Assembly (NCBI RefSeq): GCF_019972815.1
Contig: NZ_BPPA01000005.1
Span: 62,001-126,000, forward strand
DNA length: 64,000 nt
DNA from: Lactobacillus huangpiensis
GTDB lineage: Bacteria > Bacillota > Bacilli > Lactobacillales > Lactobacillaceae
Direction: 5' to 3'
Numbering within the stretch: the first letter of the stretch is position 1; every line of letters starts with the position of its first letter. Under the pieces are notes generated by a model. It saw only the letters and a list, made by a program, of their open reading frames with translations. It searched no databases and had not been told where the DNA came from. A program made the position numbers and the translations under genes. Shown here piece by piece: positions 1 to 64,000 of the stretch.

Positions 1-533
1 GCGGTATTATTACGGTCAATTCCCAATAGAATAAAACTACCAAGACCACCTGCACCAATTAAAGCCGCCATAGTGGCAGTTCCAATAATTAAAACCAGTG
101 CTGTCCTGATACCCGAAATAATTGTTGGCATAGCTAAAGGCAATTCTACTTTAAGCAACTTTTGCAAACGAGACATGCCGAATGCGTCTGCAGCTTCTTC
201 AAGAGCAGGATCAATTTCAGTTAAGCCCAGATAAGTATTTTGAAAAATTGGTAATAAGGCGTATACAACTAGAGCAATAACAGCAGGTATTGTCCCTATT
301 CCAACAAGGGGAATTAGCAAACCCAACAGTGCCAATGAAGGGATTGTCTGCAATATACTAGCAATTTGTAATAAAAATTCTGCAGCCCCGGTGTGTTTTA
401 CTGCCCAGAAAGCCAGAGGCATTGCAATTATCATTGCAATCAGTAACGAAACTAACGATATTTGCAGGTGTTGCAATAAGGCAACGCCCAAATCTCCCCT
501 GCGTTCGCTTAAAATTTGGATAATTTGATTCAT
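1..533 (-). CDS. Osmolyte (glycine betaine/carnitine/choline-type) ABC transporter permease, 3' end cut by window
   Basis: This is the N-terminal 177 residues of an inner membrane permease; the gene runs off the window edge. It starts [16 protein letters not shown] and has several hydrophobic spans. It contains the cytoplasmic EAA loop typical of binding-protein-dependent permeases ([21 protein letters not shown] region), through which the permease contacts its ATPase. The N-terminal pattern, with RRGDL followed by [11 protein letters not shown], fits the OpuBB/OpuCB family, which imports compatible solutes. In many lactobacilli this permease is fused to a periplasmic-type binding domain, but that part would lie outside the window. 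The family is fairly certain; the exact substrate is not visible. Confidence 0.8.
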
Positions 534-721
534 CGCTTAATTCCTTTACTACTGCTTTCTATCATTAAATTTACTAAACAGATTATATTAATAGCATTAA
601 AATGATCAATTTCTTTTGCTTTACCATAACACAAACTGGTATTTTAAAAGCAATTATTGCTTAGAGATATTACTTAAAAAAATATTCCCAGCCAATAAGG
701 CTGGGAATATTTTTAAAAGCT
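534..721. other. Intergenic: promoter region of the permease gene plus exporter terminator
   Basis: About 190 bases lie between the osmolyte permease and the ABC exporter, both on the minus strand. The part next to the exporter holds a strong terminator. The remainder must hold the permease promoter, but I see no clear consensus boxes. Confidence 0.4.
675..713 (-). terminator. Rho-independent terminator of the ABC exporter operon
   Basis: A 13-bp perfect stem (AATATTCCCAGCC with GGCTGGGAATATT) closes a short loop and is followed on the minus strand by a U-run. It lies 9 bases after the stop codon of the second exporter subunit. Confidence 0.9.
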
Positions 722-2593
722 CTATTCAATTTCTTTTTTACCAGTATACAACTCGTAGTAGTAACCCTTTTTCTTTAGGAGCTGTTCATGGTTACCTGCT
801 TCAATAATATGGCCATGATCAAGTACCAGGATTAAGTCAGAGTTAACAGTTGTAGACAAGCGGTGCGCTATGACAAAGCTGGTACGTCCGGCTAGTAAAT
901 TATCCATGCCTGCTTGCACAAGTTTTTCTGTTTGCGTATCAATGCTTGATGTTGCTTCATCTAAAATCATTACCGGTTCATCCGCAATCATTGCGCGGGC
1001 AATGCTAAGCAGTTGCATTTGTCCTTGAGACAAATCGCCTCCATTGCCATCGATAATCGTCTTATATCCTTCATCTAAGCGATGAATAAACTCATCGGCA
1101 TGTGATAAATGTGCTGCTTGATAAACATCATCATCGCTTGCTTCAGTATTACCAAAACGAATGTTATCCATCACGGTGCCAGTAAACATATGAGTATCCT
1201 GTAAAACGATTGATAAGGAATGGCGCAAATCATCTTTCTTTATTCTGTTGATAGGAATACCGTCATAAGTAATTGTACCCGAATTGATTTCATAAAAGCG
1301 ATTAATCATGTTGGAAATGGTCGTCTTACCGGCACCGGTTTCACCAACCAAGGCAACTTTCATACCAGGTTTAGCATCAATAGAAATATTGTACAAAATT
1401 TGTTTATTTGGCTCATAGCCAAAATTAACGTGATCAAACACAATATGTCCCTTAACGGTAACTTTCTTTACTGAACCATCCTTTTGTGGGACGTTCCAAT
1501 GCCAAGCACCCTTAACATTTTCATCCTTGGTAATAGTAACATCACCATCATCAACTTCAACAGGCTGATCTTCTAACTTGAAAATTCTGTCCGCACCAGC
1601 TAAAGCCATTACAATAGAATTTAACTGTTGTGAAATTTGAGCTATCGGCATTGCAAACTGCTTAGATAACTGTAAAAACGCACCGATGACACCCAGTGAA
1701 AGTGGTGCAATTTTATTAATTGCCACGGCTCCGCCTAAAACAGCAATTAAGACGTAAAGCAGGTTACCCATGTTACCCATGATAGGGAATAAAATAGTAG
1801 CGTAAGTGTGGGCTTTGCCTGATGCTACTTTCAGCGATTCGTTATAAGCATCAAAGTCTTGTTCAACTTCAGGTTCGTGGCTAAATACTTTAATTACCTT
1901 GAGTCCATTCAGCATTTCTTCATTGTAGCCGTTGACTTCACCCAATTCCTTTTGTTGCAGTTGAAAGTAGTGAGAAGAGCGAACTGTCAAAAAGCGCACA
2001 ATTATAATCGAAAGTGCAAAAACCACCAAAGTAAAAATAGTCAATTGCCAACTCAAAACCAGCATCGCACCTAAAACGAAAATAAGGTTTAACGCTGAAT
2101 TCATAAACTGCGGAATTGACTGCGAAATCATTTGTTGCAACGTATCAATATCATTAGTATAGCAACTCATAATATCGCCGTAGTCATTTTCATCAAAATA
2201 CAAAATCGGAAGCATTTCCATGTGCTCAAACATTTCCATCCGCACTCTGAATTGTACTTTTTGAGCTAAAACTGCCATCAGCATTGCAAAAAGGTAATTA
2301 GAAATAAAACCTATAGCATAACACCCAAACATAACGGCAATTGCATGTAGAAGAGGACCAAAATTTGGCTGTGCTTCCTTAGTTAACGGAATAATATAAA
2401 CATTAATCAGACGTTCAATAAATAGTGATCCTAAAACATTGGCTGCGGCTGTTAAAATTATGGCAATCGTCGAAGCAACGAGCATCCAGGGACTAGTACT
2501 GGCAACTAATTTAAGCAGGCGCCATAAGATTGTGGAACGCTTATCAATATTTTGGCTATTTTTGTTTTCTACTGCTTTATCCAAATTAATCAC
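722..2593 (-). CDS. Heterodimeric multidrug-type ABC exporter, subunit with the catalytic ATPase site
   Basis: This 623-residue fused membrane/ATPase protein is half of a type IV (LmrCD/BmrCD-like) drug exporter. Six membrane spans occupy about residues 25-340. The nucleotide-binding domain has Walker A GETGAGKTT near 417, signature LSQGQ near 521, Walker B ILDEATS near 543 with the catalytic Glu, and switch His in AHR near 577. It follows the other subunit with no gap (the partner ends at 2594), so the two are co-translated and presumably dimerise. An extra segment of about 35 residues sits between the membrane part and the ATPase domain. Drugs, lipids or peptides are possible cargo; nothing nearby decides this. 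Confidence 0.93.
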   Translation of the reverse strand: MINLDKAVENKNSQNIDKRSTILWRLLKLVASTSPWMLVASTIAIILTAAANVLGSLFIERLINVYIIPLTKEAQPNFGPLLHAIAVMFGCYAIGFISNYLFAMLMAVLAQKVQFRVRMEMFEHMEMLPILYFDENDYGDIMSCYTNDIDTLQQMISQSIPQFMNSALNLIFVLGAMLVLSWQLTIFTLVVFALSIIIVRFLTVRSSHYFQLQQKELGEVNGYNEEMLNGLKVIKVFSHEPEVEQDFDAYNESLKVASGKAHTYATILFPIMGNMGNLLYVLIAVLGGAVAINKIAPLSLGVIGAFLQLSKQFAMPIAQISQQLNSIVMALAGADRIFKLEDQPVEVDDGDVTITKDENVKGAWHWNVPQKDGSVKKVTVKGHIVFDHVNFGYEPNKQILYNISIDAKPGMKVALVGETGAGKTTISNMINRFYEINSGTITYDGIPINRIKKDDLRHSLSIVLQDTHMFTGTVMDNIRFGNTEASDDDVYQAAHLSHADEFIHRLDEGYKTIIDGNGGDLSQGQMQLLSIARAMIADEPVMILDEATSSIDTQTEKLVQAGMDNLLAGRTSFVIAHRLSTTVNSDLILVLDHGHIIEAGNHEQLLKKKGYYYELYTGKKEIE

Positions 2594-4318
2594 CTACTTC
2601 TTCTGTTCTTCTTGAAACTTAGCGATTGAGCTGTACAGATCATTGCGTTTCATCAACTCTTCATGAGTTCCAATGTCTTGAATCTTGCCTTCATCCATTA
2701 CAATTATACGGTCAGCATCCTTAATTGACACAATTCTCTGTGAAATAATAATCTTAGTAGTATCAGGCATATTCTGTGCTAAAGCTTCCCGAATTTGACG
2801 TTCAGTCTGCGTATCTACTGCAGAAGTAGAATCATCTAAAATCAAGATTTTTGGCTTTTTCAAAAGAGCACGTGCAATAGTAATTCTCTGTTTTTGACCA
2901 CCAGAAACATTATTACCGCCTTGTTCAACCACAGTATCATATTGATCAGGCATTTCACGAATAAAATCGTCAGCATGAGCAATTTTAGCAGCTGCTATAA
3001 TCTCATCATCAGTTGCATTTTCATTGCCCCATTTAAGATTTTCTTTGATAGTTCCAGAAAACAGGACATTATTTTGTAAAACCATGGCAACATTATCACG
3101 CAGCGTCTTTAAATCATAAGACTTAACGTTATGTCCTGATACGCGCACAGCTCCTGAATCGGTATCATAAAGCCGCGGGATCATAGATACCAATGTCGAT
3201 TTAGAAGCCCCAGTACGACCAATTACACCTACTGTTTCACCAGGTCTGATATTTAAATTGATGTTGCTTAAAGCTAAATCCTTATCATCAGGATCATATT
3301 TAAAGTTTACGTGATCAAAAATCACTTCACCATTATTAATATGTTTTAGTGGTTTTCGTGGATTTTCAATTGATGGCTTTTCATTAATAACAGCGGCAAC
3401 TCTGTTACCACTAGCTCCAGAAACTACCAACTGTGTGATGATCATAGCTAACATATTTAAACTGCCCAGAACTGAGTTTGAATAGGAAAACATTGAAATT
3501 AATTGACCAGTTTGTAAACTTCCGCCAACTATTTCCTTAGCGCCAAACCAACAAAAAGCTAAATTAGAAATATTTAAAACAGCCATAACAATCATAGAAT
3601 TGAGAGACATAATTTTTTGAGCTGTAGCAAAAAGTTTATAAATAAAACCAGCTGCTTTTTTGAATTTAACGGTTTGTGCTTCTTCTTGCACATAGGTCTT
3701 AACTTCACGAATACCACGAACATTTTCCCTGACAACTTGGTTCATGCGGTCATAACCACGAAAGATTTTGGGAAAATACTTGCTGGCACTTTTAATGACC
3801 AGACCTAAAAGAATAACAAAAATAGGTGCTATCACGACAAACACAAGTGATAGACGAGGGCTGACAATTATCGACATAATAATTGAAACCAATAGCATCA
3901 TTGGTGCTCTGACCGCAATTCTAATCAGCATTTGGTAAGACATCTGAATGTTATTAACGTCAGTAGTCATTCTCGTCACCAGACTGGCACTGGAAAATTT
4001 ATCAATATTTTCAAATGAATAGTCTTGCACATGATAGAACATATCTTTACGCAGGTTTGATGCAAAACCAGCAGCAGCATGAGCAGAGGCGTAGCTGGCA
4101 CTGGCACCCAAGATAAGAGAAACGACCGTTAATACAAGTAAAATCACACCTGTTTTAGTAATATATGACATGTTCCCTTTCATAATGCCATTATCTATTA
4201 AAATACCTACTAAATACGGTATTAACATTTCAATGATAACTTCACCAGTAACAAATAATGGCGACAGCAAAGACAATTTTTTATACTGCCTAATCGATTT
4301 ACTCAGCGTGTTAATCAT
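2594..4318 (-). CDS. Heterodimeric multidrug-type ABC exporter, subunit with a degenerate ATPase site
   Basis: The 574-residue partner of the downstream exporter half has six membrane spans (about residues 15-310) and a C-terminal ATPase domain. Several catalytic positions deviate. Walker A reads GRTGASKST, with Ser for the third Gly. Walker B reads ILILDDSTS, with Asp in place of the catalytic Glu. The switch region reads SQR, with Gln for His near residue 527. The signature VSGGQKQR is normal, so it can complete the active site of the partner. This asymmetry is characteristic of LmrCD/BmrCD-type heterodimers. The gene is first in its two-gene operon, and a terminator lies upstream at 4375-4413. 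Confidence 0.92.
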   Translation of the reverse strand: MINTLSKSIRQYKKLSLLSPLFVTGEVIIEMLIPYLVGILIDNGIMKGNMSYITKTGVILLVLTVVSLILGASASYASAHAAAGFASNLRKDMFYHVQDYSFENIDKFSSASLVTRMTTDVNNIQMSYQMLIRIAVRAPMMLLVSIIMSIIVSPRLSLVFVVIAPIFVILLGLVIKSASKYFPKIFRGYDRMNQVVRENVRGIREVKTYVQEEAQTVKFKKAAGFIYKLFATAQKIMSLNSMIVMAVLNISNLAFCWFGAKEIVGGSLQTGQLISMFSYSNSVLGSLNMLAMIITQLVVSGASGNRVAAVINEKPSIENPRKPLKHINNGEVIFDHVNFKYDPDDKDLALSNINLNIRPGETVGVIGRTGASKSTLVSMIPRLYDTDSGAVRVSGHNVKSYDLKTLRDNVAMVLQNNVLFSGTIKENLKWGNENATDDEIIAAAKIAHADDFIREMPDQYDTVVEQGGNNVSGGQKQRITIARALLKKPKILILDDSTSAVDTQTERQIREALAQNMPDTTKIIISQRIVSIKDADRIIVMDEGKIQDIGTHEELMKRNDLYSSIAKFQEEQKK

Positions 4319-4374
4319 TAAATACCTCTTTCTAATTTATTAATGCGTTATTTTTAAACGTGTATTCAGTTTAA

Positions 4375-4413
4375 AAAGGATAAATAGATTCATAATAAAT
4401 CTATTTATCCTTT
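4375..4413 (-). terminator. Terminator after the DUF1129 gene
   Basis: A 16-bp perfect stem (AAAGGATAAATAGATT with its complement) closes a 7-base loop. On the minus strand it is followed by a short U-run. It separates the ychF/DUF1129 unit from the exporter operon. Confidence 0.85.
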
Positions 4414-4460
4414 AAAACATATAGTTATCTAAGTATAGCTCTTTTCTTGACAAAAATCAC

Positions 4461-5243
4461 CTATTTACTCCTATCAGCTGGTGAAAATGCAGAGCCGATA
4501 ATTTGATAATGTCGACGGAAAAGCCAGCGAATACCATATACCACCGCAGCAATTATTAAATTATATATTCCAGGTAAAACTGGATTTATAATTTGTAACA
4601 CTCTCAGAGATAAAACGCCAAAGCAGATAAAGAGCAGTGCCATCATTGAAATAAAACCCCAAATTAATTTTGACCAGGGGATCTTGCGATTTTTACTGCC
4701 ATTAGGTAAAACCCATTCATTATACTTCGTCATAAAAACGCCCAGTGCAGCACCAACAATCAACAAAGTTAAGGCACCCATCTCTGAATTATATTTGTTG
4801 TTCTTTTGGAATAAACCAATTAAGCCAAAAAGACCAAATAGCAAAGCTACATAAAACAGGGCATTATCCGTGGCATATTGCCAAAACGGAATATCTGAAG
4901 CTTTCTTCTTTTTGGGTTTTAATATGTCAGCAGCTTTTAATTTAGGTGACATGCCGTAATATGTACTGGCCGGTTGACCATGACGCTGTGCAATTATTAA
5001 ATCATTCAAGAGCGCATCTACTCTTTTTTGAGCCTCTTCACGACTCATTTTACCTTGTGCTTCAAGTTCTTTTTGCAAGCGAAAAACATAATCAGAATTT
5101 TTATTGCTAAGTTGTTTACGCAACTCGGCAGGCTGCATTTGTTTGACTTCATCATCTATATTTTGATTGATTACTTTTTCCTTTAATTTTTCCTGCTTGT
5201 TAGTATCTATTTTAGCTTGTGCTTCAGTTTTCTTTTCTGCCAT
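4461..5243 (-). CDS. DUF1129 family membrane protein
   Basis: This 260-residue protein has a charged, helix-prone N-terminal half (KTEAQAKIDTNKQEKLKEKV and onward, to about residue 125). Four hydrophobic spans follow in the C-terminal half, and it ends in basic residues. This matches the DUF1129 family, which in lactobacilli commonly sits directly after ychF, as here (10-base gap). Its function is unknown; the layout suggests an integral membrane protein with a large cytoplasmic N-terminal domain. The operon position next to ychF and the partition genes is conserved but does not by itself give a role. Confidence 0.85.
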   Translation of the reverse strand: MAEKKTEAQAKIDTNKQEKLKEKVINQNIDDEVKQMQPAELRKQLSNKNSDYVFRLQKELEAQGKMSREEAQKRVDALLNDLIIAQRHGQPASTYYGMSPKLKAADILKPKKKKASDIPFWQYATDNALFYVALLFGLFGLIGLFQKNNKYNSEMGALTLLIVGAALGVFMTKYNEWVLPNGSKNRKIPWSKLIWGFISMMALLFICFGVLSLRVLQIINPVLPGIYNLIIAAVVYGIRWLFRRHYQIIGSAFSPADRSK

Positions 5244-5252
5244 TATTATTTC

Positions 5253-6353
5253 CTAAACGTTAAATCTAAATTCAATAATGTCGCCATCTTGAACTTCATA
5301 GTCTTTCCCTTCAAGACGCAACCTACCAGCTTCTTTAACTTTCTGCATGGTTTCATATTTGTCTAAATCAGTGTATGAAACTACCTCTGCGCGAATAAAT
5401 CCACGTTCAAAATCAGAATGGATAACTCCAGCAACTTGTGGTGCTTTCATCCCCTTATGAAAAGTCCAAGCACGAGTCTCAGGACCACCAGCTGTGAAGA
5501 AAGTTCTTAGTCCTAAAATATGGTAAGCTGCTCGGATTAAACGGTCAAGACCTGACTCAGTTACCCCTTCAGCTTCTAAAAACTCGGCTTTTTCATCATC
5601 ATCTAAACCAGCAATTTCTTCTTCAGTAGCTGCAGAAATTCCTAGACACTCAGCATTTTCACTTTCTGCATGTTTTTTAACAATTTGATAATATTGATCT
5701 TTTTCGGGATCGGCCATTGAATTTTCAGCAATATTAGCTACATAAATAACTGGTTTATCAGTTAGCAAGAACAAGCCCTTAACAATTTTTTGTTCATCTT
5801 CATTGAATTTGATTGAGCGAACGGCGCGACCCTCTTCCAAAACCGGTTTAATCTTTTGCAAAACGTTATATTCAGCTTTAGCTTCCTTGTCATTTTGCTG
5901 GGCAATCTTTTTCACCTTGCTAATCCGACGATTAACGGCATCTAAGTCAGCGATTGCTAATTCCAGATTAATAGTATTGATATCTTCTTCCGGATCTACT
6001 TTACCAGTAACTGAAGTGATATTGTCGTCTTCAAAAGCACGCACAACATGAATGATCGCGTCAGTTTGGCGAATATTTTCCAGGAATTTATTACCCAAAC
6101 CTTCTCCTTTTGAAGCTCCCTTAACCAAGCCGGCAATATCAGTAAATTCAAAAGTGGTATGAACTATTTTTTTAGCGGGAATCAATTCCTGAATTCTAGC
6201 AAGTCTCTTGTCTGGAACCTCAACCATACCAACATTCGGTTCAATCGTAGCAAACGGATAGTTGGCCATTTCCGCTCCCGCTTTAGTAATTGCGTTAAAC
6301 AAAGTCGACTTACCAACATTAGGCAGCCCAACAATCCCAGCAGTTAGTGACAT
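5253..6353 (-). CDS. ychF: YchF, ribosome-associated OLA1-type ATPase
   Basis: This 366-residue Obg-superfamily P-loop protein is close to the usual length of the family. G1 is GLPNVGKST near residue 9, G3 lies in DIAGLVKGASKGEGLGN, and the fourth motif is NIAE rather than NKxD. That change lets YchF/OLA1 proteins prefer ATP over GTP. The central part is coiled-coil and the C-terminus is a TGS domain (EVQDGDIIEFRFNV). In other bacteria YchF binds ribosomes and influences translation and oxidative stress sensitivity. It follows the DUF951 gene in the rsmG-noc-parA-parB cluster. Confidence 0.97.
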   Translation of the reverse strand: MSLTAGIVGLPNVGKSTLFNAITKAGAEMANYPFATIEPNVGMVEVPDKRLARIQELIPAKKIVHTTFEFTDIAGLVKGASKGEGLGNKFLENIRQTDAIIHVVRAFEDDNITSVTGKVDPEEDINTINLELAIADLDAVNRRISKVKKIAQQNDKEAKAEYNVLQKIKPVLEEGRAVRSIKFNEDEQKIVKGLFLLTDKPVIYVANIAENSMADPEKDQYYQIVKKHAESENAECLGISAATEEEIAGLDDDEKAEFLEAEGVTESGLDRLIRAAYHILGLRTFFTAGGPETRAWTFHKGMKAPQVAGVIHSDFERGFIRAEVVSYTDLDKYETMQKVKEAGRLRLEGKDYEVQDGDIIEFRFNV

Positions 6354-6378
6354 TTTTTATCCTCTTTCTAAAACAAAA

Positions 6379-6654
6379 TCAGTTATTATCTTGATTAAAG
6401 TGCGGTTGTGCTATTTCATTTTTAGGCACATAAAGCTCATTTTTAGTGTTGACCGGATCATTCGCCTTAGTTAAAACTTTTTTAAAATTATGCGTAAATT
6501 TTGAACGCGGCATCATTACGATGTGGCCGCAGCCCATACATTTTAACCTGATATCTGCTCCTAAGCGTAGAATCTCCCAGTCATTAGTTTTACAGGCATG
6601 AGGTTTTTTCATCAGTACCGTGTCCGCTAAACTATAGGAAATTTCTTTATTCAT
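6379..6654 (-). CDS. DUF951 family small zinc-ribbon-like protein
   Basis: The start is placed at the ATG at 6654 (MNKEISYSLADTVLMKK), which overlaps the end of parB by 8 bases; a longer frame would begin inside parB. The 91-residue product has the DUF951 core with KPHACKTNDWEILRLGADI and a CMGCGH pair of cysteines, with basic residues after it. The overlap implies translational coupling to parB. Function is unknown; small nucleic-acid or ribosome binding is a guess from the basic, Cys-containing fold. Confidence 0.88.
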   Translation of the reverse strand: MNKEISYSLADTVLMKKPHACKTNDWEILRLGADIRLKCMGCGHIVMMPRSKFTHNFKKVLTKANDPVNTKNELYVPKNEIAQPHFNQDNN

Positions 6655-7534
6655 CAAGATCGACTCCCAACACGTCAAGTATTCTGTTTAATTCGGCAAT
6701 TGAAGAAAAGCCAATAGATAAATGACCACTGCCCTTTTTACTTTCAGAAATATTGACAGTTGAACCCAACTTATTAGCCAGCTGATGTTCAGTAGCACGA
6801 ATAAAAGGTGACTTCTGCACTGTCTTTTTGCGTGGCTTTTTAGCATTAAGATTGGCGACCAGTGCCTCAACTTTGCGCACTGGCATTCCTTCTTTAACCA
6901 CTTGTTTTGCTACTTCATCAATCTTGTCTTTGTTTTTTAAACCTAAAAGCGTTCTGGCCTGACCCATTGAAAGATCACCATGCTGAAGCAAATGCTTTGT
7001 CTTGCTTGGTAAAGTAAGCAAACGCAAGTAATTTGCAATATAAGGACGGGATTTGCCCATTCTTTTTGAAACTTCTTCTTGAGTTAAGCCTAAGTTTTTT
7101 TGCAGCATTTCATATGCCTGGGCTTCTTCAAGCGGTGTTAAATCCTCACGTTGCAAGTTTTCCAGAACCGCAACTTCCATCATTTGGCTTTCACTAAAGT
7201 CACGCACAATGGCAGGTATTGTAGTCTTTTTGGCTAGTTTTGAGGCACGAAACCTGCGTTCACCAGCGATAATTTCATAGCCCTTAACTGACTGACGAAC
7301 GATTATCGGTTGAAAAACCCCGTTTTCTTTAATTGAATCAGCCAGCTCTTTAAGAGACTTATCATCAAAATTTTTGCGTGGCTGATATGGGTTAGGTCTG
7401 ATATCGCCTAAGTTTAAATCCTGAATTTCTTCCTCATTGTCTTCAATCTGCGGCTCATCTTCAAACAAGGCTTCAATTCCGCGACCCAGGCCACCATGTT
7501 TTTTTGTATCTTTACTTCTTGAGTTTCTTGCCAT
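6647..7534 (-). CDS. parB: Chromosome partitioning protein ParB (Spo0J)
   Basis: This 295-residue CTP-dependent DNA clamp loads at parS and spreads. The N-terminal domain has the ParB signature GERRFRASKLA near residue 90. The middle has the helix-turn-helix region TQEEVSKRMGKSRPYIANYLRL. The C-terminal dimerisation domain is separated by a basic linker (KKPRKKTVQK). It overlaps parA at its start and is overlapped by the DUF951 gene at its end, so the operon is tightly coupled. It works with ParA to segregate the origin and load condensin. Confidence 0.95.
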   Translation of the reverse strand: MARNSRSKDTKKHGGLGRGIEALFEDEPQIEDNEEEIQDLNLGDIRPNPYQPRKNFDDKSLKELADSIKENGVFQPIIVRQSVKGYEIIAGERRFRASKLAKKTTIPAIVRDFSESQMMEVAVLENLQREDLTPLEEAQAYEMLQKNLGLTQEEVSKRMGKSRPYIANYLRLLTLPSKTKHLLQHGDLSMGQARTLLGLKNKDKIDEVAKQVVKEGMPVRKVEALVANLNAKKPRKKTVQKSPFIRATEHQLANKLGSTVNISESKKGSGHLSIGFSSIAELNRILDVLGVDLDE

Positions 7535-8300
7535 GATTCTTCAACACCTCCTTAGCTAAATCATCATAAACTTCGGCACCACGAGAATTTGGCGCATACT
7601 CAGTAATTGCTTCCCCATAACTAGGTGCCTCCGCCAATTTGGTAATTCTCGGGATAATAGTTTTATAAACTTTATCAGAAAAATAGGAACGTACTTCTTT
7701 AACAACTTCAGCGCCCAGATTAGTCCGGGCATCCAGCATAGTCAGTAAAACTCCCTCAACTCCAAGGTCTTTGTTAAAGTGTTTTTGTACTAAACGAATC
7801 GTATTAAGCAACTGACTCAGACCTTCCATTGCATAATACTCACTTTGAACCGGAATTAAAATTGAATCCGATGCTGTAAATGCATTTATCGACAATTGCC
7901 CTAAAGAAGGTGGACAATCAATAAAGATAAAATCATAATTGCCACTAATTGAATCTAAAGCAGATTTTAAGCGAGTTTCACGTGCCATCATACTAATCAA
8001 TTCTGTTTCAGCACCTGATAAATTAATAGTTGCCGGAACTAAATCCAAGCGATTAGTCGAGGTATGGAAAATCGTATCTTTAAGCGGAACATCATTAATC
8101 AAAACACTATAAATATCTTGATCAATCTCGGATTTTTCTATTCCCAAGCCAGAGGTTGCATTACCTTGCGGATCAATGTCCACAATTAAGACTTGATATC
8201 CGCGTTCCGCAATCGAAGCCGCTAAATTAATAGTTGTGGTCGTCTTGCCAACGCCACCTTTTTGGTTAGCAACCGAAATTACACTCACCATATTTTCCAT
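7512..8300 (-). CDS. parA: Chromosome partitioning ATPase ParA (Soj)
   Basis: This 262-residue Walker-type ATPase has the deviant Walker A KGGVGKTTTT at about residues 14-23, with the signature Lys, and Walker A' IDIDPQGNATSGLG. Walker B lies in FIFIDCPPSLG near residue 125. It binds DNA and ATP and is stimulated by ParB. The listed start gives MENMVSVISVANQKGG; a start at the second Met (8291) is also possible. The gene lies between noc and parB and overlaps parB by 23 bases. Confidence 0.95.
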   Translation of the reverse strand: MENMVSVISVANQKGGVGKTTTTINLAASIAERGYQVLIVDIDPQGNATSGLGIEKSEIDQDIYSVLINDVPLKDTIFHTSTNRLDLVPATINLSGAETELISMMARETRLKSALDSISGNYDFIFIDCPPSLGQLSINAFTASDSILIPVQSEYYAMEGLSQLLNTIRLVQKHFNKDLGVEGVLLTMLDARTNLGAEVVKEVRSYFSDKVYKTIIPRITKLAEAPSYGEAITEYAPNSRGAEVYDDLAKEVLKNHGKKLKK

Positions 8301-8306
8301 GCCTTC

Positions 8307-9155
8307 CTACTTTCTTTTTAATTCTATAGTAATCATATAATCATCAGGATCGTTATTTTCCTTAAACTTAACCTTAATACCTGACTGCTGTGCAAGCTTT
8401 ATTGCCTTTTTAATCGTATTAATCTGCACTTTTAGGTCTTTGGGAATTCGATTGGCTGCTCGTCTTGTTCTTTCAGCCTGCTCTTTTTCTTTATCCATAG
8501 CACTTTTACCGGCAAAATATTGTTCTACATTTTTAACTATTTTTTCGGTGTCGCTCACATTAAGGTTATGAGCCAAAATTTCATCGAGAACGCGGCTTTG
8601 ATCTTTTTCACTAAGTCCGACTAGACAGCGTCCATGACGAGGAGAAATTTCTCCACTGGCTAAATAGCTCTGCACCTTAGGCGTTAACTTTAAAAGGCGC
8701 AACTTGTTCGCTACATAAGATTGCGACTTGCCAATATTTTGAGCCAAAGTTGTTTGAGTTAAATTATTTAACTTCATGAGGTTATTATAGGCTTGTGCTT
8801 CATCAATCGGATTTAAATCTTCTCTTTGCAGGTTTTCTATTAAAGCTAATGAAGCAGCTTGACTATCATCCATATTGTTTACGATAGCCGGAATTTTTTC
8901 CCAAGCTAGATGTTTTGCGGCCCGCAATCTGCGTTCACCAGCAACAATTTCATATTCATCGCCCTTTTCACGCACAATAATAGGCTGAAGCAAGCCATCT
9001 TTATCTAAAGTCGTTGCTAATTCACGAATTGATTCTTCAGAAAACTCATGCCGTGGCTGATATGAATTAGGTTTAATTTTACTTAGTTCAATATCTTGAA
9101 CTTGTTTATTTTTAGGTATTTCTTCATGATGACGCAAAGAAGAAAATAATGACAT
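8307..9155 (-). CDS. noc: Nucleoid occlusion protein Noc (ParB paralogue)
   Basis: This 282-residue ParB-family protein has the signature GERRLRAAKHL and the helix-turn-helix region TQTTLAQNIGKSQSYVANKLRLL. It is a clear paralogue of the adjacent ParB. The position directly after rsmG and before parA is the conserved noc position in Firmicutes. Noc binds its own sites (NBS), associates with the membrane and blocks FtsZ assembly over the nucleoid. The amphipathic N-terminus (MSLFSSLRHHEEIPK) fits the short membrane-targeting helix known for Noc. The alternative is a second ParB. Confidence 0.9.
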   Translation of the reverse strand: MSLFSSLRHHEEIPKNKQVQDIELSKIKPNSYQPRHEFSEESIRELATTLDKDGLLQPIIVREKGDEYEIVAGERRLRAAKHLAWEKIPAIVNNMDDSQAASLALIENLQREDLNPIDEAQAYNNLMKLNNLTQTTLAQNIGKSQSYVANKLRLLKLTPKVQSYLASGEISPRHGRCLVGLSEKDQSRVLDEILAHNLNVSDTEKIVKNVEQYFAGKSAMDKEKEQAERTRRAANRIPKDLKVQINTIKKAIKLAQQSGIKVKFKENNDPDDYMITIELKRK

Positions 9156-9170
9156 TTTGAGTCCCCCTGT

Positions 9171-9893
9171 TTATTGAATTGGTTTACGGTGTGGTGTGCC
9201 CGCCTGCCGCGGGTACTTTTTAGGTGTGGCCTGCACTTTTTTCACCAAAATCAGCGTGCGGTCTTCACTGCTATGAGGCAATTGCAATTCTTTTACAGCA
9301 GTTGTCTTGCCACCTAAAGTTTTTAAGGCTTTTTGACTGGAATTTAATTCATCTTCGGCTTTTGGTCCTTTAAGAGCGATAAAATTGCCATTTTTCTTAA
9401 CTAGTGGCAAACAATATTCACTCAACACAGCCATATTGGCAACAGCACGGGCAGTTACAATATCAAACTGCTCACGATACTGCTTATTTTGTCCAACATC
9501 TTCTGCGCGTCCATGAACTAAAGCAACATTCTTCAAGTCCAGTTGAGTGACTAATTCCTGCAAAAAGTTCAGTCTTTTGCCAAGAGAATCAACTATTGTT
9601 ACTCGTAATTCAGGCACCATAATTTTTAAAGGAATTGAAGGAAAGCCTGCTCCTGCACCAACATCACACAAAGTCTGAGATTTCGTAAATATTTCGCCAA
9701 ACGTAAAAAGAGGAGTAATACTGTCAAAAAAATGTTTTAAGTAAACATCATCTTTTTCTGTTATTCGTGTTAGATTAACTTTTTTATTAGTCTCAATCAG
9801 ACTGGTAAAGTATTGGTTAAATTGGTTGATTTGATTTTCATTTAATTTAAAATTACGTTTTGATAATTCTTGGACAAACTGTTCAGGATTCAT
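9171..9893 (-). CDS. rsmG: 16S rRNA m7G527 methyltransferase RsmG (GidB)
   Basis: This 240-residue SAM-dependent methyltransferase has motif [16 protein letters not shown] near residue 75 and an acidic second strand ([14 protein letters not shown]). The C-terminus ([14 protein letters not shown]) is the conserved RsmG tail. It methylates G527 of 16S rRNA in the 530 loop. It is the first gene of the rsmG-noc-parA-parB-DUF951-ychF run. A cluster of parS-like half sites overlaps its 5' leader (see 9893-9919). Confidence 0.96.
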
Positions 9894-9919
9894 TTTTCAC
9901 CCGTGAAACCTTGTTTCAC
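9893..9919. promoter_or_regulatory. Cluster of ParB/Noc-like half sites in the rsmG leader
   Basis: Three copies of the half site GTTTCAC/GTGAAAC are packed into 27 bases: TTTTTCAC, then CC, GTGAAAC, CTT, GTTTCAC. Canonical parS is TGTTTCACGTGAAACA, with the same half sites directly abutted. Here they are offset by 2 or 3 bases. On the minus strand the last two also form a 7-bp hairpin just before the rsmG ribosome binding region. Autoregulation of the partition operon is an inference. Confidence 0.35.
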
Positions 9920-10050
9920 ACCCTTTAAATTTAACGCTAAAAATGGCTTATTGTAAAGTCAATGCATCCCTTTAATTATGGAATATTTTTTGACTATCGT
10001 CAAAGTCTAAACGCATAAATTAAGCTATAATATCGTCAAAGGAGATTAAT

Positions 10051-10587
10051 ATGATTATTACTTTAATTGTTCTGGCTTATTTGGCACTAAAAACTTATAA
10101 AGGATTTCAAACAGGCTTTACCAGACTAATCATCAATTTGGTTTTTTCTGCCATTGTATTCATTGCAGCAATACTTTTTCAAAATCCTGTCGGCAATTGG
10201 CTTTATAGTCAGATCACGGGACAAAATATTCAAACCACATTAACTCCCGGAACCAATTTGATGCTTTTCCGTTTTTTAGCCTTTTTCGTTATTGTCTTTA
10301 TCGGCAAAATGGTGGTTAAGATTTTTAAGGGATGGATGCCAAATAAAAATCCTCATGCAACTAATTTTGGTAATTTACTAGATAGCGTATTAGGTGCTGT
10401 CGCGTCTTTTTTTGCCAGTTATTTTTTCGTTTATATTATTTTGTCTATGTTAAATGCCTTGCAAAACCCGTGGTTTATCCAGCAGACTCTTGATTCATCA
10501 TTTATCCGTTTCATTATTTACAATACGCCAGGTTTATCCAATGGTCTGTTTAACAGCATTTTTAGTATTAGTCGAACTGCAGCTTAA
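10051..10587 (+). CDS. CvpA family membrane protein
   Basis: This 178-residue integral membrane protein has about four hydrophobic spans and the CvpA-type N-terminus (ITLIVLAYLALKTYKGFQTGFTR). It also has the conserved FLAFFVIVFIGKMVVKIFKGW segment. CvpA was named for colicin V production in Escherichia coli; its general role is still poorly defined, with links to envelope stress and secretion. It has a good ribosome binding site (AAAGGAG) and a TATAAT box at 10026. A single-gene unit ends at the terminator at 10607-10640 and is divergent from rsmG. Confidence 0.9.
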   Translation: MIITLIVLAYLALKTYKGFQTGFTRLIINLVFSAIVFIAAILFQNPVGNWLYSQITGQNIQTTLTPGTNLMLFRFLAFFVIVFIGKMVVKIFKGWMPNKNPHATNFGNLLDSVLGAVASFFASYFFVYIILSMLNALQNPWFIQQTLDSSFIRFIIYNTPGLSNGLFNSIFSISRTAA

Positions 10588-10606
10588 AATAATTAAGATC
10601 AGAACT

Positions 10607-10640
10607 CAGCTTTTGCCTGTTGGTTAAAAGCTGTTTTTGT
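10607..10640 (+). terminator. Terminator of the cvpA-like gene
   Basis: An 8-bp stem (CAGCTTTT with AAAAGCTG) closes an 11-base loop and is followed by GTTTTTGTTTTT-like U-rich sequence on the plus strand, 20 bases after the stop. Confidence 0.85.
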
Positions 10641-10699
10641 TTTTATAAAATTAAAAATGACTTCTTTATCGTTATCTTTTAAGATAAAAACATAATGTA

Positions 10700-10733
10700 A
10701 CAAAAAAAGTGCCTTCCTTTGGGCACCTTTTTA
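10700..10733 (-). terminator. Terminator of the apbE unit
   Basis: A GGTGCC/GGCAC stem with a purine-rich loop is followed on the minus strand by seven Us. It lies directly after the apbE stop codon. Confidence 0.8.
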
Positions 10734-10737
10734 TTTA

Positions 10738-11667
10738 CTACTTTTGAAAATTATCATACTCAACGTGCTCATCATTATATACAAAAACAGCTCCGATGCG
10801 ATCAGGATCATCATGCCAACCGGCAATGGGCTTTCCTGCAAAAAACAGCCTTTTGCATTCAATTTCTGCTTCAACTGAGTACCTGGTAAAAGTAGTGACT
10901 CCAGCTAAATTTGTTTCAACAGGATAGCCGGTCCTAGGGTCAATTAAGTGGTGGTATTTATGACCGTCAACTTCTAGATATCGTTCATAGGTACCACTAG
11001 TAACAGCTGAACATTGTGGCACCATTACCGAAGCTATATTATTGCCACGAGGTTCTTTAGGATCCTGCACTCCTACTGACCACTGACCACTAGTCCGTTT
11101 AGGAGAGTCACCAACAAGTAAAATATTTCCGCCAAGGTTGATAATTCCGGCATGAACGCCATAGGCCATCCAGAAATCTTTGATACGATCCGCAATCCAG
11201 CCTTTAGCAATACCGCCAAGATCTAATTCCATTCCTGACTTTTTCAAAAAGACGGTTTGATCAGCATCATTTAAGTCAACGCTAAACGGGTCAATCAGTT
11301 TCATCCTTTCTTTAATCTGAACATCAGTTGGAACATGGGCATCCTTAAAACCAATCGCCCATAGTTTAACGACTGGACCAATTAAAGCATTAAAGCCAAA
11401 ATTTTTTCGGCTCTCTTCTACTGCCAATTTGATCAAATCATAGGTACCACTGGAAACTTGCACGGGATGTTTACCAGCCGCATGGTTTACATCCATAACT
11501 TCAGATTCATCACGATTAACTGTTAACAGATCTTCATAATGATCAATCAAAGTAAAAGAATCATTAATGACGCTTTTATCCAGTGCTCCAAAGATTTGTA
11601 AAGTTATTGATGTGCCTAAAGCATGATGTTGTCCCACTTGTTGTTCTAAAGCTAAATTTTTTATCAT
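10738..11667 (-). CDS. apbE: FAD:protein FMN transferase (ApbE/Ftp)
   Basis: This 309-residue enzyme transfers FMN from FAD onto a Thr or Ser of target proteins. The hallmark motif HHLIDPRTGYPV is present near residue 235, and the Mg/FAD-binding segment DLGGIAKGWIADRI lies near residue 150. There is no signal peptide or lipobox, so it should act in the cytoplasm, unlike periplasmic Ftp. A plausible client in this window is the FMN-binding domain of the fumarate-reductase-like protein at 21870-23904, which has the acceptor-type motif SGAS. It forms a unit with the upstream phosphatase gene (11-base gap). Confidence 0.94.
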   Translation of the reverse strand: MIKNLALEQQVGQHHALGTSITLQIFGALDKSVINDSFTLIDHYEDLLTVNRDESEVMDVNHAAGKHPVQVSSGTYDLIKLAVEESRKNFGFNALIGPVVKLWAIGFKDAHVPTDVQIKERMKLIDPFSVDLNDADQTVFLKKSGMELDLGGIAKGWIADRIKDFWMAYGVHAGIINLGGNILLVGDSPKRTSGQWSVGVQDPKEPRGNNIASVMVPQCSAVTSGTYERYLEVDGHKYHHLIDPRTGYPVETNLAGVTTFTRYSVEAEIECKRLFFAGKPIAGWHDDPDRIGAVFVYNDEHVEYDNFQK

Positions 11668-11678
11668 TGATTTTATCC

Positions 11679-12470
11679 CTACTTCTCCAAATAGTTTTCT
11701 CTTATTTTTTCCTGCATCTGTTCATCAATTCCTAATTGTTTATAAATATAAGAATCAATATCGCCATAGTTTTCATTGATTGTAATCAAGCTCGTATCAA
11801 TATACGCATTTGCTACTGAACCTAAAATACGCATGTTAGCACGAAACTTATCATTTTCTCCGGCTTTTTTAAATTGTTCATCACGAACTTTGCGGTAATC
11901 GTTGAGCATCAAATTCGAATAAAGATAATCCTGTCGAATCGTCTCTAAATCTACTCCTAAAATGTAAAGCAATATTACAGTTACTAATCCTGTTCTGTCT
12001 TTACCTTCCGAACAATGGTATAAAACAGAACCCTCTGTCGTAGCAGCAATCAAATTAATGATTTGACGAATACTATTCTGAGAAAATTTATTGCTGACAT
12101 GGTCATGATATCTCTGACACATAGTATAGAAGCCAGCATATTGATCATGGCGATAATGCTCAAAATCTATACTCATGTCTAGTCCGTTGCCACCAGTATT
12201 GTCATCGACTGACAATGGAAATTCGTAATGGTCAACACCTGGTATTTTTTGGTCGGGACTAGCCTTGCACTCAGCTGGAGAACGCAAATCGATAATTCTA
12301 GTCAGACCATAATCAAGCAAAAATTTTTCATCTTTTGGAATTATTTTACTTATGTTGCCCGTACGCAATAAGCGATGACTTTTAATTTTGTGGCCGTCTA
12401 AGCCAATATAGCCACCCAAGTCACGGGGATTTCGCACAGATTTTACAGGTAAAACAACAGGTTCAGTCAT
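11679..12470 (-). CDS. Tyrosine-specific protein phosphatase family (DSP/Y_phosphatase3 type)
   Basis: This 263-residue protein has the P-loop HCSEGKDRTG (CX5R) near residue 153 and the N-terminal RNPRDLGGYIGLDG motif seen in lipid/tyrosine phosphatases of the Y_phosphatase3 group. In related proteins of Listeria and lactobacilli the substrates are phosphotyrosine or phosphoinositides. The nucleophilic Cys and the Arg are intact. It is co-oriented and nearly contiguous with apbE. Confidence 0.9.
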   Translation of the reverse strand: MTEPVVLPVKSVRNPRDLGGYIGLDGHKIKSHRLLRTGNISKIIPKDEKFLLDYGLTRIIDLRSPAECKASPDQKIPGVDHYEFPLSVDDNTGGNGLDMSIDFEHYRHDQYAGFYTMCQRYHDHVSNKFSQNSIRQIINLIAATTEGSVLYHCSEGKDRTGLVTVILLYILGVDLETIRQDYLYSNLMLNDYRKVRDEQFKKAGENDKFRANMRILGSVANAYIDTSLITINENYGDIDSYIYKQLGIDEQMQEKIRENYLEK

Positions 12471-12484
12471 GCCAACTTCCTTTC

Positions 12485-12535
12485 ACATTAAAAATAACCG
12501 GATAGGATGCTCCTATCCGGTTATTTTACTCTCTG
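12485..12535 (-). terminator. Hairpin between the FMN reductase pair and the phosphatase
   Basis: The inverted repeat AAATAACCGGATAGGA ... TCCTATCCGGTTATTT gives a 16-bp stem with a very short loop, followed on the minus strand by a weak U-run. It is probably the terminator of the FMN reductase operon. Confidence 0.7.
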
Positions 12536-12555
12536 CCAGTTAAACTGGCAAAAGT

Positions 12556-13104
12556 TTATTTATGTGCTTGCTCAACAAACTTGAAGAAGTTATCCATCAT
12601 GCCATCTAACTGCTTAATAGTTGCTTCATCAGTCAACTCACCAGTTTCTTTGTTAAACTTATCTGGAGCTTGACCAATCAAAACTTCGTTTCCTGGCAAA
12701 ACATTTGCACTCATATCAGGTGAAAGCAAAATTTCACGCATATCTTCTTGAGCACGACCAGTACCTTGTGAACCATAAGATGCACCGGCAACAGCAACTG
12801 GCTTCATCTTCATAACATTAGGACCTGCATGTGAACCTAACCATTCAAGACTGCTCTTTAAAACAGCAGGAATAGTATGATCATATTCAGGAGTAGTGAT
12901 TACTATACCATCAGCACTCTTAACGTCTTCAATCCAGGCCTTAATCGTGTCATCAGCCATTTCTGTTCTGCAGAAAGGCGTCAATTTATCGACTTCTTTT
13001 ACTTCAATATCTGCTTTATCACTATAACGCTTAGCAATAAATTGTGCTAAAAAACGATTATATGAAAAAGATGCATTTGTACCAACAATTGCTAATATTT
13101 TCAT
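12556..13104 (-). CDS. NADPH-dependent FMN reductase family flavodoxin-fold enzyme (second of pair)
   Basis: This 182-residue protein starts MKILAIVGTNASFSYNRFLA, the FMN phosphate-binding loop region of the family. It has the PEYDHTIPAVLKSSLEWLG signature near residue 78. Such enzymes reduce FMN, azo compounds, quinones or chromate with NAD(P)H. It is a tandem paralogue of the next gene upstream (11-base gap) with the same length, so it is a recent-looking duplication, although the two have diverged considerably. Confidence 0.92.
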   Translation of the reverse strand: MKILAIVGTNASFSYNRFLAQFIAKRYSDKADIEVKEVDKLTPFCRTEMADDTIKAWIEDVKSADGIVITTPEYDHTIPAVLKSSLEWLGSHAGPNVMKMKPVAVAGASYGSQGTGRAQEDMREILLSPDMSANVLPGNEVLIGQAPDKFNKETGELTDEATIKQLDGMMDNFFKFVEQAHK

Positions 13105-13115
13105 TCTCGGCCCTC

Positions 13116-13655
13116 CTACTTAGTTACTTGTGCGTACCAACTATCAACTTCATCGAAAAATTGACCTAAGAATTTAACGGTTGACTCATCTTTTAAGTCA
13201 CCATTATCATCAAATTGTGTTGGTGCAACACCCATCATGAATTCATCACCGTTAAAGACTTTAGCGCCAAAGCCTGGCGCAGTCAACAAACTCTTCAAAC
13301 GACTTTGTGAACGAGATGCACCTTGTGGCATTGGTGAGGTTGAAACAATAGCAACTGGCTTGCCCTTAAATGGGTGAGTTACACAGGATAACCACTCAAG
13401 TGCACTACTTAACGCACTGGTAACAGAGTGTTGTTGCTCAGGGGAACCGATTAAAACTAAATCAGCGTCTTCAATTTCTTTACTCAAGGTTTGGATTGCT
13501 TCAGGAGCATCTTCACCCTCTTTAAACATTGGCAACCCTTTAACAGTTGCAAACTTAAAATCATACTTGTCGGCAAAATGCTTAGAAATAAATTTAAGCA
13601 ATGCCTCATTAAATGAATTATTGGCATTTGAGCCAGATAATGCAAGGATTTTCAT
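13116..13655 (-). CDS. NADPH-dependent FMN reductase family flavodoxin-fold enzyme (first of pair)
   Basis: The start is set at the ATG at 13655 ([20 protein letters not shown]) because AAAGGTGG at 13661-13668 is correctly spaced for it; the longer frame begins inside that ribosome binding site. The 179-residue product has the family signature [20 protein letters not shown] near residue 75. It is paralogous to the downstream gene and probably co-transcribed with it. Flavin or quinone reduction is the likely role. Confidence 0.92.
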
Positions 13656-13796
13656 AAAAACCACCTTTCAGGAAACTAATTTCTGTACTAATTATAGCAT
13701 ATCCGTACCTTTTTAACATGTTTCTGCTTTCAGGTAGTTTTAATAATTTAATACCTGCTTGCTACCAATAAATCCTTTAATAATAATGGATTAGGT

Positions 13797-14408
13797 TTAT
13801 TTTTTGCTTTTGACTTCATTAGTATCAAATAATGAAATCTTATTTGTTTTGCTTAGCCAATCATTTAAGATTGCGTCGTTAATCTGGGCTGTTAAAACAT
13901 TTATAATTTGTGTTTGCGAAAATGTTGCAATTTTATTAACTATTAATGAGGCAATACCACTGGTAGTAATCCAGTTAGCAATAACGACACTTCTAATTCT
14001 ATCTTCGGAATAATTACTATCTGGATATTGCTCCTTAAATTTTTCAATACCAAAATTAATTAATGTATCGGCTATAATTTTACTACCAAATTTACCGTCA
14101 ACAAACATCGCCCTGAAAAGATTTTCTTCTTCCTTAGCAAAATCAATATACGATAAATCCATATCAATCAATGGCTTACCAGTGTAACTTTTTTGTAAAA
14201 TATTATTCTTTAAGTTGTCCGCAATTTTACGCAAAACCTCTTTGCGTAAATCTTCCATACTATTAAACTCAAGATACAACGGTTGAGTAGAAAAATGACC
14301 AGCCTTAGCAATATTGCGAGCAGTTAAACTCCCAATACCATCTTTAACAACCATTTTGTAGGCAATACTTAATATCTTATTTTTTCCTATTTCTTTTTTT
14401 CTAGCCAT
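13797..14408 (-). CDS. TetR family transcriptional regulator
   Basis: The start is moved to the ATG at 14408 (MARKKEIGKNKILSIAYKMV), preceded by AAGGAA at suitable spacing. The 203-residue product has an N-terminal TetR helix-turn-helix (IGSLTARNIAKAGHFSTQPLYLEF). It has a ligand-binding C-terminal domain of TetR_C_33-like character (IRSVVIANWITTSGIASLIV). The likely targets are its own promoter or the FMN reductase pair just downstream on the same strand; neither is proven by the sequence. Confidence 0.88.
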   Translation of the reverse strand: MARKKEIGKNKILSIAYKMVVKDGIGSLTARNIAKAGHFSTQPLYLEFNSMEDLRKEVLRKIADNLKNNILQKSYTGKPLIDMDLSYIDFAKEEENLFRAMFVDGKFGSKIIADTLINFGIEKFKEQYPDSNYSEDRIRSVVIANWITTSGIASLIVNKIATFSQTQIINVLTAQINDAILNDWLSKTNKISLFDTNEVKSKK

Positions 14409-14517
14409 TTTGGTTTTTCCTTGATTAACTTTAAACGTACTATTTATAAACCAGTTTTCTAGAGACAGTATTACTACTATCAAAACTTCATTTAGACAAA
14501 TATTTGAAATGAGTCAA

Positions 14518-14739
14518 TTAATCTCCATAATTTAAAAACTCATCATAATAAGTCGAAACCATGCCATTCACTTCTTCTTTGCTTAAGCCTTGCGCAGCAC
14601 AATAGGAAAAGAAAGCAGCGGAAAGAATATAGCCTCGCTCAGAGTCGTCTGTTAAATTGTCTGAGAAAGTCATATTAATACTATGGTTTTGGTAATCGGT
14701 TGATAACTTAATCGATTTATCTTCGGGGATATCATTCAT
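14518..14739 (-). CDS. Small acidic protein of unknown function
   Basis: This is a 73-residue acidic protein (MNDIPEDKSIKLSTDYQNHS start) with no membrane span. A ribosome binding site GAGGTAAAGC lies just before the ATG, and a TATACT box is present about 40 bases upstream. I do not recognise the family. The C-terminal part (LSKEEVNGMVSTYYDEFLNYGD) looks helical. It lies between the TetR gene and a long noncoding stretch and could be co-regulated with the TetR gene. Confidence 0.65.
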   Translation of the reverse strand: MNDIPEDKSIKLSTDYQNHSINMTFSDNLTDDSERGYILSAAFFSYCAAQGLSKEEVNGMVSTYYDEFLNYGD

Positions 14740-15231
14740 TGCTTTACCTCTACATGAATAGCTTTACTCAGTTATATAGTATACTCGTACCGATAATAAA
14801 TAAAATAAAAATTATACCAAACTGAAGCATATACTCAAAAATACCTTTTTGTTATTTTAGCAAAGAAATCATTATTTCCTAGTAATTTACTCAAGCAGTT
14901 AAAAAACAATTTAATAATTCTACTTTTAATTACATTTGTAATCTTACTATAAAAAATAACATCATCTTTTCACTAATAAGAATAGTAAATTTAAAAGTAC
15001 TTTGTCAAGGGCAAAGTACTTTTTTCTAACACAAAAGAATTAAGGATTTTCTGTAAAATTTAAACTTTTTAAAAATAATTTTAATTAATAACATTATTAA
15101 TATTAAACTAAAATTATTACAAATAATAAAATTACTACCAGCTTAAAAGATTAATTGATTTCTCGCTTTTAATCAAAATGATTTTCATGGTTATTTTTTA
15201 TATTGTTATTTTTATTTGTTAAATTTAATAA
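14740..15231. other. AT-rich noncoding stretch with a bidirectional terminator-like hairpin
   Basis: This stretch of 490 bases has no convincing coding frame on either strand. It holds the promoter of the 73-residue gene at the left end. A strong hairpin sits at 14992-15026. The stretch between that hairpin and hrtA is very AT-rich with many stop codons. Confidence 0.5.
14992..15026 (+). terminator. Terminator-like hairpin without an obvious plus-strand gene
   Basis: AAAAGTACTTTG pairs with CAAAGTACTTTT around the loop TCAAGGG and runs into TTTTTTC on the plus strand. On the minus strand the run after the stem is weaker (TTTTAAATTT). It could end the heme operon 200 bases past its last stop, or an unseen plus-strand transcript. 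Confidence 0.65.
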
Positions 15232-15906
15232 CTAAATTTCTTGCTTTATTTTTCCATCCATCATCTCATAAATATGGTCTGCATATTGCTTTAATCTTGG
15301 ATCATGCGTTACCAACAAAACCGCCTTATTATAATTTTTCGCCAGTTTTTTAAACAATTGCCCTACTTCTGCCACATTTTCACTGTCAAGTGAAGCAGTA
15401 GGCTCATCAGCCAGCAAAATTTGAGGATTAGCATAAAGTGCACGAGCAATTGCTGCCCGTTGCTGCTGACCGCCCGATAATTCACTCGGATATTTATCAA
15501 GTAAAGAGCTGATACCAAGCTGCTTTAATAATTCCTGTAATTTTTCTTGACTGATATTGCCTTTTTTCTTTACCTTATTAACCAGTTCGAACTGCTCTCT
15601 AATTTTTAAAAAAGGAACTAAATTATAAGCCTGCAATACAAAACCCAGCTGCGTTAGTCGTAAATGATCACTTGCTTTTGCTGAAATACGTGCAATATTC
15701 TGACCATTGACAATAACTTCTCCTGTAGTTGGTTTTTGCAAAGAACCAGCTATTGTTAAAAAGGTGCTTTTACCTGCTCCTGAAGGGCCCATAATTAAAA
15801 CCACTTCACCTAAGTTAGCTTTAAAATTGATATTTTTAAGAGCAACAACTTGTGCAGCTTCAGTACCATAAACTTTTTGAACATTTTTTAATTCGATAAT
15901 TGCCAT
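15232..15906 (-). CDS. hrtA: Heme efflux ABC transporter ATPase HrtA
   Basis: The start is set at the ATG at 15906 (MAIIELKNVQKVYG), with AGGTG upstream. The 224-residue MacB/LolD-type ATPase has Walker A GPSGAGKST near residue 37, signature LSGGQQQR, Walker B ILLADEPTAS and switch His in THD. It is last in the operon regulator-permease-ATPase, the same order as lactococcal hrtRBA. With HrtB it would export excess heme across the membrane. The family assignment rests on gene order, the operator and the regulator; the ATPase alone would only be called MacB-like. Confidence 0.82.
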   Translation of the reverse strand: MAIIELKNVQKVYGTEAAQVVALKNINFKANLGEVVLIMGPSGAGKSTFLTIAGSLQKPTTGEVIVNGQNIARISAKASDHLRLTQLGFVLQAYNLVPFLKIREQFELVNKVKKKGNISQEKLQELLKQLGISSLLDKYPSELSGGQQQRAAIARALYANPQILLADEPTASLDSENVAEVGQLFKKLAKNYNKAVLLVTHDPRLKQYADHIYEMMDGKIKQEI

Positions 15907-15907
15907 A

Positions 15908-16969
15908 TTATTCACCTATTGCCTGTGCCGGATCTACTTTTAAAATTGATCTGATTGGAATTAAGCTGCCGATAATTGCCGTTAACAACAAACCTACTGT
16001 ACTGGTCAGAATGATTCTTGGCGTGAAGCTGATGGGAACTGCGGCCGGTAAAACCTTAACTGTCACAAACATTGCTGCCAAGCCAATGACTAATCCAGCA
16101 AGGACCAATATAATTGCCTGGCTAACGGTTGCTTTTACTAAAGTGCTGCTGGGAATCCCCTGAGCACGCATGACCGCATAGTTATGCATTTTTTGCATTG
16201 TTAAAATGTATAGGAAAACTGCGATTATAATTAATGAAATAATGTATAAAAATCCGATCATCAATTCAAAAGTCATATTTTGTGCTGTATATCCTGGGAG
16301 CTTTTTAATAAATTGGTCAATGGGATACGTTTTGCTATCTTTATAATTATACTTGTAGTTATGATTACGAGAAATTAGAGCTGAAACCTCTAAAGTTGGC
16401 ATCCCTTGCCGCAATTTTTTCCAAGACTGCAATGTCCCGTAAATAATTGGAGCAATATTAATTTTCGCATTTTTAACAAAACCTACAATCTTGTACTTTC
16501 TGCTTGAGCCGTTAAGTGCAAGCTTGTCGCCCAATTTGTACCCTTTGGTTTCAAACGCCTGGTCAACAGCCACCTCATAATTCTTTTTTGCTTTTCTACC
16601 CGCAATAAGTTCCTGATCATGATAAATAAACTGTTTCTTTTTAACTCCAATAAATTGTGCTGAAATTTGAGGACGTCCGGCTTTCTTAACTACCACTGGA
16701 ATTTGACCCAATAAAGCTTCATCTTTAGACAGTGTTGCTTTTTTTAAATCATTTTTTGTTAGAAATGACTGACTCATGCTTACGTTAGCATTTTTATTTA
16801 AGACTACTTTTTGAGCATCCCAAGATTCAAGTGCCTGCGTATTTTCACTGGCCAAGCCAGTTGCTAGTGCCGATAAGACAAATATGAGATAACTAATCAA
16901 AAAAATCATTAAGATTATTAACCCATAACGTAGTTTCTCTCTTTTTATTTCTTTAATTGCTAAAAACAT
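15908..16969 (-). CDS. hrtB: Heme efflux ABC transporter permease HrtB
   Basis: This 353-residue FtsX/MacB-type permease has one N-terminal span (about residues 13-37), an extracellular domain to about 230, then three spans at about 232-255, 283-312 and 322-345. That is the HrtB/DevC layout and length. It sits 1 base before hrtA and overlaps the TetR gene stop/start at 16969, so the three genes are one transcript. Heme export is inferred from the match to hrtRBA organisation. The alternative is export of another hydrophobic toxicant. Confidence 0.82.
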   Translation of the reverse strand: MFLAIKEIKREKLRYGLIILMIFLISYLIFVLSALATGLASENTQALESWDAQKVVLNKNANVSMSQSFLTKNDLKKATLSKDEALLGQIPVVVKKAGRPQISAQFIGVKKKQFIYHDQELIAGRKAKKNYEVAVDQAFETKGYKLGDKLALNGSSRKYKIVGFVKNAKINIAPIIYGTLQSWKKLRQGMPTLEVSALISRNHNYKYNYKDSKTYPIDQFIKKLPGYTAQNMTFELMIGFLYIISLIIIAVFLYILTMQKMHNYAVMRAQGIPSSTLVKATVSQAIILVLAGLVIGLAAMFVTVKVLPAAVPISFTPRIILTSTVGLLLTAIIGSLIPIRSILKVDPAQAIGE

Positions 16970-17490
16970 TAATTCTTTCCTTTGTTTAACAGTTCCAAGC
17001 TCGCTTTAAAACGAGTCATAATTGCCTTTTTTTGAACTGGATTTGTTAATACTAAGCGAATGGTGGCATGACTGAGCACCATTGCACTCCAATTCTGCGG
17101 ATCTAATCCAGCTAGTATTTTTGGTGTAAAAGGATGACCAGGTGAACTTTCGTTATACAAGATATGCATTTTTATTAATCCCGCATATGTACTTGCCTGC
17201 ATTTCTTCAATAAAATGCACAACATTGTCATAATATTGTTGTGCATCAAACTGTGTTTTTATTTTTATGGGCAAATGAATACTTTTTAGAGCTAATTCAT
17301 ACATATAATGGTATGCATCTTCTAAATCAACAAAATATTTGTAAAAAGCCCCGCGTGCGATGCCTGTTTCTTTCACTATTCGCGCTACTTGTGCTTTTGC
17401 CAAAGGATAGCTGCTGAATTCTTTTAACAATGCACTTTCAATTTTTTTCTTTTTACCAGCAGGCAAGTTAATAAAAGTCGACTTAGCCAT
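16969..17490 (-). CDS. hrtR: Heme-sensing TetR family repressor HrtR
   Basis: The start is at the ATG at 17490 (MAKSTFINLPAGKKKKIESA); the longer frame would include the operator. The 173-residue product has a TetR helix-turn-helix (AQVARIVKETGIARGAFYKYF). Counting from this start, a His is at residue 72 (KSIHLPIK), the same number as the axial heme ligand His72 of Lactococcus HrtR; a second candidate ligand is His141. The gene is first in the operon and its own promoter carries the palindrome at 17517-17533, so autorepression relieved by heme is expected. Confidence 0.82.
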   Translation of the reverse strand: MAKSTFINLPAGKKKKIESALLKEFSSYPLAKAQVARIVKETGIARGAFYKYFVDLEDAYHYMYELALKSIHLPIKIKTQFDAQQYYDNVVHFIEEMQASTYAGLIKMHILYNESSPGHPFTPKILAGLDPQNWSAMVLSHATIRLVLTNPVQKKAIMTRFKASLELLNKGKN

Positions 17491-17516
17491 TTTCCTAATC
17501 ATCTCCTTTTGTAGTA

Positions 17517-17533
17517 AGTGACACAGTGTCACT
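17517..17533. promoter_or_regulatory. HrtR operator, 17-bp perfect palindrome
   Basis: AGTGACAC-A-GTGTCACT is a perfect inverted repeat centred on one base. Its inner 13 bases, TGACACAGTGTCA, match what I remember of the lactococcal HrtR site (ATGACACAGTGTCAT). It lies 8 bases downstream of the -10 box, over the expected transcription start. Confidence 0.85.
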
Positions 17534-17541
17534 TTATAAAA

Positions 17542-17570
17542 ATAATAGTTCATTTATTTTTAGTGGTCAA
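17542..17570 (-). promoter_or_regulatory. Promoter of hrtRBA
   Basis: On the minus strand, TTGACC and TATTAT are separated by exactly 17 bases, directly upstream of the operator palindrome. Confidence 0.85.
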
Positions 17571-17597
17571 TTATAATGCTCGAATAATTGTTTTCAT

Positions 17598-17624
17598 AAA
17601 AAAAAGCCTCTTCAATGAGGCTTA
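17598..17624 (-). terminator. Terminator of the phosphoglycerate mutase-like gene
   Basis: AAGCCTC and GAGGCTT form a 7-bp stem with a 6-base loop, followed on the minus strand by eight Us. Confidence 0.9.
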
Positions 17625-17629
17625 GTACG

Positions 17630-18235
17630 CTATTCAAAAGTTAAAATACGGTTATAATAATTTACCCGGGGAATACCATTAAGATAGGAAACTTTTGCTA
17701 AAGCACAATTATCCATGGTTTCAAAATACTTCATGTCACCATGCGTAAAATAGTGGGCAAACATCATTCTAATTAAAGTACCATGGCAAAATACAAGCAC
17801 TTTTTTAGTCAAATAATTCTTTTTCATATCATCTAAAAAACTGCCGCACCTTCTATCCAATGCTGCAAAAGATTCGCCACTTGGTGCATATTTAATATAG
17901 TCAGCTGCAGCCTTGCCCCAAGGATCAATGGCATCAGGATATTTTTGCCCCAGCTCTGAAAGAAAATGACCATCCCATTCGCCAAAATTAATTTCCGTTA
18001 GCCTTTTATCAATTTTTATTTCTTTTTGTCCTTTAGTAAAAATTTCAGCGGTTGTCAAAGATCTCTTTAAAGGACTTGAAAAAACTACATCAAATCCCGC
18101 AGGATCGAAATTCGCAGCAGCTTTTTCAGCACATGCACGACCAGTCTCATCTAAATCATGATCAAAAACCGAACCTTGAATACGACCGGTTTTATTTAAA
18201 TCTGTCTGACCGTGGCGAACAAAAACAATTTGCAT
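17630..18235 (-). CDS. Histidine phosphatase family protein (phosphoglycerate mutase-like)
   Basis: This 201-residue protein has the catalytic RHGQTDLN motif at residue 7, the second conserved motif ITEINFGEWDG near 82, and the distal His in CHGTLIRMM near 150. The family includes cofactor-dependent mutases and broad phosphatases; this short form is usually a phosphatase. It is a separate copy from the one at 31933-32577. Substrate unknown. It is a single gene ending in its own terminator. Confidence 0.9.
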   Translation of the reverse strand: MQIVFVRHGQTDLNKTGRIQGSVFDHDLDETGRACAEKAAANFDPAGFDVVFSSPLKRSLTTAEIFTKGQKEIKIDKRLTEINFGEWDGHFLSELGQKYPDAIDPWGKAAADYIKYAPSGESFAALDRRCGSFLDDMKKNYLTKKVLVFCHGTLIRMMFAHYFTHGDMKYFETMDNCALAKVSYLNGIPRVNYYNRILTFE

Positions 18236-18264
18236 AATAACCTCACATTTCTATATCTTAAATT

Positions 18265-19032
18265 TTAGCGCCGTTTAAAATCGAACTTTGTCCTGAAAAC
18301 ATAAGTGTCATCAGTACTAACTTTCGGCTCAAACACAAAACCAAAATCATGAAAGTCCTGCAGTTGCTCCGGTTCAGTTAATTGGTTTTCAGCAATATAG
18401 CGCACCATTTCTCCGCGAGCCATCTTGGCATGCACCCCAACTGTTTTCCACTGACCATTTTTCCTTTCTTGAAAATCAACAGTAATCATCTGTCTGCCAT
18501 TCTTAACGTATGGAGTAACATTGCGCGAATATTCTTTAGAAGCCAAATTAATGAGTATCTGATCTTCATCAAAAAGATTGTCCGCAATTGTCGTGCCCCA
18601 AAATCGGTATAAATTAGGCTGTTTAAACCCCTTTACCTTGTTTTTCATTTCCAATCTGTATGGCCACACGCCATCAAAAGGTCGCAAAACACCGTACAGA
18701 CCTGATAATATACGGACATTCTCTTGCAAATAAGACAGGGCGGGTTTAGTGAACAGGTCGGGAGCCATATATTGATACTGAATGCCAGAATAGGAAATAA
18801 TCGCAGGAGTTAAGCCAGCTTTTTGACTCAAGTTTAGAGTTTGAATTTGTCTTTGACCTTCTTTAGTTGTACGATCACTAGATTGCCAAATTTTTTGTAA
18901 TTCGTTAAAACTGCATTTTTTTAGAAAAGCAGCTAATTCTTGAGCTTGAGCTAAAAATTGTGGGTGTGTCCTTGCAGAAAAAGAGTCATTATCAACTGTC
19001 ATTTTCATTGCAGGTGAAATAATAATTTTCAT
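18265..19032 (-). CDS. yaaA: Peroxide stress protein YaaA (DUF328/UPF0246)
   Basis: The start is at the ATG at 19032 (MKIIISPAMKMTVDNDSF); AAAGGTGG is spaced for it, while the longer frame begins with GTG inside that site. The 255-residue protein has the family N-terminus KIIISPAK-like and the conserved LSGLYGVLRPFDGVWPYRLEM block near residue 120. In E. coli YaaA lowers intracellular free iron during peroxide stress and binds DNA. It is a single gene, divergent from the next plus-strand gene. Confidence 0.93.
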   Translation of the reverse strand: MKIIISPAMKMTVDNDSFSARTHPQFLAQAQELAAFLKKCSFNELQKIWQSSDRTTKEGQRQIQTLNLSQKAGLTPAIISYSGIQYQYMAPDLFTKPALSYLQENVRILSGLYGVLRPFDGVWPYRLEMKNKVKGFKQPNLYRFWGTTIADNLFDEDQILINLASKEYSRNVTPYVKNGRQMITVDFQERKNGQWKTVGVHAKMARGEMVRYIAENQLTEPEQLQDFHDFGFVFEPKVSTDDTYVFRTKFDFKRR

Positions 19033-19088
19033 CTTTACCACCTTTTGGGTTAAACTTATTAATAATATCTACTGAAGGAGAGAAATCA

Positions 19089-19769
19089 ATGAATCCTGAT
19101 TTTGCCATCGTATTAAATTTTAAACTAAAAAGCGCAAAAGATGTAGACGCTGATTTTTTAGTTAAAACTGCTCGCAATATTGGAGCCCGGGCTGTCAGCG
19201 TTGACGCTTATCAAACCGACTTTGAAAAAGCTTGTGCAAAATATACTATTGCTTTGGTCGATGCAGAAACTATCCAAGAAAGTTGTGATTTAGTCCCAGC
19301 AGATGCAGTTGCAAAGCTTGTAGCCAATCGTAAAGATGGGCAAAATACGATAATTAATATTCCGGTCACAGATAATGGTAAGTTGTCTTCTGAAACTGAA
19401 GAAATGCTTAAGCAAATCAACAACTGGATGCATCTTTTTGGCCATGCTTTTAATGAAAGCGAACCCTGCGCGCTTAAAATAAGTGGGGTTGTTGAAAATA
19501 ATGCTTTTGTATTACAAAACAGACACGTGCACTATCAAAAGTATCTTTTCATCAAGGCTCCCCTGCCAGAAGCAATTAAAGTCCAGGGTTTAGTAAATAA
19601 GCCTAATCGCATTGAAATGATTGAGAATAGGATTGAGCTGGATTTCACTTTTGCTGATGACGAATTGAGCATAAACTTAGATGGTGTGCCTAAAAGTGAT
19701 TTTACATGGCAGCTAATTCGGATTCAAGAGCACCGGCCAGAAGACGATATTAAAGAAACTAAATATTAG
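19089..19769 (+). CDS. Uncharacterised cytoplasmic protein
   Basis: This 226-residue protein has a strong ribosome binding site (GAAGGAGAG) and no signal or membrane span. I do not recognise a family with certainty. The segment INIPVTDNGKLSSETEEMLKQ faintly resembles the end of the catalytic domain of GH29 alpha-L-fucosidases (LNIPP...G.I...), and the start (NARNIGARAVSVDAYQTDF-like region) could be a barrel remnant, but catalytic parts are absent. It is followed by a hairpin at 19792-19873 that can act as terminator. Confidence 0.75.
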   Translation: MNPDFAIVLNFKLKSAKDVDADFLVKTARNIGARAVSVDAYQTDFEKACAKYTIALVDAETIQESCDLVPADAVAKLVANRKDGQNTIINIPVTDNGKLSSETEEMLKQINNWMHLFGHAFNESEPCALKISGVVENNAFVLQNRHVHYQKYLFIKAPLPEAIKVQGLVNKPNRIEMIENRIELDFTFADDELSINLDGVPKSDFTWQLIRIQEHRPEDDIKETKY

Positions 19770-19791
19770 TGATCTATAACAGTTTCAACTT

Positions 19792-19876
19792 AAAAACTGA
19801 TAAATCTTGTTAAATTTATGTCACTTGAATAAAAATTCAGGTTATATCATGAAACAAAGATTTATCAGTTTTTTAA
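19792..19876 (+). terminator. Long hairpin after the uncharacterised gene
   Basis: AAAAACTGATAAATCTT (19792-19808) and its exact complement (19857-19873) enclose a 48-base loop. The loop itself has a nested ACTTGAAT/ATTCAGGT hairpin. The outer stem runs into TTTTTTAATG on the plus strand. It works as a terminator on paper, but the length is also compatible with a small palindromic repeat element. Confidence 0.55.
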
Positions 19877-19963
19877 TGATTTAATACTATGATAAAAACT
19901 GTAAAGTTATGAGACATCTTGGTCAAAAAGGAAGATTAAATCAGAGTAGCAAAGGCTGTAAAG

Positions 19964-20089
19964 ATGATTAATTCTGATAATAATAAAGCAGAATTGTTTT
20001 ACAAAGTTGCAGCTGGAAGAGGAGATTTCATCAAAGTCTCAGAAATTAAATATTTAGCTAGACCAAAGCTACCGGTACTCAATAATTAG
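19964..20089 (+). pseudogene. Possible remnant ORF, 41 codons
   Basis: The frame begins MINSDNNKAELFYKVAAGRG and ends at a TAG at 20087. There is no strong ribosome binding site, and an in-frame stop precedes the ATG closely. I do not recognise it. It may be a degraded gene fragment or chance. Confidence 0.2.
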
Positions 20090-20230
20090 TTTTGAAAATT
20101 CGCGAACAAATAATATAAGTCCAAGAAAAATTAGACATGAAAAAGGCACTGATTAATATACTCAATGTCTTTTTGTTAACCTCAAAGACTGGCTTTTCCT
20201 GATCCTTTATTACATTGAAACAGATATTTT

Positions 20231-20572
20231 TTATTTAAGATATTCCAGCAGTTGCTCAACATCTGTTTCTTTTTTATCCTGCGTAATATCTTCATCATTT
20301 AAAATTTCAATTGCACGTTGCACTATTGAATAAATCTGTTTATCGTCATTACTATCAATCACCAAATAACTTATTTTAAAGTAAGATTCTAAATTTGACG
20401 TATCTTTTTCGTCTAGTGCTTTTCTAATTAAAAATCTAAAAATTGCCTTCATATTGCGTGTCTTTTTACGTTTTTCCTGCTTTTTATCATAAACAGGTAA
20501 AAATAAAGCAACACATACAGCAGCAATTTCTGCAGCTGCAGTAACCCACTCTGACAAAGGTCCTATACTCAT
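20231..20572 (-). CDS. Small membrane-anchored protein of unknown function
   Basis: The start is at the ATG at 20572 (MSIGPLSEWVTAAAEIAAVC), which has GGGGAG 6 bases upstream. The 113-residue product has one hydrophobic N-terminal helix (about residues 8-27). A basic stretch follows (DKKQEKRKKTRNMK), which predicts the rest stays in the cytoplasm, and then an acidic helical tail. I do not recognise the family; similar one-helix proteins occur in prophage and stress islands. Confidence 0.6.
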   Translation of the reverse strand: MSIGPLSEWVTAAAEIAAVCVALFLPVYDKKQEKRKKTRNMKAIFRFLIRKALDEKDTSNLESYFKISYLVIDSNDDKQIYSIVQRAIEILNDEDITQDKKETDVEQLLEYLK

Positions 20573-20689
20573 AATCTTCTCCCCTTGGTTATTACACAAG
20601 TATTACTTAAATGAAAATCAAGATTTTGTTTCCAAACATTTTTCCACTTTAATATATATGATTTTTATTATATACATTTATATAAAAAC

Positions 20690-20720
20690 TTGCACTTTTT
20701 ATTTCTATATGCGATATGAT
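20690..20720 (+). promoter_or_regulatory. Probable promoter of the small secreted/basic gene pair
   Basis: TTGCAC at 20690 and TATGAT at 20715 (19-base spacing; GATATG gives 17) precede a GGGAGG ribosome binding site and the ATG at 20760. Confidence 0.45.
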
Positions 20721-20759
20721 TATATTAAGGAACTAATTATTTTATTTGGGAGGTAAAAT

Positions 20760-21179
20760 ATGCAGAATAAAAAACCTTTTTATAAAAAAATATGGTTTTG
20801 CTTTGTAGTGATTTTTATAACTTTTTTCACTAATTTTGTTTCTGGCAGCACAGGTATAAAAGATGCACAACAAACGGTTATTGCAAAGTCAACAAAAGTA
20901 GTAAAAAGTAATGCAAAAAAAGTAGTTACTGAAAAAGTAACTGTTAAAAGAAGAAAAGCTACTCGCAAAAGAAAGTTAGCTGCAAAAAGAAAGCAAAAAA
21001 AGCGTAAAAGTGCCGCCAAACGTAATGTACGTAAAGTCTATATAGCTCCTAATTCGGGGAGAAGATATCATTTTAATCCGAGTTGCCGTGGTCTTCGAAG
21101 AGCACATGGAAACATAACCAAAATATCATTAAAAAGGGCTATTAATCAGGGTTACACCTTATGTAAATGGGAAGATTAA
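20760..21179 (+). CDS. Secreted basic protein with a C-terminal Cys/His metal-binding-like domain
   Basis: This 139-residue protein has an N-terminal membrane helix (about residues 11-29), a very Lys/Arg-rich middle (about 45-92), and a C-terminal domain. The domain is VYIAPNSGRRYHFNPSCRGL followed by a helix and GYTLCKWED. It matches the small domain often found at the end of surface nucleases and ComEC-like proteins (tGxxYHxxxCxxL...A...GYxPCxxC). Here the last Cys of the usual set is missing (CKWED). Zinc or nucleic acid binding at the cell surface is plausible. It is followed 15 bases later by another small basic protein. Confidence 0.75.
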   Translation: MQNKKPFYKKIWFCFVVIFITFFTNFVSGSTGIKDAQQTVIAKSTKVVKSNAKKVVTEKVTVKRRKATRKRKLAAKRKQKKRKSAAKRNVRKVYIAPNSGRRYHFNPSCRGLRRAHGNITKISLKRAINQGYTLCKWED

Positions 21180-21194
21180 GGAGAAGAATAAATA

Positions 21195-21419
21195 ATGATT
21201 AAAATTGGTTTTAGAAAGCCTAGTTTAAGAAGGTCTATCTCTGCCAGAACAAAGGGAAGAGCAACAAGGGCTATAAAAAGAGCTATTATTCCCAACTATG
21301 GCAAGCGTGGTATGGGTTGGGCTCATCCAAAAAGAAAATTATATAATACAATTTACCATAAGACTACCTTTGATACTCGTAAATTATTTATTCATGACAG
21401 TTCTAGAAAAAATAAATAA
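21195..21419 (+). CDS. Small basic protein with the YGKKGMG-type motif
   Basis: This 74-residue protein carries the sequence pattern PNYGKRGMGWAHPKRKLYN followed by YHKTTFD. I recognise this pattern from uncharacterised Firmicute proteins, where it often forms the N-terminal module of larger proteins or stands alone. It is strongly basic and has no signal peptide. A ribosome binding site (AAGGAGAAG) precedes the ATG, and it is probably co-transcribed with the preceding gene. Function unknown; nucleic acid binding is a guess from charge. Confidence 0.75.
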   Translation: MIKIGFRKPSLRRSISARTKGRATRAIKRAIIPNYGKRGMGWAHPKRKLYNTIYHKTTFDTRKLFIHDSSRKNK

Positions 21420-21528
21420 ATATTTGGAGAGCCAATTAATCCCAAAAAAGTTAACAACAGTTTCTCTGAAGTGAATAAAAAAGACTAGGAAAATACTTAT
21501 TACGCATTAGCTAAGATTGTTATAAACA

Positions 21529-21580
21529 AAAAGACTGATAAATCAGCGTTTCACAAACGAAATTTGTCAGTCTTTTTTTA
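21529..21580 (+). terminator. Terminator of the small basic gene pair
   Basis: AAAGACTGATAAAT pairs with ATTTGTCAGTCTTT (one G-U) and runs into TTTTTTTAA. The loop contains GCGTTTCACAAACG, a second small hairpin. The core ACTGATAAATC is shared with the hairpin at 19792. Confidence 0.85.
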
Positions 21581-21692
21581 ATATTAAAGTTTCTAAATCC
21601 ACTATTGCATCTTGTTCATCATTGCTTTTCATCAGGAGATGCTGTCTCTTCTAACGCAGCGAATAATCATGAAATAATGGTATCAAAGTTAA

Positions 21693-21858
21693 TCAGTTAG
21701 CTTTAACTATAAATTCAGATCCATAATACTTGAGCATCTTAATAATTTCCAGGTCAACTTGAGTCGTGGTTTCTCTCACTGGTTTACGGGCCGGACCCAC
21801 ATTTGCAATATTGGCTAATTCTACGGATCACTTTAAAACTGCAGGTACTGTCCTTTAA
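21693..21858 (-). pseudogene. C-terminal remnant of a dihydrodipicolinate synthase/N-acetylneuraminate lyase family gene
   Basis: On the minus strand one frame reads RTVPAVLK, stop, SVELANIANVGPARKPV and onward to IIKMLKYYGSEFIVKAN, stop. The order VPAVLKxSxELA...GPARKPVRE is typical of the C-terminal helices of the DHDPS/NAL aldolase family. No N-terminal part or start is present, and one in-frame stop interrupts it. It abuts the broken flavin reductase gene and so marks a decaying catabolic locus. Confidence 0.6.
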
Positions 21859-21869
21859 AAAATATAATC

Positions 21870-23904
21870 TTACTTCTGCGCTAATTGATAACCGAGTACC
21901 CAACCTAAGGTCATGGCCATGCCAAGAGTCAAGCCTTGCATTGGGGTAGAATATTCGATTGCGAATCTTTCACCGGCATTGTTACCACAAGCGTATAAAT
22001 TGTCGATTGGATTCCAGTTAGAGTCAACTACTCGTTGCTCAGAATCTGTGTTAACTCCGTTTAAGGTAACTATTCCAGTCATTGGCTTATCTTCAACAAA
22101 GTACATGCCAAAGAATGGACCTTTATTAACCGGCAATAGGAGTTTCGGATCCCTACCGAAGTCTGTATCCTCACCTTGTTCACAGAAATGATTATATTTA
22201 GCAATTTCTGCTTTAATATTTTCTTTTTGTTCTTCATTCAAATGCATATATGTAAGCAAAGTGTCCAAATCTTGGGCGCCCCAGCATGAAACTGTTTCGC
22301 CTGGATTGGTCTTTGCACCTTTAGCGCCCCGATCAAGCCATGATTGGAATTCTTGATACAAATCAACTTCTTCATCACCGCCTGTTGGTACAGAAAAGTG
22401 CTCTGGAATTGATCTGCGCATTAATTCTGGCCACTGACTATCCCAAATTGCAAAATATCTTCCCGGTTTCGACCTTTCAACACGCTCTCTCATTCCAAAT
22501 ACACCGAGAACAGTTTCATCAGTAAATCTCTTACCATTGCTATCAAAGTAAACAAATGGTGACCCCCAAGGATTAAACCGTGATGCGCCTATTTCAGGTG
22601 CAGGCTGTCCTGAAAAGCTTGAGCCCCAGCGTAAAACATTGGTTGCATATTTATCAGAATTTAAAATAACCTGAGGATCAACCGCACAACGTGGACCCGG
22701 ATCCATTGTAGCTCCAGCCCATAAAGCCATTTTTATGCCACTGCCATCTCTGCCAAAACTTGGACAGTGTAATTCTTCTGTGTCCAAGCCATGAGCTTCA
22801 TATACATTTCTTTTCTCGTCTTGTAAAGCTTCATACATTTGAGGATTACCACCATAATCCCCACCAGTTAGAACAACCGCATCATTAGCCAAAAACTCTA
22901 TAAATTGACCATTTTTATCTTTTGCAATAACTCCCGTAACTTTTTGATGAGGCACTTTTTTACTAAAGAAACTCACTTCACCATTTTCAGAAGTTTTTTC
23001 ATCTTGCTCTTCAACTGAATATGATTCATGAATTAGTTTAACCCCCCTTAGTTTCCCAATACCATTTTGCTCCTTGCTTTTCAGCATCAGCTATTAATTT
23101 GGGGGCAGCAGCATTATAGTTAATTTGCACAGCACCTGTCCAACTGGTAAACTTATTTATTTCCCTGCCTTGAGGTAAATAATCATGTTTAGAAGTAACA
23201 TTTAACAAACAAGCTTTGTTAACAACTTCAGGAGCAGCATGATCCATTAGCCAATCTATCATAGCACCACTATTATCTACAAACTGCTTGACTAGCATAG
23301 GACCAGTCCGATTATGAGTTCTTCGTTGATACTCAGCAATAAATTCGCTCTTTTTAATCTTAGGCGCACCATTTTCTAGTTGAAAATTAGAATTAACAGC
23401 TGCTATATCATGCATACCGTAATAATAGACATTATCTTCCGCTTGGGCTTCAATTACAGCAACTTTTTTGTGCTTTTCACTGGCAGCAAAGGCGCACATT
23501 GTTCCAGCATTGCCACCACCAACTATTACAATATCAGCATGAATAACCTTCTTTATTTCTTCAGAATCAATTTCAGGCTCATTTCCGAGCCAGTCAGGAG
23601 CCTTCTTTATGCTTTTACTTTGAGCTGGCTTTCCACTGGCTTCATTTATGATTTCCTGTATATCTTTCTTAATTGCATTTGAAGTGACACTCGCACCACT
23701 AATTACATCAACATCTGCACTTTGTGCTGCTAAAATTTTAGCCTGCATTTTGGGCGCTGCTAACTGTCCAATATTTTTAGTCTCTTTACTAGCGTCAATC
23801 TGTAATTCAACGATTTTATTATTTTTGATTTTTGCATCTACTTTTACCAAATCATGCATTCCTTGATTTTCTGCATGATAATTGCCATCTTTATAACTTG
23901 CCAT
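21870..23904 (-). pseudogene. Fumarate reductase-like flavoprotein (FMN-bind plus FAD-binding), split by a frameshift
   Basis: Two frames, 23904-23038 (288 residues) and 23087-21870 (405 residues), join into one protein of about 675 residues. The N-terminal FMN_bind domain has the covalent flavin acceptor motif DVISGASVTS near residue 66. It is followed by the FAD Rossmann motif IVIVGGGNAGTMCAF near 120 and the FAD_binding_2/fumarate reductase catalytic domain. The C-terminus (CGNNAGERFAIEYSTPMQGL) is typical. The break is at a run of six Gs on the minus strand (23042-23047): five Gs would restore the frame (WETKGVKLIHES). A TetR gene lies upstream. Electron acceptor use (fumarate, urocanate or similar) is inferred from the family. 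Confidence 0.88.
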
Positions 23905-24005
23905 TTTAATTCCTCCAATCTAGCATGTTACTGTCTTCACATACAAGATTAGATTATTTAGCCAATCTATCAATTTACAGATTCGTGATTTTGTTAACAT
24001 AAGCG

Positions 24006-24542
24006 TTAATTTCGAGGAATAAAATCAGGCAGGGCATAAATTAAAGCTTTAGTTACTTCTTTAGGATCATCTTGCATTTTATCCCTTATCCATTTAGAAG
24101 TAGCTGAGGCTTGCATATAAATGCAGTATTTTAGAATTACTTTTTCTTTTGCCGTTAAATATATGCCTTTTTGATAAAATTTCTGTTTAATAATTTTTAA
24201 TACATTTTCATAACCTTGTTCTGGAAATGGTGTGATCCCCTTCTCACTGTTTTGAAATAATTCCTTGTGCTTTAACATCACAGAGAAGAATTTTAACAGG
24301 CCATCATACCATCCATATTGAACATAAATATTATTCATGCAGTCCGCCAAATAATATTTCCATAACCATTGGTGGATGTCGTATATGTCCTGAAAATATT
24401 TATAAAAAGTAGTACGAGAGACATTACTTTTTTGACAAAGTTCAACTACCGAAACTCTTTCAATGTCTTTTTCTTTTAGCAATTCATTTAACATGCTGGC
24501 TATTCTTATTTTTGTTTCATTAGCCTTAACTTTTTGTTTCAT
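24006..24542 (-). CDS. TetR family regulator beside the flavin reductase
   Basis: This 178-residue protein has a TetR helix-turn-helix (SVVELCQKSNVSRTTFYKYFQDIYD) and a C-terminal domain of the TetR_C_8/DhaS-like kind common in lactobacilli. It lies immediately upstream of the reductase pseudogene on the same strand, 100 bases apart. It is a likely local regulator. A palindrome-like AACGGTTTCGTT lies at 24578-24589 in its leader and is a candidate operator. Confidence 0.88.
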   Translation of the reverse strand: MKQKVKANETKIRIASMLNELLKEKDIERVSVVELCQKSNVSRTTFYKYFQDIYDIHQWLWKYYLADCMNNIYVQYGWYDGLLKFFSVMLKHKELFQNSEKGITPFPEQGYENVLKIIKQKFYQKGIYLTAKEKVILKYCIYMQASATSKWIRDKMQDDPKEVTKALIYALPDFIPRN

Positions 24543-24850
24543 TTTTAGCTATACCCTTTATTCAGTTTCCAAGTATGAACGGTTTCGTTAATTTTATTAT
24601 ATACTCATACCTAAAGTGCAAAAATTTAAGTCAAAGTAAAATGACGAACTTTCTTAACCTTGATACCAAAATCGAATTTTAAATCTATTGAATTATGTCT
24701 AAAAACTAAACTAGTTAATTGCAGCTTTAAGTTAATTTTCCATGTTGCTTTACGTTCACAATAAGAAATGCCATAGGCTAAATTTTATATCAAAAAAGAC
24801 GTAACTTATACGGTTACGCCAATTAATTACTCATTTAATAATAAATAAAG
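24543..24850. other. Intergenic: TetR promoter region and EF-P terminator
   Basis: The left part holds a TATAAT box at 24596-24601 and the palindrome AACGGTTTCGTT for the TetR gene. The right part holds the efp terminator. The middle shows nothing else. Confidence 0.5.
24791..24820 (-). terminator. Terminator of efp
   Basis: GCGTAAC and GTTACGT form a 7-bp stem around CGTATAA on the minus strand, followed by CTTTTTTG. Confidence 0.85.
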
Positions 24851-25423
24851 TTACTTGCCACCTTCGGCTCTTGACTTGTAGGCACCCTCTGCAGTATTGA
24901 TAACCAGTTCTTCACCTTCCTTAATGAAGTCGGGAACTTGGACTACCAAACCTGTTTCCATAGTAGCTGGTTTGCCGGAACCGGTAACAGTAGCGCCTTT
25001 AATGCCCGGTTCAGTATGAGCTACTTTCATTGTGACAGTTGATGGTAATTCCACACCAAGCAGCTTGCTGTCATTAGCAAATTCCAATTGAACCTCAATA
25101 TTAGGCATCAGGAAAAGTTTATCATCACCGAGTTGTTCTGCTGAAACCTCATATTGTTCATAAGTTTCAGTATCCATGAAAGTATAAATATCACCTTCAT
25201 TATAAAGATACTGCGCATTTTTCTTGGTGATTTCGACTAAATCTACTTTCTCGGTTGGACGCATAGTTTTATGAACCACAGCACCACTTTCAACATTACG
25301 CAAATCCATTTGCATAACAGTGTTGCCTTTTCCCGGCTTATGGTGATTAGCCTTTAAAACACGAATTAGTTTGCCATCTTGACTAAAGACCATACCCTTT
25401 TTTAAGTTAATTGCTTGTACCAT
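24851..25423 (-). CDS. efp: Translation elongation factor P
   Basis: This 190-residue, three-domain tRNA-mimic relieves ribosome stalling at polyproline. The tip loop of domain I reads HHKPGKGN with Lys32, the position that is modified in EF-Ps of the Bacillus PGKGP type. The C-terminal OB domain ends with the usual TGLVVQVPDFIKEGEELVINT pattern. It is a single gene with its own terminator. No modification enzyme is seen in the window. Confidence 0.97.
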   Translation of the reverse strand: MVQAINLKKGMVFSQDGKLIRVLKANHHKPGKGNTVMQMDLRNVESGAVVHKTMRPTEKVDLVEITKKNAQYLYNEGDIYTFMDTETYEQYEVSAEQLGDDKLFLMPNIEVQLEFANDSKLLGVELPSTVTMKVAHTEPGIKGATVTGSGKPATMETGLVVQVPDFIKEGEELVINTAEGAYKSRAEGGK

Positions 25424-25619
25424 TTTTTACTCCTTTAAATCTTTTTCTGAATTAATTACTGTTTTAAGAAAACCACGCTGGAGGTAAAGCAAATTTTTTA
25501 ATTAATAGTAAATAAATCTCATTCATAATGATTAGTATAACAAAATTTGGACTTTATCAACACCACTAAATCAGTGGTTTATGATTTTAATATAAACCAA
25601 ATATTTATTTGTAGTGAAA

Positions 25620-26609
25620 TTACATATTAACTTGTGTGCCTACATTTTGCCTTGCGGCTTTATCATAAATAGACTTCGTTGCCATCAGGTCTTGAGCAGC
25701 AATGCCAACAGTTTCAAAGAAAATTATTTCGTTATCGTTTTCACGCCCAATTAAGTCACCACTAATCACTTGACCGATCTCACCAGTAAAGCTAGTATTT
25801 GAAACCATGCCCTTATTTAACGGAATAATTATGTCGCCAGATTCTGCTAAAACGGCATCTTTAGAGTCAAAGTAAATTTTATTTGCTTTAGCGACTAATT
25901 CAGCTGGGGTTTCTTCCATTTGTGGCTGATAAGCACCAACGCCGCAGATAGTTGTCCCTTTTTTAATAAATTGAGCATCATAAACCGGTTTAGTTGACGG
26001 CGTAACAGTAATAATCACATCTGCATCCTTCACGGCTTCATTTCCTGTCTTAACTGCAGTGATTTTGGTATGGTATTGCGCTAATTGTTCTTGCATTTTT
26101 CCAGCAAACTTTTGGGCACGTTCAAAATCAAGGTCACTGACTGCAACTTCATCCAGGTCACGTACGATCAGCATTGCTTCAAGTTGTGTAGCAGCTTGAC
26201 CTCCCGTACCAATTAATGCACCTTTTCTGCATTTCTTTTTTGCCAAATATTTCAGCGCCACGCCAGAAGCAGAACCTGTGCGCAATTGGGTAACATAATT
26301 ACCATCCAAAATAGCATTAACTACTCCAGTTTTGGTATCAATATTTAACACCTGAGCATTAATTGAAGGCAAGCCTTGATTAATATTTTCAGGAAACATG
26401 TTCAACACTTTCACACATGCCGCATCATACTCTTCACAAAAAGCCGGCATACACAAAAAGGTATCTTTACCATTTTGCTTAAGAATCTGAGTTCTTAACG
26501 GCACGTCTACTTTACCGGCAGAAAAATATTTAAAAGCATCGGCCACTGCATCAATGCAGTCTTTTAAGGAATAACATTTTTCAATATCACTTCTGTTTAA
26601 CAGTAACAT
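25620..26609 (-). CDS. Ornithine cyclodeaminase/mu-crystallin family protein
   Basis: This 329-residue NAD(P)-binding protein has an N-terminal dimerisation part (MLLLNRSDIEKCYSLKDCIDAV). The Rossmann motif GTGGQAATQLEAML lies near residue 135, and the family segment GSASGVALKYLAKK precedes it. Members include ornithine cyclodeaminase, alanine dehydrogenase and N-(carboxyethyl)ornithine-type enzymes; substrate cannot be fixed from sequence. It is a single gene. Confidence 0.9.
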   Translation of the reverse strand: MLLLNRSDIEKCYSLKDCIDAVADAFKYFSAGKVDVPLRTQILKQNGKDTFLCMPAFCEEYDAACVKVLNMFPENINQGLPSINAQVLNIDTKTGVVNAILDGNYVTQLRTGSASGVALKYLAKKKCRKGALIGTGGQAATQLEAMLIVRDLDEVAVSDLDFERAQKFAGKMQEQLAQYHTKITAVKTGNEAVKDADVIITVTPSTKPVYDAQFIKKGTTICGVGAYQPQMEETPAELVAKANKIYFDSKDAVLAESGDIIIPLNKGMVSNTSFTGEIGQVISGDLIGRENDNEIIFFETVGIAAQDLMATKSIYDKAARQNVGTQVNM

Positions 26610-26684
26610 TAGTTCCTCCTGTATTTACTCTTAAGTTCATACTTTTAAAGCCTATTATAAATTACTCCTATGTATAGGCACACA

Positions 26685-27599
26685 TTAGATTTGTTTAAGA
26701 TAAATCTGATCAATAACATGACCTGCAGTTTTATGCAAAATTAAATTGGCGCGTTGCTTTGTTGGAGCAATATATTCACGTAAGTTGACCAAGTTCACCA
26801 TTTGCCAAGTTTCCTCTGCAAACTTTAAGGCTTCATCCCTGGGACCATTAGCCATCTCATAATAAAAATTATGCGGATTATTTTTATTTAGTTCCATTAC
26901 CCTGACGAAACGCTGCATAAACCACTTTTCAATCAGATCCTCAGGAGCATCAATATAAATTGAAAAATCAAAAAAGTCACTTGTCACAATTTGACCATTG
27001 GTTGGCAACTGCAGCGTATTAATGCCCTCAATAATTAAAATATCGGGTTCACAAACATGGCCATATTCCCCAGGCACAATGTCACTTAATTCCTGAGAAT
27101 AAAGTGGGTAAACAATATCTTTTTTGCCACTCAATACATCTTGCAGAAAGTCGGTAAGTAATTTCATATTATAACTTTCAGGAAAGCCCTTACGGTCAGT
27201 CAGATTACGTCTTTCCAATTCCTGATTAGAATAAATAAAACCGTCTGTGGTCATCAGGTGTACTTTCAAATCAGGATATGTCCGGCTAAGCAATAATTGT
27301 AAAAGTCTGGCTGTGGTAGATTTACCCACTGCTACTGAACCAGAAATACCAATAATAAAAGGCGCGCTGGCAACTTTCTGCTGCAAAAACTCGCTTTGCT
27401 TTTGTTGCAATGACCGTTTCCCTTGATAAACTAAATAAAGATACTTAATTAAACTGCTGTAAACTTCTTGAACATCAGTTAAATTAATAATATCTCCTAA
27501 AGATTTTATCTTTGCCAGTTCTTCTTTAGTAATCTTAACTGATTCAGTGGCAGAAAAAGACTGCCATTTTTCCCTGTTAAATTGTAAATAATTTTTCAT
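26685..27599 (-). CDS. coaA: Type I pantothenate kinase
   Basis: This 304-residue P-loop kinase catalyses the first step of coenzyme A synthesis. Walker A is GSVAVGKST near residue 95. The conserved FPESYNM and YSQELSDIVPGE substrate-binding blocks follow, and the C-terminal IDQIYLKQI fits the family. It is a single gene, divergent from the SGNH hydrolase. Confidence 0.96.
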   Translation of the reverse strand: MKNYLQFNREKWQSFSATESVKITKEELAKIKSLGDIINLTDVQEVYSSLIKYLYLVYQGKRSLQQKQSEFLQQKVASAPFIIGISGSVAVGKSTTARLLQLLLSRTYPDLKVHLMTTDGFIYSNQELERRNLTDRKGFPESYNMKLLTDFLQDVLSGKKDIVYPLYSQELSDIVPGEYGHVCEPDILIIEGINTLQLPTNGQIVTSDFFDFSIYIDAPEDLIEKWFMQRFVRVMELNKNNPHNFYYEMANGPRDEALKFAEETWQMVNLVNLREYIAPTKQRANLILHKTAGHVIDQIYLKQI

Positions 27600-27694
27600 T
27601 CTAATATCCTTAAATTTCTATGTTCTTTAATATAGTAAAATAAAAGTATAAAGTCTCCTAATTAATTCTTCTAATCAAAAAGAAAGGCAAAACT

Positions 27695-28267
27695 ATGAAA
27701 AAGATAATTCTATTTGGCGATTCTTTATTTAATGGCTACCATGCTGGCCGTGATACTAATGTCATAACTGCGGGCGTGCAAAAAGAATTAGGCGCAAATG
27801 TGCAAATTATAAACTTATCTTTAAGTGGCGCCACTACTGCTGAAGGCAAGAAGCGTCTAAATTTAATTCCGCAAGATGCCGACATAGTGGTACTCGAATA
27901 CGGTACAAACGACATGTCAAGTGATTGGGGCATTAGCAGCATTGATTATGCTAAGAACCTGAATTACATGGTTGAAAATATCGGTAGCGCTAAAATGATT
28001 ATTGCAGGTCCATCTTATGAAGATCCTAATAACAAGTACATCATGCAATACTATAATCTTGAAGATATGAAAGTATACAATCAAATTGCTGCAGATTGTG
28101 CTCGCAAGTATAATATCCCCTTTATTAACTTAATCGCCAACTTTTGTCCGTTGAAAAATTTATCTTCGTATTATCAAGAAGATGGACAACATCTCACTAC
28201 TATTGGAAATCAAATTTTAATAAATCTGGTAGTGACGGCAATTAAAGAAAAACTTGCACAAATATAG
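27695..28267 (+). CDS. SGNH/GDSL-type esterase or lipase
   Basis: This 190-residue cytoplasmic hydrolase has block I GDSLFNG (nucleophile Ser10), a Gly in LSLSGATT, block III GTNDM (Asn), and block V DGQHLT with catalytic Asp and His. There is no signal peptide. Substrate may be acyl or acetyl esters. The stop codon lies inside the loop of a terminator hairpin. Confidence 0.93.
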   Translation: MKKIILFGDSLFNGYHAGRDTNVITAGVQKELGANVQIINLSLSGATTAEGKKRLNLIPQDADIVVLEYGTNDMSSDWGISSIDYAKNLNYMVENIGSAKMIIAGPSYEDPNNKYIMQYYNLEDMKVYNQIAADCARKYNIPFINLIANFCPLKNLSSYYQEDGQHLTTIGNQILINLVVTAIKEKLAQI

Positions 28268-28286
28268 TGCAAGTTATCATTTTTAT
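28251..28286 (+). terminator. Terminator overlapping the end of the SGNH gene
   Basis: AACTTGCAC and GTGCAAGTT form a 9-bp stem; the stop codon lies in and beside the 7-base loop. A U-rich tract (ATCATTTTTAT) follows. Confidence 0.8.
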
Positions 28287-28732
28287 AAATCTTTATACAT
28301 CATAACATGCTTAATGTCAGCCTCTACAAATGGCTCGCCTTCAGTGTGATAGCCTAAAAAATCATAGAAGGGCTTTGCCTGCCATTGTGCATGACAATAA
28401 AGCCGGTCGGCACCCTGATCACGCAGGTATTCATGAACCTGTTTCATCATTTTGGTTCCCAGCTTTTGCCCGCGGGCTGCTGCAGCTACTGCTACTCTGC
28501 CTAACATCCACTTGCCATTTTCTTGAAAAATACGACAAACGGCCAATGCATTTGTTTTTTCAGTATTGAGCAAATAAACCTGAATTGAGTCTAAATCTTG
28601 GTCATCAAGCTCTGGTACTGTTATTTCCTGCTCGGTTACAAACGTATCTATTCGTAAACGAGCTACACAAAACATTTCGCGTCCTGTCATTTGCGCAACC
28701 CGTTTGAAAGTAAATTTTTCACTGTCAGTCAT
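28283..28732 (-). CDS. GNAT family N-acetyltransferase
   Basis: This 149-residue protein has the acetyl-CoA motif RVAVAAAARGQKLGTKMMKQV near residue 92 and ends with the AQWQAKPFYDFLGYHTEGEPF block. It resembles ElaA/YjcF-type acetyltransferases of unknown acceptor. It lies 9 bases after the helD-like gene and is probably co-transcribed with it. Confidence 0.93.
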   Translation of the reverse strand: MTDSEKFTFKRVAQMTGREMFCVARLRIDTFVTEQEITVPELDDQDLDSIQVYLLNTEKTNALAVCRIFQENGKWMLGRVAVAAAARGQKLGTKMMKQVHEYLRDQGADRLYCHAQWQAKPFYDFLGYHTEGEPFVEADIKHVMMYKDL

Positions 28733-28741
28733 AAAATCTTC

Positions 28742-31036
28742 CTACTTTTCTATATAAGTTTTCGGGTCTACTTCCAGAAGTGGACTCTTTTCGTTAGTAT
28801 AAATAATATCAAGCTTGTACATCGCCCGAGAAGTTATTGTGTATACAAGTTGCGTTTCATCAATGCGATGATAATTTTCTTTTGAGGCAGCCCACATAAT
28901 GACGGCATCAAACTCCAGGCCTTTAGCTAAATAAGATGGAATCACTAAAGTGCCGTCAACTAAGCGCTGATTGGCAGTGGCAATCAATGTTGCTTTCACT
29001 TTGTCTTCTTTGAGCTTTTCTGCCACTATTTTGGCACTGGCCAAGTCCTTGGTAATAATTGCAGTTGTCATGTTAGCCTGATTATTTTCATCTAGTATTT
29101 GTTCCAGTACCTTGATTGTAGCAACATCATCAGAACGTTGCCAAAGAGCTGGTTTGGGACCCTGACGGTCAAACGATTCAATTTTTTCACCTTGTCGCAG
29201 GATTTGCTTGGTAAATTCAGTCAACTGTTTTGTTGAACGATAAGATTTAGTTAATTGGACAACATCAGTTTTTTCAGGATCAAATAAACCACTGATCTGC
29301 TTAAGCAGACTTCTACTTTCATCTTTGGTAAAAATAGCCTGGTTTAAATCACCCAACATCGTGAATTTAGCGCGAGGAAAATTATATTTCAGATAGCAAA
29401 GTTGAAACGGCGTATAATCCTGAATCTCGTCAATAAAAGCATAACGCATTTCATAATCTACATGACGGCCTGTGATCAGATCATAAAGATATAAGTAGGC
29501 CGAAACATCATTCATATGAATATAATGCTTCATAAAACTTTGCTTAACTTCTTCGATATGTTTTTGCCAATCTGCTTCTTCAATTCGCCATTTACTTAGG
29601 TCAGTCATTTTAGGAACAGCACGTAAAAAGTTCAAATATTGTGCACGCATATTAATAAAATTATTCCGTCTAATTTGCTGGAAAACTTTATCAAGTGCCT
29701 TCACGACAATTTTACGGCTGAGGAATTTTTCTTCTTTTTCCTCTGATTCAAACTCCTGGTCTGGACGATCATATAAAGCATTCAGCTGCTCTTGACTAAG
29801 ATTTTGGATGGCATCAGACACCCAGGCCTTTTTAGTTTCGCTGTTAATCTTGCGATTGAGTGATTTTATTAATCCTTCTCGCGTAGCATCAATTCTATTG
29901 CTCAAATTATAATTGGAATTAAATGAATAATAGAGTTCACTGATTTTTTCTTTCGTAAAAAATGGTTTCTTTTTATTACGGAAGTAAATATTCTTAAAAA
30001 TTACACCTCGATTATTGAGGTGTTTAGCATAATGGTGCAGCAAATTAAAGAAATTTGTTGAATCCTTAAATTGACTAATTGCAGAATCAGCTTTGCTGTC
30101 TTCAAATTGATCAAATAAATTTTCAACAGTCATTCCCGGTAGTCTTCTAGCTACAAACTGCCAGTAAGTCATTTGCACCATGTTTTGTTCACCCATCTCG
30201 GGCAAAACATTTTTGATATAATCATTAAACAATTGATTAGGACTAAACATGATGACATCACTACTGGTAAGGTTGCCACGATAGCGATACAGCAGATAGG
30301 CAATCCTCTGTAATATTGCAGAAGTTTTACCTGAGCCTGCAGCTCCTTGAACAAACAATAAGTCGGCACTGGTGTTCCTAATGATTTTGTTCTGCTCACG
30401 CTGAATCGTTGTCACAATTGATTTCATTTGCGTGCCGGATTTTTCACCTAAAACTTCCAGCAGCATCTGATCACCAATAGACTCATTGGTGTCAAACATG
30501 TTAATAATCTTGCCGTTTTCAATCATGAATTGCCGTTTTTTGGTCATATCAACGGTAATTTCACCTTCAGGCGACATGTAAGAAACCTTACCAATCTTAC
30601 CATCATAATAAATTGATGAAATTGGTGCACGCCAATCATAAATCAAGAAATGATTATTTTTGTCCGCAAAAGAACCCAGACCAATATAAATAGTTTCCGG
30701 CTTTTCATTAGTTTCTTTAAAATCAACTCTGGCAAAATAAGGCTTTTGCTCTAATTTTTGGACCGTGCTTAGTTGCTTTGCGGCATGTTGCCAAGCATTT
30801 TGACGTTCATCAAGTAACTGCTGTTGCTGGTGAATAGACAAAGCAGTTTCCATAGATGTTGAATAGCCGTCATAATCTAATTTTACATCATCAAAAAAGT
30901 GTGAATTAAGATCTTGGGCTTCTCCTTCAGCGGACTTAATTGACGAGGACAACTCGGCTTTTTTAGCCCGTATCATTTTTAAAATCTTATCGAGATGCTT
31001 TTGCTCAAATTCTCTATCATCCATCGCTTTTGTCAT
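28742..31036 (-). CDS. helD: HelD-like UvrD-family ATPase that recycles RNA polymerase
   Basis: This 764-residue superfamily 1 protein has a long N-terminal coiled coil (residues about 8-110, with QHLDKILKMIRAKKAELSSS). Walker A is GAAGSGKTSAILQRI near 232, Walker B lies in YAFIDEIQDYTPFQL near 545, and the C-terminal helicase motifs follow (SYRSTKQLTEF, YLAKGLEFDAVIMW). In Bacillus HelD removes RNA polymerase stalled on DNA or from inactive complexes. The motif order and the N-terminal arm fit HelD rather than UvrD or PcrA. Confidence 0.92.
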   Translation of the reverse strand: MTKAMDDREFEQKHLDKILKMIRAKKAELSSSIKSAEGEAQDLNSHFFDDVKLDYDGYSTSMETALSIHQQQQLLDERQNAWQHAAKQLSTVQKLEQKPYFARVDFKETNEKPETIYIGLGSFADKNNHFLIYDWRAPISSIYYDGKIGKVSYMSPEGEITVDMTKKRQFMIENGKIINMFDTNESIGDQMLLEVLGEKSGTQMKSIVTTIQREQNKIIRNTSADLLFVQGAAGSGKTSAILQRIAYLLYRYRGNLTSSDVIMFSPNQLFNDYIKNVLPEMGEQNMVQMTYWQFVARRLPGMTVENLFDQFEDSKADSAISQFKDSTNFFNLLHHYAKHLNNRGVIFKNIYFRNKKKPFFTKEKISELYYSFNSNYNLSNRIDATREGLIKSLNRKINSETKKAWVSDAIQNLSQEQLNALYDRPDQEFESEEKEEKFLSRKIVVKALDKVFQQIRRNNFINMRAQYLNFLRAVPKMTDLSKWRIEEADWQKHIEEVKQSFMKHYIHMNDVSAYLYLYDLITGRHVDYEMRYAFIDEIQDYTPFQLCYLKYNFPRAKFTMLGDLNQAIFTKDESRSLLKQISGLFDPEKTDVVQLTKSYRSTKQLTEFTKQILRQGEKIESFDRQGPKPALWQRSDDVATIKVLEQILDENNQANMTTAIITKDLASAKIVAEKLKEDKVKATLIATANQRLVDGTLVIPSYLAKGLEFDAVIMWAASKENYHRIDETQLVYTITSRAMYKLDIIYTNEKSPLLEVDPKTYIEK

Positions 31037-31208
31037 AAACTCACCTAATTTTCCAAAACTTGCATTCTATTTTACCATGAAATCGGTTTATATTAAAACC
31101 TTGGATTCGTTTTTTGCTAAACAGTGAAATCTGCAAAAATTTCCTGATAACGATTATAATTTTATGTGTTAAAGTCAGTAAATTATGAAACTTTTTCTAC
31201 TTTTCCTA

Positions 31209-31214
31209 TATAAT
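31209..31214 (+). promoter_or_regulatory. -10 box of the matrixin-like protease gene
   Basis: A TATAAT sits 26 bases before the ATG, with the GGAG ribosome binding region between. The -35 region is not a good match. Confidence 0.45.
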
Positions 31215-31239
31215 GTAAGGTAATGGAGTTGATTAAGGT

Positions 31240-31908
31240 ATGAAAAAATTTTGTCATTTTTTATCAAAATTAGCATGTGCGCTGGTTGTAACTTTTACAA
31301 TTGAAAGTACAATTGCTCCGATTGCTGATAATTCTGTATTCAGTTGGCCTTCTCAGACTGTTTATGCCAAGAAAACTGCTAAAAAGGCAAAAAATGCTAA
31401 AAAGAAAACAAAGAAAACTAAAAAAACCAAGAAAAAGAATACAGCTGCTATAGCTTCTTCTTGGCACTGGAAAAAGCCTAAAGCCACTGTTTACATTGAT
31501 CTTAATGATAATGAAGAATTAATTTCAGCTACTAAAGATGCAATTGATGCATGGAATGATACCAAAGCCTTTACTTTTACTGAAACCAAAAACAAGAAAA
31601 AAGCTAATATCGTGATTGAACAGGTTTACAGCCCCAATACCAATTATGCGGGTTATACTACTTTTCATTATTACGTGAAAACCGGAATCATGTATTCCGC
31701 AGTTACCAGGTTAAATATTTATTACTTACAGAATTTTTCACCGTATAGTTATACTTACCAACGTATTTTAAATACTGTCGAACATGAATTGGGACATGCA
31801 ATCGGACTAAAACATAATAATGGAGTGTCTGTAATGTATCCTACCGGTTCTTTGTATCCAATTGAGCCTGTCGACGTTGAAAATGTTCAAAAATTATACA
31901 AAGAATAA
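31240..31908 (+). CDS. Secreted matrixin-like (M10) zinc metalloprotease
   Basis: This 222-residue protein has a signal peptide (residues about 1-45, likely cut near VYAKK), a Lys-rich linker (about 47-70) and a catalytic domain. The zinc site is HELGHAIGLKH (HExxHxxGxxH), followed by the Met-turn in SVMYP, as in matrixins. It would act outside the cell on peptides or surface proteins. The Lys-rich linker may bind the wall. It is followed 24 bases later by a phosphatase gene. Confidence 0.9.
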   Translation: MKKFCHFLSKLACALVVTFTIESTIAPIADNSVFSWPSQTVYAKKTAKKAKNAKKKTKKTKKTKKKNTAAIASSWHWKKPKATVYIDLNDNEELISATKDAIDAWNDTKAFTFTETKNKKKANIVIEQVYSPNTNYAGYTTFHYYVKTGIMYSAVTRLNIYYLQNFSPYSYTYQRILNTVEHELGHAIGLKHNNGVSVMYPTGSLYPIEPVDVENVQKLYKE

Positions 31909-31932
31909 AATATTAGATTTGTGAGGAGTAAA

Positions 31933-32577
31933 ATGAAAAGAATATATATAGTGCGTCACGGTGAAACCTTTATTAACCGCTATAACAAGATGCAAGGCTG
32001 GTGTGATACGCCACTAACAGAAAAAGGAATAGCAGGTGCTGACCAAGTTGGTGAAGCTTTAAAAAATGTGCCTTTTGATATTGCATTATCAAGTGATATG
32101 AAAAGAGCCAGCGACACTTGTGACATCATCATTAAACACAATGTTAACCGTGATGAAATTCAACATATCGCAACTCCTTTTTTCCGTGAACATTTTTACG
32201 GCTATTTTGAGGGTATGGATTCAGATGCTGCTTGGCAAATGATCAGTGGTCCTCACGGTTATAAAAGCCATGCTGAAATGCTCAAAAATGAATCATTAGA
32301 CACAGTGAAAGACTGGATTAAAGAAGCTGATCCTTTTCATGACGCAGAAAATGCAAAAGAATATTGGGATAGAATAAATAAGGGATTTAAATTAATCGGT
32401 CAATTAGATGGGGCTGAAAATATTTTGCTCGTAACTCATGGTTTTACCATCCATAGTATTGCCGATCGTTACAGCGATTTTGATATTAAAGAACGACCTC
32501 GTAATGCTTCAATTACAGTGATGAATTTGACAGAGCAAGAGAAAAAAGTTGTTTCATATGACAAATTAAAGCTCTGA
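31933..32577 (+). CDS. Histidine phosphatase family protein
   Basis: The start is at the ATG at 31933 (MKRIYIVRHGETFINRYNKM), with GAGGAG properly spaced; the longer frame begins inside that site. The 214-residue protein has catalytic RHGET, the acidic EHFYGYFEGMD block and the distal THGFTIHSI His. It is a phosphatase of unknown substrate, a paralogue of the gene at 17630-18235. It is probably co-transcribed with the protease and methyltransferase genes. Confidence 0.92.
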   Translation: MKRIYIVRHGETFINRYNKMQGWCDTPLTEKGIAGADQVGEALKNVPFDIALSSDMKRASDTCDIIIKHNVNRDEIQHIATPFFREHFYGYFEGMDSDAAWQMISGPHGYKSHAEMLKNESLDTVKDWIKEADPFHDAENAKEYWDRINKGFKLIGQLDGAENILLVTHGFTIHSIADRYSDFDIKERPRNASITVMNLTEQEKKVVSYDKLKL

Positions 32578-32604
32578 TGCCTCCATTTAACAGGAGAATA
32601 TTTT

Positions 32605-33459
32605 ATGAAATCAAAAAATGATATGTCTGACGTTGCTGACAACTTGAATAACTGGAATGATCGCGCTGTTGTACATGCAAATGGTGGTTATGGCGATCTT
32701 ACTCAGTTTGCTAAAGACAAAAATGCTATCACTACAACTGTTAAGCGTGATTTAGACGTACTCAGACCATTTTTGACTCATAATTCAGTTGAAAATAAGC
32801 GGCTACTTCATTTGCAGTGTCATATTGGAGATGATACGCTCAGCTGGGCGCGCCTGGGAGCTAAAGATGTTTACGGTCTGGACTTTTCACCTGCTGCCTT
32901 AAAGTATGCACACAAGTTGGCTCAAGAGGCTAATACTTCAATTACCTACGTTGAAGGCGATGCTCGCTATGCCGCAGAAGCTATCCCGGAAAAATTAGGA
33001 CAATTTGACATAATTGTGACTAGTGCAGGTACAATTACTTGGCTGCCAGAATTAAAATCATGGGCAGAATCGATTGCTCAACTCCTAGCTCCTGGTGGAA
33101 TTTTTATGATTCGTGACAATCACCCTTTGTTGTTTGCACTCGATAATGCCGGGTTAGAAATTAAGTTGGGTTACTTTAGCGGCACTGAAATCACTTATGA
33201 ATCAGATGCTTCATACACACCAAACTCTAATGGGAAAATAAAGCATCAGACAAACCATAATTGGGCTCATGATTTTGCAGAAATTATTAATTCATTAATT
33301 GATGCTGGTTTAACCATTAAAAACGTAGGAGAGCATAAAATTAGTGATTGGAAGTCTTTGCCATCACTAATCTATGATAAAAGCCAAGAAGGTTGGACAC
33401 TTCCAGCTGATTCACCACAGATTCCATTGACTTTTTCAGTAGTTGCACAAAAATTGTAA
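32605..33459 (+). CDS. Class I SAM-dependent methyltransferase
   Basis: This 284-residue protein has motif I LLHLQCHIGDDTLSWARLGA near residue 75, followed by YGLDFSPAAL (SAM-binding acid). The post-motif FDIIVTSAGTITWLPEL and MIRDNHPLLF segments also match. It belongs to the small-molecule methyltransferase group (Methyltransf_25/11). Acceptor unknown. It is last of a three-gene plus-strand run that ends at the terminator at 33479-33514. Confidence 0.92.
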   Translation: MKSKNDMSDVADNLNNWNDRAVVHANGGYGDLTQFAKDKNAITTTVKRDLDVLRPFLTHNSVENKRLLHLQCHIGDDTLSWARLGAKDVYGLDFSPAALKYAHKLAQEANTSITYVEGDARYAAEAIPEKLGQFDIIVTSAGTITWLPELKSWAESIAQLLAPGGIFMIRDNHPLLFALDNAGLEIKLGYFSGTEITYESDASYTPNSNGKIKHQTNHNWAHDFAEIINSLIDAGLTIKNVGEHKISDWKSLPSLIYDKSQEGWTLPADSPQIPLTFSVVAQKL

Positions 33460-33478
33460 AATCAATATTAATACAATC

Positions 33479-33516
33479 AAAAAGGTTGGCTTTGCTAGAA
33501 AAGCTAACCTTTTTAT
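33479..33516. terminator. Bidirectional terminator between the methyltransferase gene and livJ1
   Basis: AAAGGTTGGCTT and AAGCTAACCTTT form a 12-bp stem (one G-U) with A- and T-runs on the two sides, so it can end transcripts from both converging units. Confidence 0.85.
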
Positions 33517-33532
33517 TACCTAAAAATAAGTC

Positions 33533-34738
33533 TTATTCAATTTTAAAAGTTTTACCCACTTTACCATTAATTAATTCTTCTACAGCAATTGGTTTTTCAG
33601 GATTATGATCTTTATCTACAGTGATTTTCCCAGTTACGCCAGTAAAATCTTTAATTTGTTCCAGACCCTTCGTGATTTTTGCAGAATCATCGGATTTTTC
33701 ATTTTCGATTGCTTCTTTAATCATATATACTGCATCATAAGCTAAAGCAGAAAAAGTTGGTGCTTCTTCATGGTAGCGGTTCTTGAAATCGCGCATAAAT
33801 TTAGAAGCAGTTGGATCCTTGGCAGCTACCTGTGTTGAAAAGGGCGTGGTATAGTAGATTTTACTTGCATTTTTAGCACCAGCAATCTGTACCAGCTTAG
33901 GATCAGCCATGCCATCACTACCGACAATTGGTGCCTTAATTCCAATTTGACGCGCTTGCTTAATTATTAAGCCAACTTCCGTGTAGTAGCCTGGAACGTA
34001 AATAGCATCGACTTTCTTAGCTTTAAACGAAGTTAATACAGCGTTAAAATCTTTGTCACCTTCTGAAAATGTCTGACTATCAACTATCTTGCCTTTATAA
34101 GTTTTCTTAAATGCTCTAGCAAGACCGTTACCATAGTCACTTGAATTGTCAGTATAGACAGCCACTCTTTTTGCCTTAATGTTATTCATTACGAATTTGG
34201 CTGCACTACCACCTTGAAAATTATTTTGGTAACATGCCCTAAAAACAAATGGCTGAACTTTACCGTTCTTTTGTAAAGTGTAATTTGGATCTGTCGCTGA
34301 AGGACTGACACTTGGTACCTTAGCTTTAGTAATATTAGGAATTTCAGCTGTGCCGGCATTAGTAGTTGCTGGTCCTACAATTGCTGCTACCTTTTCTTTT
34401 GTAGCTAATTGGGCGGCAACTGAAGCAGAAGTAGAAATAGCAGTTTTATTATCACGCATAATCAGTTTGATTTTTTTCTTACGACCATTAACATCAATGC
34501 CGCCTTTTTTATTAATTTCACTAACTGCTAATTGAATACCTTGCTTTTGAGCGTTGCCATAACCGGCTGCAGCTCCAGACAACTCCATGTTAACGCCAAT
34601 TTTGACTGAATCTTTATCTTGCTTAGTTCCAGTACTGCTACTGCTTCTAGCTACTGTACAGCCTGCCAGCATAAAAGCTGCCATGCCAGTGATTACAACA
34701 TTCATTATCTTCTTAATACCACTAATATTATTCATCAT
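33533..34738 (-). CDS. livJ: Branched-chain amino acid ABC transporter substrate-binding lipoprotein, copy 1
   Basis: This 401-residue type I periplasmic-binding-fold protein has a lipobox LAGC (Cys26), so it is a membrane-tethered lipoprotein. The family segments GVNMELSGAAAGYGNAQ, ATTNAGTAEIPNITKAKVPS and YTDNSSDYGNGLA are present. It is a close paralogue of copy 2 at 38453-39658, which heads the full transporter operon. This copy lies after livF but has its own leader peptide and attenuator (34777-35000). It may widen the ligand range of the same transporter. Specificity for Leu/Ile/Val is inferred from the family and the Leu-rich leader. Confidence 0.93.
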   Translation of the reverse strand: MMNNISGIKKIMNVVITGMAAFMLAGCTVARSSSSTGTKQDKDSVKIGVNMELSGAAAGYGNAQKQGIQLAVSEINKKGGIDVNGRKKKIKLIMRDNKTAISTSASVAAQLATKEKVAAIVGPATTNAGTAEIPNITKAKVPSVSPSATDPNYTLQKNGKVQPFVFRACYQNNFQGGSAAKFVMNNIKAKRVAVYTDNSSDYGNGLARAFKKTYKGKIVDSQTFSEGDKDFNAVLTSFKAKKVDAIYVPGYYTEVGLIIKQARQIGIKAPIVGSDGMADPKLVQIAGAKNASKIYYTTPFSTQVAAKDPTASKFMRDFKNRYHEEAPTFSALAYDAVYMIKEAIENEKSDDSAKITKGLEQIKDFTGVTGKITVDKDHNPEKPIAVEELINGKVGKTFKIE

Positions 34739-34776
34739 CTTGTTCCTTCTAACTATTCTTTAACTAAAATTGCCAA

Positions 34777-34814
34777 CAAAAAAGCCTCATTCAAATCAAT
34801 GAATGAGGCTTAAA
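34777..34814 (-). terminator. Attenuator terminator in the livJ1 leader
   Basis: AAGCCTCATTCA (34782-34793) and TGAATGAGGCTT (34800-34811) form a 12-bp stem with a 6-base loop. A run of six Us follows on the minus strand, 39 bases before livJ1. Its first arm can instead pair with the segment at 34825-34834. Confidence 0.92.
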
Positions 34815-34824
34815 TTATCAATTA

Positions 34825-34904
34825 GTTAAACCCCAATCATTGACACGCAAACTAGGGCTTAACTACTTTAAATTACATCACGTAATTCATGTATGTTAAG
34901 TCCT
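34825..34904 (-). promoter_or_regulatory. Competing RNA segments of the livJ1 attenuator
   Basis: In transcript order: segment 1 AGGACTTAAC (34904-34895) pairs with segment 2 GTTAAGCCCT (34863-34854), with a nested ATTAC/GTAAT hairpin between them. Segment 2 also pairs with segment 3 GGGGTTTAAC (34834-34825). Segment 3 also pairs with TTTAAGCCTC (34814-34805), the first arm of the terminator. Segment 1 contains the stop codon of the leader peptide. Confidence 0.8.
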
Positions 34905-34985
34905 GCGCTCCAACAACAAGGTAACTAAATCCTGAGTTTGAAAAATATTCATATTATTTTTTTGATTAACATATTTCGTTTCCAT
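34896..34985 (-). CDS. 29-residue Leu-rich leader peptide of livJ1
   Basis: ATG at 34985 with a strong GAGGAGG (34994-35000) starts METKYVNQKNNMNIFQ, and the peptide ends VTLLLERRT. Three consecutive TTG Leu codons precede a stop that lies inside the first RNA segment of an attenuator. It aligns without gaps to the leader of livJ2 (12 of 29 identical, including the LLL run and the RT end). Its role would be to sense leucyl-tRNA through ribosome position rather than to act as a protein. Confidence 0.85.
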   Translation of the reverse strand: METKYVNQKNNMNIFQTQDLVTLLLERRT

Positions 34986-35084
34986 CGTAATTACCTCCTC
35001 AGAATTTTATGTAAACCCTACAGTTTTCACTATGTTACTCAACAATGAATTAACATCATTGCCATTACAACAACTTGATTACCA

Positions 35085-35795
35085 CTAACCACCAAAATAT
35101 ACTTTCTGTACTTCCGGGTTAGCCAACAATTCTTGACCAGTACCACTTAATTGCACTATTCCTGTCGCCAATACATAACCACGATCGGCAATAGATAGAG
35201 CTTGTTTAGCATTTTGTTCTATCAACAAAATAGTTGTACCTTTTTCGTTTAGTTCTTTAATAATTTTAAATATTTCTTGAATATACAGGGGTGACAAACC
35301 CATTGATGGTTCATCAAGCAGCAACAATTTTGGCTTTGCCATTAAGGCACGACCCATGGCCAACATTTGCTGCTCACCACCAGACAGGGTAGCTGCATCC
35401 TGATTACGCCTTTTTTGCAAAATTGGAAAGCGTTCAAAAATATCTTTATATGTTTTTGAAACTTCATCATGATTCTTTTGCAAAAACGCACCCATCTGCA
35501 GATTCTCCATTACGGTCATTCCAGCAAAAATATGCCGACCTTCTGCTACTTGAGAGATACCTGCGCTGACAATTTGCGGAGCACTTTTGTGATCTATTTC
35601 TTCGCCAAGGTAGAAAATTTGACCACTTTTTGGCTTAAGTAAGCCAGAAATTGTCTTGACAATAGTTGACTTACCAGCTCCATTAGCTCCGATTAGGGTT
35701 ACGATTTCACCTTGGTTAATTTCAAAACTGACATTCTTAACAGCTTGAATAACACCATAATTTACAGACAAGTCACGAACTTCTAACATTGCCAT
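35085..35795 (-). CDS. livF: Branched-chain amino acid ABC transporter ATPase LivF
   Basis: This 236-residue ATPase has Walker A GANGAGKST near residue 36, signature LSGGEQQML, Walker B LLLLDEPSMGLSP and switch His replaced as usual for LivF (LIEQNA). It ends KVYFGG. It is contiguous with livG (1-base spacing) in the livJHMGF operon. It powers import of branched-chain amino acids with LivG through the LivHM channel. Confidence 0.95.
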   Translation of the reverse strand: MAMLEVRDLSVNYGVIQAVKNVSFEINQGEIVTLIGANGAGKSTIVKTISGLLKPKSGQIFYLGEEIDHKSAPQIVSAGISQVAEGRHIFAGMTVMENLQMGAFLQKNHDEVSKTYKDIFERFPILQKRRNQDAATLSGGEQQMLAMGRALMAKPKLLLLDEPSMGLSPLYIQEIFKIIKELNEKGTTILLIEQNAKQALSIADRGYVLATGIVQLSGTGQELLANPEVQKVYFGG

Positions 35796-36578
35796 CTAGT
35801 CATCACCCTCTCCTAGATATGCTTCAACAACTTTAGGATTTGCCTTGATTTCTTCAGGAGATCCGGTAGCCAATATCTCGCCTTGATCAAGTACATAAAT
35901 TCTTTCAGCCAGGTTCATAACTAAAGACATGTCATGCTCAATTAACAAAACTGTGATCTGAAATTCTTTTTGAATATATTTAATAAGATTAGTCAAATCC
36001 GCTGTTTCTTCTGGGTTCATACCAGCAGCAGGTTCATCCAGGAAAAGAATCTGCGGGTGAGTAGCCAAAGCACGTACTATTTCTAAGCGTCTTTGTGTTC
36101 CGTAGGGCAAGTTCTTAGCCAAGGTTTGTTCATTATCCGTTAAATCAAAGATTGCTAATAGCTTTTGCGCAGCTTCTTTCATTTCCTTTTCCGTTTTATA
36201 AAAACTGGGTAAACGAAAAACTGTTGTTAAAAAGTTTTCTTTGTATTCATTTGTCATTGCAGTCAGGACATTATCCATAACAGTTAAGTCTTTAAATAAG
36301 CGAATATTTTGAAATGTACGGGATAAACCTAAGTCTGCAATTTGCACAGCACTTTTATGCGTCAAATCATAATTTTTATCATCAACTTGCAAGTTGATCT
36401 TTCCACTAGTAACTTGGACCATTCCAGTTAGCAAGTTGAACAAAGTGGTTTTACCTGCACCATTAGGACCAATCAAGGCAACTAGTTCGTGCTTATCCAG
36501 ATGAAGTGAGACATCATTAACTGCAGTTAACCCACCGAACTTGCGCACTACGTGGTCAACATCTAATAAGTGTGGCAT
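35796..36578 (-). CDS. livG: Branched-chain amino acid ABC transporter ATPase LivG
   Basis: This 260-residue ATPase has Walker A GPNGAGKTT near residue 36, signature region LPYGTQRRLEIVRAL typical of LivG, Walker B ILFLDEPAAGMNP and switch His in LIEHDMS. It ends with the conserved EAYLG. It is translationally adjacent to livM and livF. Confidence 0.95.
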   Translation of the reverse strand: MPHLLDVDHVVRKFGGLTAVNDVSLHLDKHELVALIGPNGAGKTTLFNLLTGMVQVTSGKINLQVDDKNYDLTHKSAVQIADLGLSRTFQNIRLFKDLTVMDNVLTAMTNEYKENFLTTVFRLPSFYKTEKEMKEAAQKLLAIFDLTDNEQTLAKNLPYGTQRRLEIVRALATHPQILFLDEPAAGMNPEETADLTNLIKYIQKEFQITVLLIEHDMSLVMNLAERIYVLDQGEILATGSPEEIKANPKVVEAYLGEGDD

Positions 36579-36581
36579 ATA

Positions 36582-37538
36582 CTAGCCCCTTTCCTTTTTG
36601 CCAAAATGGCGTGTCAAATTTTTAAGAGAGAATTCCCAGTTACCCAAAAGTCCTGATGGCTTGAAAATCATGATTAGTATCAGAACTATAGCATAGATAA
36701 CCATTCTTAACGCACCGAAACTTTGTAAAACGGTATCTAAAACGCCTAAAACAATTGCTGCAACAAACGTGCCAGTCATACTGCCAACACCACCCAAAAC
36801 AACAATAACTAAGATAGAGATAGATTCCATGATACCAAAGTTTGAAGGAGATATTGTTTGCAAGAATGAAGCATGGAGACTGCCAGCTATTGCAGCAGTT
36901 GCGCCACCTAGAACGAAAGCTGCCAGCTTCCATTTAGTAGTATTAATTCCCATTGCTTCAGCAGCAATTTCGTCTTCACGAACGGCTTTAATTGCCCGAC
37001 CATTTTTTGAACGAATGAAGTTAGTCAAAATGATTGTGGTCACACAAACCAAGATATAAACAGTTGGCCATGAGCATAACTGAGGAATATTGTATAACCC
37101 TGCCGCTCCACCAGTAATTTTCAAATTATTAATGACATTGCGGATAATCTCAGCTGCTCCTAGAGTTGCGATTGCTAAATAGTCACCCTTTAAACGAATG
37201 AAAGTTGCCGTACCAATAACTGCAGCAATTACAATTGCTATCAGCACACCTACGAGCATTGAGATTAAAAAGCCAGCTTCGCTACTCATGCGTTGAGTAA
37301 TAATCGCGGTAGCGTATGCTCCAATTGCCATGAAACCGGCATGACCCAGAGAAAATTGACCACTAAAACCGATAATCAGGTTTAAGCCGGTAGCTAAGAT
37401 AATATTTATTCCAATCGTGACCAGCATATTTTCAATAAAATCATCTATCACGCCAACCATAATCAACGCATTGATTAAGTAAAAGCCGCCTACCATTAAT
37501 AACAGCCACGACAAAATGTATTTCCAATTAGATTTCAT
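36582..37538 (-). CDS. livM: Branched-chain amino acid ABC transporter permease LivM
   Basis: This 318-residue membrane protein has about eight spans and the LivM motif NLIIGFSGQFSLGHAGFMAIGAY. It also has the cytoplasmic EAA-like loop AIKAVREDEIAAEAMGINTTKWK. It forms the import channel with LivH. It lies 8 bases after livH. Confidence 0.95.
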   Translation of the reverse strand: MKSNWKYILSWLLLMVGGFYLINALIMVGVIDDFIENMLVTIGINIILATGLNLIIGFSGQFSLGHAGFMAIGAYATAIITQRMSSEAGFLISMLVGVLIAIVIAAVIGTATFIRLKGDYLAIATLGAAEIIRNVINNLKITGGAAGLYNIPQLCSWPTVYILVCVTTIILTNFIRSKNGRAIKAVREDEIAAEAMGINTTKWKLAAFVLGGATAAIAGSLHASFLQTISPSNFGIMESISILVIVVLGGVGSMTGTFVAAIVLGVLDTVLQSFGALRMVIYAIVLILIMIFKPSGLLGNWEFSLKNLTRHFGKKERG

Positions 37539-37546
37539 TTTGCCAC

Positions 37547-38425
37547 CTACACCTTCTCTTTAGCATTTTTGCCAAAAATACCAGCAGGTAAGAAAAGCAA
37601 AATGACTATTAATACTAGATAAACAACTGAATCTTTATATGCCGACAAACCGATAGACTGGAAGAATGTTTCCAAGATACCGATTAAGAAACCACCAATA
37701 GAAGCTCCTGGCACTGAGCCGATTCCACCAAGTACAGCAGCAACAAAGGCTTTAATTCCTGGTGTCATGCCCATTAAAGGATCGATTTGGTTGTAATACA
37801 TTCCAATTAAAATGCCTGCAGCACCGGCTAAAGCCGAACCTAAAGCAAAGGTAAATGAAATCGTATGATTAACATTAACACCAACTAATTCAGCGGCAGC
37901 AGGATCTACGGATACTGCACGCATTGCCCGACCCATTTTGGTCTTTTGAATAATGATCTGCAATGAAACCATCAATATTAAAGCAGTAGCCAAAATCAAA
38001 ATCTGAACATTTGAAATTTGCACTCCACCGATATTGTAATTAACCTGCTCAATTACTTGGGGGAAGCTGCGAGCATTTGATCCTACAAAGTATGACATGC
38101 CATTTTCCAGTAAAAACGATACGCCGATAGCCGTAATCAGTACAGCTATACGAGGCGACTTACGTAGTGGCCGGTAAGCAAAATACTCAATCACTACGCC
38201 TGAAACTGCACCAATAATCATTGCAGAAAGCAGTGCTGTAATAAAGTTAAAATGCCAAGCATTAATCACATAGTAGGCAAAGAATGCACCTAGCATATAA
38301 ATATCGCCGTGAGCAAAGTTAATTAAATTAATAATGCCATAAACCATGCTGTAGCCTAAAGCCAACAGGGCATAAATCGAACCCAGTGACAAGGCGTTAA
38401 TGATTTGCTGTAAAACTGTTTGCAA
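37547..38425 (-). CDS. livH: Branched-chain amino acid ABC transporter permease LivH
   Basis: This 292-residue membrane protein has the LivH N-terminus NALSLGSIYALLALGYSMVYG and the loop motif GRAMRAVSVDPAAAELVGVN. It is followed by VLGGIGSVPGASIGGFLIG. It is the first permease after livJ2 and forms the channel with LivM. Confidence 0.95.
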   Translation of the reverse strand: MQTVLQQIINALSLGSIYALLALGYSMVYGIINLINFAHGDIYMLGAFFAYYVINAWHFNFITALLSAMIIGAVSGVVIEYFAYRPLRKSPRIAVLITAIGVSFLLENGMSYFVGSNARSFPQVIEQVNYNIGGVQISNVQILILATALILMVSLQIIIQKTKMGRAMRAVSVDPAAAELVGVNVNHTISFTFALGSALAGAAGILIGMYYNQIDPLMGMTPGIKAFVAAVLGGIGSVPGASIGGFLIGILETFFQSIGLSAYKDSVVYLVLIVILLFLPAGIFGKNAKEKV

Positions 38426-38452
38426 ATTTAAGCACTCCTTTCATTTTCTTAT

Positions 38453-39658
38453 TTACTCAACACGGAATGAGTCGCTTACTTTACCGTTAGTCAATTTTTC
38501 AATCGCAATTGGCATTTCCGGATTGTGGAATTTATCCATGGTAATTCTGCCAGTCACACCGTCAAAGTCTTTAATCTTAGCTAGACCTTCAGTAATTTTA
38601 ACTGAATCATCTGATTTTTGTTCTTCAATAGCAGTTTTTACTAAATAAACTGCATCATAAGCTAATGCTGAAAATGTCGGTGCATCCGCATGGTAGCGAG
38701 CTTTATATGCTTTGATAAACTTAGCAGCTTTTGAATCTGGATTCTTGGCAGCTACATTAGTTGAAAATGGTGTAGTGTAATAAATATTGGTTGCATTTTT
38801 AGCACCTGATATTTGAACGAGTTTAGGATCACACATACCGTCACCACCAACGATTGGAGCTTTAATACCCATTTGCCGTGCTTGTTTGATGATCAAACCC
38901 AATTCTGTGTAGTAGCCCGGTACATAAATAGCATCGATTTTCTTAGATTTAAATGAAGTTAAAACAGCATTGAAATCTTTATCACCTGCAGAATACGTTT
39001 GACTATCAACTATCTTGCCTTTATAAGTATCTTTAAAGGCTTTTGCTAAACCAGTACCATAATCACTGGAGTTATCTGCGTATACCGCTACACGCTTTGC
39101 TTTTAATTTATCGGTGACAAATTTAGCAGCGCTCTTTCCTTGGAAAGTATCTTGGAAGCAAGCTCTAAAGACGTAAGGCTGAACCTTGCCATTTTTCTGT
39201 CTGGTATAGTTTGGATCCGTTGCAGATGGACTAATGCCTGGAACAGAAGCCTTGGTAATATTAGGAATTTCAGCGGTACCACAATTAGTAGTAGCTGGCC
39301 CTATAACTGCTGCCACTTTATCCTTAGTTGCCAGTTGTGCAGCAACCGAAGCAGAAGTAGCAATTGCGGATTTATTATCACGGATAAGCAATTTAAGCTT
39401 CTTTTTATGTCCGTTAACATTAATTCCACCGGCTTTATTAATTTCAGAAGCTGCTAATACTATACCTTGCTTTTCAGCACTGCCGTAGCCGGCAGCAGTA
39501 CCAGACAACTCTATATTAATCCCGACTTTGACTGTATCTTTATCTTGGTGTGTACCCTTGCCGCCCCCACTTTTTGCAACTGAACAGCCGGCTAGCGCTA
39601 AGCCGGCCATTCCCAACGTAAAAATACGCAACAAATTTTTTGAAAATTTACTCATCAT
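38453..39658 (-). CDS. livJ: Branched-chain amino acid ABC transporter substrate-binding lipoprotein, copy 2 (operon head)
   Basis: The start is at 39658 (MMSKFSKNLLRIFTLGMAGL); the longer frame would begin inside the attenuator terminator. AAGGAG lies directly upstream, and the second ATG at 39655 is equally possible. The 401-residue lipoprotein has lipobox LAGC and the type I binding fold, like copy 1. It heads livJHMGF and is controlled by the leader at 39686-39903. Copies 1 and 2 are close paralogues over their whole length. Confidence 0.94.
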   Translation of the reverse strand: MMSKFSKNLLRIFTLGMAGLALAGCSVAKSGGGKGTHQDKDTVKVGINIELSGTAAGYGSAEKQGIVLAASEINKAGGINVNGHKKKLKLLIRDNKSAIATSASVAAQLATKDKVAAVIGPATTNCGTAEIPNITKASVPGISPSATDPNYTRQKNGKVQPYVFRACFQDTFQGKSAAKFVTDKLKAKRVAVYADNSSDYGTGLAKAFKDTYKGKIVDSQTYSAGDKDFNAVLTSFKSKKIDAIYVPGYYTELGLIIKQARQMGIKAPIVGGDGMCDPKLVQISGAKNATNIYYTTPFSTNVAAKNPDSKAAKFIKAYKARYHADAPTFSALAYDAVYLVKTAIEEQKSDDSVKITEGLAKIKDFDGVTGRITMDKFHNPEMPIAIEKLTNGKVSDSFRVE

Positions 39659-39685
39659 TTTCTCCTTTTCAAATAGCCTGGTAAC

Positions 39686-39718
39686 TAAAAACCTCATTCA
39701 TTTAATGAATGAGGCCTA
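39686..39718 (-). terminator. Attenuator terminator in the livJ2 leader
   Basis: CCTCATTCATT (39692-39702) and AATGAATGAGG (39704-39714) form an 11-bp near-continuous palindrome followed by a short U-run on the minus strand, 28 bases before livJ2. It shares its CCTCATTCA core with the livJ1 attenuator. Its first arm with the extra bases to 39718 can instead pair with the segment at 39733-39740. Confidence 0.9.
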
Positions 39719-39732
39719 GATCAGTTATTAGA

Positions 39733-39808
39733 TAAGCCCCATTCATTAAGACGCAAACAAGGGCTTTTCATGTAAAATTACTAAAGTAATTCAATCATGC
39801 TAAGTCCT
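39733..39808 (-). promoter_or_regulatory. Competing RNA segments of the livJ2 attenuator
   Basis: Segment 1 AGGACTTAGCATG (39808-39796) pairs with segment 2 CATGAAAAGCCC (39772-39761) around a nested AATTACT/AGTAATT hairpin. Segment 2 (AAGCCC) pairs with segment 3 GGGGCTTA (39740-39733). Segment 3 pairs with TAGGCCTC (39718-39711). The pairing scheme is the same as in livJ1 despite several base differences, and the loop GTTTGCGT is shared. Confidence 0.82.
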
Positions 39809-39889
39809 AGACGACAACAACAAGGCAATTAAACTCTGGGCGATAATATTTTTAATGTTGGTTCGTTTATTTAAATATTTAGCTTTCAT
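39800..39889 (-). CDS. 29-residue Leu/Ile-rich leader peptide of livJHMGF
   Basis: ATG at 39889 follows GGGAGG (39898-39903). The peptide starts MKAKYLNKRTNIKNII and ends SLIALLLSSRT, with three consecutive TTG codons followed by a stop in RNA segment 1. Four Ile and six Leu among 29 residues fit a sensor for branched-chain amino acid supply. It is homologous to the livJ1 leader. Confidence 0.86.
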   Translation of the reverse strand: MKAKYLNKRTNIKNIIAQSLIALLLSSRT

Positions 39890-39925
39890 TAAAATCGCCT
39901 CCCAAAATTTAATTTAATACTTAGA

Positions 39926-39954
39926 ATTATAAAAAAAGAACATTAGCATGTCAA
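39926..39954 (-). promoter_or_regulatory. Consensus promoter of livJHMGF
   Basis: Perfect TTGACA (39954-39949) and TATAAT (39931-39926) with a 17-base spacer lie on the minus strand. Such a strong constitutive promoter fits control at the level of termination. Confidence 0.95.
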
Positions 39955-40021
39955 GAAATTTTTGTAATTATTTTTATCAAAGTTCTCAGTATTTTTTTAT
40001 TAATTCTATTGTTTTCATAGG

Positions 40022-40055
40022 AAAAACAAACGCACGCTGTTAAAGCGTGCGTTTT
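40022..40055 (-). terminator. Terminator of the truncated BceB-like gene
   Basis: AAACGCACGC and GCGTGCGTTT form a 10-bp stem with loop TGTTAAA, followed on the minus strand by TGTTTTTC. Confidence 0.9.
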
Positions 40056-40070
40056 ACTTACCAGACTTTT

Positions 40071-41558
40071 TTAAAATACTGCTTTTTTCCGCCAAAATAC
40101 AACCATGATACATAAAACAAAATAGCATAAAATCATGAGCATTATTGGTAACCATATTTCATAATATGCTGTTGGCAGAACCTGATTAAAGATTTTTAGA
40201 CCAAACAAAGCATCAAAGACACCAAAAACCGCTGGAATTAAAAACAACAGTCCCGTTACGTAAGTGCTACTTTCCTGTGATACTTTTTGAGTCTTTAATT
40301 TTTGATCAATATCCCGGTTTTTCTTAGCAAATTTTATTACCTCTATTATCAAAATAGCAATCAGAGTTGCACCAAATACAAATGCCAGTGAGTAGCCCAA
40401 GATCTTCATTTCTTTACTCATCCCCAATATCAGCTGATAAGTAGCCGCCTTCGAGTTGCTATAGAGTCGACTATAGGTAAGACTACTTTGAGCCTGTTTA
40501 TGTTCAATTTTTAGTAAAAATGACCAGTCTCTATCAAAACTGTTTAGCTGCACCAAAGTCAGATATTTAGTTTTACCATTAACCCTATTTAATTCTGCAG
40601 TTGAACAAAGTGCAATTGTTTTATTTTTTTGACTGCTATTAGGAACGAGTTCGCGGAAACTGTTACCTGCTAGAGAATTTTTATTCAACTGGTCTAACTT
40701 GATTGATTTGACTTGAAAATTGCGTCTGCCGGTATTTCTGACGTACTTAATTGGATTATCTGCCAGCTCATTACGAACAAAATAAAAGTGCCCTTTTGTT
40801 TCTTTATAATGGTAAGTTTGCTGCTTTTTAATTTTTAGTTGAGCAACATCGTTTTTAATATTGGCGGTATTGCTGACAATTACGCCATCATAATAAGTTC
40901 CCCTCTTAATATCTTGAGAAAAGGCATTAAAGTCATGACTTAAAGCCAGAACGCCCATAGTTAAGGCAAAGAGTATGGAAATGATAGTAAAAACACTGGC
41001 ATAATGATGGAGTCCCAACTGCGTTTTTCCTTTAGCCAACTTAATTTTGCTAAACCAAGTTGCAGGTACCAAGCTTAATAACGAGTGGCAAAGCAAATAA
41101 GTACCTGACACAATTGTGACAAAGGCTGCCAATAAAGTATTAAACAGATTTTGACTAGGCAAATTTAGTATAAGATAGCCGGTTACTATTAGTATCAATC
41201 CTAAAACCATTTCAATTATTCTTAGTCCTGAATGTTTTTGCAAAATTGCAGGTGCATCTTCTTTTTCAGCTAAACTGCTTAAAATAGTTTTGGTTAGCCT
41301 CAAAGTTACTACAATTCCGCCAAACATTAATAAGGCTACTAGTAACATAACCACTTGCATGCCCCAATTGATCCGCAGAAAACTGTTAATGAAGTTAAAA
41401 TTCGGCACATCCTGTTTTATCAAACCGCTAAACAACTTAATAATTAAGGACGCTAAATCCAACCCTAAAATAATGCCAGCGACAATCATCAAACCGCTAA
41501 TAATGAGAGTCGCACAAAGTTCTATCAGTCCAACGCGCATATTTTTTAATTTTTGCAT
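40071..41558 (-). CDS. N-terminally shortened BceB-type ABC permease
   Basis: The start is set at the ATG at 41558 (MQKLKNMRVGLIELCATLII). About 495 residues align with the middle and end of the two BceB-type permeases at 51-55 kb. Shared features are the same order of spans, a large extracellular domain with QQTYHYKE, and the C-terminal four-span part. The first ~100 residues of those proteins (first spans and the LLSMRKHDYGMYMMLGAKS segment) are missing. No ATPase gene is adjacent. It may be a decayed paralogue, or may borrow the ATPase of the other system. A terminator follows it. Confidence 0.75.
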   Translation of the reverse strand: MQKLKNMRVGLIELCATLIISGLMIVAGIILGLDLASLIIKLFSGLIKQDVPNFNFINSFLRINWGMQVVMLLVALLMFGGIVVTLRLTKTILSSLAEKEDAPAILQKHSGLRIIEMVLGLILIVTGYLILNLPSQNLFNTLLAAFVTIVSGTYLLCHSLLSLVPATWFSKIKLAKGKTQLGLHHYASVFTIISILFALTMGVLALSHDFNAFSQDIKRGTYYDGVIVSNTANIKNDVAQLKIKKQQTYHYKETKGHFYFVRNELADNPIKYVRNTGRRNFQVKSIKLDQLNKNSLAGNSFRELVPNSSQKNKTIALCSTAELNRVNGKTKYLTLVQLNSFDRDWSFLLKIEHKQAQSSLTYSRLYSNSKAATYQLILGMSKEMKILGYSLAFVFGATLIAILIIEVIKFAKKNRDIDQKLKTQKVSQESSTYVTGLLFLIPAVFGVFDALFGLKIFNQVLPTAYYEIWLPIMLMILCYFVLCIMVVFWRKKAVF

Positions 41559-41788
41559 CAAGATCACCAAACTTTCTGTTCAGCTCCTTCAAGCAGACCA
41601 CCTTTTGACTTAATTATAGTTAGCGCTGTCATTTTTTAAATGACCTGAACAGTTTCTTGAACATATTTTAATATTTGCTTTTTAAACCATTATTCTTTTT
41701 TAAATATTGCTTTTTGTTAGTATCAATTTCCTCCAGCTTGATCGCCATTTTTAAAACATTTTTCCTATCATATTTCTTTATAGAAAAT

Positions 41789-41920
41789 TTACTTATCTTT
41801 ATAATTTTTTTCCGGTCTAAACTTTATAAATAATCCATCTACAAATGCTTCATAAATATGATCATCTACTTTAGACATAATTTTTAAATCTTCGCTTAAC
41901 TTACAAAATATTTTTCCCAT
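41789..41920 (-). CDS. Possible 43-residue protein downstream of rgg1
   Basis: The frame starts MGKIFCKLSEDLKIMSKVDD and ends FRPEKNYKDK. Its ribosome binding site is weak, and the composition is ordinary protein-like rather than hydrophobic. I do not recognise it. It could be a real small gene or a fragment of a decayed gene, since another short frame (ENLLHKLILIGLNLD) with a better AAGGAG precedes it out of frame. Confidence 0.3.
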   Translation of the reverse strand: MGKIFCKLSEDLKIMSKVDDHIYEAFVDGLFIKFRPEKNYKDK

Positions 41921-42033
41921 GTTTCTAATTAATCTAAATTGAGCCCAATAAGAATTAATTTATGTAATAAATTTTCAATTTTCTTACTCCTTTCTATTTA
42001 CTTCTAGTTTATTACAATTTTATATAAGCATAT

Positions 42034-42076
42034 AAAAAATGTCATATTTAACTCTTAATGGTTTAATATGACATTT
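42034..42076 (-). terminator. Terminator of rgg1, with arms containing the regulator-site sequence
   Basis: AAATGTCATATTTAAC (42037-42052) and GTTTAATATGACATTT (42061-42076) form a 16-bp stem with one mismatch and end in a U-run on the minus strand. The arms carry TGTCATATTTAACT, 12 of 14 matches to the operator-like site found upstream of the rgg genes. Confidence 0.75.
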
Positions 42077-42083
42077 AAAAATT

Positions 42084-42932
42084 TTATTTATTAGCAATCA
42101 TTAGTTCTTCAAGTTCTTTACCATAACTGGGCATACCAGCAATTTTCACACTTGCAGTTATTGTTTGTACTTTATCAAGACACTTGGGATCTTGGTCATA
42201 ATGATATTTGATTATATTCTCATAAGCTGGAGCAATAGTCTTATAAAAAAATATATCTGGTTTTGTTTTGATTTGTTTTTCACTACTAACATAAAATTCT
42301 GTTTCTTCAAATCTTTTGTTACGAATACACAAAATCATCATATTAATAATTATAGACAAAACTAACTTTTGAATATCAATGCTACTCGAGCCAATAAACT
42401 GACGTATTACTCTTTTTGAAATCAATAAATTACTATCTAAATCATAAAAACTCATAAGGTTGCAGTACAGTCTTAAACTATCAGAATTAAAATGAGAAAC
42501 ATCAAACGTTCTTTCTTTCAATCTATCTATAACGCCACTATCAATACTGGAAAGATTTTTGTTAATTATTGCAATAAAGATATCAATTATATCTAATTTA
42601 TCTTCTTTATTTGGAAAATCACTTTCCGCAACAAAATTTCGTATTTGCTGCAGATCATGCACAGAATTTTGATAATACGCTTCATTAACCATTCTATCAA
42701 TCTCTAGGTTCTCGTCATGTACGGTCTTCGCCTGGTGGTTTAACTTACCAAAAAAATCAGTTAATGAAATTTTGTTAATGTTTAATAACTCAATTAAATT
42801 ATCTGCTGAAATGCTGCTTAAATTTTTTTCAACTTTTGCATAAAATGACGGGCTTACCACATCATTAACCCATTGCCTTTGTGTTTTCTTTTGCTGAATG
42901 CGATAGTCTTTTAGTAATTCACCAATTGTCAT
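42084..42932 (-). CDS. Rgg/MutR family transcriptional regulator, copy 1
   Basis: This 282-residue protein has an N-terminal XRE helix-turn-helix (MTIGELLKDYRIQQKKTQRQ, VSPSFYAKVEKN) and a long helical C-terminal domain of TPR-like repeats, as in Rgg/GadR/MutR proteins that bind short hydrophobic peptides. It is a close paralogue of copy 2 at 48605-49453. It lies downstream of the ABC exporter gene. A TATAAT box at 42986-42991 and a site TATCAAATATTACA (42960-42973) lie in its leader, at the same relative positions as in copy 2, which suggests autoregulation. Confidence 0.9.
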   Translation of the reverse strand: MTIGELLKDYRIQQKKTQRQWVNDVVSPSFYAKVEKNLSSISADNLIELLNINKISLTDFFGKLNHQAKTVHDENLEIDRMVNEAYYQNSVHDLQQIRNFVAESDFPNKEDKLDIIDIFIAIINKNLSSIDSGVIDRLKERTFDVSHFNSDSLRLYCNLMSFYDLDSNLLISKRVIRQFIGSSSIDIQKLVLSIIINMMILCIRNKRFEETEFYVSSEKQIKTKPDIFFYKTIAPAYENIIKYHYDQDPKCLDKVQTITASVKIAGMPSYGKELEELMIANK

Positions 42933-42959
42933 TTAAATTTCCTCAACTATTTGATTAAC

Positions 42960-42973
42960 TATCAAATATTACA
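42960..42973. promoter_or_regulatory. Operator-like site in front of rgg1
   Basis: TATCAAATATTACA matches TGTCAAATATGACA at 12 of 14 positions. It lies 13 bases downstream of the TATAAT box of rgg1 and 28 bases before its ATG. Confidence 0.5.
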
Positions 42974-43071
42974 CTTTTTAATTTTATTATAATCAAAAAA
43001 TATAAAAGTATCATAAAATTAAAAATAAAGATTATATAATGCTGAGGTAAATTGGGTTATTATCTATCTGA

Positions 43072-44664
43072 CTACGACAGGCTCTTATCGTTAAATTGGT
43101 ATTGATTAAAATCAACAACTACATCATACTTTTGCAGTTCTTCTGGATCGTAATGATGAATAACTTCAACAAAAGTAAAGTTTGAATCAAAAATATATTG
43201 GTGAATTGCCTTTGATGAAGTTTTATCAAGTGAAGCATTAATTTCATCCAGTAATAAAATTGGTCGATTGGCTAAAATAGCCCGTGCCACCTCAATTCTG
43301 GACAATTGGCCACCAGATAGTTGATCTGCATTGTCACCTAATTGATAATCAAATCCCTTTTCTTTAATTAATTGTCCTAACTGTAGTCCTTGACATACCT
43401 CAAGAACTTTTTCTTTAGCTATATTGGCTCCTAGAGTTAGATTAAACCAAAGCGTATCAGAAAAAATAACTGCACTCTGGCTGGAATAGGCAAACAACTT
43501 AGTAAACGATCCTGCCGCTACTTCGTTATGATCAAGTATAATTTTTTTAGATTTACCATACTTACCATACATTAGAAACTGTAACATCGTAGATTTCCCT
43601 GATCCTGAGGGTCCGATGACCGCAACTTTTTGGCCAGACTTAATATCAAGATTAATATGTTGTGCTAATACCTTATCCTGACGCATTAAATCTAGGTCTT
43701 GCACTTGTAGTTCATTAAATGTAGGATCATTGGTTTGTTCACGCTCCACATTATCTGCTTTTTGTATATATTGCTTTATCTTTCGAACAATTGGCTTTGT
43801 AGTAGACAAATTATTTCGTTCTTGCAAAATTTGTAAAATTGGATTTACAAATGAATTAGATAATTGCGTTATTGCAAAAAGAGCACCTAAAGTAGTTTGA
43901 CCTTTAATTACTAATGCAATACCAATTGCAAACGGCAATAAATAAGTACCCATAATTGCAATTGCATTAAGAAAAGCACTGGTATTAGTATTAAGCACAT
44001 TCATCTTGGCTAATTTTTCTTCTAATTGGTTAACTTTATACTGATTTTGTTTAACTGCATTATCCTGCTTATCATATAAATTAAAGGTAGCAGTACCAGA
44101 TAACAAATTTTTAGTTTGATTAACATATTTATCATTAGCATTTGTCCAAGCTTCTGCAGCATTTTGAATAGGCTTTTGGAAAAAGGTGGAAACAATTGTT
44201 GGTATAACCGAACCAATAAAAAATATTATTGTAAGCTGCCAATTTAGATACAAAGCGAATACCATAGCAAATACGACGGTGTATGAATAAATCAGAATTC
44301 CTATTTCAGCATCATAGCGATTTGTTTCCAAAAGTTTAAAATCATTAGTTAAAAAACCTAAATTAGAAGCATCTTCTTGCTCATCCGAGAGCATACCCCT
44401 CATCACTTTAAGCCTTAACTTAGTATTGACCTGCTTAGCAGCGTCTGCTTTAAGATAATCAAAAATTAAAGTGGCGACTAAAATTAAGATCAATAACAAA
44501 ATATTTTTACCAAAAAAGACTGGAATAGCTGCAAAATTTTTAGCTGTTGCCAAATTAATTAACGAACCAACAATGTATGCTGTAACAATATTCTGCATAC
44601 TGGAAATTAATCCAAAAATATTTAAACAAAAAAACTTAAAGTGCGAGTAGTATTTGTAAACCAT
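43072..44664 (-). CDS. ABC exporter with fused membrane and ATPase domains (peptide-exporter-like)
   Basis: The start is at the ATG at 44664 (MVYKYYSHFKFFCLNIFGLI), with AAGGAG 7 bases upstream. The 530-residue protein has six spans (about residues 10-280) and an ATPase domain with Walker A GPSGSGKST and an unusual signature LSGGQLSRIEVARAI. Walker B is LLLDEINASLD, and the switch His lies in VIHHYD. There is no C39 peptidase domain, so it would export a leaderless or separately processed peptide or another substrate. It lies between a small peptide ORF and an Rgg regulator, an arrangement typical of peptide signalling or bacteriocin loci. It probably acts as a homodimer. Confidence 0.85.
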   Translation of the reverse strand: MVYKYYSHFKFFCLNIFGLISSMQNIVTAYIVGSLINLATAKNFAAIPVFFGKNILLLILILVATLIFDYLKADAAKQVNTKLRLKVMRGMLSDEQEDASNLGFLTNDFKLLETNRYDAEIGILIYSYTVVFAMVFALYLNWQLTIIFFIGSVIPTIVSTFFQKPIQNAAEAWTNANDKYVNQTKNLLSGTATFNLYDKQDNAVKQNQYKVNQLEEKLAKMNVLNTNTSAFLNAIAIMGTYLLPFAIGIALVIKGQTTLGALFAITQLSNSFVNPILQILQERNNLSTTKPIVRKIKQYIQKADNVEREQTNDPTFNELQVQDLDLMRQDKVLAQHINLDIKSGQKVAVIGPSGSGKSTMLQFLMYGKYGKSKKIILDHNEVAAGSFTKLFAYSSQSAVIFSDTLWFNLTLGANIAKEKVLEVCQGLQLGQLIKEKGFDYQLGDNADQLSGGQLSRIEVARAILANRPILLLDEINASLDKTSSKAIHQYIFDSNFTFVEVIHHYDPEELQKYDVVVDFNQYQFNDKSLS

Positions 44665-44690
44665 GATTTTCTCCTTAATTTGCTTTAATC

Positions 44691-44747
44691 TCACTTTGCA
44701 TGTAATGGAAAAATACCTAAATACTTCCCAATAAGTTTCTTTTCCAT
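44691..44747 (-). CDS. Candidate 18-residue peptide, possible pheromone or leader
   Basis: The frame encodes MEKKLIGKYLGIFPLHAK: charged N-terminus, hydrophobic core (LIGKYLGIFPL), the general make-up of short hydrophobic peptides that pair with Rgg regulators. It ends 26 bases before the ABC exporter start. Its ATG lies within the arm of a 14-bp hairpin (44699-44712 with 44740-44756), so translation may be gated by RNA structure. The ribosome binding site is poor (AAGG is 18 bases away), which is the main argument against it. Confidence 0.4.
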   Translation of the reverse strand: MEKKLIGKYLGIFPLHAK

Positions 44748-44838
44748 TACTACATGTAGAGTATTTACCTTCATATCTCGACCATGCTGTATGTTGATAT
44801 AAATAATATAATTGCCTTTTTATTTTTATTAATAAAAC

Positions 44839-44852
44839 TGTCATATTTGACA
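44839..44852. promoter_or_regulatory. Operator-like site upstream of the ABC exporter
   Basis: On the minus strand this reads TGTCAAATATGACA, identical to the site in front of rgg2 at 49477-49490. The arms TGTCA/TGACA are a perfect inverted repeat around four bases. Confidence 0.6.
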
Positions 44853-44916
44853 TAAATAAGTTGGATATGACAAATCCAAAAACTAACAGAATTTATTTCC
44901 TATCCACTTTCACCTG

Positions 44917-44939
44917 TACCAAAGCAACTTAACATAATG
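44917..44939. repeat. 23-bp perfect repeat, copy 1
   Basis: TACCAAAGCAACTTAACATA plus ATG is identical to 46131-46153, in the same orientation. This copy lies about 250 bases upstream of the ABC exporter start. Confidence 0.75.
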
Positions 44940-44982
44940 CCATTATTATTAGCATCGTGTCTACATATGAATTAAGCAAGCA

Positions 44983-45022
44983 AAAAGGCAAGAAATTTTC
45001 ATGAAATTTCTTGCCTTTTATT
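44983..45022. terminator. Terminator of SLAP gene 1
   Basis: AAAAGGCAAGAAATTT and its exact complement form a 16-bp stem with loop TCATG, 20 bases after the stop codon. It has T-rich sequence on both sides and could act in both directions. Confidence 0.9.
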
Positions 45023-45041
45023 AAAAGTTAAAACTTTAAAA

Positions 45042-45974
45042 CTATTTATTCGGCTCCGATAATTTAGGCCCAGCTAGATACTTGATATCTGACGCTTTAA
45101 AGAAACATCTAGGATTATCTGCCTGCTGATAATATAGCTCCTCTTTTTTGCTATCTGGATTAATTATTTTAATAGCCGTACTTACTGATACGCTTGTTCC
45201 CTTTCGAAGGAGTGTACCTGTAAATGCTTTGCCATCTTTATCATAATATTTTGCATCGTTTACAGCATATACTTGTGTAAAAACACTATAAAAAGGTAAT
45301 AGCTGTCTTGGAGTGGTCTTAATATAGACATTACCAATAAATTCATCTGTACCCTTAATCCGGTATAATTTTTGTATAGCAGGTGGGGTATTAATACGTT
45401 TTGGACCAAACTCTTCTGAATTAGTTTCTTTATCTAGAACTATCTTTTGTCCACCACTTAAATATTTATCAAGCTGTTTACCTTGATTATCGTAAAGAGG
45501 TATTTTAGTTTGTGTTGACCAGAGCTTAGTAGTCACAGAAGCCTCATTAGTATATAAATCATTGCCATTTATTTTTGCAACATTGACAACTTTGATATAA
45601 CCACCATGACCGATATTATAATACTCTTTACCTTTAATTGTTACATAAGGTAAATAAAACCAATTCCAGTTAATATCATGAAATGAATAACGTTCAGCCA
45701 TTGCATCAGTTGTCGTTTGAACCTTACCAGCATACTGAATTGAGCTACCTTTTTGTAATAAACCGTTAGCTCGAAGGTAAGAATATACTTTTTTGCCTTT
45801 TTTGTTATAAATTCGTGTACGATGATTTAGTGTCAGCACTTCTTGATTTTCATCTTCATCTTGGTTAGTAGTTTGTGCTGCATGAGCTTGGTATCCATCT
45901 ATTGCTACAGTAGATATAGAAGTCGCTGCCAATATTCCGGCTGCTATGCTAATAAATAATTTCTTTTTTCTCAT
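45042..45974 (-). CDS. Secreted SLAP-domain (S-layer type) surface protein 1
   Basis: This 310-residue protein has a signal peptide (residues about 1-32, cut after HAA or AQA). A run of three SLAP-like units follows. The first begins VLTLNHRTRIYNKKGKKVYS followed by NGLLQKGSSIQYAGK and GKEYYNIGHGGYIK, the tyrosine- and lysine-rich pattern of Lactobacillus S-layer anchoring domains. It binds wall carbohydrates non-covalently. It is paralogous to the protein at 47370-48377. No enzymatic domain is seen, so it may be a structural surface protein or one whose repeats are the entire protein. Confidence 0.88.
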   Translation of the reverse strand: MRKKKLFISIAAGILAATSISTVAIDGYQAHAAQTTNQDEDENQEVLTLNHRTRIYNKKGKKVYSYLRANGLLQKGSSIQYAGKVQTTTDAMAERYSFHDINWNWFYLPYVTIKGKEYYNIGHGGYIKVVNVAKINGNDLYTNEASVTTKLWSTQTKIPLYDNQGKQLDKYLSGGQKIVLDKETNSEEFGPKRINTPPAIQKLYRIKGTDEFIGNVYIKTTPRQLLPFYSVFTQVYAVNDAKYYDKDGKAFTGTLLRKGTSVSVSTAIKIINPDSKKEELYYQQADNPRCFFKASDIKYLAGPKLSEPNK

Positions 45975-46130
45975 TTTAATTACCTCTCTGTTAAAATTTT
46001 AATAGTTATTTTCTTTAATGTCTACTAACGCCCATTTACTTCAACATATATTTCCAATCTATAATTAAAAACTTTAAATTTTAAAAATAAAACGTTTAAA
46101 ATAAAAAATTAATGTTTTTAATTTAAACTA

Positions 46131-46153
46131 TACCAAAGCAACTTAACATAATG
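46131..46153. repeat. 23-bp perfect repeat, copy 2
   Basis: Identical to 44917-44939. This copy lies about 157 bases upstream of the start of SLAP gene 1. Confidence 0.75.
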
Positions 46154-46240
46154 TACATTAAGCGAAGTTGCTACGAAACCTAGTGCTACAAGGCTTCAAA
46201 CTGTAGCAAAAAAATGTTTGTGAATTTGAAGCCGTATAGC

Positions 46241-46276
46241 AAAAGGGAAGACTGATTTAACAGCCTTCCCTTTTTT
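46241..46276 (+). terminator. Terminator-like hairpin
   Basis: AAAAGGGAAG and CTTCCCTTTT form a 10-bp stem and run into six Ts on the plus strand. No plus-strand gene precedes it; on the minus strand it may serve the gene at 46420 weakly. Confidence 0.7.
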
Positions 46277-46419
46277 CGTTACCTGATAATTTCACAATTA
46301 GACCAATTAGCCTATTTGCTACTTTTAATCCTTTAACTTTAAGCTGCTCCATGTGCTTCGTAAATTAATAAGAAAATCACTTTGATAGCAGCAGTAAACT
46401 AAAAATTTGTCTATTTTCC

Positions 46420-47058
46420 TTACAGGTTACCAATTAGAAGAACAGGAATATTAGCATAAACTTTGTTATCAATCCATTGCTTCAATTGAATAATTGATTC
46501 TTGAGCTAGCTTTTTATCTGAACCCTTTAATTTATTAGCCAATTTTTCGGCAGTGACTAGCATTTTTGTCTTTTTCTCTTTAGAAGTATTAGTGATCATT
46601 TCTACTTCGGTTTTTATTAATGGTTTAAGAGATTTTTTATGACCATTTACATTGTATGTCCCGGTTAAAAAATTAGTCCAAAACTTATATTTGCCATTTT
46701 GCGACACAATATGAACTAAAGAACCATTTTCTACTGATATAGCGCGATCTATTTTGAATAACATGTTTTTAGCGAAAACTTTTTTAGCATGCTTCAAACT
46801 ATATTTTTTAAGTAAGCCATTTTTTCTTTGATACAATCCGCCATCAGTAGTAGCTATATTTTTAGCTAACTTGAAAACATAGCCAGCTTTAGTCAGTTTG
46901 TTAGACCATGTTTTATCAGACACACCCTGATTATTAACCAGAGTGTTTGTATCGCTTACGTCAGCTGCCTTAATAGGTACATAATTATTGTTTACACTAT
47001 ATATCAAGCTTGCACCAAAAACAGCTGCAATTGCTGCTATACTAAGTGATTTTTTCAT
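46420..47058 (-). CDS. Secreted lysine-rich protein of unknown function
   Basis: The start is at the ATG at 47058 (MKKSLSIAAIAAVFGASLIY); the longer frame begins with TTG. The 212-residue product has a signal peptide cut near IKAAD. Its middle (GGLYQRKNGLLKKYSLKHAK) resembles a SLAP or SLAP-like unit, and the C-terminal helical part (KMLVTAEKLANKLKGSDKKL) is amphipathic. It lies between the two SLAP genes, so surface function is likely. No enzyme motif is seen. Confidence 0.75.
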   Translation of the reverse strand: MKKSLSIAAIAAVFGASLIYSVNNNYVPIKAADVSDTNTLVNNQGVSDKTWSNKLTKAGYVFKLAKNIATTDGGLYQRKNGLLKKYSLKHAKKVFAKNMLFKIDRAISVENGSLVHIVSQNGKYKFWTNFLTGTYNVNGHKKSLKPLIKTEVEMITNTSKEKKTKMLVTAEKLANKLKGSDKKLAQESIIQLKQWIDNKVYANIPVLLIGNL

Positions 47059-47162
47059 TTTTACCAACCTACTTTGATTTAATATATCATTTCTTAATAA
47101 ATTAATATTTTAATAACAAAATTATATATCTTTAATTAATTTTGCTCAATCATTTACACCTA

Positions 47163-47192
47163 TAAAAATAGCCTAAGACAAAATCTTAGGCC
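47163..47192 (-). terminator. Terminator of the small hydrophobic peptide gene
   Basis: GCCTAAGA and TCTTAGGC form an 8-bp stem with loop TTTTG on the minus strand, followed by TATTTTTATA. The stop codon of the peptide lies within its first arm. Confidence 0.85.
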
Positions 47193-47304
47193 TCACTTTT
47201 GTACTATTAAGTAGTTCGTTAAGAATACCATTTACGATATTCAACACATCTCGAATTGTGGTAATTACAAGATACAAAAGAATTAGAATTAGAACATCAG
47301 ACAC
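47173..47304 (-). CDS. Small hydrophobic peptide, possible type I toxin-like
   Basis: A GTG at 47304 with AAAGGTGG (8 bases before it) starts a 43-residue peptide. It begins MSDVLILILLYLVITTIRDV and continues as an amphipathic helix, LNIVNGILNELLNS, and a basic tail KVRPK. The architecture (tiny, one hydrophobic helix, strong ribosome binding site, own terminator) resembles the holin-like type I toxins of lactobacilli. A GAGAAGT/ACTTCTC hairpin lies in its 5' leader. A convergent antisense RNA would be expected but I cannot show one. The alternative is a secreted or membrane signalling peptide of the Rgg locus. Confidence 0.5.
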   Translation of the reverse strand: MSDVLILILLYLVITTIRDVLNIVNGILNELLNSTKVRPKILS

Positions 47305-47321
47305 GTCTTTTCACCACCTTT

Positions 47322-47346
47322 ACGAGAAGTCAGTCAACTTCTCAAG
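47322..47346. other. Hairpin in the leader of the small hydrophobic peptide
   Basis: GAGAAGT-CAGTCA-ACTTCTC forms a 7-bp hairpin just upstream of the AAAGGTGG site. It could influence translation of the peptide. Confidence 0.5.
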
Positions 47347-47369
47347 ATAGTGCACTAAACGCGGTAAGA

Positions 47370-48377
47370 TTATTTTACGTCTTTTTCTATGTTGGCTGGC
47401 GTGACATCAGCTGCTGTATTTATTGGCTTTAAATGATTGCCAAAAGTATATTTAGCAGTCGAAGCTTTCACAAAATTACAGTTTGACATCGATGAAGGTG
47501 AATCTAAAACTTCATAAAATAGTTCTGCTTTTTTATCTGCTGGAACCCATATATATCTTAATCCTGTAACCGAAACCGTATCACCTGAACTAAACCATGA
47601 ATCGTCCGCAAATTCTCCTTTTATATTATAAAGATATGCGTCATTCACAAATCTTACATGCATGATATTAGTATACGGTATTAGTTGCTGACGAGGCTGC
47701 GTTTTAAGGTCGTCTCTTAAAACAAACAATTTTTTATTGTTTTTTATGCGGAATACTTCTAGAACTCCATTATCAAGCATATCAATTTTAGTCGTCCCTG
47801 CTAGTTCTTCTCTATTACTGCGACGATCAACCACTAGTTTCGTACCCTTTTTGACATATTTATTGGTAAATTCACCTTTATTATTAACAAGATTTGCTTT
47901 TGTAAAATCTTTATCAGAAGAAAATGGCGATGATGCTATTGTAACAGTAGCATAATTAGTAAATAACTTATTTCCATTGATACTATCAACATTTATAGCT
48001 TTAATATAACCGCCATGACCGATGTTGTAGTATTGTTTACCTTTAATTGTTTTATATGGTAGATAATACCAGTTCATATCTTTGTCATTAAAGGAATAAC
48101 GCTTGGTATCTGGATCAGATAGGGCTTTAATTTTGCCAACATATCTTACTAAAGCACCCTTTTTTAGCAGCCCATTCGTTTTAAGATAAGAATACTTTTT
48201 CTTACCCTTTTTGTTATAAACACGAGTCTTATGATTCAAGGTTAGCTTGCCTTGCTCAGAATTTACATTTGACGTAGTAGTTTGAGCTTGATCAATATTA
48301 GTTGTAGTAACTGCTAATGATGTTGTTGTCAATATTCCAGCTAATAAGCTAATAAACAATTTTTTGTTAATTTTCAT
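47370..48377 (-). CDS. Secreted SLAP-domain (S-layer type) surface protein 2
   Basis: This 335-residue protein has a signal peptide (about residues 1-30) and three SLAP-like units, starting KLTLNHKTRVYNKKGKKKYS. It is clearly paralogous to SLAP protein 1 over its whole length (shared YNIGHGGYIK, TQPRQ and YLY/YYD repeats). An AAAGGAG site precedes the ATG. It lies downstream of rgg2 with an operator-like site and an IS remnant between them. Wall binding is expected; no enzymatic domain is seen. Confidence 0.88.
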   Translation of the reverse strand: MKINKKLFISLLAGILTTTSLAVTTTNIDQAQTTTSNVNSEQGKLTLNHKTRVYNKKGKKKYSYLKTNGLLKKGALVRYVGKIKALSDPDTKRYSFNDKDMNWYYLPYKTIKGKQYYNIGHGGYIKAINVDSINGNKLFTNYATVTIASSPFSSDKDFTKANLVNNKGEFTNKYVKKGTKLVVDRRSNREELAGTTKIDMLDNGVLEVFRIKNNKKLFVLRDDLKTQPRQQLIPYTNIMHVRFVNDAYLYNIKGEFADDSWFSSGDTVSVTGLRYIWVPADKKAELFYEVLDSPSSMSNCNFVKASTAKYTFGNHLKPINTAADVTPANIEKDVK

Positions 48378-48481
48378 TGTAATTACTCCTTTATCCTTAG
48401 ATTCTAATAGCAGTTATTGCATGTATTTATGAGTGGATAATATTCTTTAGAAATGCCAAAAAATCAGCAAAAGCAAACTAA

Positions 48482-48580
48482 TTAGCTGTGCCAAAGATGA
48501 CAGATCTCAATTTTATCTTGTTTAGATAATTTAGACATAAAAATACCCCCAAATTTGTCCTAAATTTTGAGGTCACTTCA
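48482..48580 (-). mobile_element. Probable left-end remnant of an IS3-type insertion sequence
   Basis: On the minus strand the sequence begins TGACCTCAAAATTTAGGACA, which looks like an IS3-family terminal repeat. A GGGGG ribosome binding site and a short frame MSKLSKQDKIEICHLWHS then end at a stop. The peptide resembles the first turn of the helix-turn-helix of IS3 orfA transposases. Everything beyond is missing. Confidence 0.4.
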
Positions 48581-48581
48581 A

Positions 48582-48595
48582 AATCAAATATGACA
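48582..48595. promoter_or_regulatory. Operator-like site between rgg2 and SLAP gene 2
   Basis: AATCAAATATGACA matches TGTCAAATATGACA at 12 of 14 positions. It lies 9 bases after the rgg2 stop and about 205 bases upstream of SLAP gene 2. Confidence 0.4.
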
Positions 48596-48604
48596 ATTTT
48601 AAGT

Positions 48605-49453
48605 TTATTTATTTGCAACTAAAAGCTCTTCTAACTCCTTACCATAATCTGGCATTCCAGCTAATTTGATACTTTTAATTATTATTTCTGTTTCATCCAG
48701 ATATTTTTTATCATGATTATCTTGATATTTAATTATATTATAAAATGCCGGTATCAGCAGCTTATAAAAGAAAACCTCCGGTTTTGTTTTTATTTGATCC
48801 GCATAATTAACAAATACCTCAGTTTCTTCAAATCGCTTATTTCTAATGCAAAAAATCAGCATATTGATAATGATAGCCAAAATTTTGTCTTGTATTCTGA
48901 CACTGCTTGATCCAACAAGCTGTTTTATTATCCTTTTAGATAGCAATAAGTTGCTATTCAAATCATAAAAGCTCATGAAATTACAGTACATAATTAATCC
49001 ATCTTCATCAAAATTAGAAATATTAAAAACTTTTTCTTTCATTCTGTCTATAACTTCTTTATCTAGCATTGTAAGGTCTTTACTAATTACCGCAATATAG
49101 GCATCAATAAGAAGTAATTCATCATTTTTATTAGGCAATTCACCTTCAGCAACTACATCTCGTATTTGTTGCAACTCTTTTTTTGAATTTTGGTAATATG
49201 CTTCATTAATAAGTCGATTTATTTCTAATTCTTGTTGATTAATCGACTTATCTTTTTGATTTAATTTACTGAAAAAATCAATCACTGGAATTTGATTAGA
49301 ATGTAGTAATTCAATTAAATCTTCGGCAGAAATTCGACTTAAATTTTTCTCTACTTTCGCATAGAATGAAGGGCTTATCACATCTTTTGCCCATTGTTTC
49401 TGCGTCTTTTTTTGACTTATCCGGTAATCTTTTAGCAACTCCCCAATTGTCAT
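48605..49453 (-). CDS. Rgg/MutR family transcriptional regulator, copy 2
   Basis: This 282-residue protein has the same length as copy 1 and is a close paralogue throughout (MTIGELLKDYRISQKKTQKQ; FYAKVEKNLSRISAEDLIELL; C-terminal MPDYGKELEELLVANK). It has an XRE helix-turn-helix plus a peptide-binding-type helical domain. It is divergent from an MFS transporter gene; the intergenic region holds the site TGTCAAATATGACA 15 bases downstream of its own TATAAT box. It probably regulates itself and neighbours in response to a short peptide. Confidence 0.9.
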   Translation of the reverse strand: MTIGELLKDYRISQKKTQKQWAKDVISPSFYAKVEKNLSRISAEDLIELLHSNQIPVIDFFSKLNQKDKSINQQELEINRLINEAYYQNSKKELQQIRDVVAEGELPNKNDELLLIDAYIAVISKDLTMLDKEVIDRMKEKVFNISNFDEDGLIMYCNFMSFYDLNSNLLLSKRIIKQLVGSSSVRIQDKILAIIINMLIFCIRNKRFEETEVFVNYADQIKTKPEVFFYKLLIPAFYNIIKYQDNHDKKYLDETEIIIKSIKLAGMPDYGKELEELLVANK

Positions 49454-49476
49454 TTTTATTCCTTCTAACTTTAAAC

Positions 49477-49490
49477 TGTCAAATATGACA
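49477..49490. promoter_or_regulatory. Operator-like site between rgg2 and the MFS gene
   Basis: TGTCAAATATGACA, with perfect TGTCA/TGACA arms, lies between divergent promoters: TATAAT for rgg2 (49505-49510, minus) and TATACT for the MFS gene (49518-49523, plus). Confidence 0.6.
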
Positions 49491-49558
49491 TTCCTCTCTT
49501 TTTCATTATAACCAAAATATACTAAATATACAGTTAGGTTAAGAAAAGAGGTAAAAAC

Positions 49559-50809
49559 ATGAACATCTTTTTAAAGAATAAAAACTACAGAAAATTCACC
49601 CTTGCCAGCTGGTTATCCGGCGCAGGCAACACCCTGTTCTACCTGGCCCTCATGACTTATGCCAGCAAGTTAAAAAATTATTCCCTGGCATTATCTTTAA
49701 TTGCAATTACTGAGTCTCTGCCTGATTTAATTCAAAGCTTTAGCGGCTACCTGGCTGACCGGACACACAATAAGTATCGCGTAATTGTCTGGCTGGCAGT
49801 TATTCGCTTTGCGTTATACATGCTGGTGGGTCTGCTCTTTGCCACCAATATTGCCGGCTGGAACCTGGTCTTAATGGTTATCGGACTCAACTTTGTATCT
49901 GATCTTTCCGGCATGTACTCTGGCGGTTTACAAACGCCGCTAATCGTTGGCCTCGTCGGTGAAAACGAAATGGCCGAAGCTCAGGGTTTTACAAGCGGCG
50001 TATCACAACTAATTACGCTAGTTGCACAATTTGTTGGCTCCGGGCTCCTGCTCTTCATGTCATACTCAGAACTGGCTATTGTCAACGCACTAACCTTCTT
50101 AGCAGCAGGCTTACTTTATGCCAACATTGGGACGAATATTCATAAGCAACAGCCTGAACAGACGGAAGAGGTAAATGACCAAAACTTCTTTGCCACAATT
50201 GGTTCATCATTGAGGCAAGTAAGGCAAGCCCACGGACTTTTAACGATTGTTTTAGTTGTAGCTATGCTTAATGGCTTGCTCAGTTCTGTCCAGCCATTAA
50301 TTTCTATCGTTATTGCTGGTAACAAAAGCATGCTTATTGGCAGTTATAGTTTCACCATCGCACTTCTAGGAGCCGCTGCCGCAATTGGTTTAGCTCTTGG
50401 CAGTGCAGTCGGCACCAAACTCCTTAAAAACACGTCGCTTTTCCAGCTATCTTTATTATCTACTATTAGTAGTGCCATTATGGCTACTGTCATCCTAAAT
50501 AAGAATATAGTGTTCTGCCTTATTCTAATGACCACTCTTGGTTTCTTAGCTGGTACGAGCAGCCCTAAGCTAATGCAATGGTTAGTTGTCTCCGTAGATC
50601 GCAAAATATTATCTTCTTCAGCAGGGCTTTTAAACACTATCTTGGCAATCGCTGGTCCATTAATGACGACATTATTTACCACCATAGCTGGTACAATCAA
50701 TGTTAATTATGCCCTGTACGGTGTCTTGGGATTTAGTGCAATCGTCTTCACTGTTACTTTAACTGTAATGATAAAAGTCAACAAAACAAAACAAGCTGAA
50801 ATTGCATAA
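49559..50809 (+). CDS. Major facilitator superfamily efflux transporter
   Basis: This 416-residue protein has 12 membrane spans and an MFS_3/enterobactin-exporter-like pattern (NYRKFTLASWLSGAGNTLFYLALMTYA; SGYLADRTHNKYRVI as the loop 2-3 motif). It is divergent from rgg2 and shares its regulatory region. The first half is visibly richer in G and C than neighbouring genes, unlike the AT-rich locus around it, which hints at recent acquisition. Substrate unknown; drug or peptide efflux is plausible. Confidence 0.9.
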   Translation: MNIFLKNKNYRKFTLASWLSGAGNTLFYLALMTYASKLKNYSLALSLIAITESLPDLIQSFSGYLADRTHNKYRVIVWLAVIRFALYMLVGLLFATNIAGWNLVLMVIGLNFVSDLSGMYSGGLQTPLIVGLVGENEMAEAQGFTSGVSQLITLVAQFVGSGLLLFMSYSELAIVNALTFLAAGLLYANIGTNIHKQQPEQTEEVNDQNFFATIGSSLRQVRQAHGLLTIVLVVAMLNGLLSSVQPLISIVIAGNKSMLIGSYSFTIALLGAAAAIGLALGSAVGTKLLKNTSLFQLSLLSTISSAIMATVILNKNIVFCLILMTTLGFLAGTSSPKLMQWLVVSVDRKILSSSAGLLNTILAIAGPLMTTLFTTIAGTINVNYALYGVLGFSAIVFTVTLTVMIKVNKTKQAEIA

Positions 50810-51129
50810 AAATTTACTAATGTTTTTGCCTAAAAATTCAGATCAATCCAACATAAAATAATGAACGCTATACCAATTTTTCGCATATTAGGGATAAAAG
50901 CATTCTCCAATTAAGATTTTGTGAAATTAAAGTCTTTTTACCGGGTAATTTTGCACAATTTGAACAATTAAAAAATCGTATCCAAAAGGACACGACTAGA
51001 CGAAAAAAATAAGCATTAGTCTAAGCGACTTCTGCTTATTTTTTCATGAGATGTTGCGTGAATTCCCACCAATTAAAGAGTTACTATTTTGATTTTGAAA
51101 ATTTATTTCAAAATCCGGTCTTTTTATAA
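50810..51129. other. Gap with a terminator and an eroded sequence
   Basis: This gap holds a bidirectional terminator (51003-51045). Between it and the MFS stop is sequence in which one minus-strand frame reads NCSNCAKLPGKKT and onward. A degenerate copy of part of it lies at about 46280-46312. It is probably a fragment of an old mobile element; nothing intact. Confidence 0.4.
51003..51045. terminator. Bidirectional terminator between the MFS gene and the BceB pair
   Basis: AAAAAATAAGCA and TGCTTATTTTTT form a 12-bp stem with a 17-base loop and A/T runs built into both arms. Confidence 0.85.
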
Positions 51130-52944
51130 TTATTTATTTGTCAGCACAATTTTTTCATATAATGTAACTGTTAACAAGTAATAACCCAGATAAAGCACAA
51201 TAAAAATTGTAAATGGAATCCAGATATTATGGTATGGAGATATCAGCAATGTTTTAAACAGTTGTAAGCCACAAAGGACATCTACTATGCCTAAAATAGC
51301 AGGCATGGTGAACAAAGTACCAATTTCTTTTCTGATCGAACTGCGTAATAATTGTGGCCTGGCTCCAATTTCATGTAGCATCTGGTAGCGCACCTTGTCG
51401 CTAGCTGCACCACTTAAAACTTTAAACATTAACGTCGAAGCGAGCATAGTCAGAAATGCTATTCCTAAGAAAAAGCCCATAAATTCAAACGCACTGGTAA
51501 AACCAATCATATTGCTATAGTTATATGATTTTGAAGAAAGGTAAATATCTTTGTAATTGCGATTTTCCCTTAGTTGCTCTTTTTGAATTTGTTTAATCAC
51601 TGGAAAATCATGGGCAAAGTCTTTGACATTAATATAACTGACGAATTTTTTCTGACCACCAAGTGTATTCCACCTTTGTTGTGAAACTAGCTTAATTTTC
51701 TTAGGAATGCCGTTAGGCACCATTTGGCTAAAAATGCTATTGGCAGCTGTTTCTGGTTTATCCAGTTCGGCAGTAACCAGTGTTTTCACTTTATATGTAG
51801 GTAAATTGTCTTGATTGTTATGAAAATAGATTTCTATTTCTTTCAGCGGCTGTTTTTCAAATTCCACGCGGTTAAAGTAGAGGTGCATCCCCTTTTCTTT
51901 GTAGTGATAAGTCTGCTTATTAGTAATGGTTAATTTTGCTTCTGCTTTTTTAACTGCTGGCGTCTGACTAACAATTGTAGCATCATAATAAAAGCTTTTT
52001 TGCGTCTCATCCTTCATGGAACCAAAATTAAGTCCCACGGTAATTGCACCTAGAGCCAAGGCAAACAGAATTGAAATCATAGTTAATATCTTGGTGTAGC
52101 TTTGCAAACGAAATTTCAACTGACCAAGAGTAAATTCATTAATACCACGATACGAAAAAGATTTTTTATTAAGTAAATAATTAATAATAGCCGTAAAGAC
52201 ACCATTAAAGACGAAGAAAGAGCCAGCAATAATTGTTACTAAGGCGGTGGGAATAAGAAAGTAAATATATCTGGTGGACAGAGTCATCACATAGTAACCG
52301 ACAGCCAGCAAAAGCACACCGCAAATTGCTTCAATTCCCCGCATAACTGGATGATGATTAAGATTAATGGGAGTTTGATCTTCGTGTAAAAGATCAATTA
52401 CCGGAGTATGTGTAAGTTTGTGCACATTGCTCAGTGCACCTAAGAGAAAAATAATAACAAAGAAAAGCAGTGTCCCTATTATTGCGCTGGGTAATATTGC
52501 CTTAAAGTGAGTAATTTCTAGCCCTAACTTACCTACCAGCACCTTGGTAACTATTGTGGTCAACCCAAGCCCCAGTATTATTCCCAGCAGAACTGCTAAA
52601 AATCCAGTTAGCAGAGTTTCAGAAAAAATTAGTAAGCCAATACGCGTGCTTTTGGCACCGAGCATCATATACATGCCATAGTCATGCTTACGCATGCTTA
52701 ACAAAAACGAATTGGCATAAACAAGATAAACTGATGTAATGATTACTAACAAAATAATGCCAAAGGTAAAAATATAAGTCAGGTATGCTGTTCTACCGTA
52801 GACATCTTTACTAATAAATACAGGGTTAGTAGCAATTGACAAGAACATGTAGAAAATCATGCTGGCAACAATTAAACCAGAAAATAATACCAGATAATCT
52901 TTTAGCCTATTCTTAATCCCCGTCACAGACAGTTTCCAAATCAT
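51130..52944 (-). CDS. BceB-type antimicrobial peptide ABC permease, second copy
   Basis: This 604-residue permease has ten predicted spans. A large extracellular domain (about residues 310-500) lies between spans 7 and 8, the hallmark of BceB/PsdB/VraE permeases that sense and remove peptides such as bacitracin or nisin from their lipid targets. FtsX-like parts include LLSMRKHDYGMYMMLGAKS near residue 80 and SDKVRYQMLHEIGARPQLLR near 520. It is a close paralogue of the next gene upstream. Only one ATPase gene is present for the two permeases. Confidence 0.9.
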   Translation of the reverse strand: MIWKLSVTGIKNRLKDYLVLFSGLIVASMIFYMFLSIATNPVFISKDVYGRTAYLTYIFTFGIILLVIITSVYLVYANSFLLSMRKHDYGMYMMLGAKSTRIGLLIFSETLLTGFLAVLLGIILGLGLTTIVTKVLVGKLGLEITHFKAILPSAIIGTLLFFVIIFLLGALSNVHKLTHTPVIDLLHEDQTPINLNHHPVMRGIEAICGVLLLAVGYYVMTLSTRYIYFLIPTALVTIIAGSFFVFNGVFTAIINYLLNKKSFSYRGINEFTLGQLKFRLQSYTKILTMISILFALALGAITVGLNFGSMKDETQKSFYYDATIVSQTPAVKKAEAKLTITNKQTYHYKEKGMHLYFNRVEFEKQPLKEIEIYFHNNQDNLPTYKVKTLVTAELDKPETAANSIFSQMVPNGIPKKIKLVSQQRWNTLGGQKKFVSYINVKDFAHDFPVIKQIQKEQLRENRNYKDIYLSSKSYNYSNMIGFTSAFEFMGFFLGIAFLTMLASTLMFKVLSGAASDKVRYQMLHEIGARPQLLRSSIRKEIGTLFTMPAILGIVDVLCGLQLFKTLLISPYHNIWIPFTIFIVLYLGYYLLTVTLYEKIVLTNK

Positions 52945-52995
52945 TACTGCTCCTTTCTTTAATTAAAAACAAGAATCTATTTACTGCTCCCAATT

Positions 52996-54801
52996 TTACT
53001 CACGTTCCAGGACGATTTTTTCATATAGTTTTACGGTTAATAAGTAATAAATCAGGTATAGCACGATAAAAATTGTAAAAGGAATCCATAAGTTCTGGTA
53101 TGGGTGTGGCAAGAGCAATTTAAACAGCCTCAACCCAAAGAGCACATCGATTACGCCTAATACGCCGGGCAGAAGAAACAGCACTCCAATCTCATTTTTA
53201 ATAGATTGACGCAAAACTTTTACCCTTGTGCCAATTTCAAATAACATTTGGTAACGCACCTTGTCACTAGCTGCGCCACTTAAGACCTTGAACATTAAGG
53301 TTGAAGCCAGCATGGTCAGGAAAGCGAAGCCTAAAAAGAAGCCCATAAATTCAAAACCGCTGCTGAAATTCTTGATTAACTGGAAACTGCCCGCCTTGCT
53401 GGAAGTATAAATATAAGAATAAGCAGGATTTTCCTTCAGTTGTTGTTTCTGCAATTTTAAGATAGTGGGGAAATCCTGATCAAAGTTTTTCACTTTTACA
53501 AAGCTGACAAACTTGTCTTGTCCTTTTTTTTCGGTCCATTTTTTTGGTGAAACCAGGCGAATGATTTTAGCAATACCATCAGGAACCATAGCTCCAAAGG
53601 CATTATTAGCGTATGTTGCTGGGACGTCCAATTTTTCAGTAGGCAAATTGACCTTCTTGTATGCCGGTTTGCCATTTTTCATGTAAAACTTGACGTTTTT
53701 GACCGGGTTATTGTTAAATTCACTGCGGTTAAAATACAAATATTTACCCTGTTCTTTATAATGATAGGTTTGCTCACGAGTAATCGTCAGTTTATTTTTA
53801 GCCTGCTCAACTTTGGGAGAGTCACTGATAATAGTAGTGTCATAATAAAAATTGTCTTCAAGCTGCTCACTGAGCGTGCTGAAGTTAAGCCCTACAGTAA
53901 TAGCTCCAAGTGCCAAGGCAAAAAGCAGTGAAACAACTGTCAAAATTCGCGTATAATCATGCAATCGAAATTTCAACTGACCTAAAGTAAATACCCGAAT
54001 GCCATGATAGGAAAAGCTTCTGCGGTTAAGCAAAAATCCGATTAAGGCACTGAAAAAAGCGTTAAATGTGAAATAGGAACCAGCGACTATTGTCACCAGC
54101 GCTGCTGGAATAATAAATAAAATAGCACCGCCTGGAAGACCCAAAATAAAGTAGCCTGCAGCTAAAAGTAACAGACCCAGTATTCCTTGAATCCAGTGCA
54201 AGACCGGCCGGTGTTTGTAAGCAACTGGCTTTTGGTCATCGCGTAACAGTTCAATTACTGGCGTCTTGGTTAATTTACGGACGTTTTTCAAAGCTCCGAA
54301 TAAGAACATGATAATGAAGAAGATAACTGTCCAAATGATAGCGTTTGGTAAAACAACAGCAAAATGTTTCACCGTCAACCCTAAGCGAGATATCAACAGC
54401 TGTGACACTATTGCAGTCAGACCAAACCCGAGCACAATACCCACTAGTGTAGCTAAAATGCCAGTTATTAGAGTTTCCAAAAAAATTAATAACCCAATTT
54501 TGGTACTCTTAGCTCCCAGCATCATGTACATGCCGTAATCGTGTTTGCGCATGCTCAACAAAAAAGAATTGGCATAAACAAGGTAAACCATGGTAATGAT
54601 TATCAGCAAGATAATACCAAAGGCAAAAGTGAACCGAACATAGTTACTTGGTGCTGAAATATCGTTTTTGATAAAAGTGGGGTTAATTGTGATTGTAAGG
54701 AACATGTAAAAGATCATGCTGGCAACAACCAAGCCGGAAAATAAAACCGCATAATCTTTAAAACGACTTTTGATTCCCGTTAAGGACAACTTCCAAACCA
54801 T
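52996..54801 (-). CDS. BceB-type antimicrobial peptide ABC permease, first copy
   Basis: This 601-residue permease has the same ten-span layout and large extracellular domain as its neighbour and very similar sequence in the membrane parts. The extracellular domain is more diverged, as expected if the two recognise different peptides. It follows the ATPase gene by 11 bases, so it is co-transcribed. No BceRS-type two-component system is in the window. Confidence 0.92.
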   Translation of the reverse strand: MVWKLSLTGIKSRFKDYAVLFSGLVVASMIFYMFLTITINPTFIKNDISAPSNYVRFTFAFGIILLIIITMVYLVYANSFLLSMRKHDYGMYMMLGAKSTKIGLLIFLETLITGILATLVGIVLGFGLTAIVSQLLISRLGLTVKHFAVVLPNAIIWTVIFFIIMFLFGALKNVRKLTKTPVIELLRDDQKPVAYKHRPVLHWIQGILGLLLLAAGYFILGLPGGAILFIIPAALVTIVAGSYFTFNAFFSALIGFLLNRRSFSYHGIRVFTLGQLKFRLHDYTRILTVVSLLFALALGAITVGLNFSTLSEQLEDNFYYDTTIISDSPKVEQAKNKLTITREQTYHYKEQGKYLYFNRSEFNNNPVKNVKFYMKNGKPAYKKVNLPTEKLDVPATYANNAFGAMVPDGIAKIIRLVSPKKWTEKKGQDKFVSFVKVKNFDQDFPTILKLQKQQLKENPAYSYIYTSSKAGSFQLIKNFSSGFEFMGFFLGFAFLTMLASTLMFKVLSGAASDKVRYQMLFEIGTRVKVLRQSIKNEIGVLFLLPGVLGVIDVLFGLRLFKLLLPHPYQNLWIPFTIFIVLYLIYYLLTVKLYEKIVLERE

Positions 54802-54812
54802 TTTAGTTCTCC

Positions 54813-55562
54813 TTATTCGTCAGTATCTAAGTGGTCGATTAATAGATGGTAAAATTCTTGTCTGGACTGACCGTTTTTCAACATTTGCTCACCAATCTTG
54901 CCGTCTTTAATAAATAAAATACGACTGGCAAAGCTGGCAGCAAACGGATCGTGCGTAACCATCAGAGTGGTAATACCATCGTTTTGATTCAAATCAGCCA
55001 TAGTATAGAGCAATTCGCGGGCGCTCTTTGAATCTAAGGCACCCGTCGGCTCATCGGCAAGCAAAATTGCAGGTTCATGTACTAACGCCCTGGCAGCTGC
55101 CACTCTCTGTTTTTGCCCACCTGATACTTCAGCGGGATACTTGGGCAAGATTTCTTTGATGCCTAGTCTAGTTGCAATTTTGTCAACCAGCGGATCAATT
55201 TTTCTGGGAGAAATACCCCTTAAACTTAAAGGCAAGGCAATATTTTCACGATTAGTTAAATTTTCCAGCAAATTAAAGTCTTGAAAAATAAAGCCGATTT
55301 GCTTACTTCTAAAGTCAGCTAATTGATTGGCATTTAAAGTGCTGTTATCCTCATGGTTAATAAAAACATTGCCTGTTGTCGGTTTGTCCAAAGTTGACAA
55401 AATGTTAAGCAAAGTTGTTTTACCGGAACCAGAGGCACCCATAATGGCTACAAATTCACCTGAATTAACCGCGAAATTAATGCCTTTGAGAGCCTGATAC
55501 TGCTTTTCGCCACGCTTGCCGTATGTCTTAGTAACTTGGTCTACTCTTAAAATTTCAGTCAT
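54813..55562 (-). CDS. BceA-type ABC ATPase
   Basis: This 249-residue ATPase has Walker A GASGSGKTT near residue 41, signature VSGGQKQR, Walker B ILLADEPTGALDSKSA and switch His in THD, with the long C-terminal tail typical of BceA. It is the first gene of the ATPase-permease-permease operon. With the permeases it forms a peptide resistance and sensing module. It is followed upstream by a short leader with no obvious regulator site. Confidence 0.93.
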   Translation of the reverse strand: MTEILRVDQVTKTYGKRGEKQYQALKGINFAVNSGEFVAIMGASGSGKTTLLNILSTLDKPTTGNVFINHEDNSTLNANQLADFRSKQIGFIFQDFNLLENLTNRENIALPLSLRGISPRKIDPLVDKIATRLGIKEILPKYPAEVSGGQKQRVAAARALVHEPAILLADEPTGALDSKSARELLYTMADLNQNDGITTLMVTHDPFAASFASRILFIKDGKIGEQMLKNGQSRQEFYHLLIDHLDTDE

Positions 55563-55742
55563 TTGTAAGATCCTCTTCGCAATACTTCTGTACTATTTAT
55601 CTAATACACTAATTCTATTATTAACTTTTGTCAATAAAAAAATAAGTCTCTCCGACTTTGAAAGACTTATCTGAATACTTTTTCCTTGTTTTTAGCGGTC
55701 ATTTAAGAATATTAAGTTTTTCTTAAAAACACTTCTTTTTTC

Positions 55743-56357
55743 TTAGCCTACTCTGCGTAATACCTTGTTAAGCGGCGTCATAATAATTGGCGTCACAATT
55801 GCAGTGAATACTGCCTCAACCAGACCATTCAGACCCAGGGCAATTATTAACGCTTTAATTAAAGGCGTCCCCTGAGCGAAGCTGCCCAAATGGCCTAGCA
55901 GTTTGGCAGAGTTGCCCATGAAAACCAGACTGGTTAATAGAATTACAAAAACAGTGTTAGTTAAAGAAGTCACTGCTCCCGCAACCGTGTAGCTTACTTC
56001 TTTAATGCTATTTTTCTTTTTAGCAGTTAATTTTCCAATCAGTCCTGGAAAAAGCCCCGCCAAAACACTAGGAATTACGGCAATCGCAAAGTTTTGAAAG
56101 AGCATTAAGCTGACAATATCCCCAGGTTGCGTATATGCCTGCACCATACGGGCAATACCCCAGAAAATACCGAAAAATGTGCCGGCAATTGGTCCCATAA
56201 GCAAAGAATAAATGGAAACAGTCAAAGGAATAGTAGTTATAGCCGGCAAAGTTGGCAATATGCGAATATAACCGATATTAGGAATGAAAGTTTGCAATAA
56301 AAAGATTGCGACAAATATGGCAGTAATAGCCAGGTTCTTAGTTTCTTTTCTGCGCAT
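55743..56357 (-). CDS. ECF transporter S component (pantothenate-type candidate)
   Basis: The start is at the ATG at 56357 (MRRKETKNLAITAIFVAIFL), which has a perfect AAGGAGG at good spacing; the longer frame lacks one. The 204-residue protein has six spans and the ECF S-component N-terminus with the LAITAIFVAI segment near the start, where the AxxxA-type contact to EcfT lies. The PNIGYIRILPTLPAITTIPLTV stretch resembles PanT-type proteins, so pantothenate is my best guess. It needs the shared EcfAA'T module, which is outside the window. Confidence 0.85.
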   Translation of the reverse strand: MRRKETKNLAITAIFVAIFLLQTFIPNIGYIRILPTLPAITTIPLTVSIYSLLMGPIAGTFFGIFWGIARMVQAYTQPGDIVSLMLFQNFAIAVIPSVLAGLFPGLIGKLTAKKKNSIKEVSYTVAGAVTSLTNTVFVILLTSLVFMGNSAKLLGHLGSFAQGTPLIKALIIALGLNGLVEAVFTAIVTPIIMTPLNKVLRRVG

Positions 56358-56464
56358 TTGCGTCCTCCTTAAAAAACACCTTGCTATTATATTGCTTAGA
56401 ATTATTTGTCGCAAATATTATCTCTGCTAAGTATTAGTTTTAGCAATAATTACTTCAATAAAAG

Positions 56465-57274
56465 CTATATTTTAAATCCTTTCTCTAAAACTGATCCAGA
56501 CTCAAAAAAGCGCTTGAATTTTTCAGCTTCCGTAAGTAATTTTTCCCGATTATCTACCTGTGAAAGCTTATAGCCGACAAAATATGGCGAAGCTGTGTAG
56601 CGCAAAATCAATTTCGCACAAATCCCCTGATCAAAACGCGGATAAAAGAACAAATTGTAGGAGTCACAGCGACCATTGGACAAAACTTCCAGCATGTATT
56701 TAGCACCACTTTGAATCCAGTCAGACCAGTCATCAATACTTTTTTCGTCAAGCAGATTAAAATCTAATTCGATATAGCCTTGAATCGGATGGGTGCCAAC
56801 GTTAACCTCCAGCCCGTTGTTGTTAAAAATACTAATGCCTTCAAAATTATTGGGCTGCAGATACTTATAGCCGTTCATCTTTTTCAAGCCAACAATTTGC
56901 ATGTGTGGGTGTTCAAGTGAACCTCCAGAATTTTTGCCAAAATTCTTGTACCACAATACTGATCTGAACTCAGGTGAATCATTCATTTGCTTAAAACATG
57001 ACAGTGAAAAGCGCATCAAAGCCCGATTATATTCAGGTGAATAGGTAGTGATATCTCCCGCATGTTTATTGGATTCAATCAAAACTGTCTGAACAGTATC
57101 CAGCAATGTGGGATACTTATTATCAAGCCAAATCATCCCTCCCTGCCTTTTTATAATATTAGTCAGTTCCGCCACATTACAAAAGGGACAACCAGAATTG
57201 TTTTTCACTTTACGGTAAGAATTAGGCTTTTCTTTAGCTATGTTAACATCAAACACTAATGGATCATTTTCCAT
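56465..57274 (-). CDS. DUF4931 family GalT/HIT-fold protein
   Basis: The start is at the ATG at 57274 (MENDPLVFDVNIAKEKPNSY), downstream of AGGAGG. The 269-residue protein has a CPFC metal-type pair near residue 30 and the active-site block GGSLEHPHMQIVGL, where HPHMQ corresponds to the HxHxQ nucleotidyltransferase site of galactose-1-phosphate uridylyltransferases. The substrate is unknown. It is divergent from the L,D-transpeptidase gene with overlapping 5' regions. Confidence 0.85.
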   Translation of the reverse strand: MENDPLVFDVNIAKEKPNSYRKVKNNSGCPFCNVAELTNIIKRQGGMIWLDNKYPTLLDTVQTVLIESNKHAGDITTYSPEYNRALMRFSLSCFKQMNDSPEFRSVLWYKNFGKNSGGSLEHPHMQIVGLKKMNGYKYLQPNNFEGISIFNNNGLEVNVGTHPIQGYIELDFNLLDEKSIDDWSDWIQSGAKYMLEVLSNGRCDSYNLFFYPRFDQGICAKLILRYTASPYFVGYKLSQVDNREKLLTEAEKFKRFFESGSVLEKGFKI

Positions 57275-57386
57275 TGGGCAATCCCTCCTAAAAAATTTTC
57301 TTAAATCTTGCATTTTACTAGAGCCGCAATAGATGGTAAACTGTAACCGCAATTATTTTTTAAAAAATTCCAACGGTGGTAGAACT

Positions 57387-58598
57387 ATGCAATCAAAAAG
57401 AAATTTAAAAAAATACAATAACCGCAATAATATGTTTCTGATTATTATCGGAATAGTTCTGATTTTAGCAGTTATATTTGGCGTGGTTCTATATAATAAT
57501 CACGTTGAATCGCAAAAGCAGGCTAAAGCATTCGCTATTAATCATTTTAACCCTAATGTTAATATTTATGGAGTCGAAGTTGGAAACTTAACAATTAATA
57601 AAGCAACAGCCAAGATTAATCGGAAAGCCAACAATATTGTTTCCCTAGAAAATGGTAAAGTTGCAATTGAACGCGATCCTAACATTGATACGATTAAGAA
57701 AAAGGAAGTTGCGAATTACTTTAATAAGCAGCATACAACGATGCCAGATAAGCAAAATTATGAATACCGCAATACTGATTTAGATGCTGCCAATAAAAAA
57801 CTGCAGGCTGTGAGTCACGCTGTGGTCAGTTACCATGTAGCCGGCAAAGACTATCAGCTTAAAGCTCAAAGTCTGATTAATCAGGTAATTTACAAAAAAG
57901 GCAAATATTCGTTTCTTAATTCAGAAAATTTAACAGCAAAACTCAATAAAATTGATCAGGAAGTTTCAACTATTCACCAAAGCTACAAGTTCACTGTGCC
58001 AAAGGGCAACAAAGTTGCAGGAAGCAAAATTACCGTCAAAAACCAAAGCTATGGCTGGGGTGTTCATGTCAAAAGAGCTCAAGCCGCTGTCGAACAAGCA
58101 TTTTTAAACGGGACTAAAAATCTTGATGGTAAAGATTACATCTATGGCCTGGGTTATAGTACTTATGGCTTAGGCTATGATAAAAACAATCATGGCATAG
58201 GAAATAACTATATTGTTGTTTCACTTAAAAAGCAGGAAATGTGGATTGTAAAAAATGGCAAATTAGTCGTACATTTGAATGACATTGTCACTGGTACGAG
58301 AGATGGCGTTAAGGGTAACCGGACTCCGCAAGGCGTTTGGTACATTCACTATAAGCAAGGTCATGCTGTATTGCGCGGACGCAATAACGACGGCTCTAAA
58401 TATGCTTCACCAGTCAGATACTGGATGCCGTTTACTTTAAGTGGTTGCGGCTTCCATGATGCGAGCTGGCGCGGTGATTGGAGTAAAAAAGCATATTTAC
58501 GTGGGGGTTCTCACGGCTGCGTTAATATTAAGCCTAGAGAAATAAAACAAGTTTGGCATAATGTAAGCAAGCATGAACCGGTAATTGTATATGATTAA
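57387..58598 (+). CDS. Membrane-anchored L,D-transpeptidase (YkuD domain)
   Basis: The start is at the ATG at 57387 (MQSKRNLKKYNNRNNMFLII), with GGTGG upstream. The 403-residue protein has a basic N-terminus and one span (about residues 16-36). An extracellular peptidoglycan-binding-4-like domain (about 60-250) follows, and then the YkuD catalytic domain with HYKQGHAVLRGRNNDGSK and SHGCVNIKPREIKQVW (catalytic Cys and His). It would form 3-3 cross-links or attach proteins to peptidoglycan. A terminator follows. Confidence 0.93.
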   Translation: MQSKRNLKKYNNRNNMFLIIIGIVLILAVIFGVVLYNNHVESQKQAKAFAINHFNPNVNIYGVEVGNLTINKATAKINRKANNIVSLENGKVAIERDPNIDTIKKKEVANYFNKQHTTMPDKQNYEYRNTDLDAANKKLQAVSHAVVSYHVAGKDYQLKAQSLINQVIYKKGKYSFLNSENLTAKLNKIDQEVSTIHQSYKFTVPKGNKVAGSKITVKNQSYGWGVHVKRAQAAVEQAFLNGTKNLDGKDYIYGLGYSTYGLGYDKNNHGIGNNYIVVSLKKQEMWIVKNGKLVVHLNDIVTGTRDGVKGNRTPQGVWYIHYKQGHAVLRGRNNDGSKYASPVRYWMPFTLSGCGFHDASWRGDWSKKAYLRGGSHGCVNIKPREIKQVWHNVSKHEPVIVYD

Positions 58599-58615
58599 GT
58601 AATTTAATAAGAAAT

Positions 58616-58650
58616 TAAAGGACAAGAATTTAAAAAACTTGTCTTTTTTG
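58616..58650 (+). terminator. Terminator of the L,D-transpeptidase gene
   Basis: GGACAAG and CTTGTCT form the stem around AATTTAAAAAA; it runs into TTTTTTG on the plus strand, about 22 bases after the stop. Confidence 0.8.
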
Positions 58651-58653
58651 TTA

Positions 58654-58712
58654 TGCAAAAACCTGTTAACTTAATATCAAGTTCACACTCGCTTTAGTTA
58701 ACAGGTTTTGCA
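58654..58712 (-). terminator. Terminator of pepN
   Basis: AAAACCTGTTAAC and GTTAACAGGTTTT form a 13-bp perfect stem (extended by TGC/GCA with one bulge) around a 26-base loop, just after the pepN stop. The following minus-strand tract is TTTTTGC. Confidence 0.7.
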
Positions 58713-58737
58713 ATTTTAAATATTAAATAATTTTTAC

Positions 58738-61269
58738 TTATAAAGCTTCCTTAACAGCCTGATTGACGGCATCCTTTTCAGCATTAATCACGTCAACCTT
58801 GGACTCGATATTCTTGGTATCCATTCTGATCTCACGACCAAGCCCCGGCTGATCAACCTTTGGCTCAAAGAATTCTTTGAATTCTTCCAGTCTCTTTTCA
58901 GTATGGAAAATGTTTGAAGCCACAGTAATATAAGTGGTAAATTCCATATCACCACCGACTGTTTTTTCCAGCCATGACCATTGGTCCCGTAACCAGTCCC
59001 AAGCAAATTGTTCGCCTTTTGGATTAGCTAAGACATTCGCAAACCAAGAGCGCAAATCTTGAGGCTTAACAACTGCAGCATTCTCAAAATTCTCAATAAG
59101 TTTCTTGATTTCAGATGGATTCTTGGTGTTGGTAATACCATCAGTAAGATCGTCCTTATAGTTAGGATCGATGGCAGCTTGATATTCTTTCAGCAAACGA
59201 TCAACTAATCCTGGTTCATTATAATTCCCAACTTCATTCATTAAAACATACGGCCGAACTGAAGCATCAATTTCGTTTAAGTTTTGATCGTGCTCAACAA
59301 AAATTTGGTGACCATCTTTTATCACAGCAGAATTATCGGCATACAAAGCTAAGGCTATTTCTAGTGGTCGAATTCTCTTATCATCATCTGTATCAGAATC
59401 TTTTGCTTGCCAACCTAAACGTTTAACTTGCTCTTGGGTTAATTTATTAACAAACGCCTTCAAATCTTTTTCTTGAGCTGAATCAGGTGTAACAAATTTA
59501 AATAATGAACGGATACTAGATAACAAGGCACTAATGACAATGTATGATTTAGAATTCGCAAATTTCGGCAGCAACGGTACAATTTCAGCGTATGAGATTT
59601 GCTTGCCTTCTGCTAAAAGTCCTAAATCTTGCAATAATTGTAATTGATCTACCGGTTTAAGCTGATCAAATTCAGCCATAATATCGTTCATCAAGGTTTC
59701 ATCATAATTGACAATGAAATGTGAACTATTGCCTACGTTTACACGCAAAGCGTGACCAGCTGCACTGCGTAATTCTTTGTAATCTCCCAAATCCAGTTCA
59801 CGTTCAGACATAATCTGCGGTGCCTCAAAGTTTGCGTTCAAAGGAATAGCCCACTTGCGCCCAACTTCTTTGCCTTCACCAACGAAGAACTGCTTTTGGC
59901 TCAAAATTAAGTGACCAGCTGTGTTTACTTTAGCGGAAACAACAGGGTAACCGGGTTGGTCAAGCCAAGTATGCATGATCTTACCAATATCTAAATCAGT
60001 GGCTGTCGAAAGAGCATTCCACAAGTCATCACCCGTAGCGTTGCCATATTGGTGCTGCTCAAAGTAATACTTAAGTCCCTTACGCAAAGCATCGTCTCCT
60101 AAGAGTGCCCGTACCATAACCAGCATTCTTGAACCTTTAGCGTAAACAATCGCACTATCAAAAATCGAATCAATATCAGCTGGATGCTCCACATTAACGT
60201 GAACAGATTGGACACCATCAGTGGCATCACGTTTTAAAGCTGCTGGCACTTCAGAAATTTGATAAAGATTATCCCAAACATGCCAACTCGGCTCCAAAGC
60301 ATCAACTGAAACATATTCCATCATGTTGGCGAAACTTTCATTGAGCCATAAGTCATCCCACCACTTCATGGTAACTAGATCGCCAAACCATTGGTGCGCC
60401 AATTCGTGAGCGATAACTGTTGCCACATACGCTTTCTGATAAGGAGTAGCATTATCAGGATCAAGCAAAATTGCGACTTCACGGTATGTGACTAAGCCCC
60501 AGTTTTCCATTGCTCCGGCAGAAAAGTCAGGCAGCGCTAATTGCCAAGAATGTGGCAGCGGATACTTGGTTTGATAAAATTCTTCGTAAAATTCAATTGC
60601 CCGTTTTGCGATATCCAAAGCAAAGTCTAGTTCCTTTGCTTGATGTGCTTTAGTCGCAAAAACTCCTACTTTAACGCCGTCTTTGGTTTCGGTGATCTTT
60701 GATTGTAATTCACCAAAAGCAAAGGCAATCAAGTAGCTGGACATTCTAACGGTTTGCTCGAAGTAGTGCACGCCATCTTTAACTTTAACTTCCGGCATGT
60801 TGGCAATCGTAGTTTCACCTTCATGCTCATCATACTTAAGTGCTAAAGAAAAAGTAGCTTTGGCTTCTGGCTCATCAACACATGGGAAAGCCTGACGCGC
60901 AGCTGTTGTTTCAAATTGAGTACCGATAATCTGTTTTTGAACACCATCAACTTGATAGTATGACGGATAAATTCCCATCATAGAATCAGTCAGCGGTGCC
61001 GAATACTTAATCTCAACTGTGACTTTACCGGTTTGACCCAGTTCAATAGCAATAGCTTCTTTGTCCTCATTGACAGTGAACGGCACATCCTTGCCTGCAC
61101 TGGTAACAGAAGCAATTTTCATATACTTCTGATTAATTAAAATAGTATTTTCGAGTGCCTTACCTGTAATTGTTGAAGTACCGTTAATAGTTTTCTGTGC
61201 CCGATTAATGTCTATGAACAAGTCATAGTGTTCAGGGTGAAAAGTTTCATAAAAATGTTTAGCAGCCAT
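58738..61269 (-). CDS. pepN: Aminopeptidase N (M1 family)
   Basis: This 843-residue zinc metalloaminopeptidase is essentially the length of characterised Lactobacillus PepN. It has GAMENWGL near residue 255, zinc site HELAHQWFGD near 289, the third ligand in WLNESFANMMEY, and the ERAP1-like C-terminal helical domain. It is cytoplasmic and cleaves N-terminal residues from peptides imported during growth on milk or host protein. A GGAGG site precedes the ATG. It is a single gene. Confidence 0.97.
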   Translation of the reverse strand: MAAKHFYETFHPEHYDLFIDINRAQKTINGTSTITGKALENTILINQKYMKIASVTSAGKDVPFTVNEDKEAIAIELGQTGKVTVEIKYSAPLTDSMMGIYPSYYQVDGVQKQIIGTQFETTAARQAFPCVDEPEAKATFSLALKYDEHEGETTIANMPEVKVKDGVHYFEQTVRMSSYLIAFAFGELQSKITETKDGVKVGVFATKAHQAKELDFALDIAKRAIEFYEEFYQTKYPLPHSWQLALPDFSAGAMENWGLVTYREVAILLDPDNATPYQKAYVATVIAHELAHQWFGDLVTMKWWDDLWLNESFANMMEYVSVDALEPSWHVWDNLYQISEVPAALKRDATDGVQSVHVNVEHPADIDSIFDSAIVYAKGSRMLVMVRALLGDDALRKGLKYYFEQHQYGNATGDDLWNALSTATDLDIGKIMHTWLDQPGYPVVSAKVNTAGHLILSQKQFFVGEGKEVGRKWAIPLNANFEAPQIMSERELDLGDYKELRSAAGHALRVNVGNSSHFIVNYDETLMNDIMAEFDQLKPVDQLQLLQDLGLLAEGKQISYAEIVPLLPKFANSKSYIVISALLSSIRSLFKFVTPDSAQEKDLKAFVNKLTQEQVKRLGWQAKDSDTDDDKRIRPLEIALALYADNSAVIKDGHQIFVEHDQNLNEIDASVRPYVLMNEVGNYNEPGLVDRLLKEYQAAIDPNYKDDLTDGITNTKNPSEIKKLIENFENAAVVKPQDLRSWFANVLANPKGEQFAWDWLRDQWSWLEKTVGGDMEFTTYITVASNIFHTEKRLEEFKEFFEPKVDQPGLGREIRMDTKNIESKVDVINAEKDAVNQAVKEAL

Positions 61270-61441
61270 ATTTACCTCCTAAAATAATAGTTACTATCAA
61301 TTTTAACAGACATATATGGAAATAACATGATTTTTCATAGCAGTAGATATTTGCTCTACTTTTTTCAATAGTGGCAGAATTATTAAATTTCTAAAAAATA
61401 TTGTAAGAGTTGCGTGTTCTTTCTGTAACAACAATGACATA

Positions 61442-61470
61442 TTGACTGTGTATGATTATCCATAGAATTA
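61442..61470 (+). promoter_or_regulatory. Possible promoter of the Apf-like gene
   Basis: TTGACT at 61442 is a good -35; a -10 such as GAATTA or ATTAAT follows at 17-19 bases. The quality of the -10 is moderate. Confidence 0.4.
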
Positions 61471-61499
61471 ATATAGTTAATTGTGGGGATTGAAATATA

Positions 61500-61862
61500 T
61501 TGAAGAACAGTAAAAGTTTAATACTTAAGTTAATTACAGCACTGGCGCTTTCATTTAGTTTTGTCACTGCTATAAATATAGAAACAAACAATAATAACTC
61601 GTGTACACAAACAGTACAAGCTGCTCGTAAAAAGTCAAAAGCTGAACGCGCAGCTAAAAGATGGATTGCCATGCGTGAATCAGGTGGTAATTATTACGCG
61701 CGCAACGGTGTTTGTTATGGTAAATACCAACTAAATATTGCTTACCTAAACGGTAATTACTCTAAAAAGAACCAAGAAAGAACGGCTGACACATACGTTT
61801 ACGGTCGTTATGGTTCATGGGTTAACGCCAAGAACTTTTGGTTAGCCCACCACTGGTATTAA
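61500..61862 (+). CDS. Secreted aggregation-promoting-factor (Apf)-type protein
   Basis: This 120-residue protein begins with a TTG start preceded by GGGGA. It has a signal peptide (about residues 1-40, cut after VQA) and a C-terminal domain AAKRWIAMRESGGNYYARNG ... YGKYQL ... QERTADTYVYGRYGSW ending in HHWY. This is the Apf C-terminal domain with the transglycosylase-type Glu in MRESGG. Apf proteins of lactobacilli affect cell shape, aggregation and wall turnover. This one lacks the long linker of typical Apf proteins, so it is a short form. Confidence 0.88.
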   Translation: MKNSKSLILKLITALALSFSFVTAINIETNNNNSCTQTVQAARKKSKAERAAKRWIAMRESGGNYYARNGVCYGKYQLNIAYLNGNYSKKNQERTADTYVYGRYGSWVNAKNFWLAHHWY

Positions 61863-61894
61863 TAAATATCTCTTTAATACAAATATCCCATTAT

Positions 61895-61932
61895 AAAAAA
61901 TAGCCTAACTAATTGTTAGGCTATTTTTTATA
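61895..61932. terminator. Bidirectional terminator between the Apf-like gene and the dehydrogenase gene
   Basis: AAAAAATAGCCTAAC and GTTAGGCTATTTTTT form a 15-bp stem with loop TAATT; both arms carry A/T runs, so it can serve both converging genes. Confidence 0.92.
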
Positions 61933-61960
61933 TGAATTTAGATGTTAAAACAAAAGAAAT

Positions 61961-62845
61961 TTAATTTTCTTCATTATGAGTCTTTGACAAGAACGGTGCC
62001 AAGGTCTTCAAATCTGGTCCCTTACCGCTTGGAATATTTTCTGCACGAGAGACAATAATTGGATTAAGTCCTGTGTGAGTCAAAATATAGAATTTATTTT
62101 CTTCTAATGCCTTGAACACAATTCCAGGTATTTTATCTATTGGCATGCCCGTCACAATATCTTGCTTAGCACGTTCTTGACCTTCCTTAAATGCTTCACT
62201 TGAATAGTAAGGATCATTCTTATCAGTGTATTTAGCTGGTCTGTGATTTTCAGTATGATATAAGTCTGTCTGGACAAAGGCAGGACAAAAGACGTGCATG
62301 CTAATGTTAGCTTTTGCCACCTGCATATCATATTCTACTGCCTCAGTCAGTCCCACAGACGCAAACTTAGAAGCAAAGTATGATGGCATTGAAGGACTGG
62401 CAACTAGCCCAGCAATTGAAGCCACATTAATAATGTCACAATGATCTTTTTGTTTACGCATAACTGGTATTACGCGTTTTAATGCCCAAACCTGACTCAT
62501 TAAGTCAGCATGCAAAATCCATTCCCAATCACGAGTAGGAAGTTCACAAATACCACCAGGTACCGCAATCCCAGCTGAGTTAATCAATAAATCAATTTCA
62601 TGATATTCAGCTACTGTCTTTTTGACCATGGCATCAACTTCATCTTCATCGGTTACATCAGTAGTAATGCTAATAACTTCCGCGCCTAAATCTTTAATAT
62701 CAGTTTCTGCCTTGCTCAACGCTTTATCATCTATATCAGCAATAGCAAGTTTCATCCCTCTTTTTGCTGCTTCTAATGACAATGCTCGTCCAAATCCGTG
62801 CGCTGCACCAGTAATTAGTGCAACTTTATCTTTAAATTCTTTCAT
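61961..62845 (-). CDS. Short-chain dehydrogenase/reductase
   Basis: The start is at the ATG at 62845 (MKEFKDKVALITGAAHGFGR), with AAAGG at 7 bases; the longer frame begins with TTG. The 294-residue enzyme has cofactor motif TGAAHGFG, NAG-type motif LINSAGIAVPG and catalytic Ser with YFASK (Tyr and Lys). An Asp at the end of the second strand (ADIDDKAL) favours NAD over NADP. Substrate unknown. The TetR gene upstream is a likely regulator. Confidence 0.92.
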   Translation of the reverse strand: MKEFKDKVALITGAAHGFGRALSLEAAKRGMKLAIADIDDKALSKAETDIKDLGAEVISITTDVTDEDEVDAMVKKTVAEYHEIDLLINSAGIAVPGGICELPTRDWEWILHADLMSQVWALKRVIPVMRKQKDHCDIINVASIAGLVASPSMPSYFASKFASVGLTEAVEYDMQVAKANISMHVFCPAFVQTDLYHTENHRPAKYTDKNDPYYSSEAFKEGQERAKQDIVTGMPIDKIPGIVFKALEENKFYILTHTGLNPIIVSRAENIPSGKGPDLKTLAPFLSKTHNEEN

Positions 62846-62986
62846 GTGCAAGCCTTTCTATTTAATTGTTCAATACTGAACTAACTTACTTACATCATCA
62901 ATATTAAGCGCTTACTGTATAAATAAAAATATATAATATTCACAGTTTGTTAGATATTTAACAATTTCGCATATCTATTAGGCAAA

Positions 62987-63574
62987 TTAGCTTTTATGAC
63001 TTTGATCAGCCATCTTTAAACAATGAACTATTACATCTTTTTGCGTTCTGCGAAACATATCTCTCATTTCCTCTGGAGTCTCTTTTTGTCCATTATTAAG
63101 CCAGTCAATAATTATTTCTGTAAATCCACCAGTAAAGAAATGGGCTATAAAGTCACGGTCTTTCTGACTTACATGTAATTTTTCTTTGCTTATTACTTCA
63201 TCAATATAGCCAAGAAGTATACGATTTTGTGGTTCCCTAAAAATTGCATTAAATTGTTTAATATCTAAATTTTCATAAATGGCTCGTCCCAAGGTTGGAT
63301 TAACAGCAAAATATTGAAAAATTTGATATAAATCATCATACCATTTTTCATAACCTTTTGACTGCTCTAATAAATTAATTATCTCATCCTGGACAGTCCA
63401 CTTGATTAAATCAGGTACATCCCTAAAGTGATAATAAAAAGTAGGTCTACTTTTATTAGTTAAAGTAAGTAATTCACAAACAGTAATTTTATTTAAAGGC
63501 TCTTTTTTGAGCAACTTCTTTAGTGCCCGCGCAAATTCTCTTTTTGTATTTAGTGAAATCTCTTTATTTTTCAT
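62987..63574 (-). CDS. TetR family regulator upstream of the dehydrogenase
   Basis: The start is at the ATG at 63574 (MKNKEISLNTKREFARALKK); the longer frame begins with TTG, and neither has a strong ribosome binding site. The 195-residue protein has a TetR helix-turn-helix (ITVCELLTLTNKSRPTFYYHF) and a TetR_C_8-like C-terminus, resembling DhaS-type regulators. It lies 140 bases upstream of the dehydrogenase gene on the same strand. Confidence 0.85.
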   Translation of the reverse strand: MKNKEISLNTKREFARALKKLLKKEPLNKITVCELLTLTNKSRPTFYYHFRDVPDLIKWTVQDEIINLLEQSKGYEKWYDDLYQIFQYFAVNPTLGRAIYENLDIKQFNAIFREPQNRILLGYIDEVISKEKLHVSQKDRDFIAHFFTGGFTEIIIDWLNNGQKETPEEMRDMFRRTQKDVIVHCLKMADQSHKS

Positions 63575-63617
63575 TTTATTTGCCACACTGTAACCCAATA
63601 AGAAAAATTTCCAGCAA

Positions 63618-64000
63618 TTATTTGTTACTTGCCACTATTTTCTTAATTTTTGCAAAGCGCTCATCCCACTCGTTAACAATTAAATCATCATATTCCTGCT
63701 TTAATAAAAAGTCGAGCAAGACTTTTTTATCAGGCCGGTCTAAAAACAGGTAGCTTTGCGGAATAACAATCTGGGGCAAAACAGTGCGCAACTGGTTAAG
63801 TGAAATCTTTTTAACAGCACAAGATTTTAAAATTGGAATAATACAACCATCATCTTTAGGCATAAAATAGTCATAAATTTCGTCATAATCATCATTTTGA
63901 ATTTCTCGGCCTATCTGAGCTAATGTTGCCGCATTGTTGCGAATCAAAGGTGCGCATTTGATAAATAACTGAATTCCGCCATTATTGCCTGTTGTATAAA
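63618..64000 (-). CDS. Uncharacterised protein, 5' end cut by window
   Basis: The frame is open to the window edge: the residues before MIRNNAATLAQIG read YTTGNNGGIQLFIKCAPL, so the true start lies beyond 64000 and the internal TTG is not the start. About 127 C-terminal residues are visible. There is no signal, membrane span or recognised motif; it is mixed helix and strand with an acidic DDYDEIYDYFMPKDDG stretch. I do not recognise the family. Confidence 0.7.
   Translation of the reverse strand, partial: YTTGNNGGIQLFIKCAPLIRNNAATLAQIGREIQNDDYDEIYDYFMPKDDGCIIPILKSCAVKKISLNQLRTVLPQIVIPQSYLFLDRPDKKVLLDFLLKQEYDDLIVNEWDERFAKIKKIVASNK

Follow-up and report, generated by a model that had tools for sequence, protein, structure and literature searches.

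A predicted leucine-sensing attenuator family in the leaders of branched-chain amino acid importer genes of Lactobacillaceae

The leader ahead of the branched-chain amino acid (BCAA) importer operon livJHMGF in this Lactobacillus is very probably a ribosome-mediated transcription attenuator that senses charged leucyl-tRNA, and would control livJHMGF and, through a second copy, livJ2. Comparison of leader sequences indicates that the leader ORF, its Leu run, the pairings A:D, B:C and C:D with compensatory changes, the D:E complementarity and the terminator helix E:F have been kept, as has, in most leaders, a stem (P0) predicted to sequester the SD of the leader; the timing of the switch and its response to leucine we infer. 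The kind of attenuator is known, and what is new is the family, the target and two design features.

Organization of the livJHMGF leader

On the minus strand of the window (the whole stretch of 64,000 nucleotides that was analysed) the order is promoter, SD, 29-codon ORF, ~80 bases of structured RNA, terminator, livJ, livH, livM, livG, livF and livJ2. The window livJ matches at 98% those of L. kimbladii, L. kullabergensis and L. laiwuensis, which are honey-bee gut dwellers, pointing to a close Lactobacillus. A preliminary description of this DNA had claimed a promoter, an SD with a short ORF and a terminator 28 bases ahead of livJ, and all of them were confirmed. The sigma-70 promoter TTGACA-17-TATAAT, at 39926..39954 (-), matches the consensus at 12/12 positions, and is the sole 12/12 site among the eight promoter-like sites found between 39000 and 41500 with a 9/12 threshold (mean of 8.8 in shuffles). 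The ORF, at 39800..39889 (-), encodes MKAKYLNKRTNIKNIIAQSLIALLLSSRT, ends in IALLLSSRT before its stop codon and is preceded by the SD GGGAGG at 39898..39903. The intrinsic terminator (GGCCTCATTCATTAAATGAATGAGGTTTTT), composed of the E:F hairpin and a T tract, is located at 39687..39717 (-), with the livJ ATG 28 bases on. The hairpin at 39687..39716 was not among the calls of a terminator scanner run on the window, probably because G-U pairing consumes part of the T tract. For a 499-aa ORF upstream of the leader, at 40071-41570 (-), neither NCBIfam nor Pfam gave a match at the thresholds applied.

The first gene, livJ1 (38453..39658, -), encodes a branched-chain amino acid substrate-binding protein (Peripla_BP_6, 2.4e-52). 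Its start at 39658 was assigned from the SD AAAAGGAG, and is probably the true one, since the start given by the ORF finder, 39697, falls within the terminator. It is followed by the permease genes livH (37547..38425, -) and livM (36582..37538, -), the ATPase genes livG (35796..36578, -) and livF (35085..35795, -), and livJ2 (33533..34738, -), encoding a second substrate-binding protein with 73% identity to livJ1. The best NCBIfam models for livJ1, livH, livM, livG and livF (NF011933, NF008011, NF008450, NF008449 and NF008626, respectively) all scored below their cut-offs. In the own genome, the profiles for leuA (TIGR00973) and ilvD (PF00920) were unmatched, with the control positive in 14/14 genomes for each, suggesting that import is probably the leucine source of the cell.

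The structured RNA can be divided into segments A to F, preceded by P0. Segment A (39815..39826, -) consists of the codons GCC TTG TTG TTG (Ala-Leu-Leu-Leu), so that the sensor codons are also the 5' strand of A:D. Segment B (39796..39808, -) overlaps the end and stop of the ORF and forms the helix B:C, segment C (39759..39772, -) can pair with B or D, and segment D (39734..39749, -), the antiterminator strand, with A, C or E. In P0, the SD region of the leader (5' strand, 39894..39914, -) pairs with the codons directly preceding the Leu run (3' strand, 39827..39844, -). Of the elements reported previously, segments 1, 2 and 3 correspond to B, C and D and the terminator to E:F, and their pairings are kept in relatives; the pairing of the Leu codons with D, the sequestered SD, the device ahead of livJ2 and the wider set of genes were absent from that first reading.

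In the proposed mechanism, a leader without a ribosome would form A:D, through its Leu codons, together with B:C, which would lock D, allow E:F to form and keep the operon off. When leucine is plentiful, the ribosome would reach the stop codon and cover B, leaving C free for C:D, and the terminator would again switch the operon off. When leucine is short, the ribosome would stall on the run and cover A, while B, ~15 bases downstream, would remain free and hold C; D would then be free for D:E, and read-through would turn the operon on. The alternation of B:C and C:D would act as a relay of ribosome position across ~50 bases to D. P0 may limit loading to the first ribosome, the one trailing the polymerase, this being the least certain step.

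Folding of the window leader was compared with the steps of this mechanism. The RNA folds better than its shuffles (z of -4.99, with 0/200 as good). Equilibrium folding with the ribosome footprint masked gave a D:E probability of 0.97 in the stalled, at-stop and unoccupied states alike, so that the switch itself was not reproduced. The footprint edge was assumed to lie 13 bases past the first base of the A-site codon. The unconstrained minimum free energy structure of this leader is the antiterminator form, and none of the 67 leaders compared has a weaker A:D (-10.4, against -20.0 for its D:E). When only the named helices are allowed, the leader gives -33.9 kcal/mol in the unoccupied state (A:D, B:C, E:F), -25.7 at the stop (C:D, E:F) and -28.9 when stalled (B:C, D:E), against means of -48.6, -32.7 and -27.0 kcal/mol, respectively, over 65 leaders (of a set of 71, described below, leaving out L088, L089 and the variants L119-L122). 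Over the same 65, the mean D:E probability in masked folding was 0.34 with the ribosome stalled, 0.16 with it at the stop and 0.23 in the unoccupied leader; these differences are modest, with stalled above stop in 61/65 and above unoccupied in 46/65. Since the three states of the window leader look alike at equilibrium, kinetics or folding order must matter for its off states. In these models the leader family as a whole would lean as the mechanism asks, and the window copy would do so only if folding order counts.

Conservation of the leader and its pairings

A search for livJ in 301 genomes of the family (E 1e-60) gave matches in 82 genomes at 92 places, and the upstream DNA of 91 was examined; another livJ locus, G295, is outside the 91 and has matches to the covariance model R1 (see below) upstream. 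A leader ORF with a Leu run (Leu plus Ile in L003 and L085) and a terminator behind it was found at 61 of the 91 loci. The leader was missing at the other 30; two of these (L005 and L090) are truncated where the contig stops, and 28 are livJ copies 45-58% identical to that of the window. Among 32 loci from named genomes, it was present in all 10 from Lactobacillus, and was found in none of the 22 Enterococcus, Bavariicoccus and Streptococcus loci. Conservation of the ORF and the pairings in relatives, one of the two points on which the preliminary description had staked its model, was found in many Lactobacillaceae, and the scaffold also precedes leucine-synthesis genes.

For comparison, 71 leaders with an SD-like match of at least 4 were chosen, this number being reached after 19 loci with chance LIV-rich ORFs had been removed by hand (L042, L044, L051, L053, L056, L061, L062, L090, L093, L099, L103, L107, L109, L111-L114, L116 and L117). 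An intrinsic terminator between the ORF and the first gene is present in 67 aligned leaders and in the four variants. The run codons encode Leu in 206/213 cases, the remainder being five Ile and two Ser, and make use of all six Leu codons (TTA 99, TTG 67, CTA 20, CTC 13, CTT 4 and CTG 3). The retention of Leu through six different codons indicates that selection acts on the amino acid. LLL is present in 67/71 leader peptides; the others read VLII (L003, from the same genus), ALLS (L038 and L040) and LIII (L085). The paralogous livJ leaders of one genome differ, with the run LIII in L085 and ALLL in L087.

The same codons bear on whether the attenuator, working as proposed, could take its main signal from a general slowing of translation or from one tRNA-Leu isoacceptor. 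A single codon is used throughout the run in 57/71 leaders, and the window run consists of three TTG, a codon whose share among the 1426 Leu codons of 42 ORFs in the window is 22%, as such a signal might produce; across lineages, however, the runs use all six Leu codons, and the genes most often found behind the leaders serve leucine synthesis and BCAA import, which makes such a main signal very unlikely compared with charged leucyl-tRNA.

In 60/71 leaders the motif GGAC lies 16-17 bases from the first Leu codon, while the stop codon ranges from +15 to +45. This fixed spacing despite a moving stop suggests that the geometry tracks a stalled ribosome rather than the point where the peptide ends. 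The earlier placement of the stop codon within segment B holds in some lineages and fails in others, as the stop moves over that range from the first Leu codon.

A sensor of the TnaC or erm type, in which the nascent leader peptide itself arrests the ribosome and reads a ligand instead of tRNA charging, was considered, given that the residues around the run (Q-N/D-L-A-LLL) are kept in many livJ leaders. The codons for these residues, however, form the 3' strand of P0 and contribute to A:D, and these pairings can account for their conservation. Moreover, leu-type leaders (see below) differ near the run (IEFALLL, TSLLALLL, NTNALLL), the residues after it shift frame, KD or RT being read out of one AGGAC RNA, and the run is Ile in related scaffolds. 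Peptide arrest was set aside as the cause of residue conservation on these grounds (pairing, residue and frame changes, and Ile runs), and a peptide sensor is very unlikely.

The pairings of the proposed attenuator were assessed by covariation and by swap tests. RNAalifold, run on alignment A1 (50 leaders) with no structure supplied, recovered A:D, B:C and E:F, with double changes at 14/27 pairs; changes of the run codons from TTA to CTA are accompanied by a matching change in D. In swap tests with 67 of the 71 leaders (the four variants, L119-L122, being left out), the cognate duplex was more stable than other-genus combinations in fractions of 0.86 for A:D, 0.72 for B:C, 0.72 for C:D, 0.66 for D:E and 0.84 for E:F, with control pairings giving 0.44 (A:E), 0.52 (B:D), 0.47 (C:E) and 0.40 (A:B). 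Mean cognate duplex energies were -17.8 for A:D and -4.9 for A:B. Double changes by column were counted in 64 of the 67 (without L088, L089 and L079): B:C had 20 double-change cells against 6.8 in shuffles and C:D 26 against 11.7, values reached by 0/500 shuffles. Slid registers of C:D come near the true one in double cells (23 at -1 and 20 at +3) but pair far less. For the five-pair core of D:E, covariation was not above shuffles (2 against 0.9 double cells, reached by 167/500), because this core barely varies; the D:E duplex is at -8.8 kcal/mol or better in 67/67 leaders.

The trp leader, which sequesters its own ribosome-binding site, offers a precedent for the predicted closure of the leader SD by P0. 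The mean P0 swap fraction was 0.81 in the 71 leaders, against 0.46 in 39 ordinary window genes, and exceeded 0.9 in 46 leaders; it was below 0.5 in 12/71, including the variants L119-L122. Within the genus Lactobacillus (14 leaders) the cognate duplex averaged -13.8 kcal/mol, against -10.3 for swaps with other genera, and the stem had 9 to 14 consecutive outer-side pairs in 7/9 folded copies of the window's genus. In the 25 leu-type leaders the fraction was 0.69, nine of them being nearly unpaired (-3.9 to -7.3 kcal/mol).

T-boxes control amino acid genes of Firmicutes, including some BCAA symporters, and a survey of transporters takes in lactobacilli (PMC2494555), so that livJ could be under a T-box or a metabolite riboswitch and the ORF be incidental. 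Against this, no Rfam model matched at gathering threshold anywhere in the window, and the leader ORF is under selection at the amino acid level. No T-box was found in the window leader up to E 5 in the Rfam search, and eight weak Rfam matches there (E 0.42 to 4.9) were regarded as chance. At the gathering threshold, 20 leader-bearing loci and 20 further loci gave only Ref68 (in L080, outside the leader) and a group II intron, the latter at positions 398-468 of L102, upstream of a livJ without such a leader; 20 leaderless loci, mostly from Enterococcus, gave no match. Control by a T-box or riboswitch is extremely unlikely.

A second copy and other genes behind the scaffold

A second leader ORF (METKYVNQKNNMNIFQTQDLVTLLLERRT, then stop) was found at 34896..34985 (-), 99 bases behind livF. 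The element at 34778-34931 (-) scored 106.5 bits with the covariance model R1, whose alignment includes both window leaders, this one being its leader L002. The terminator of this second attenuator, with 12 pairs, is at 34782..34811 (-). The second leader and its own terminator (34778-34985, -) are thus placed between livF and livJ2, apparently within the operon. No promoter-like site was found on the leader strand between 34600 and 35200, which, together with the 99-base gap behind livF, suggests that livJ2 is probably transcribed through two serial attenuators.

The strong R1 matches in the own genome are the two livJ leaders only; a third (E 0.0022) looks like chance. Across the family, R1 matched 90/301 genomes at E 1e-3, in 20/40 genera. 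Behind 40 further R1 loci are leuA (20), leuB (5), MFS transporter genes (2), iron-type alcohol dehydrogenase genes (2), amino-acid substrate-binding protein (SBP) genes (2), an oppA-like gene, another livJ and seven chance-looking cases, the third match of the own genome among them. Profiles identified a single protein from each of the leuA, leuB, MFS, alcohol dehydrogenase and oppA-like groups; the amino-acid SBP was classed by eye and the rest by sequence motifs that they share. In the 25 leu-type leaders the stop comes directly at the run, mostly as ALLL followed by the stop codon.

Several of these loci have particular features. The leaders of L180 and L190, located upstream of amino-acid SBP genes, end in AILAVILI, and L180 has the same fold architecture; these leaders could perhaps be a mixed BCAA gauge. 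A leader containing QALLMLSIKDPII precedes the iron-type alcohol dehydrogenase gene in L178 and L179, and in L159, from a genome of the same genus, the scaffold lies ahead of the oppA-like (SBP_bac_5) gene. The MFS transporter genes are those of L170 and L185; for L185 the best model is aromatic acid/H+ symport, below its cut-off, and the run is VLLV.

In 295 genomes of the order, R1 matched 17 in all, six of them outside the family and weaker. These include the leader QNIIIIIKSRA before a livJ-like gene (L206), QNIIIIINNRT before an ilvE-like gene (L207 and L208) and VILIIRFRT before an ilvD-like gene (L210), as well as a livJ-like gene with a partial R1 match and no leader seen (L209), all these genes being named by eye; the match in L211 is probably chance. 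From these sequences, the scaffold seems to accept different sensor codons.

A broader reading, to which we give an even chance of being right, is that one ancestral Lactobacillales RNA scaffold would serve as an exchangeable amino-acid gauge. Its hairpin core would carry Leu runs ahead of livJ, oppA-like, leuA and leuB genes, a Val-Ile-Leu-Ile ending ahead of the gene for an amino-acid SBP and, outside the family, Ile runs ahead of livJ-, ilvE- and ilvD-like genes. Within Lactobacillaceae, sensor codons would double as the strand that locks the antiterminator, and the SD would be shut in most leaders by the codons preceding the run, so that only the pioneer ribosome would be read.

Relation to known attenuators and significance

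The preliminary description held that the logic of the leader differs from that of the trp attenuator, and we agree, although the multi-hairpin his attenuator of Salmonella and E. coli, with six RNA segments, is similar. In both, the read-through form would be B:C plus D:E and the terminated form C:D plus E:F, with the position of the ribosome deciding between them. Here, in contrast, A pairs with D and encloses B:C, whereas the first segment of his pairs with the second (the swap fraction for A:B given above being 0.40 here), and the codons are Leu and the target an importer. By analogy, the leader would work like a his-type six-segment attenuator, and is not classed as a member, as the A:B pairing is absent.

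Among importers, the E. coli liv operons are under Lrp and show Rho-linked premature termination. They share with the window operon a leucine-repressed BCAA importer with premature termination, and, to our knowledge, lack a comparable leader-peptide switch.

Ribosome-mediated leucine attenuation is described for ilv-leu of S. aureus, with a 26-aa leader peptide containing Ile and Leu (PMC5794164). The shared features are a Firmicute host, a leucine-rich leader peptide and a terminator/antiterminator pair, and the promoter activity of ilv-leu rises upon Leu depletion; in contrast to the importer studied here, ilv-leu is a biosynthesis operon, and the likeness is one of description (PMC5794164). 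Listeria Rli60 is likewise a ribosome-mediated ilv-leu attenuator with a 13-aa peptide (PMC5864092). It shares attenuation at BCAA codons, and mutation of its start codon or RBS leads to super-attenuation, the behaviour that our model predicts for an unoccupied leader; again the operon is biosynthetic and the likeness is one of description (PMC5864092). Predictions of ribosome-mediated attenuation of BCAA synthesis exist for Lactococcus, Corynebacterium and Streptococcus (PMC6123439), and histidine leader peptides have been reported in Firmicutes (PMC2965389, PMC9413887).

The Leu/phe leader RF01743 of Lactococcus lactis is, by its name, a Leu or Phe element from the same order (PMC2864571). 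A covariance search with RF01743 placed 0/295 genomes of the order above cut-off, the own genome included, with a positive control in Lactococcus lactis; three weak matches (E 0.002-0.003) were in other families. No paper on a leader peptide ahead of livJ or leuA in lactobacilli was found in a search that left most subscription journals outside.

The attenuator adds a widespread leader family, not found in Rfam or in the searched literature, to lactobacilli, in which T-boxes are better known. Sensor codons that double as an RNA strand, together with a lock on the SD, are specific predictions that are open to simple reporters. The attenuator would put the importer under control in a bacterium seemingly unable to make leucine, and exchanges between Leu and Ile codons within a single scaffold would directly report what each importer or enzyme should supply.
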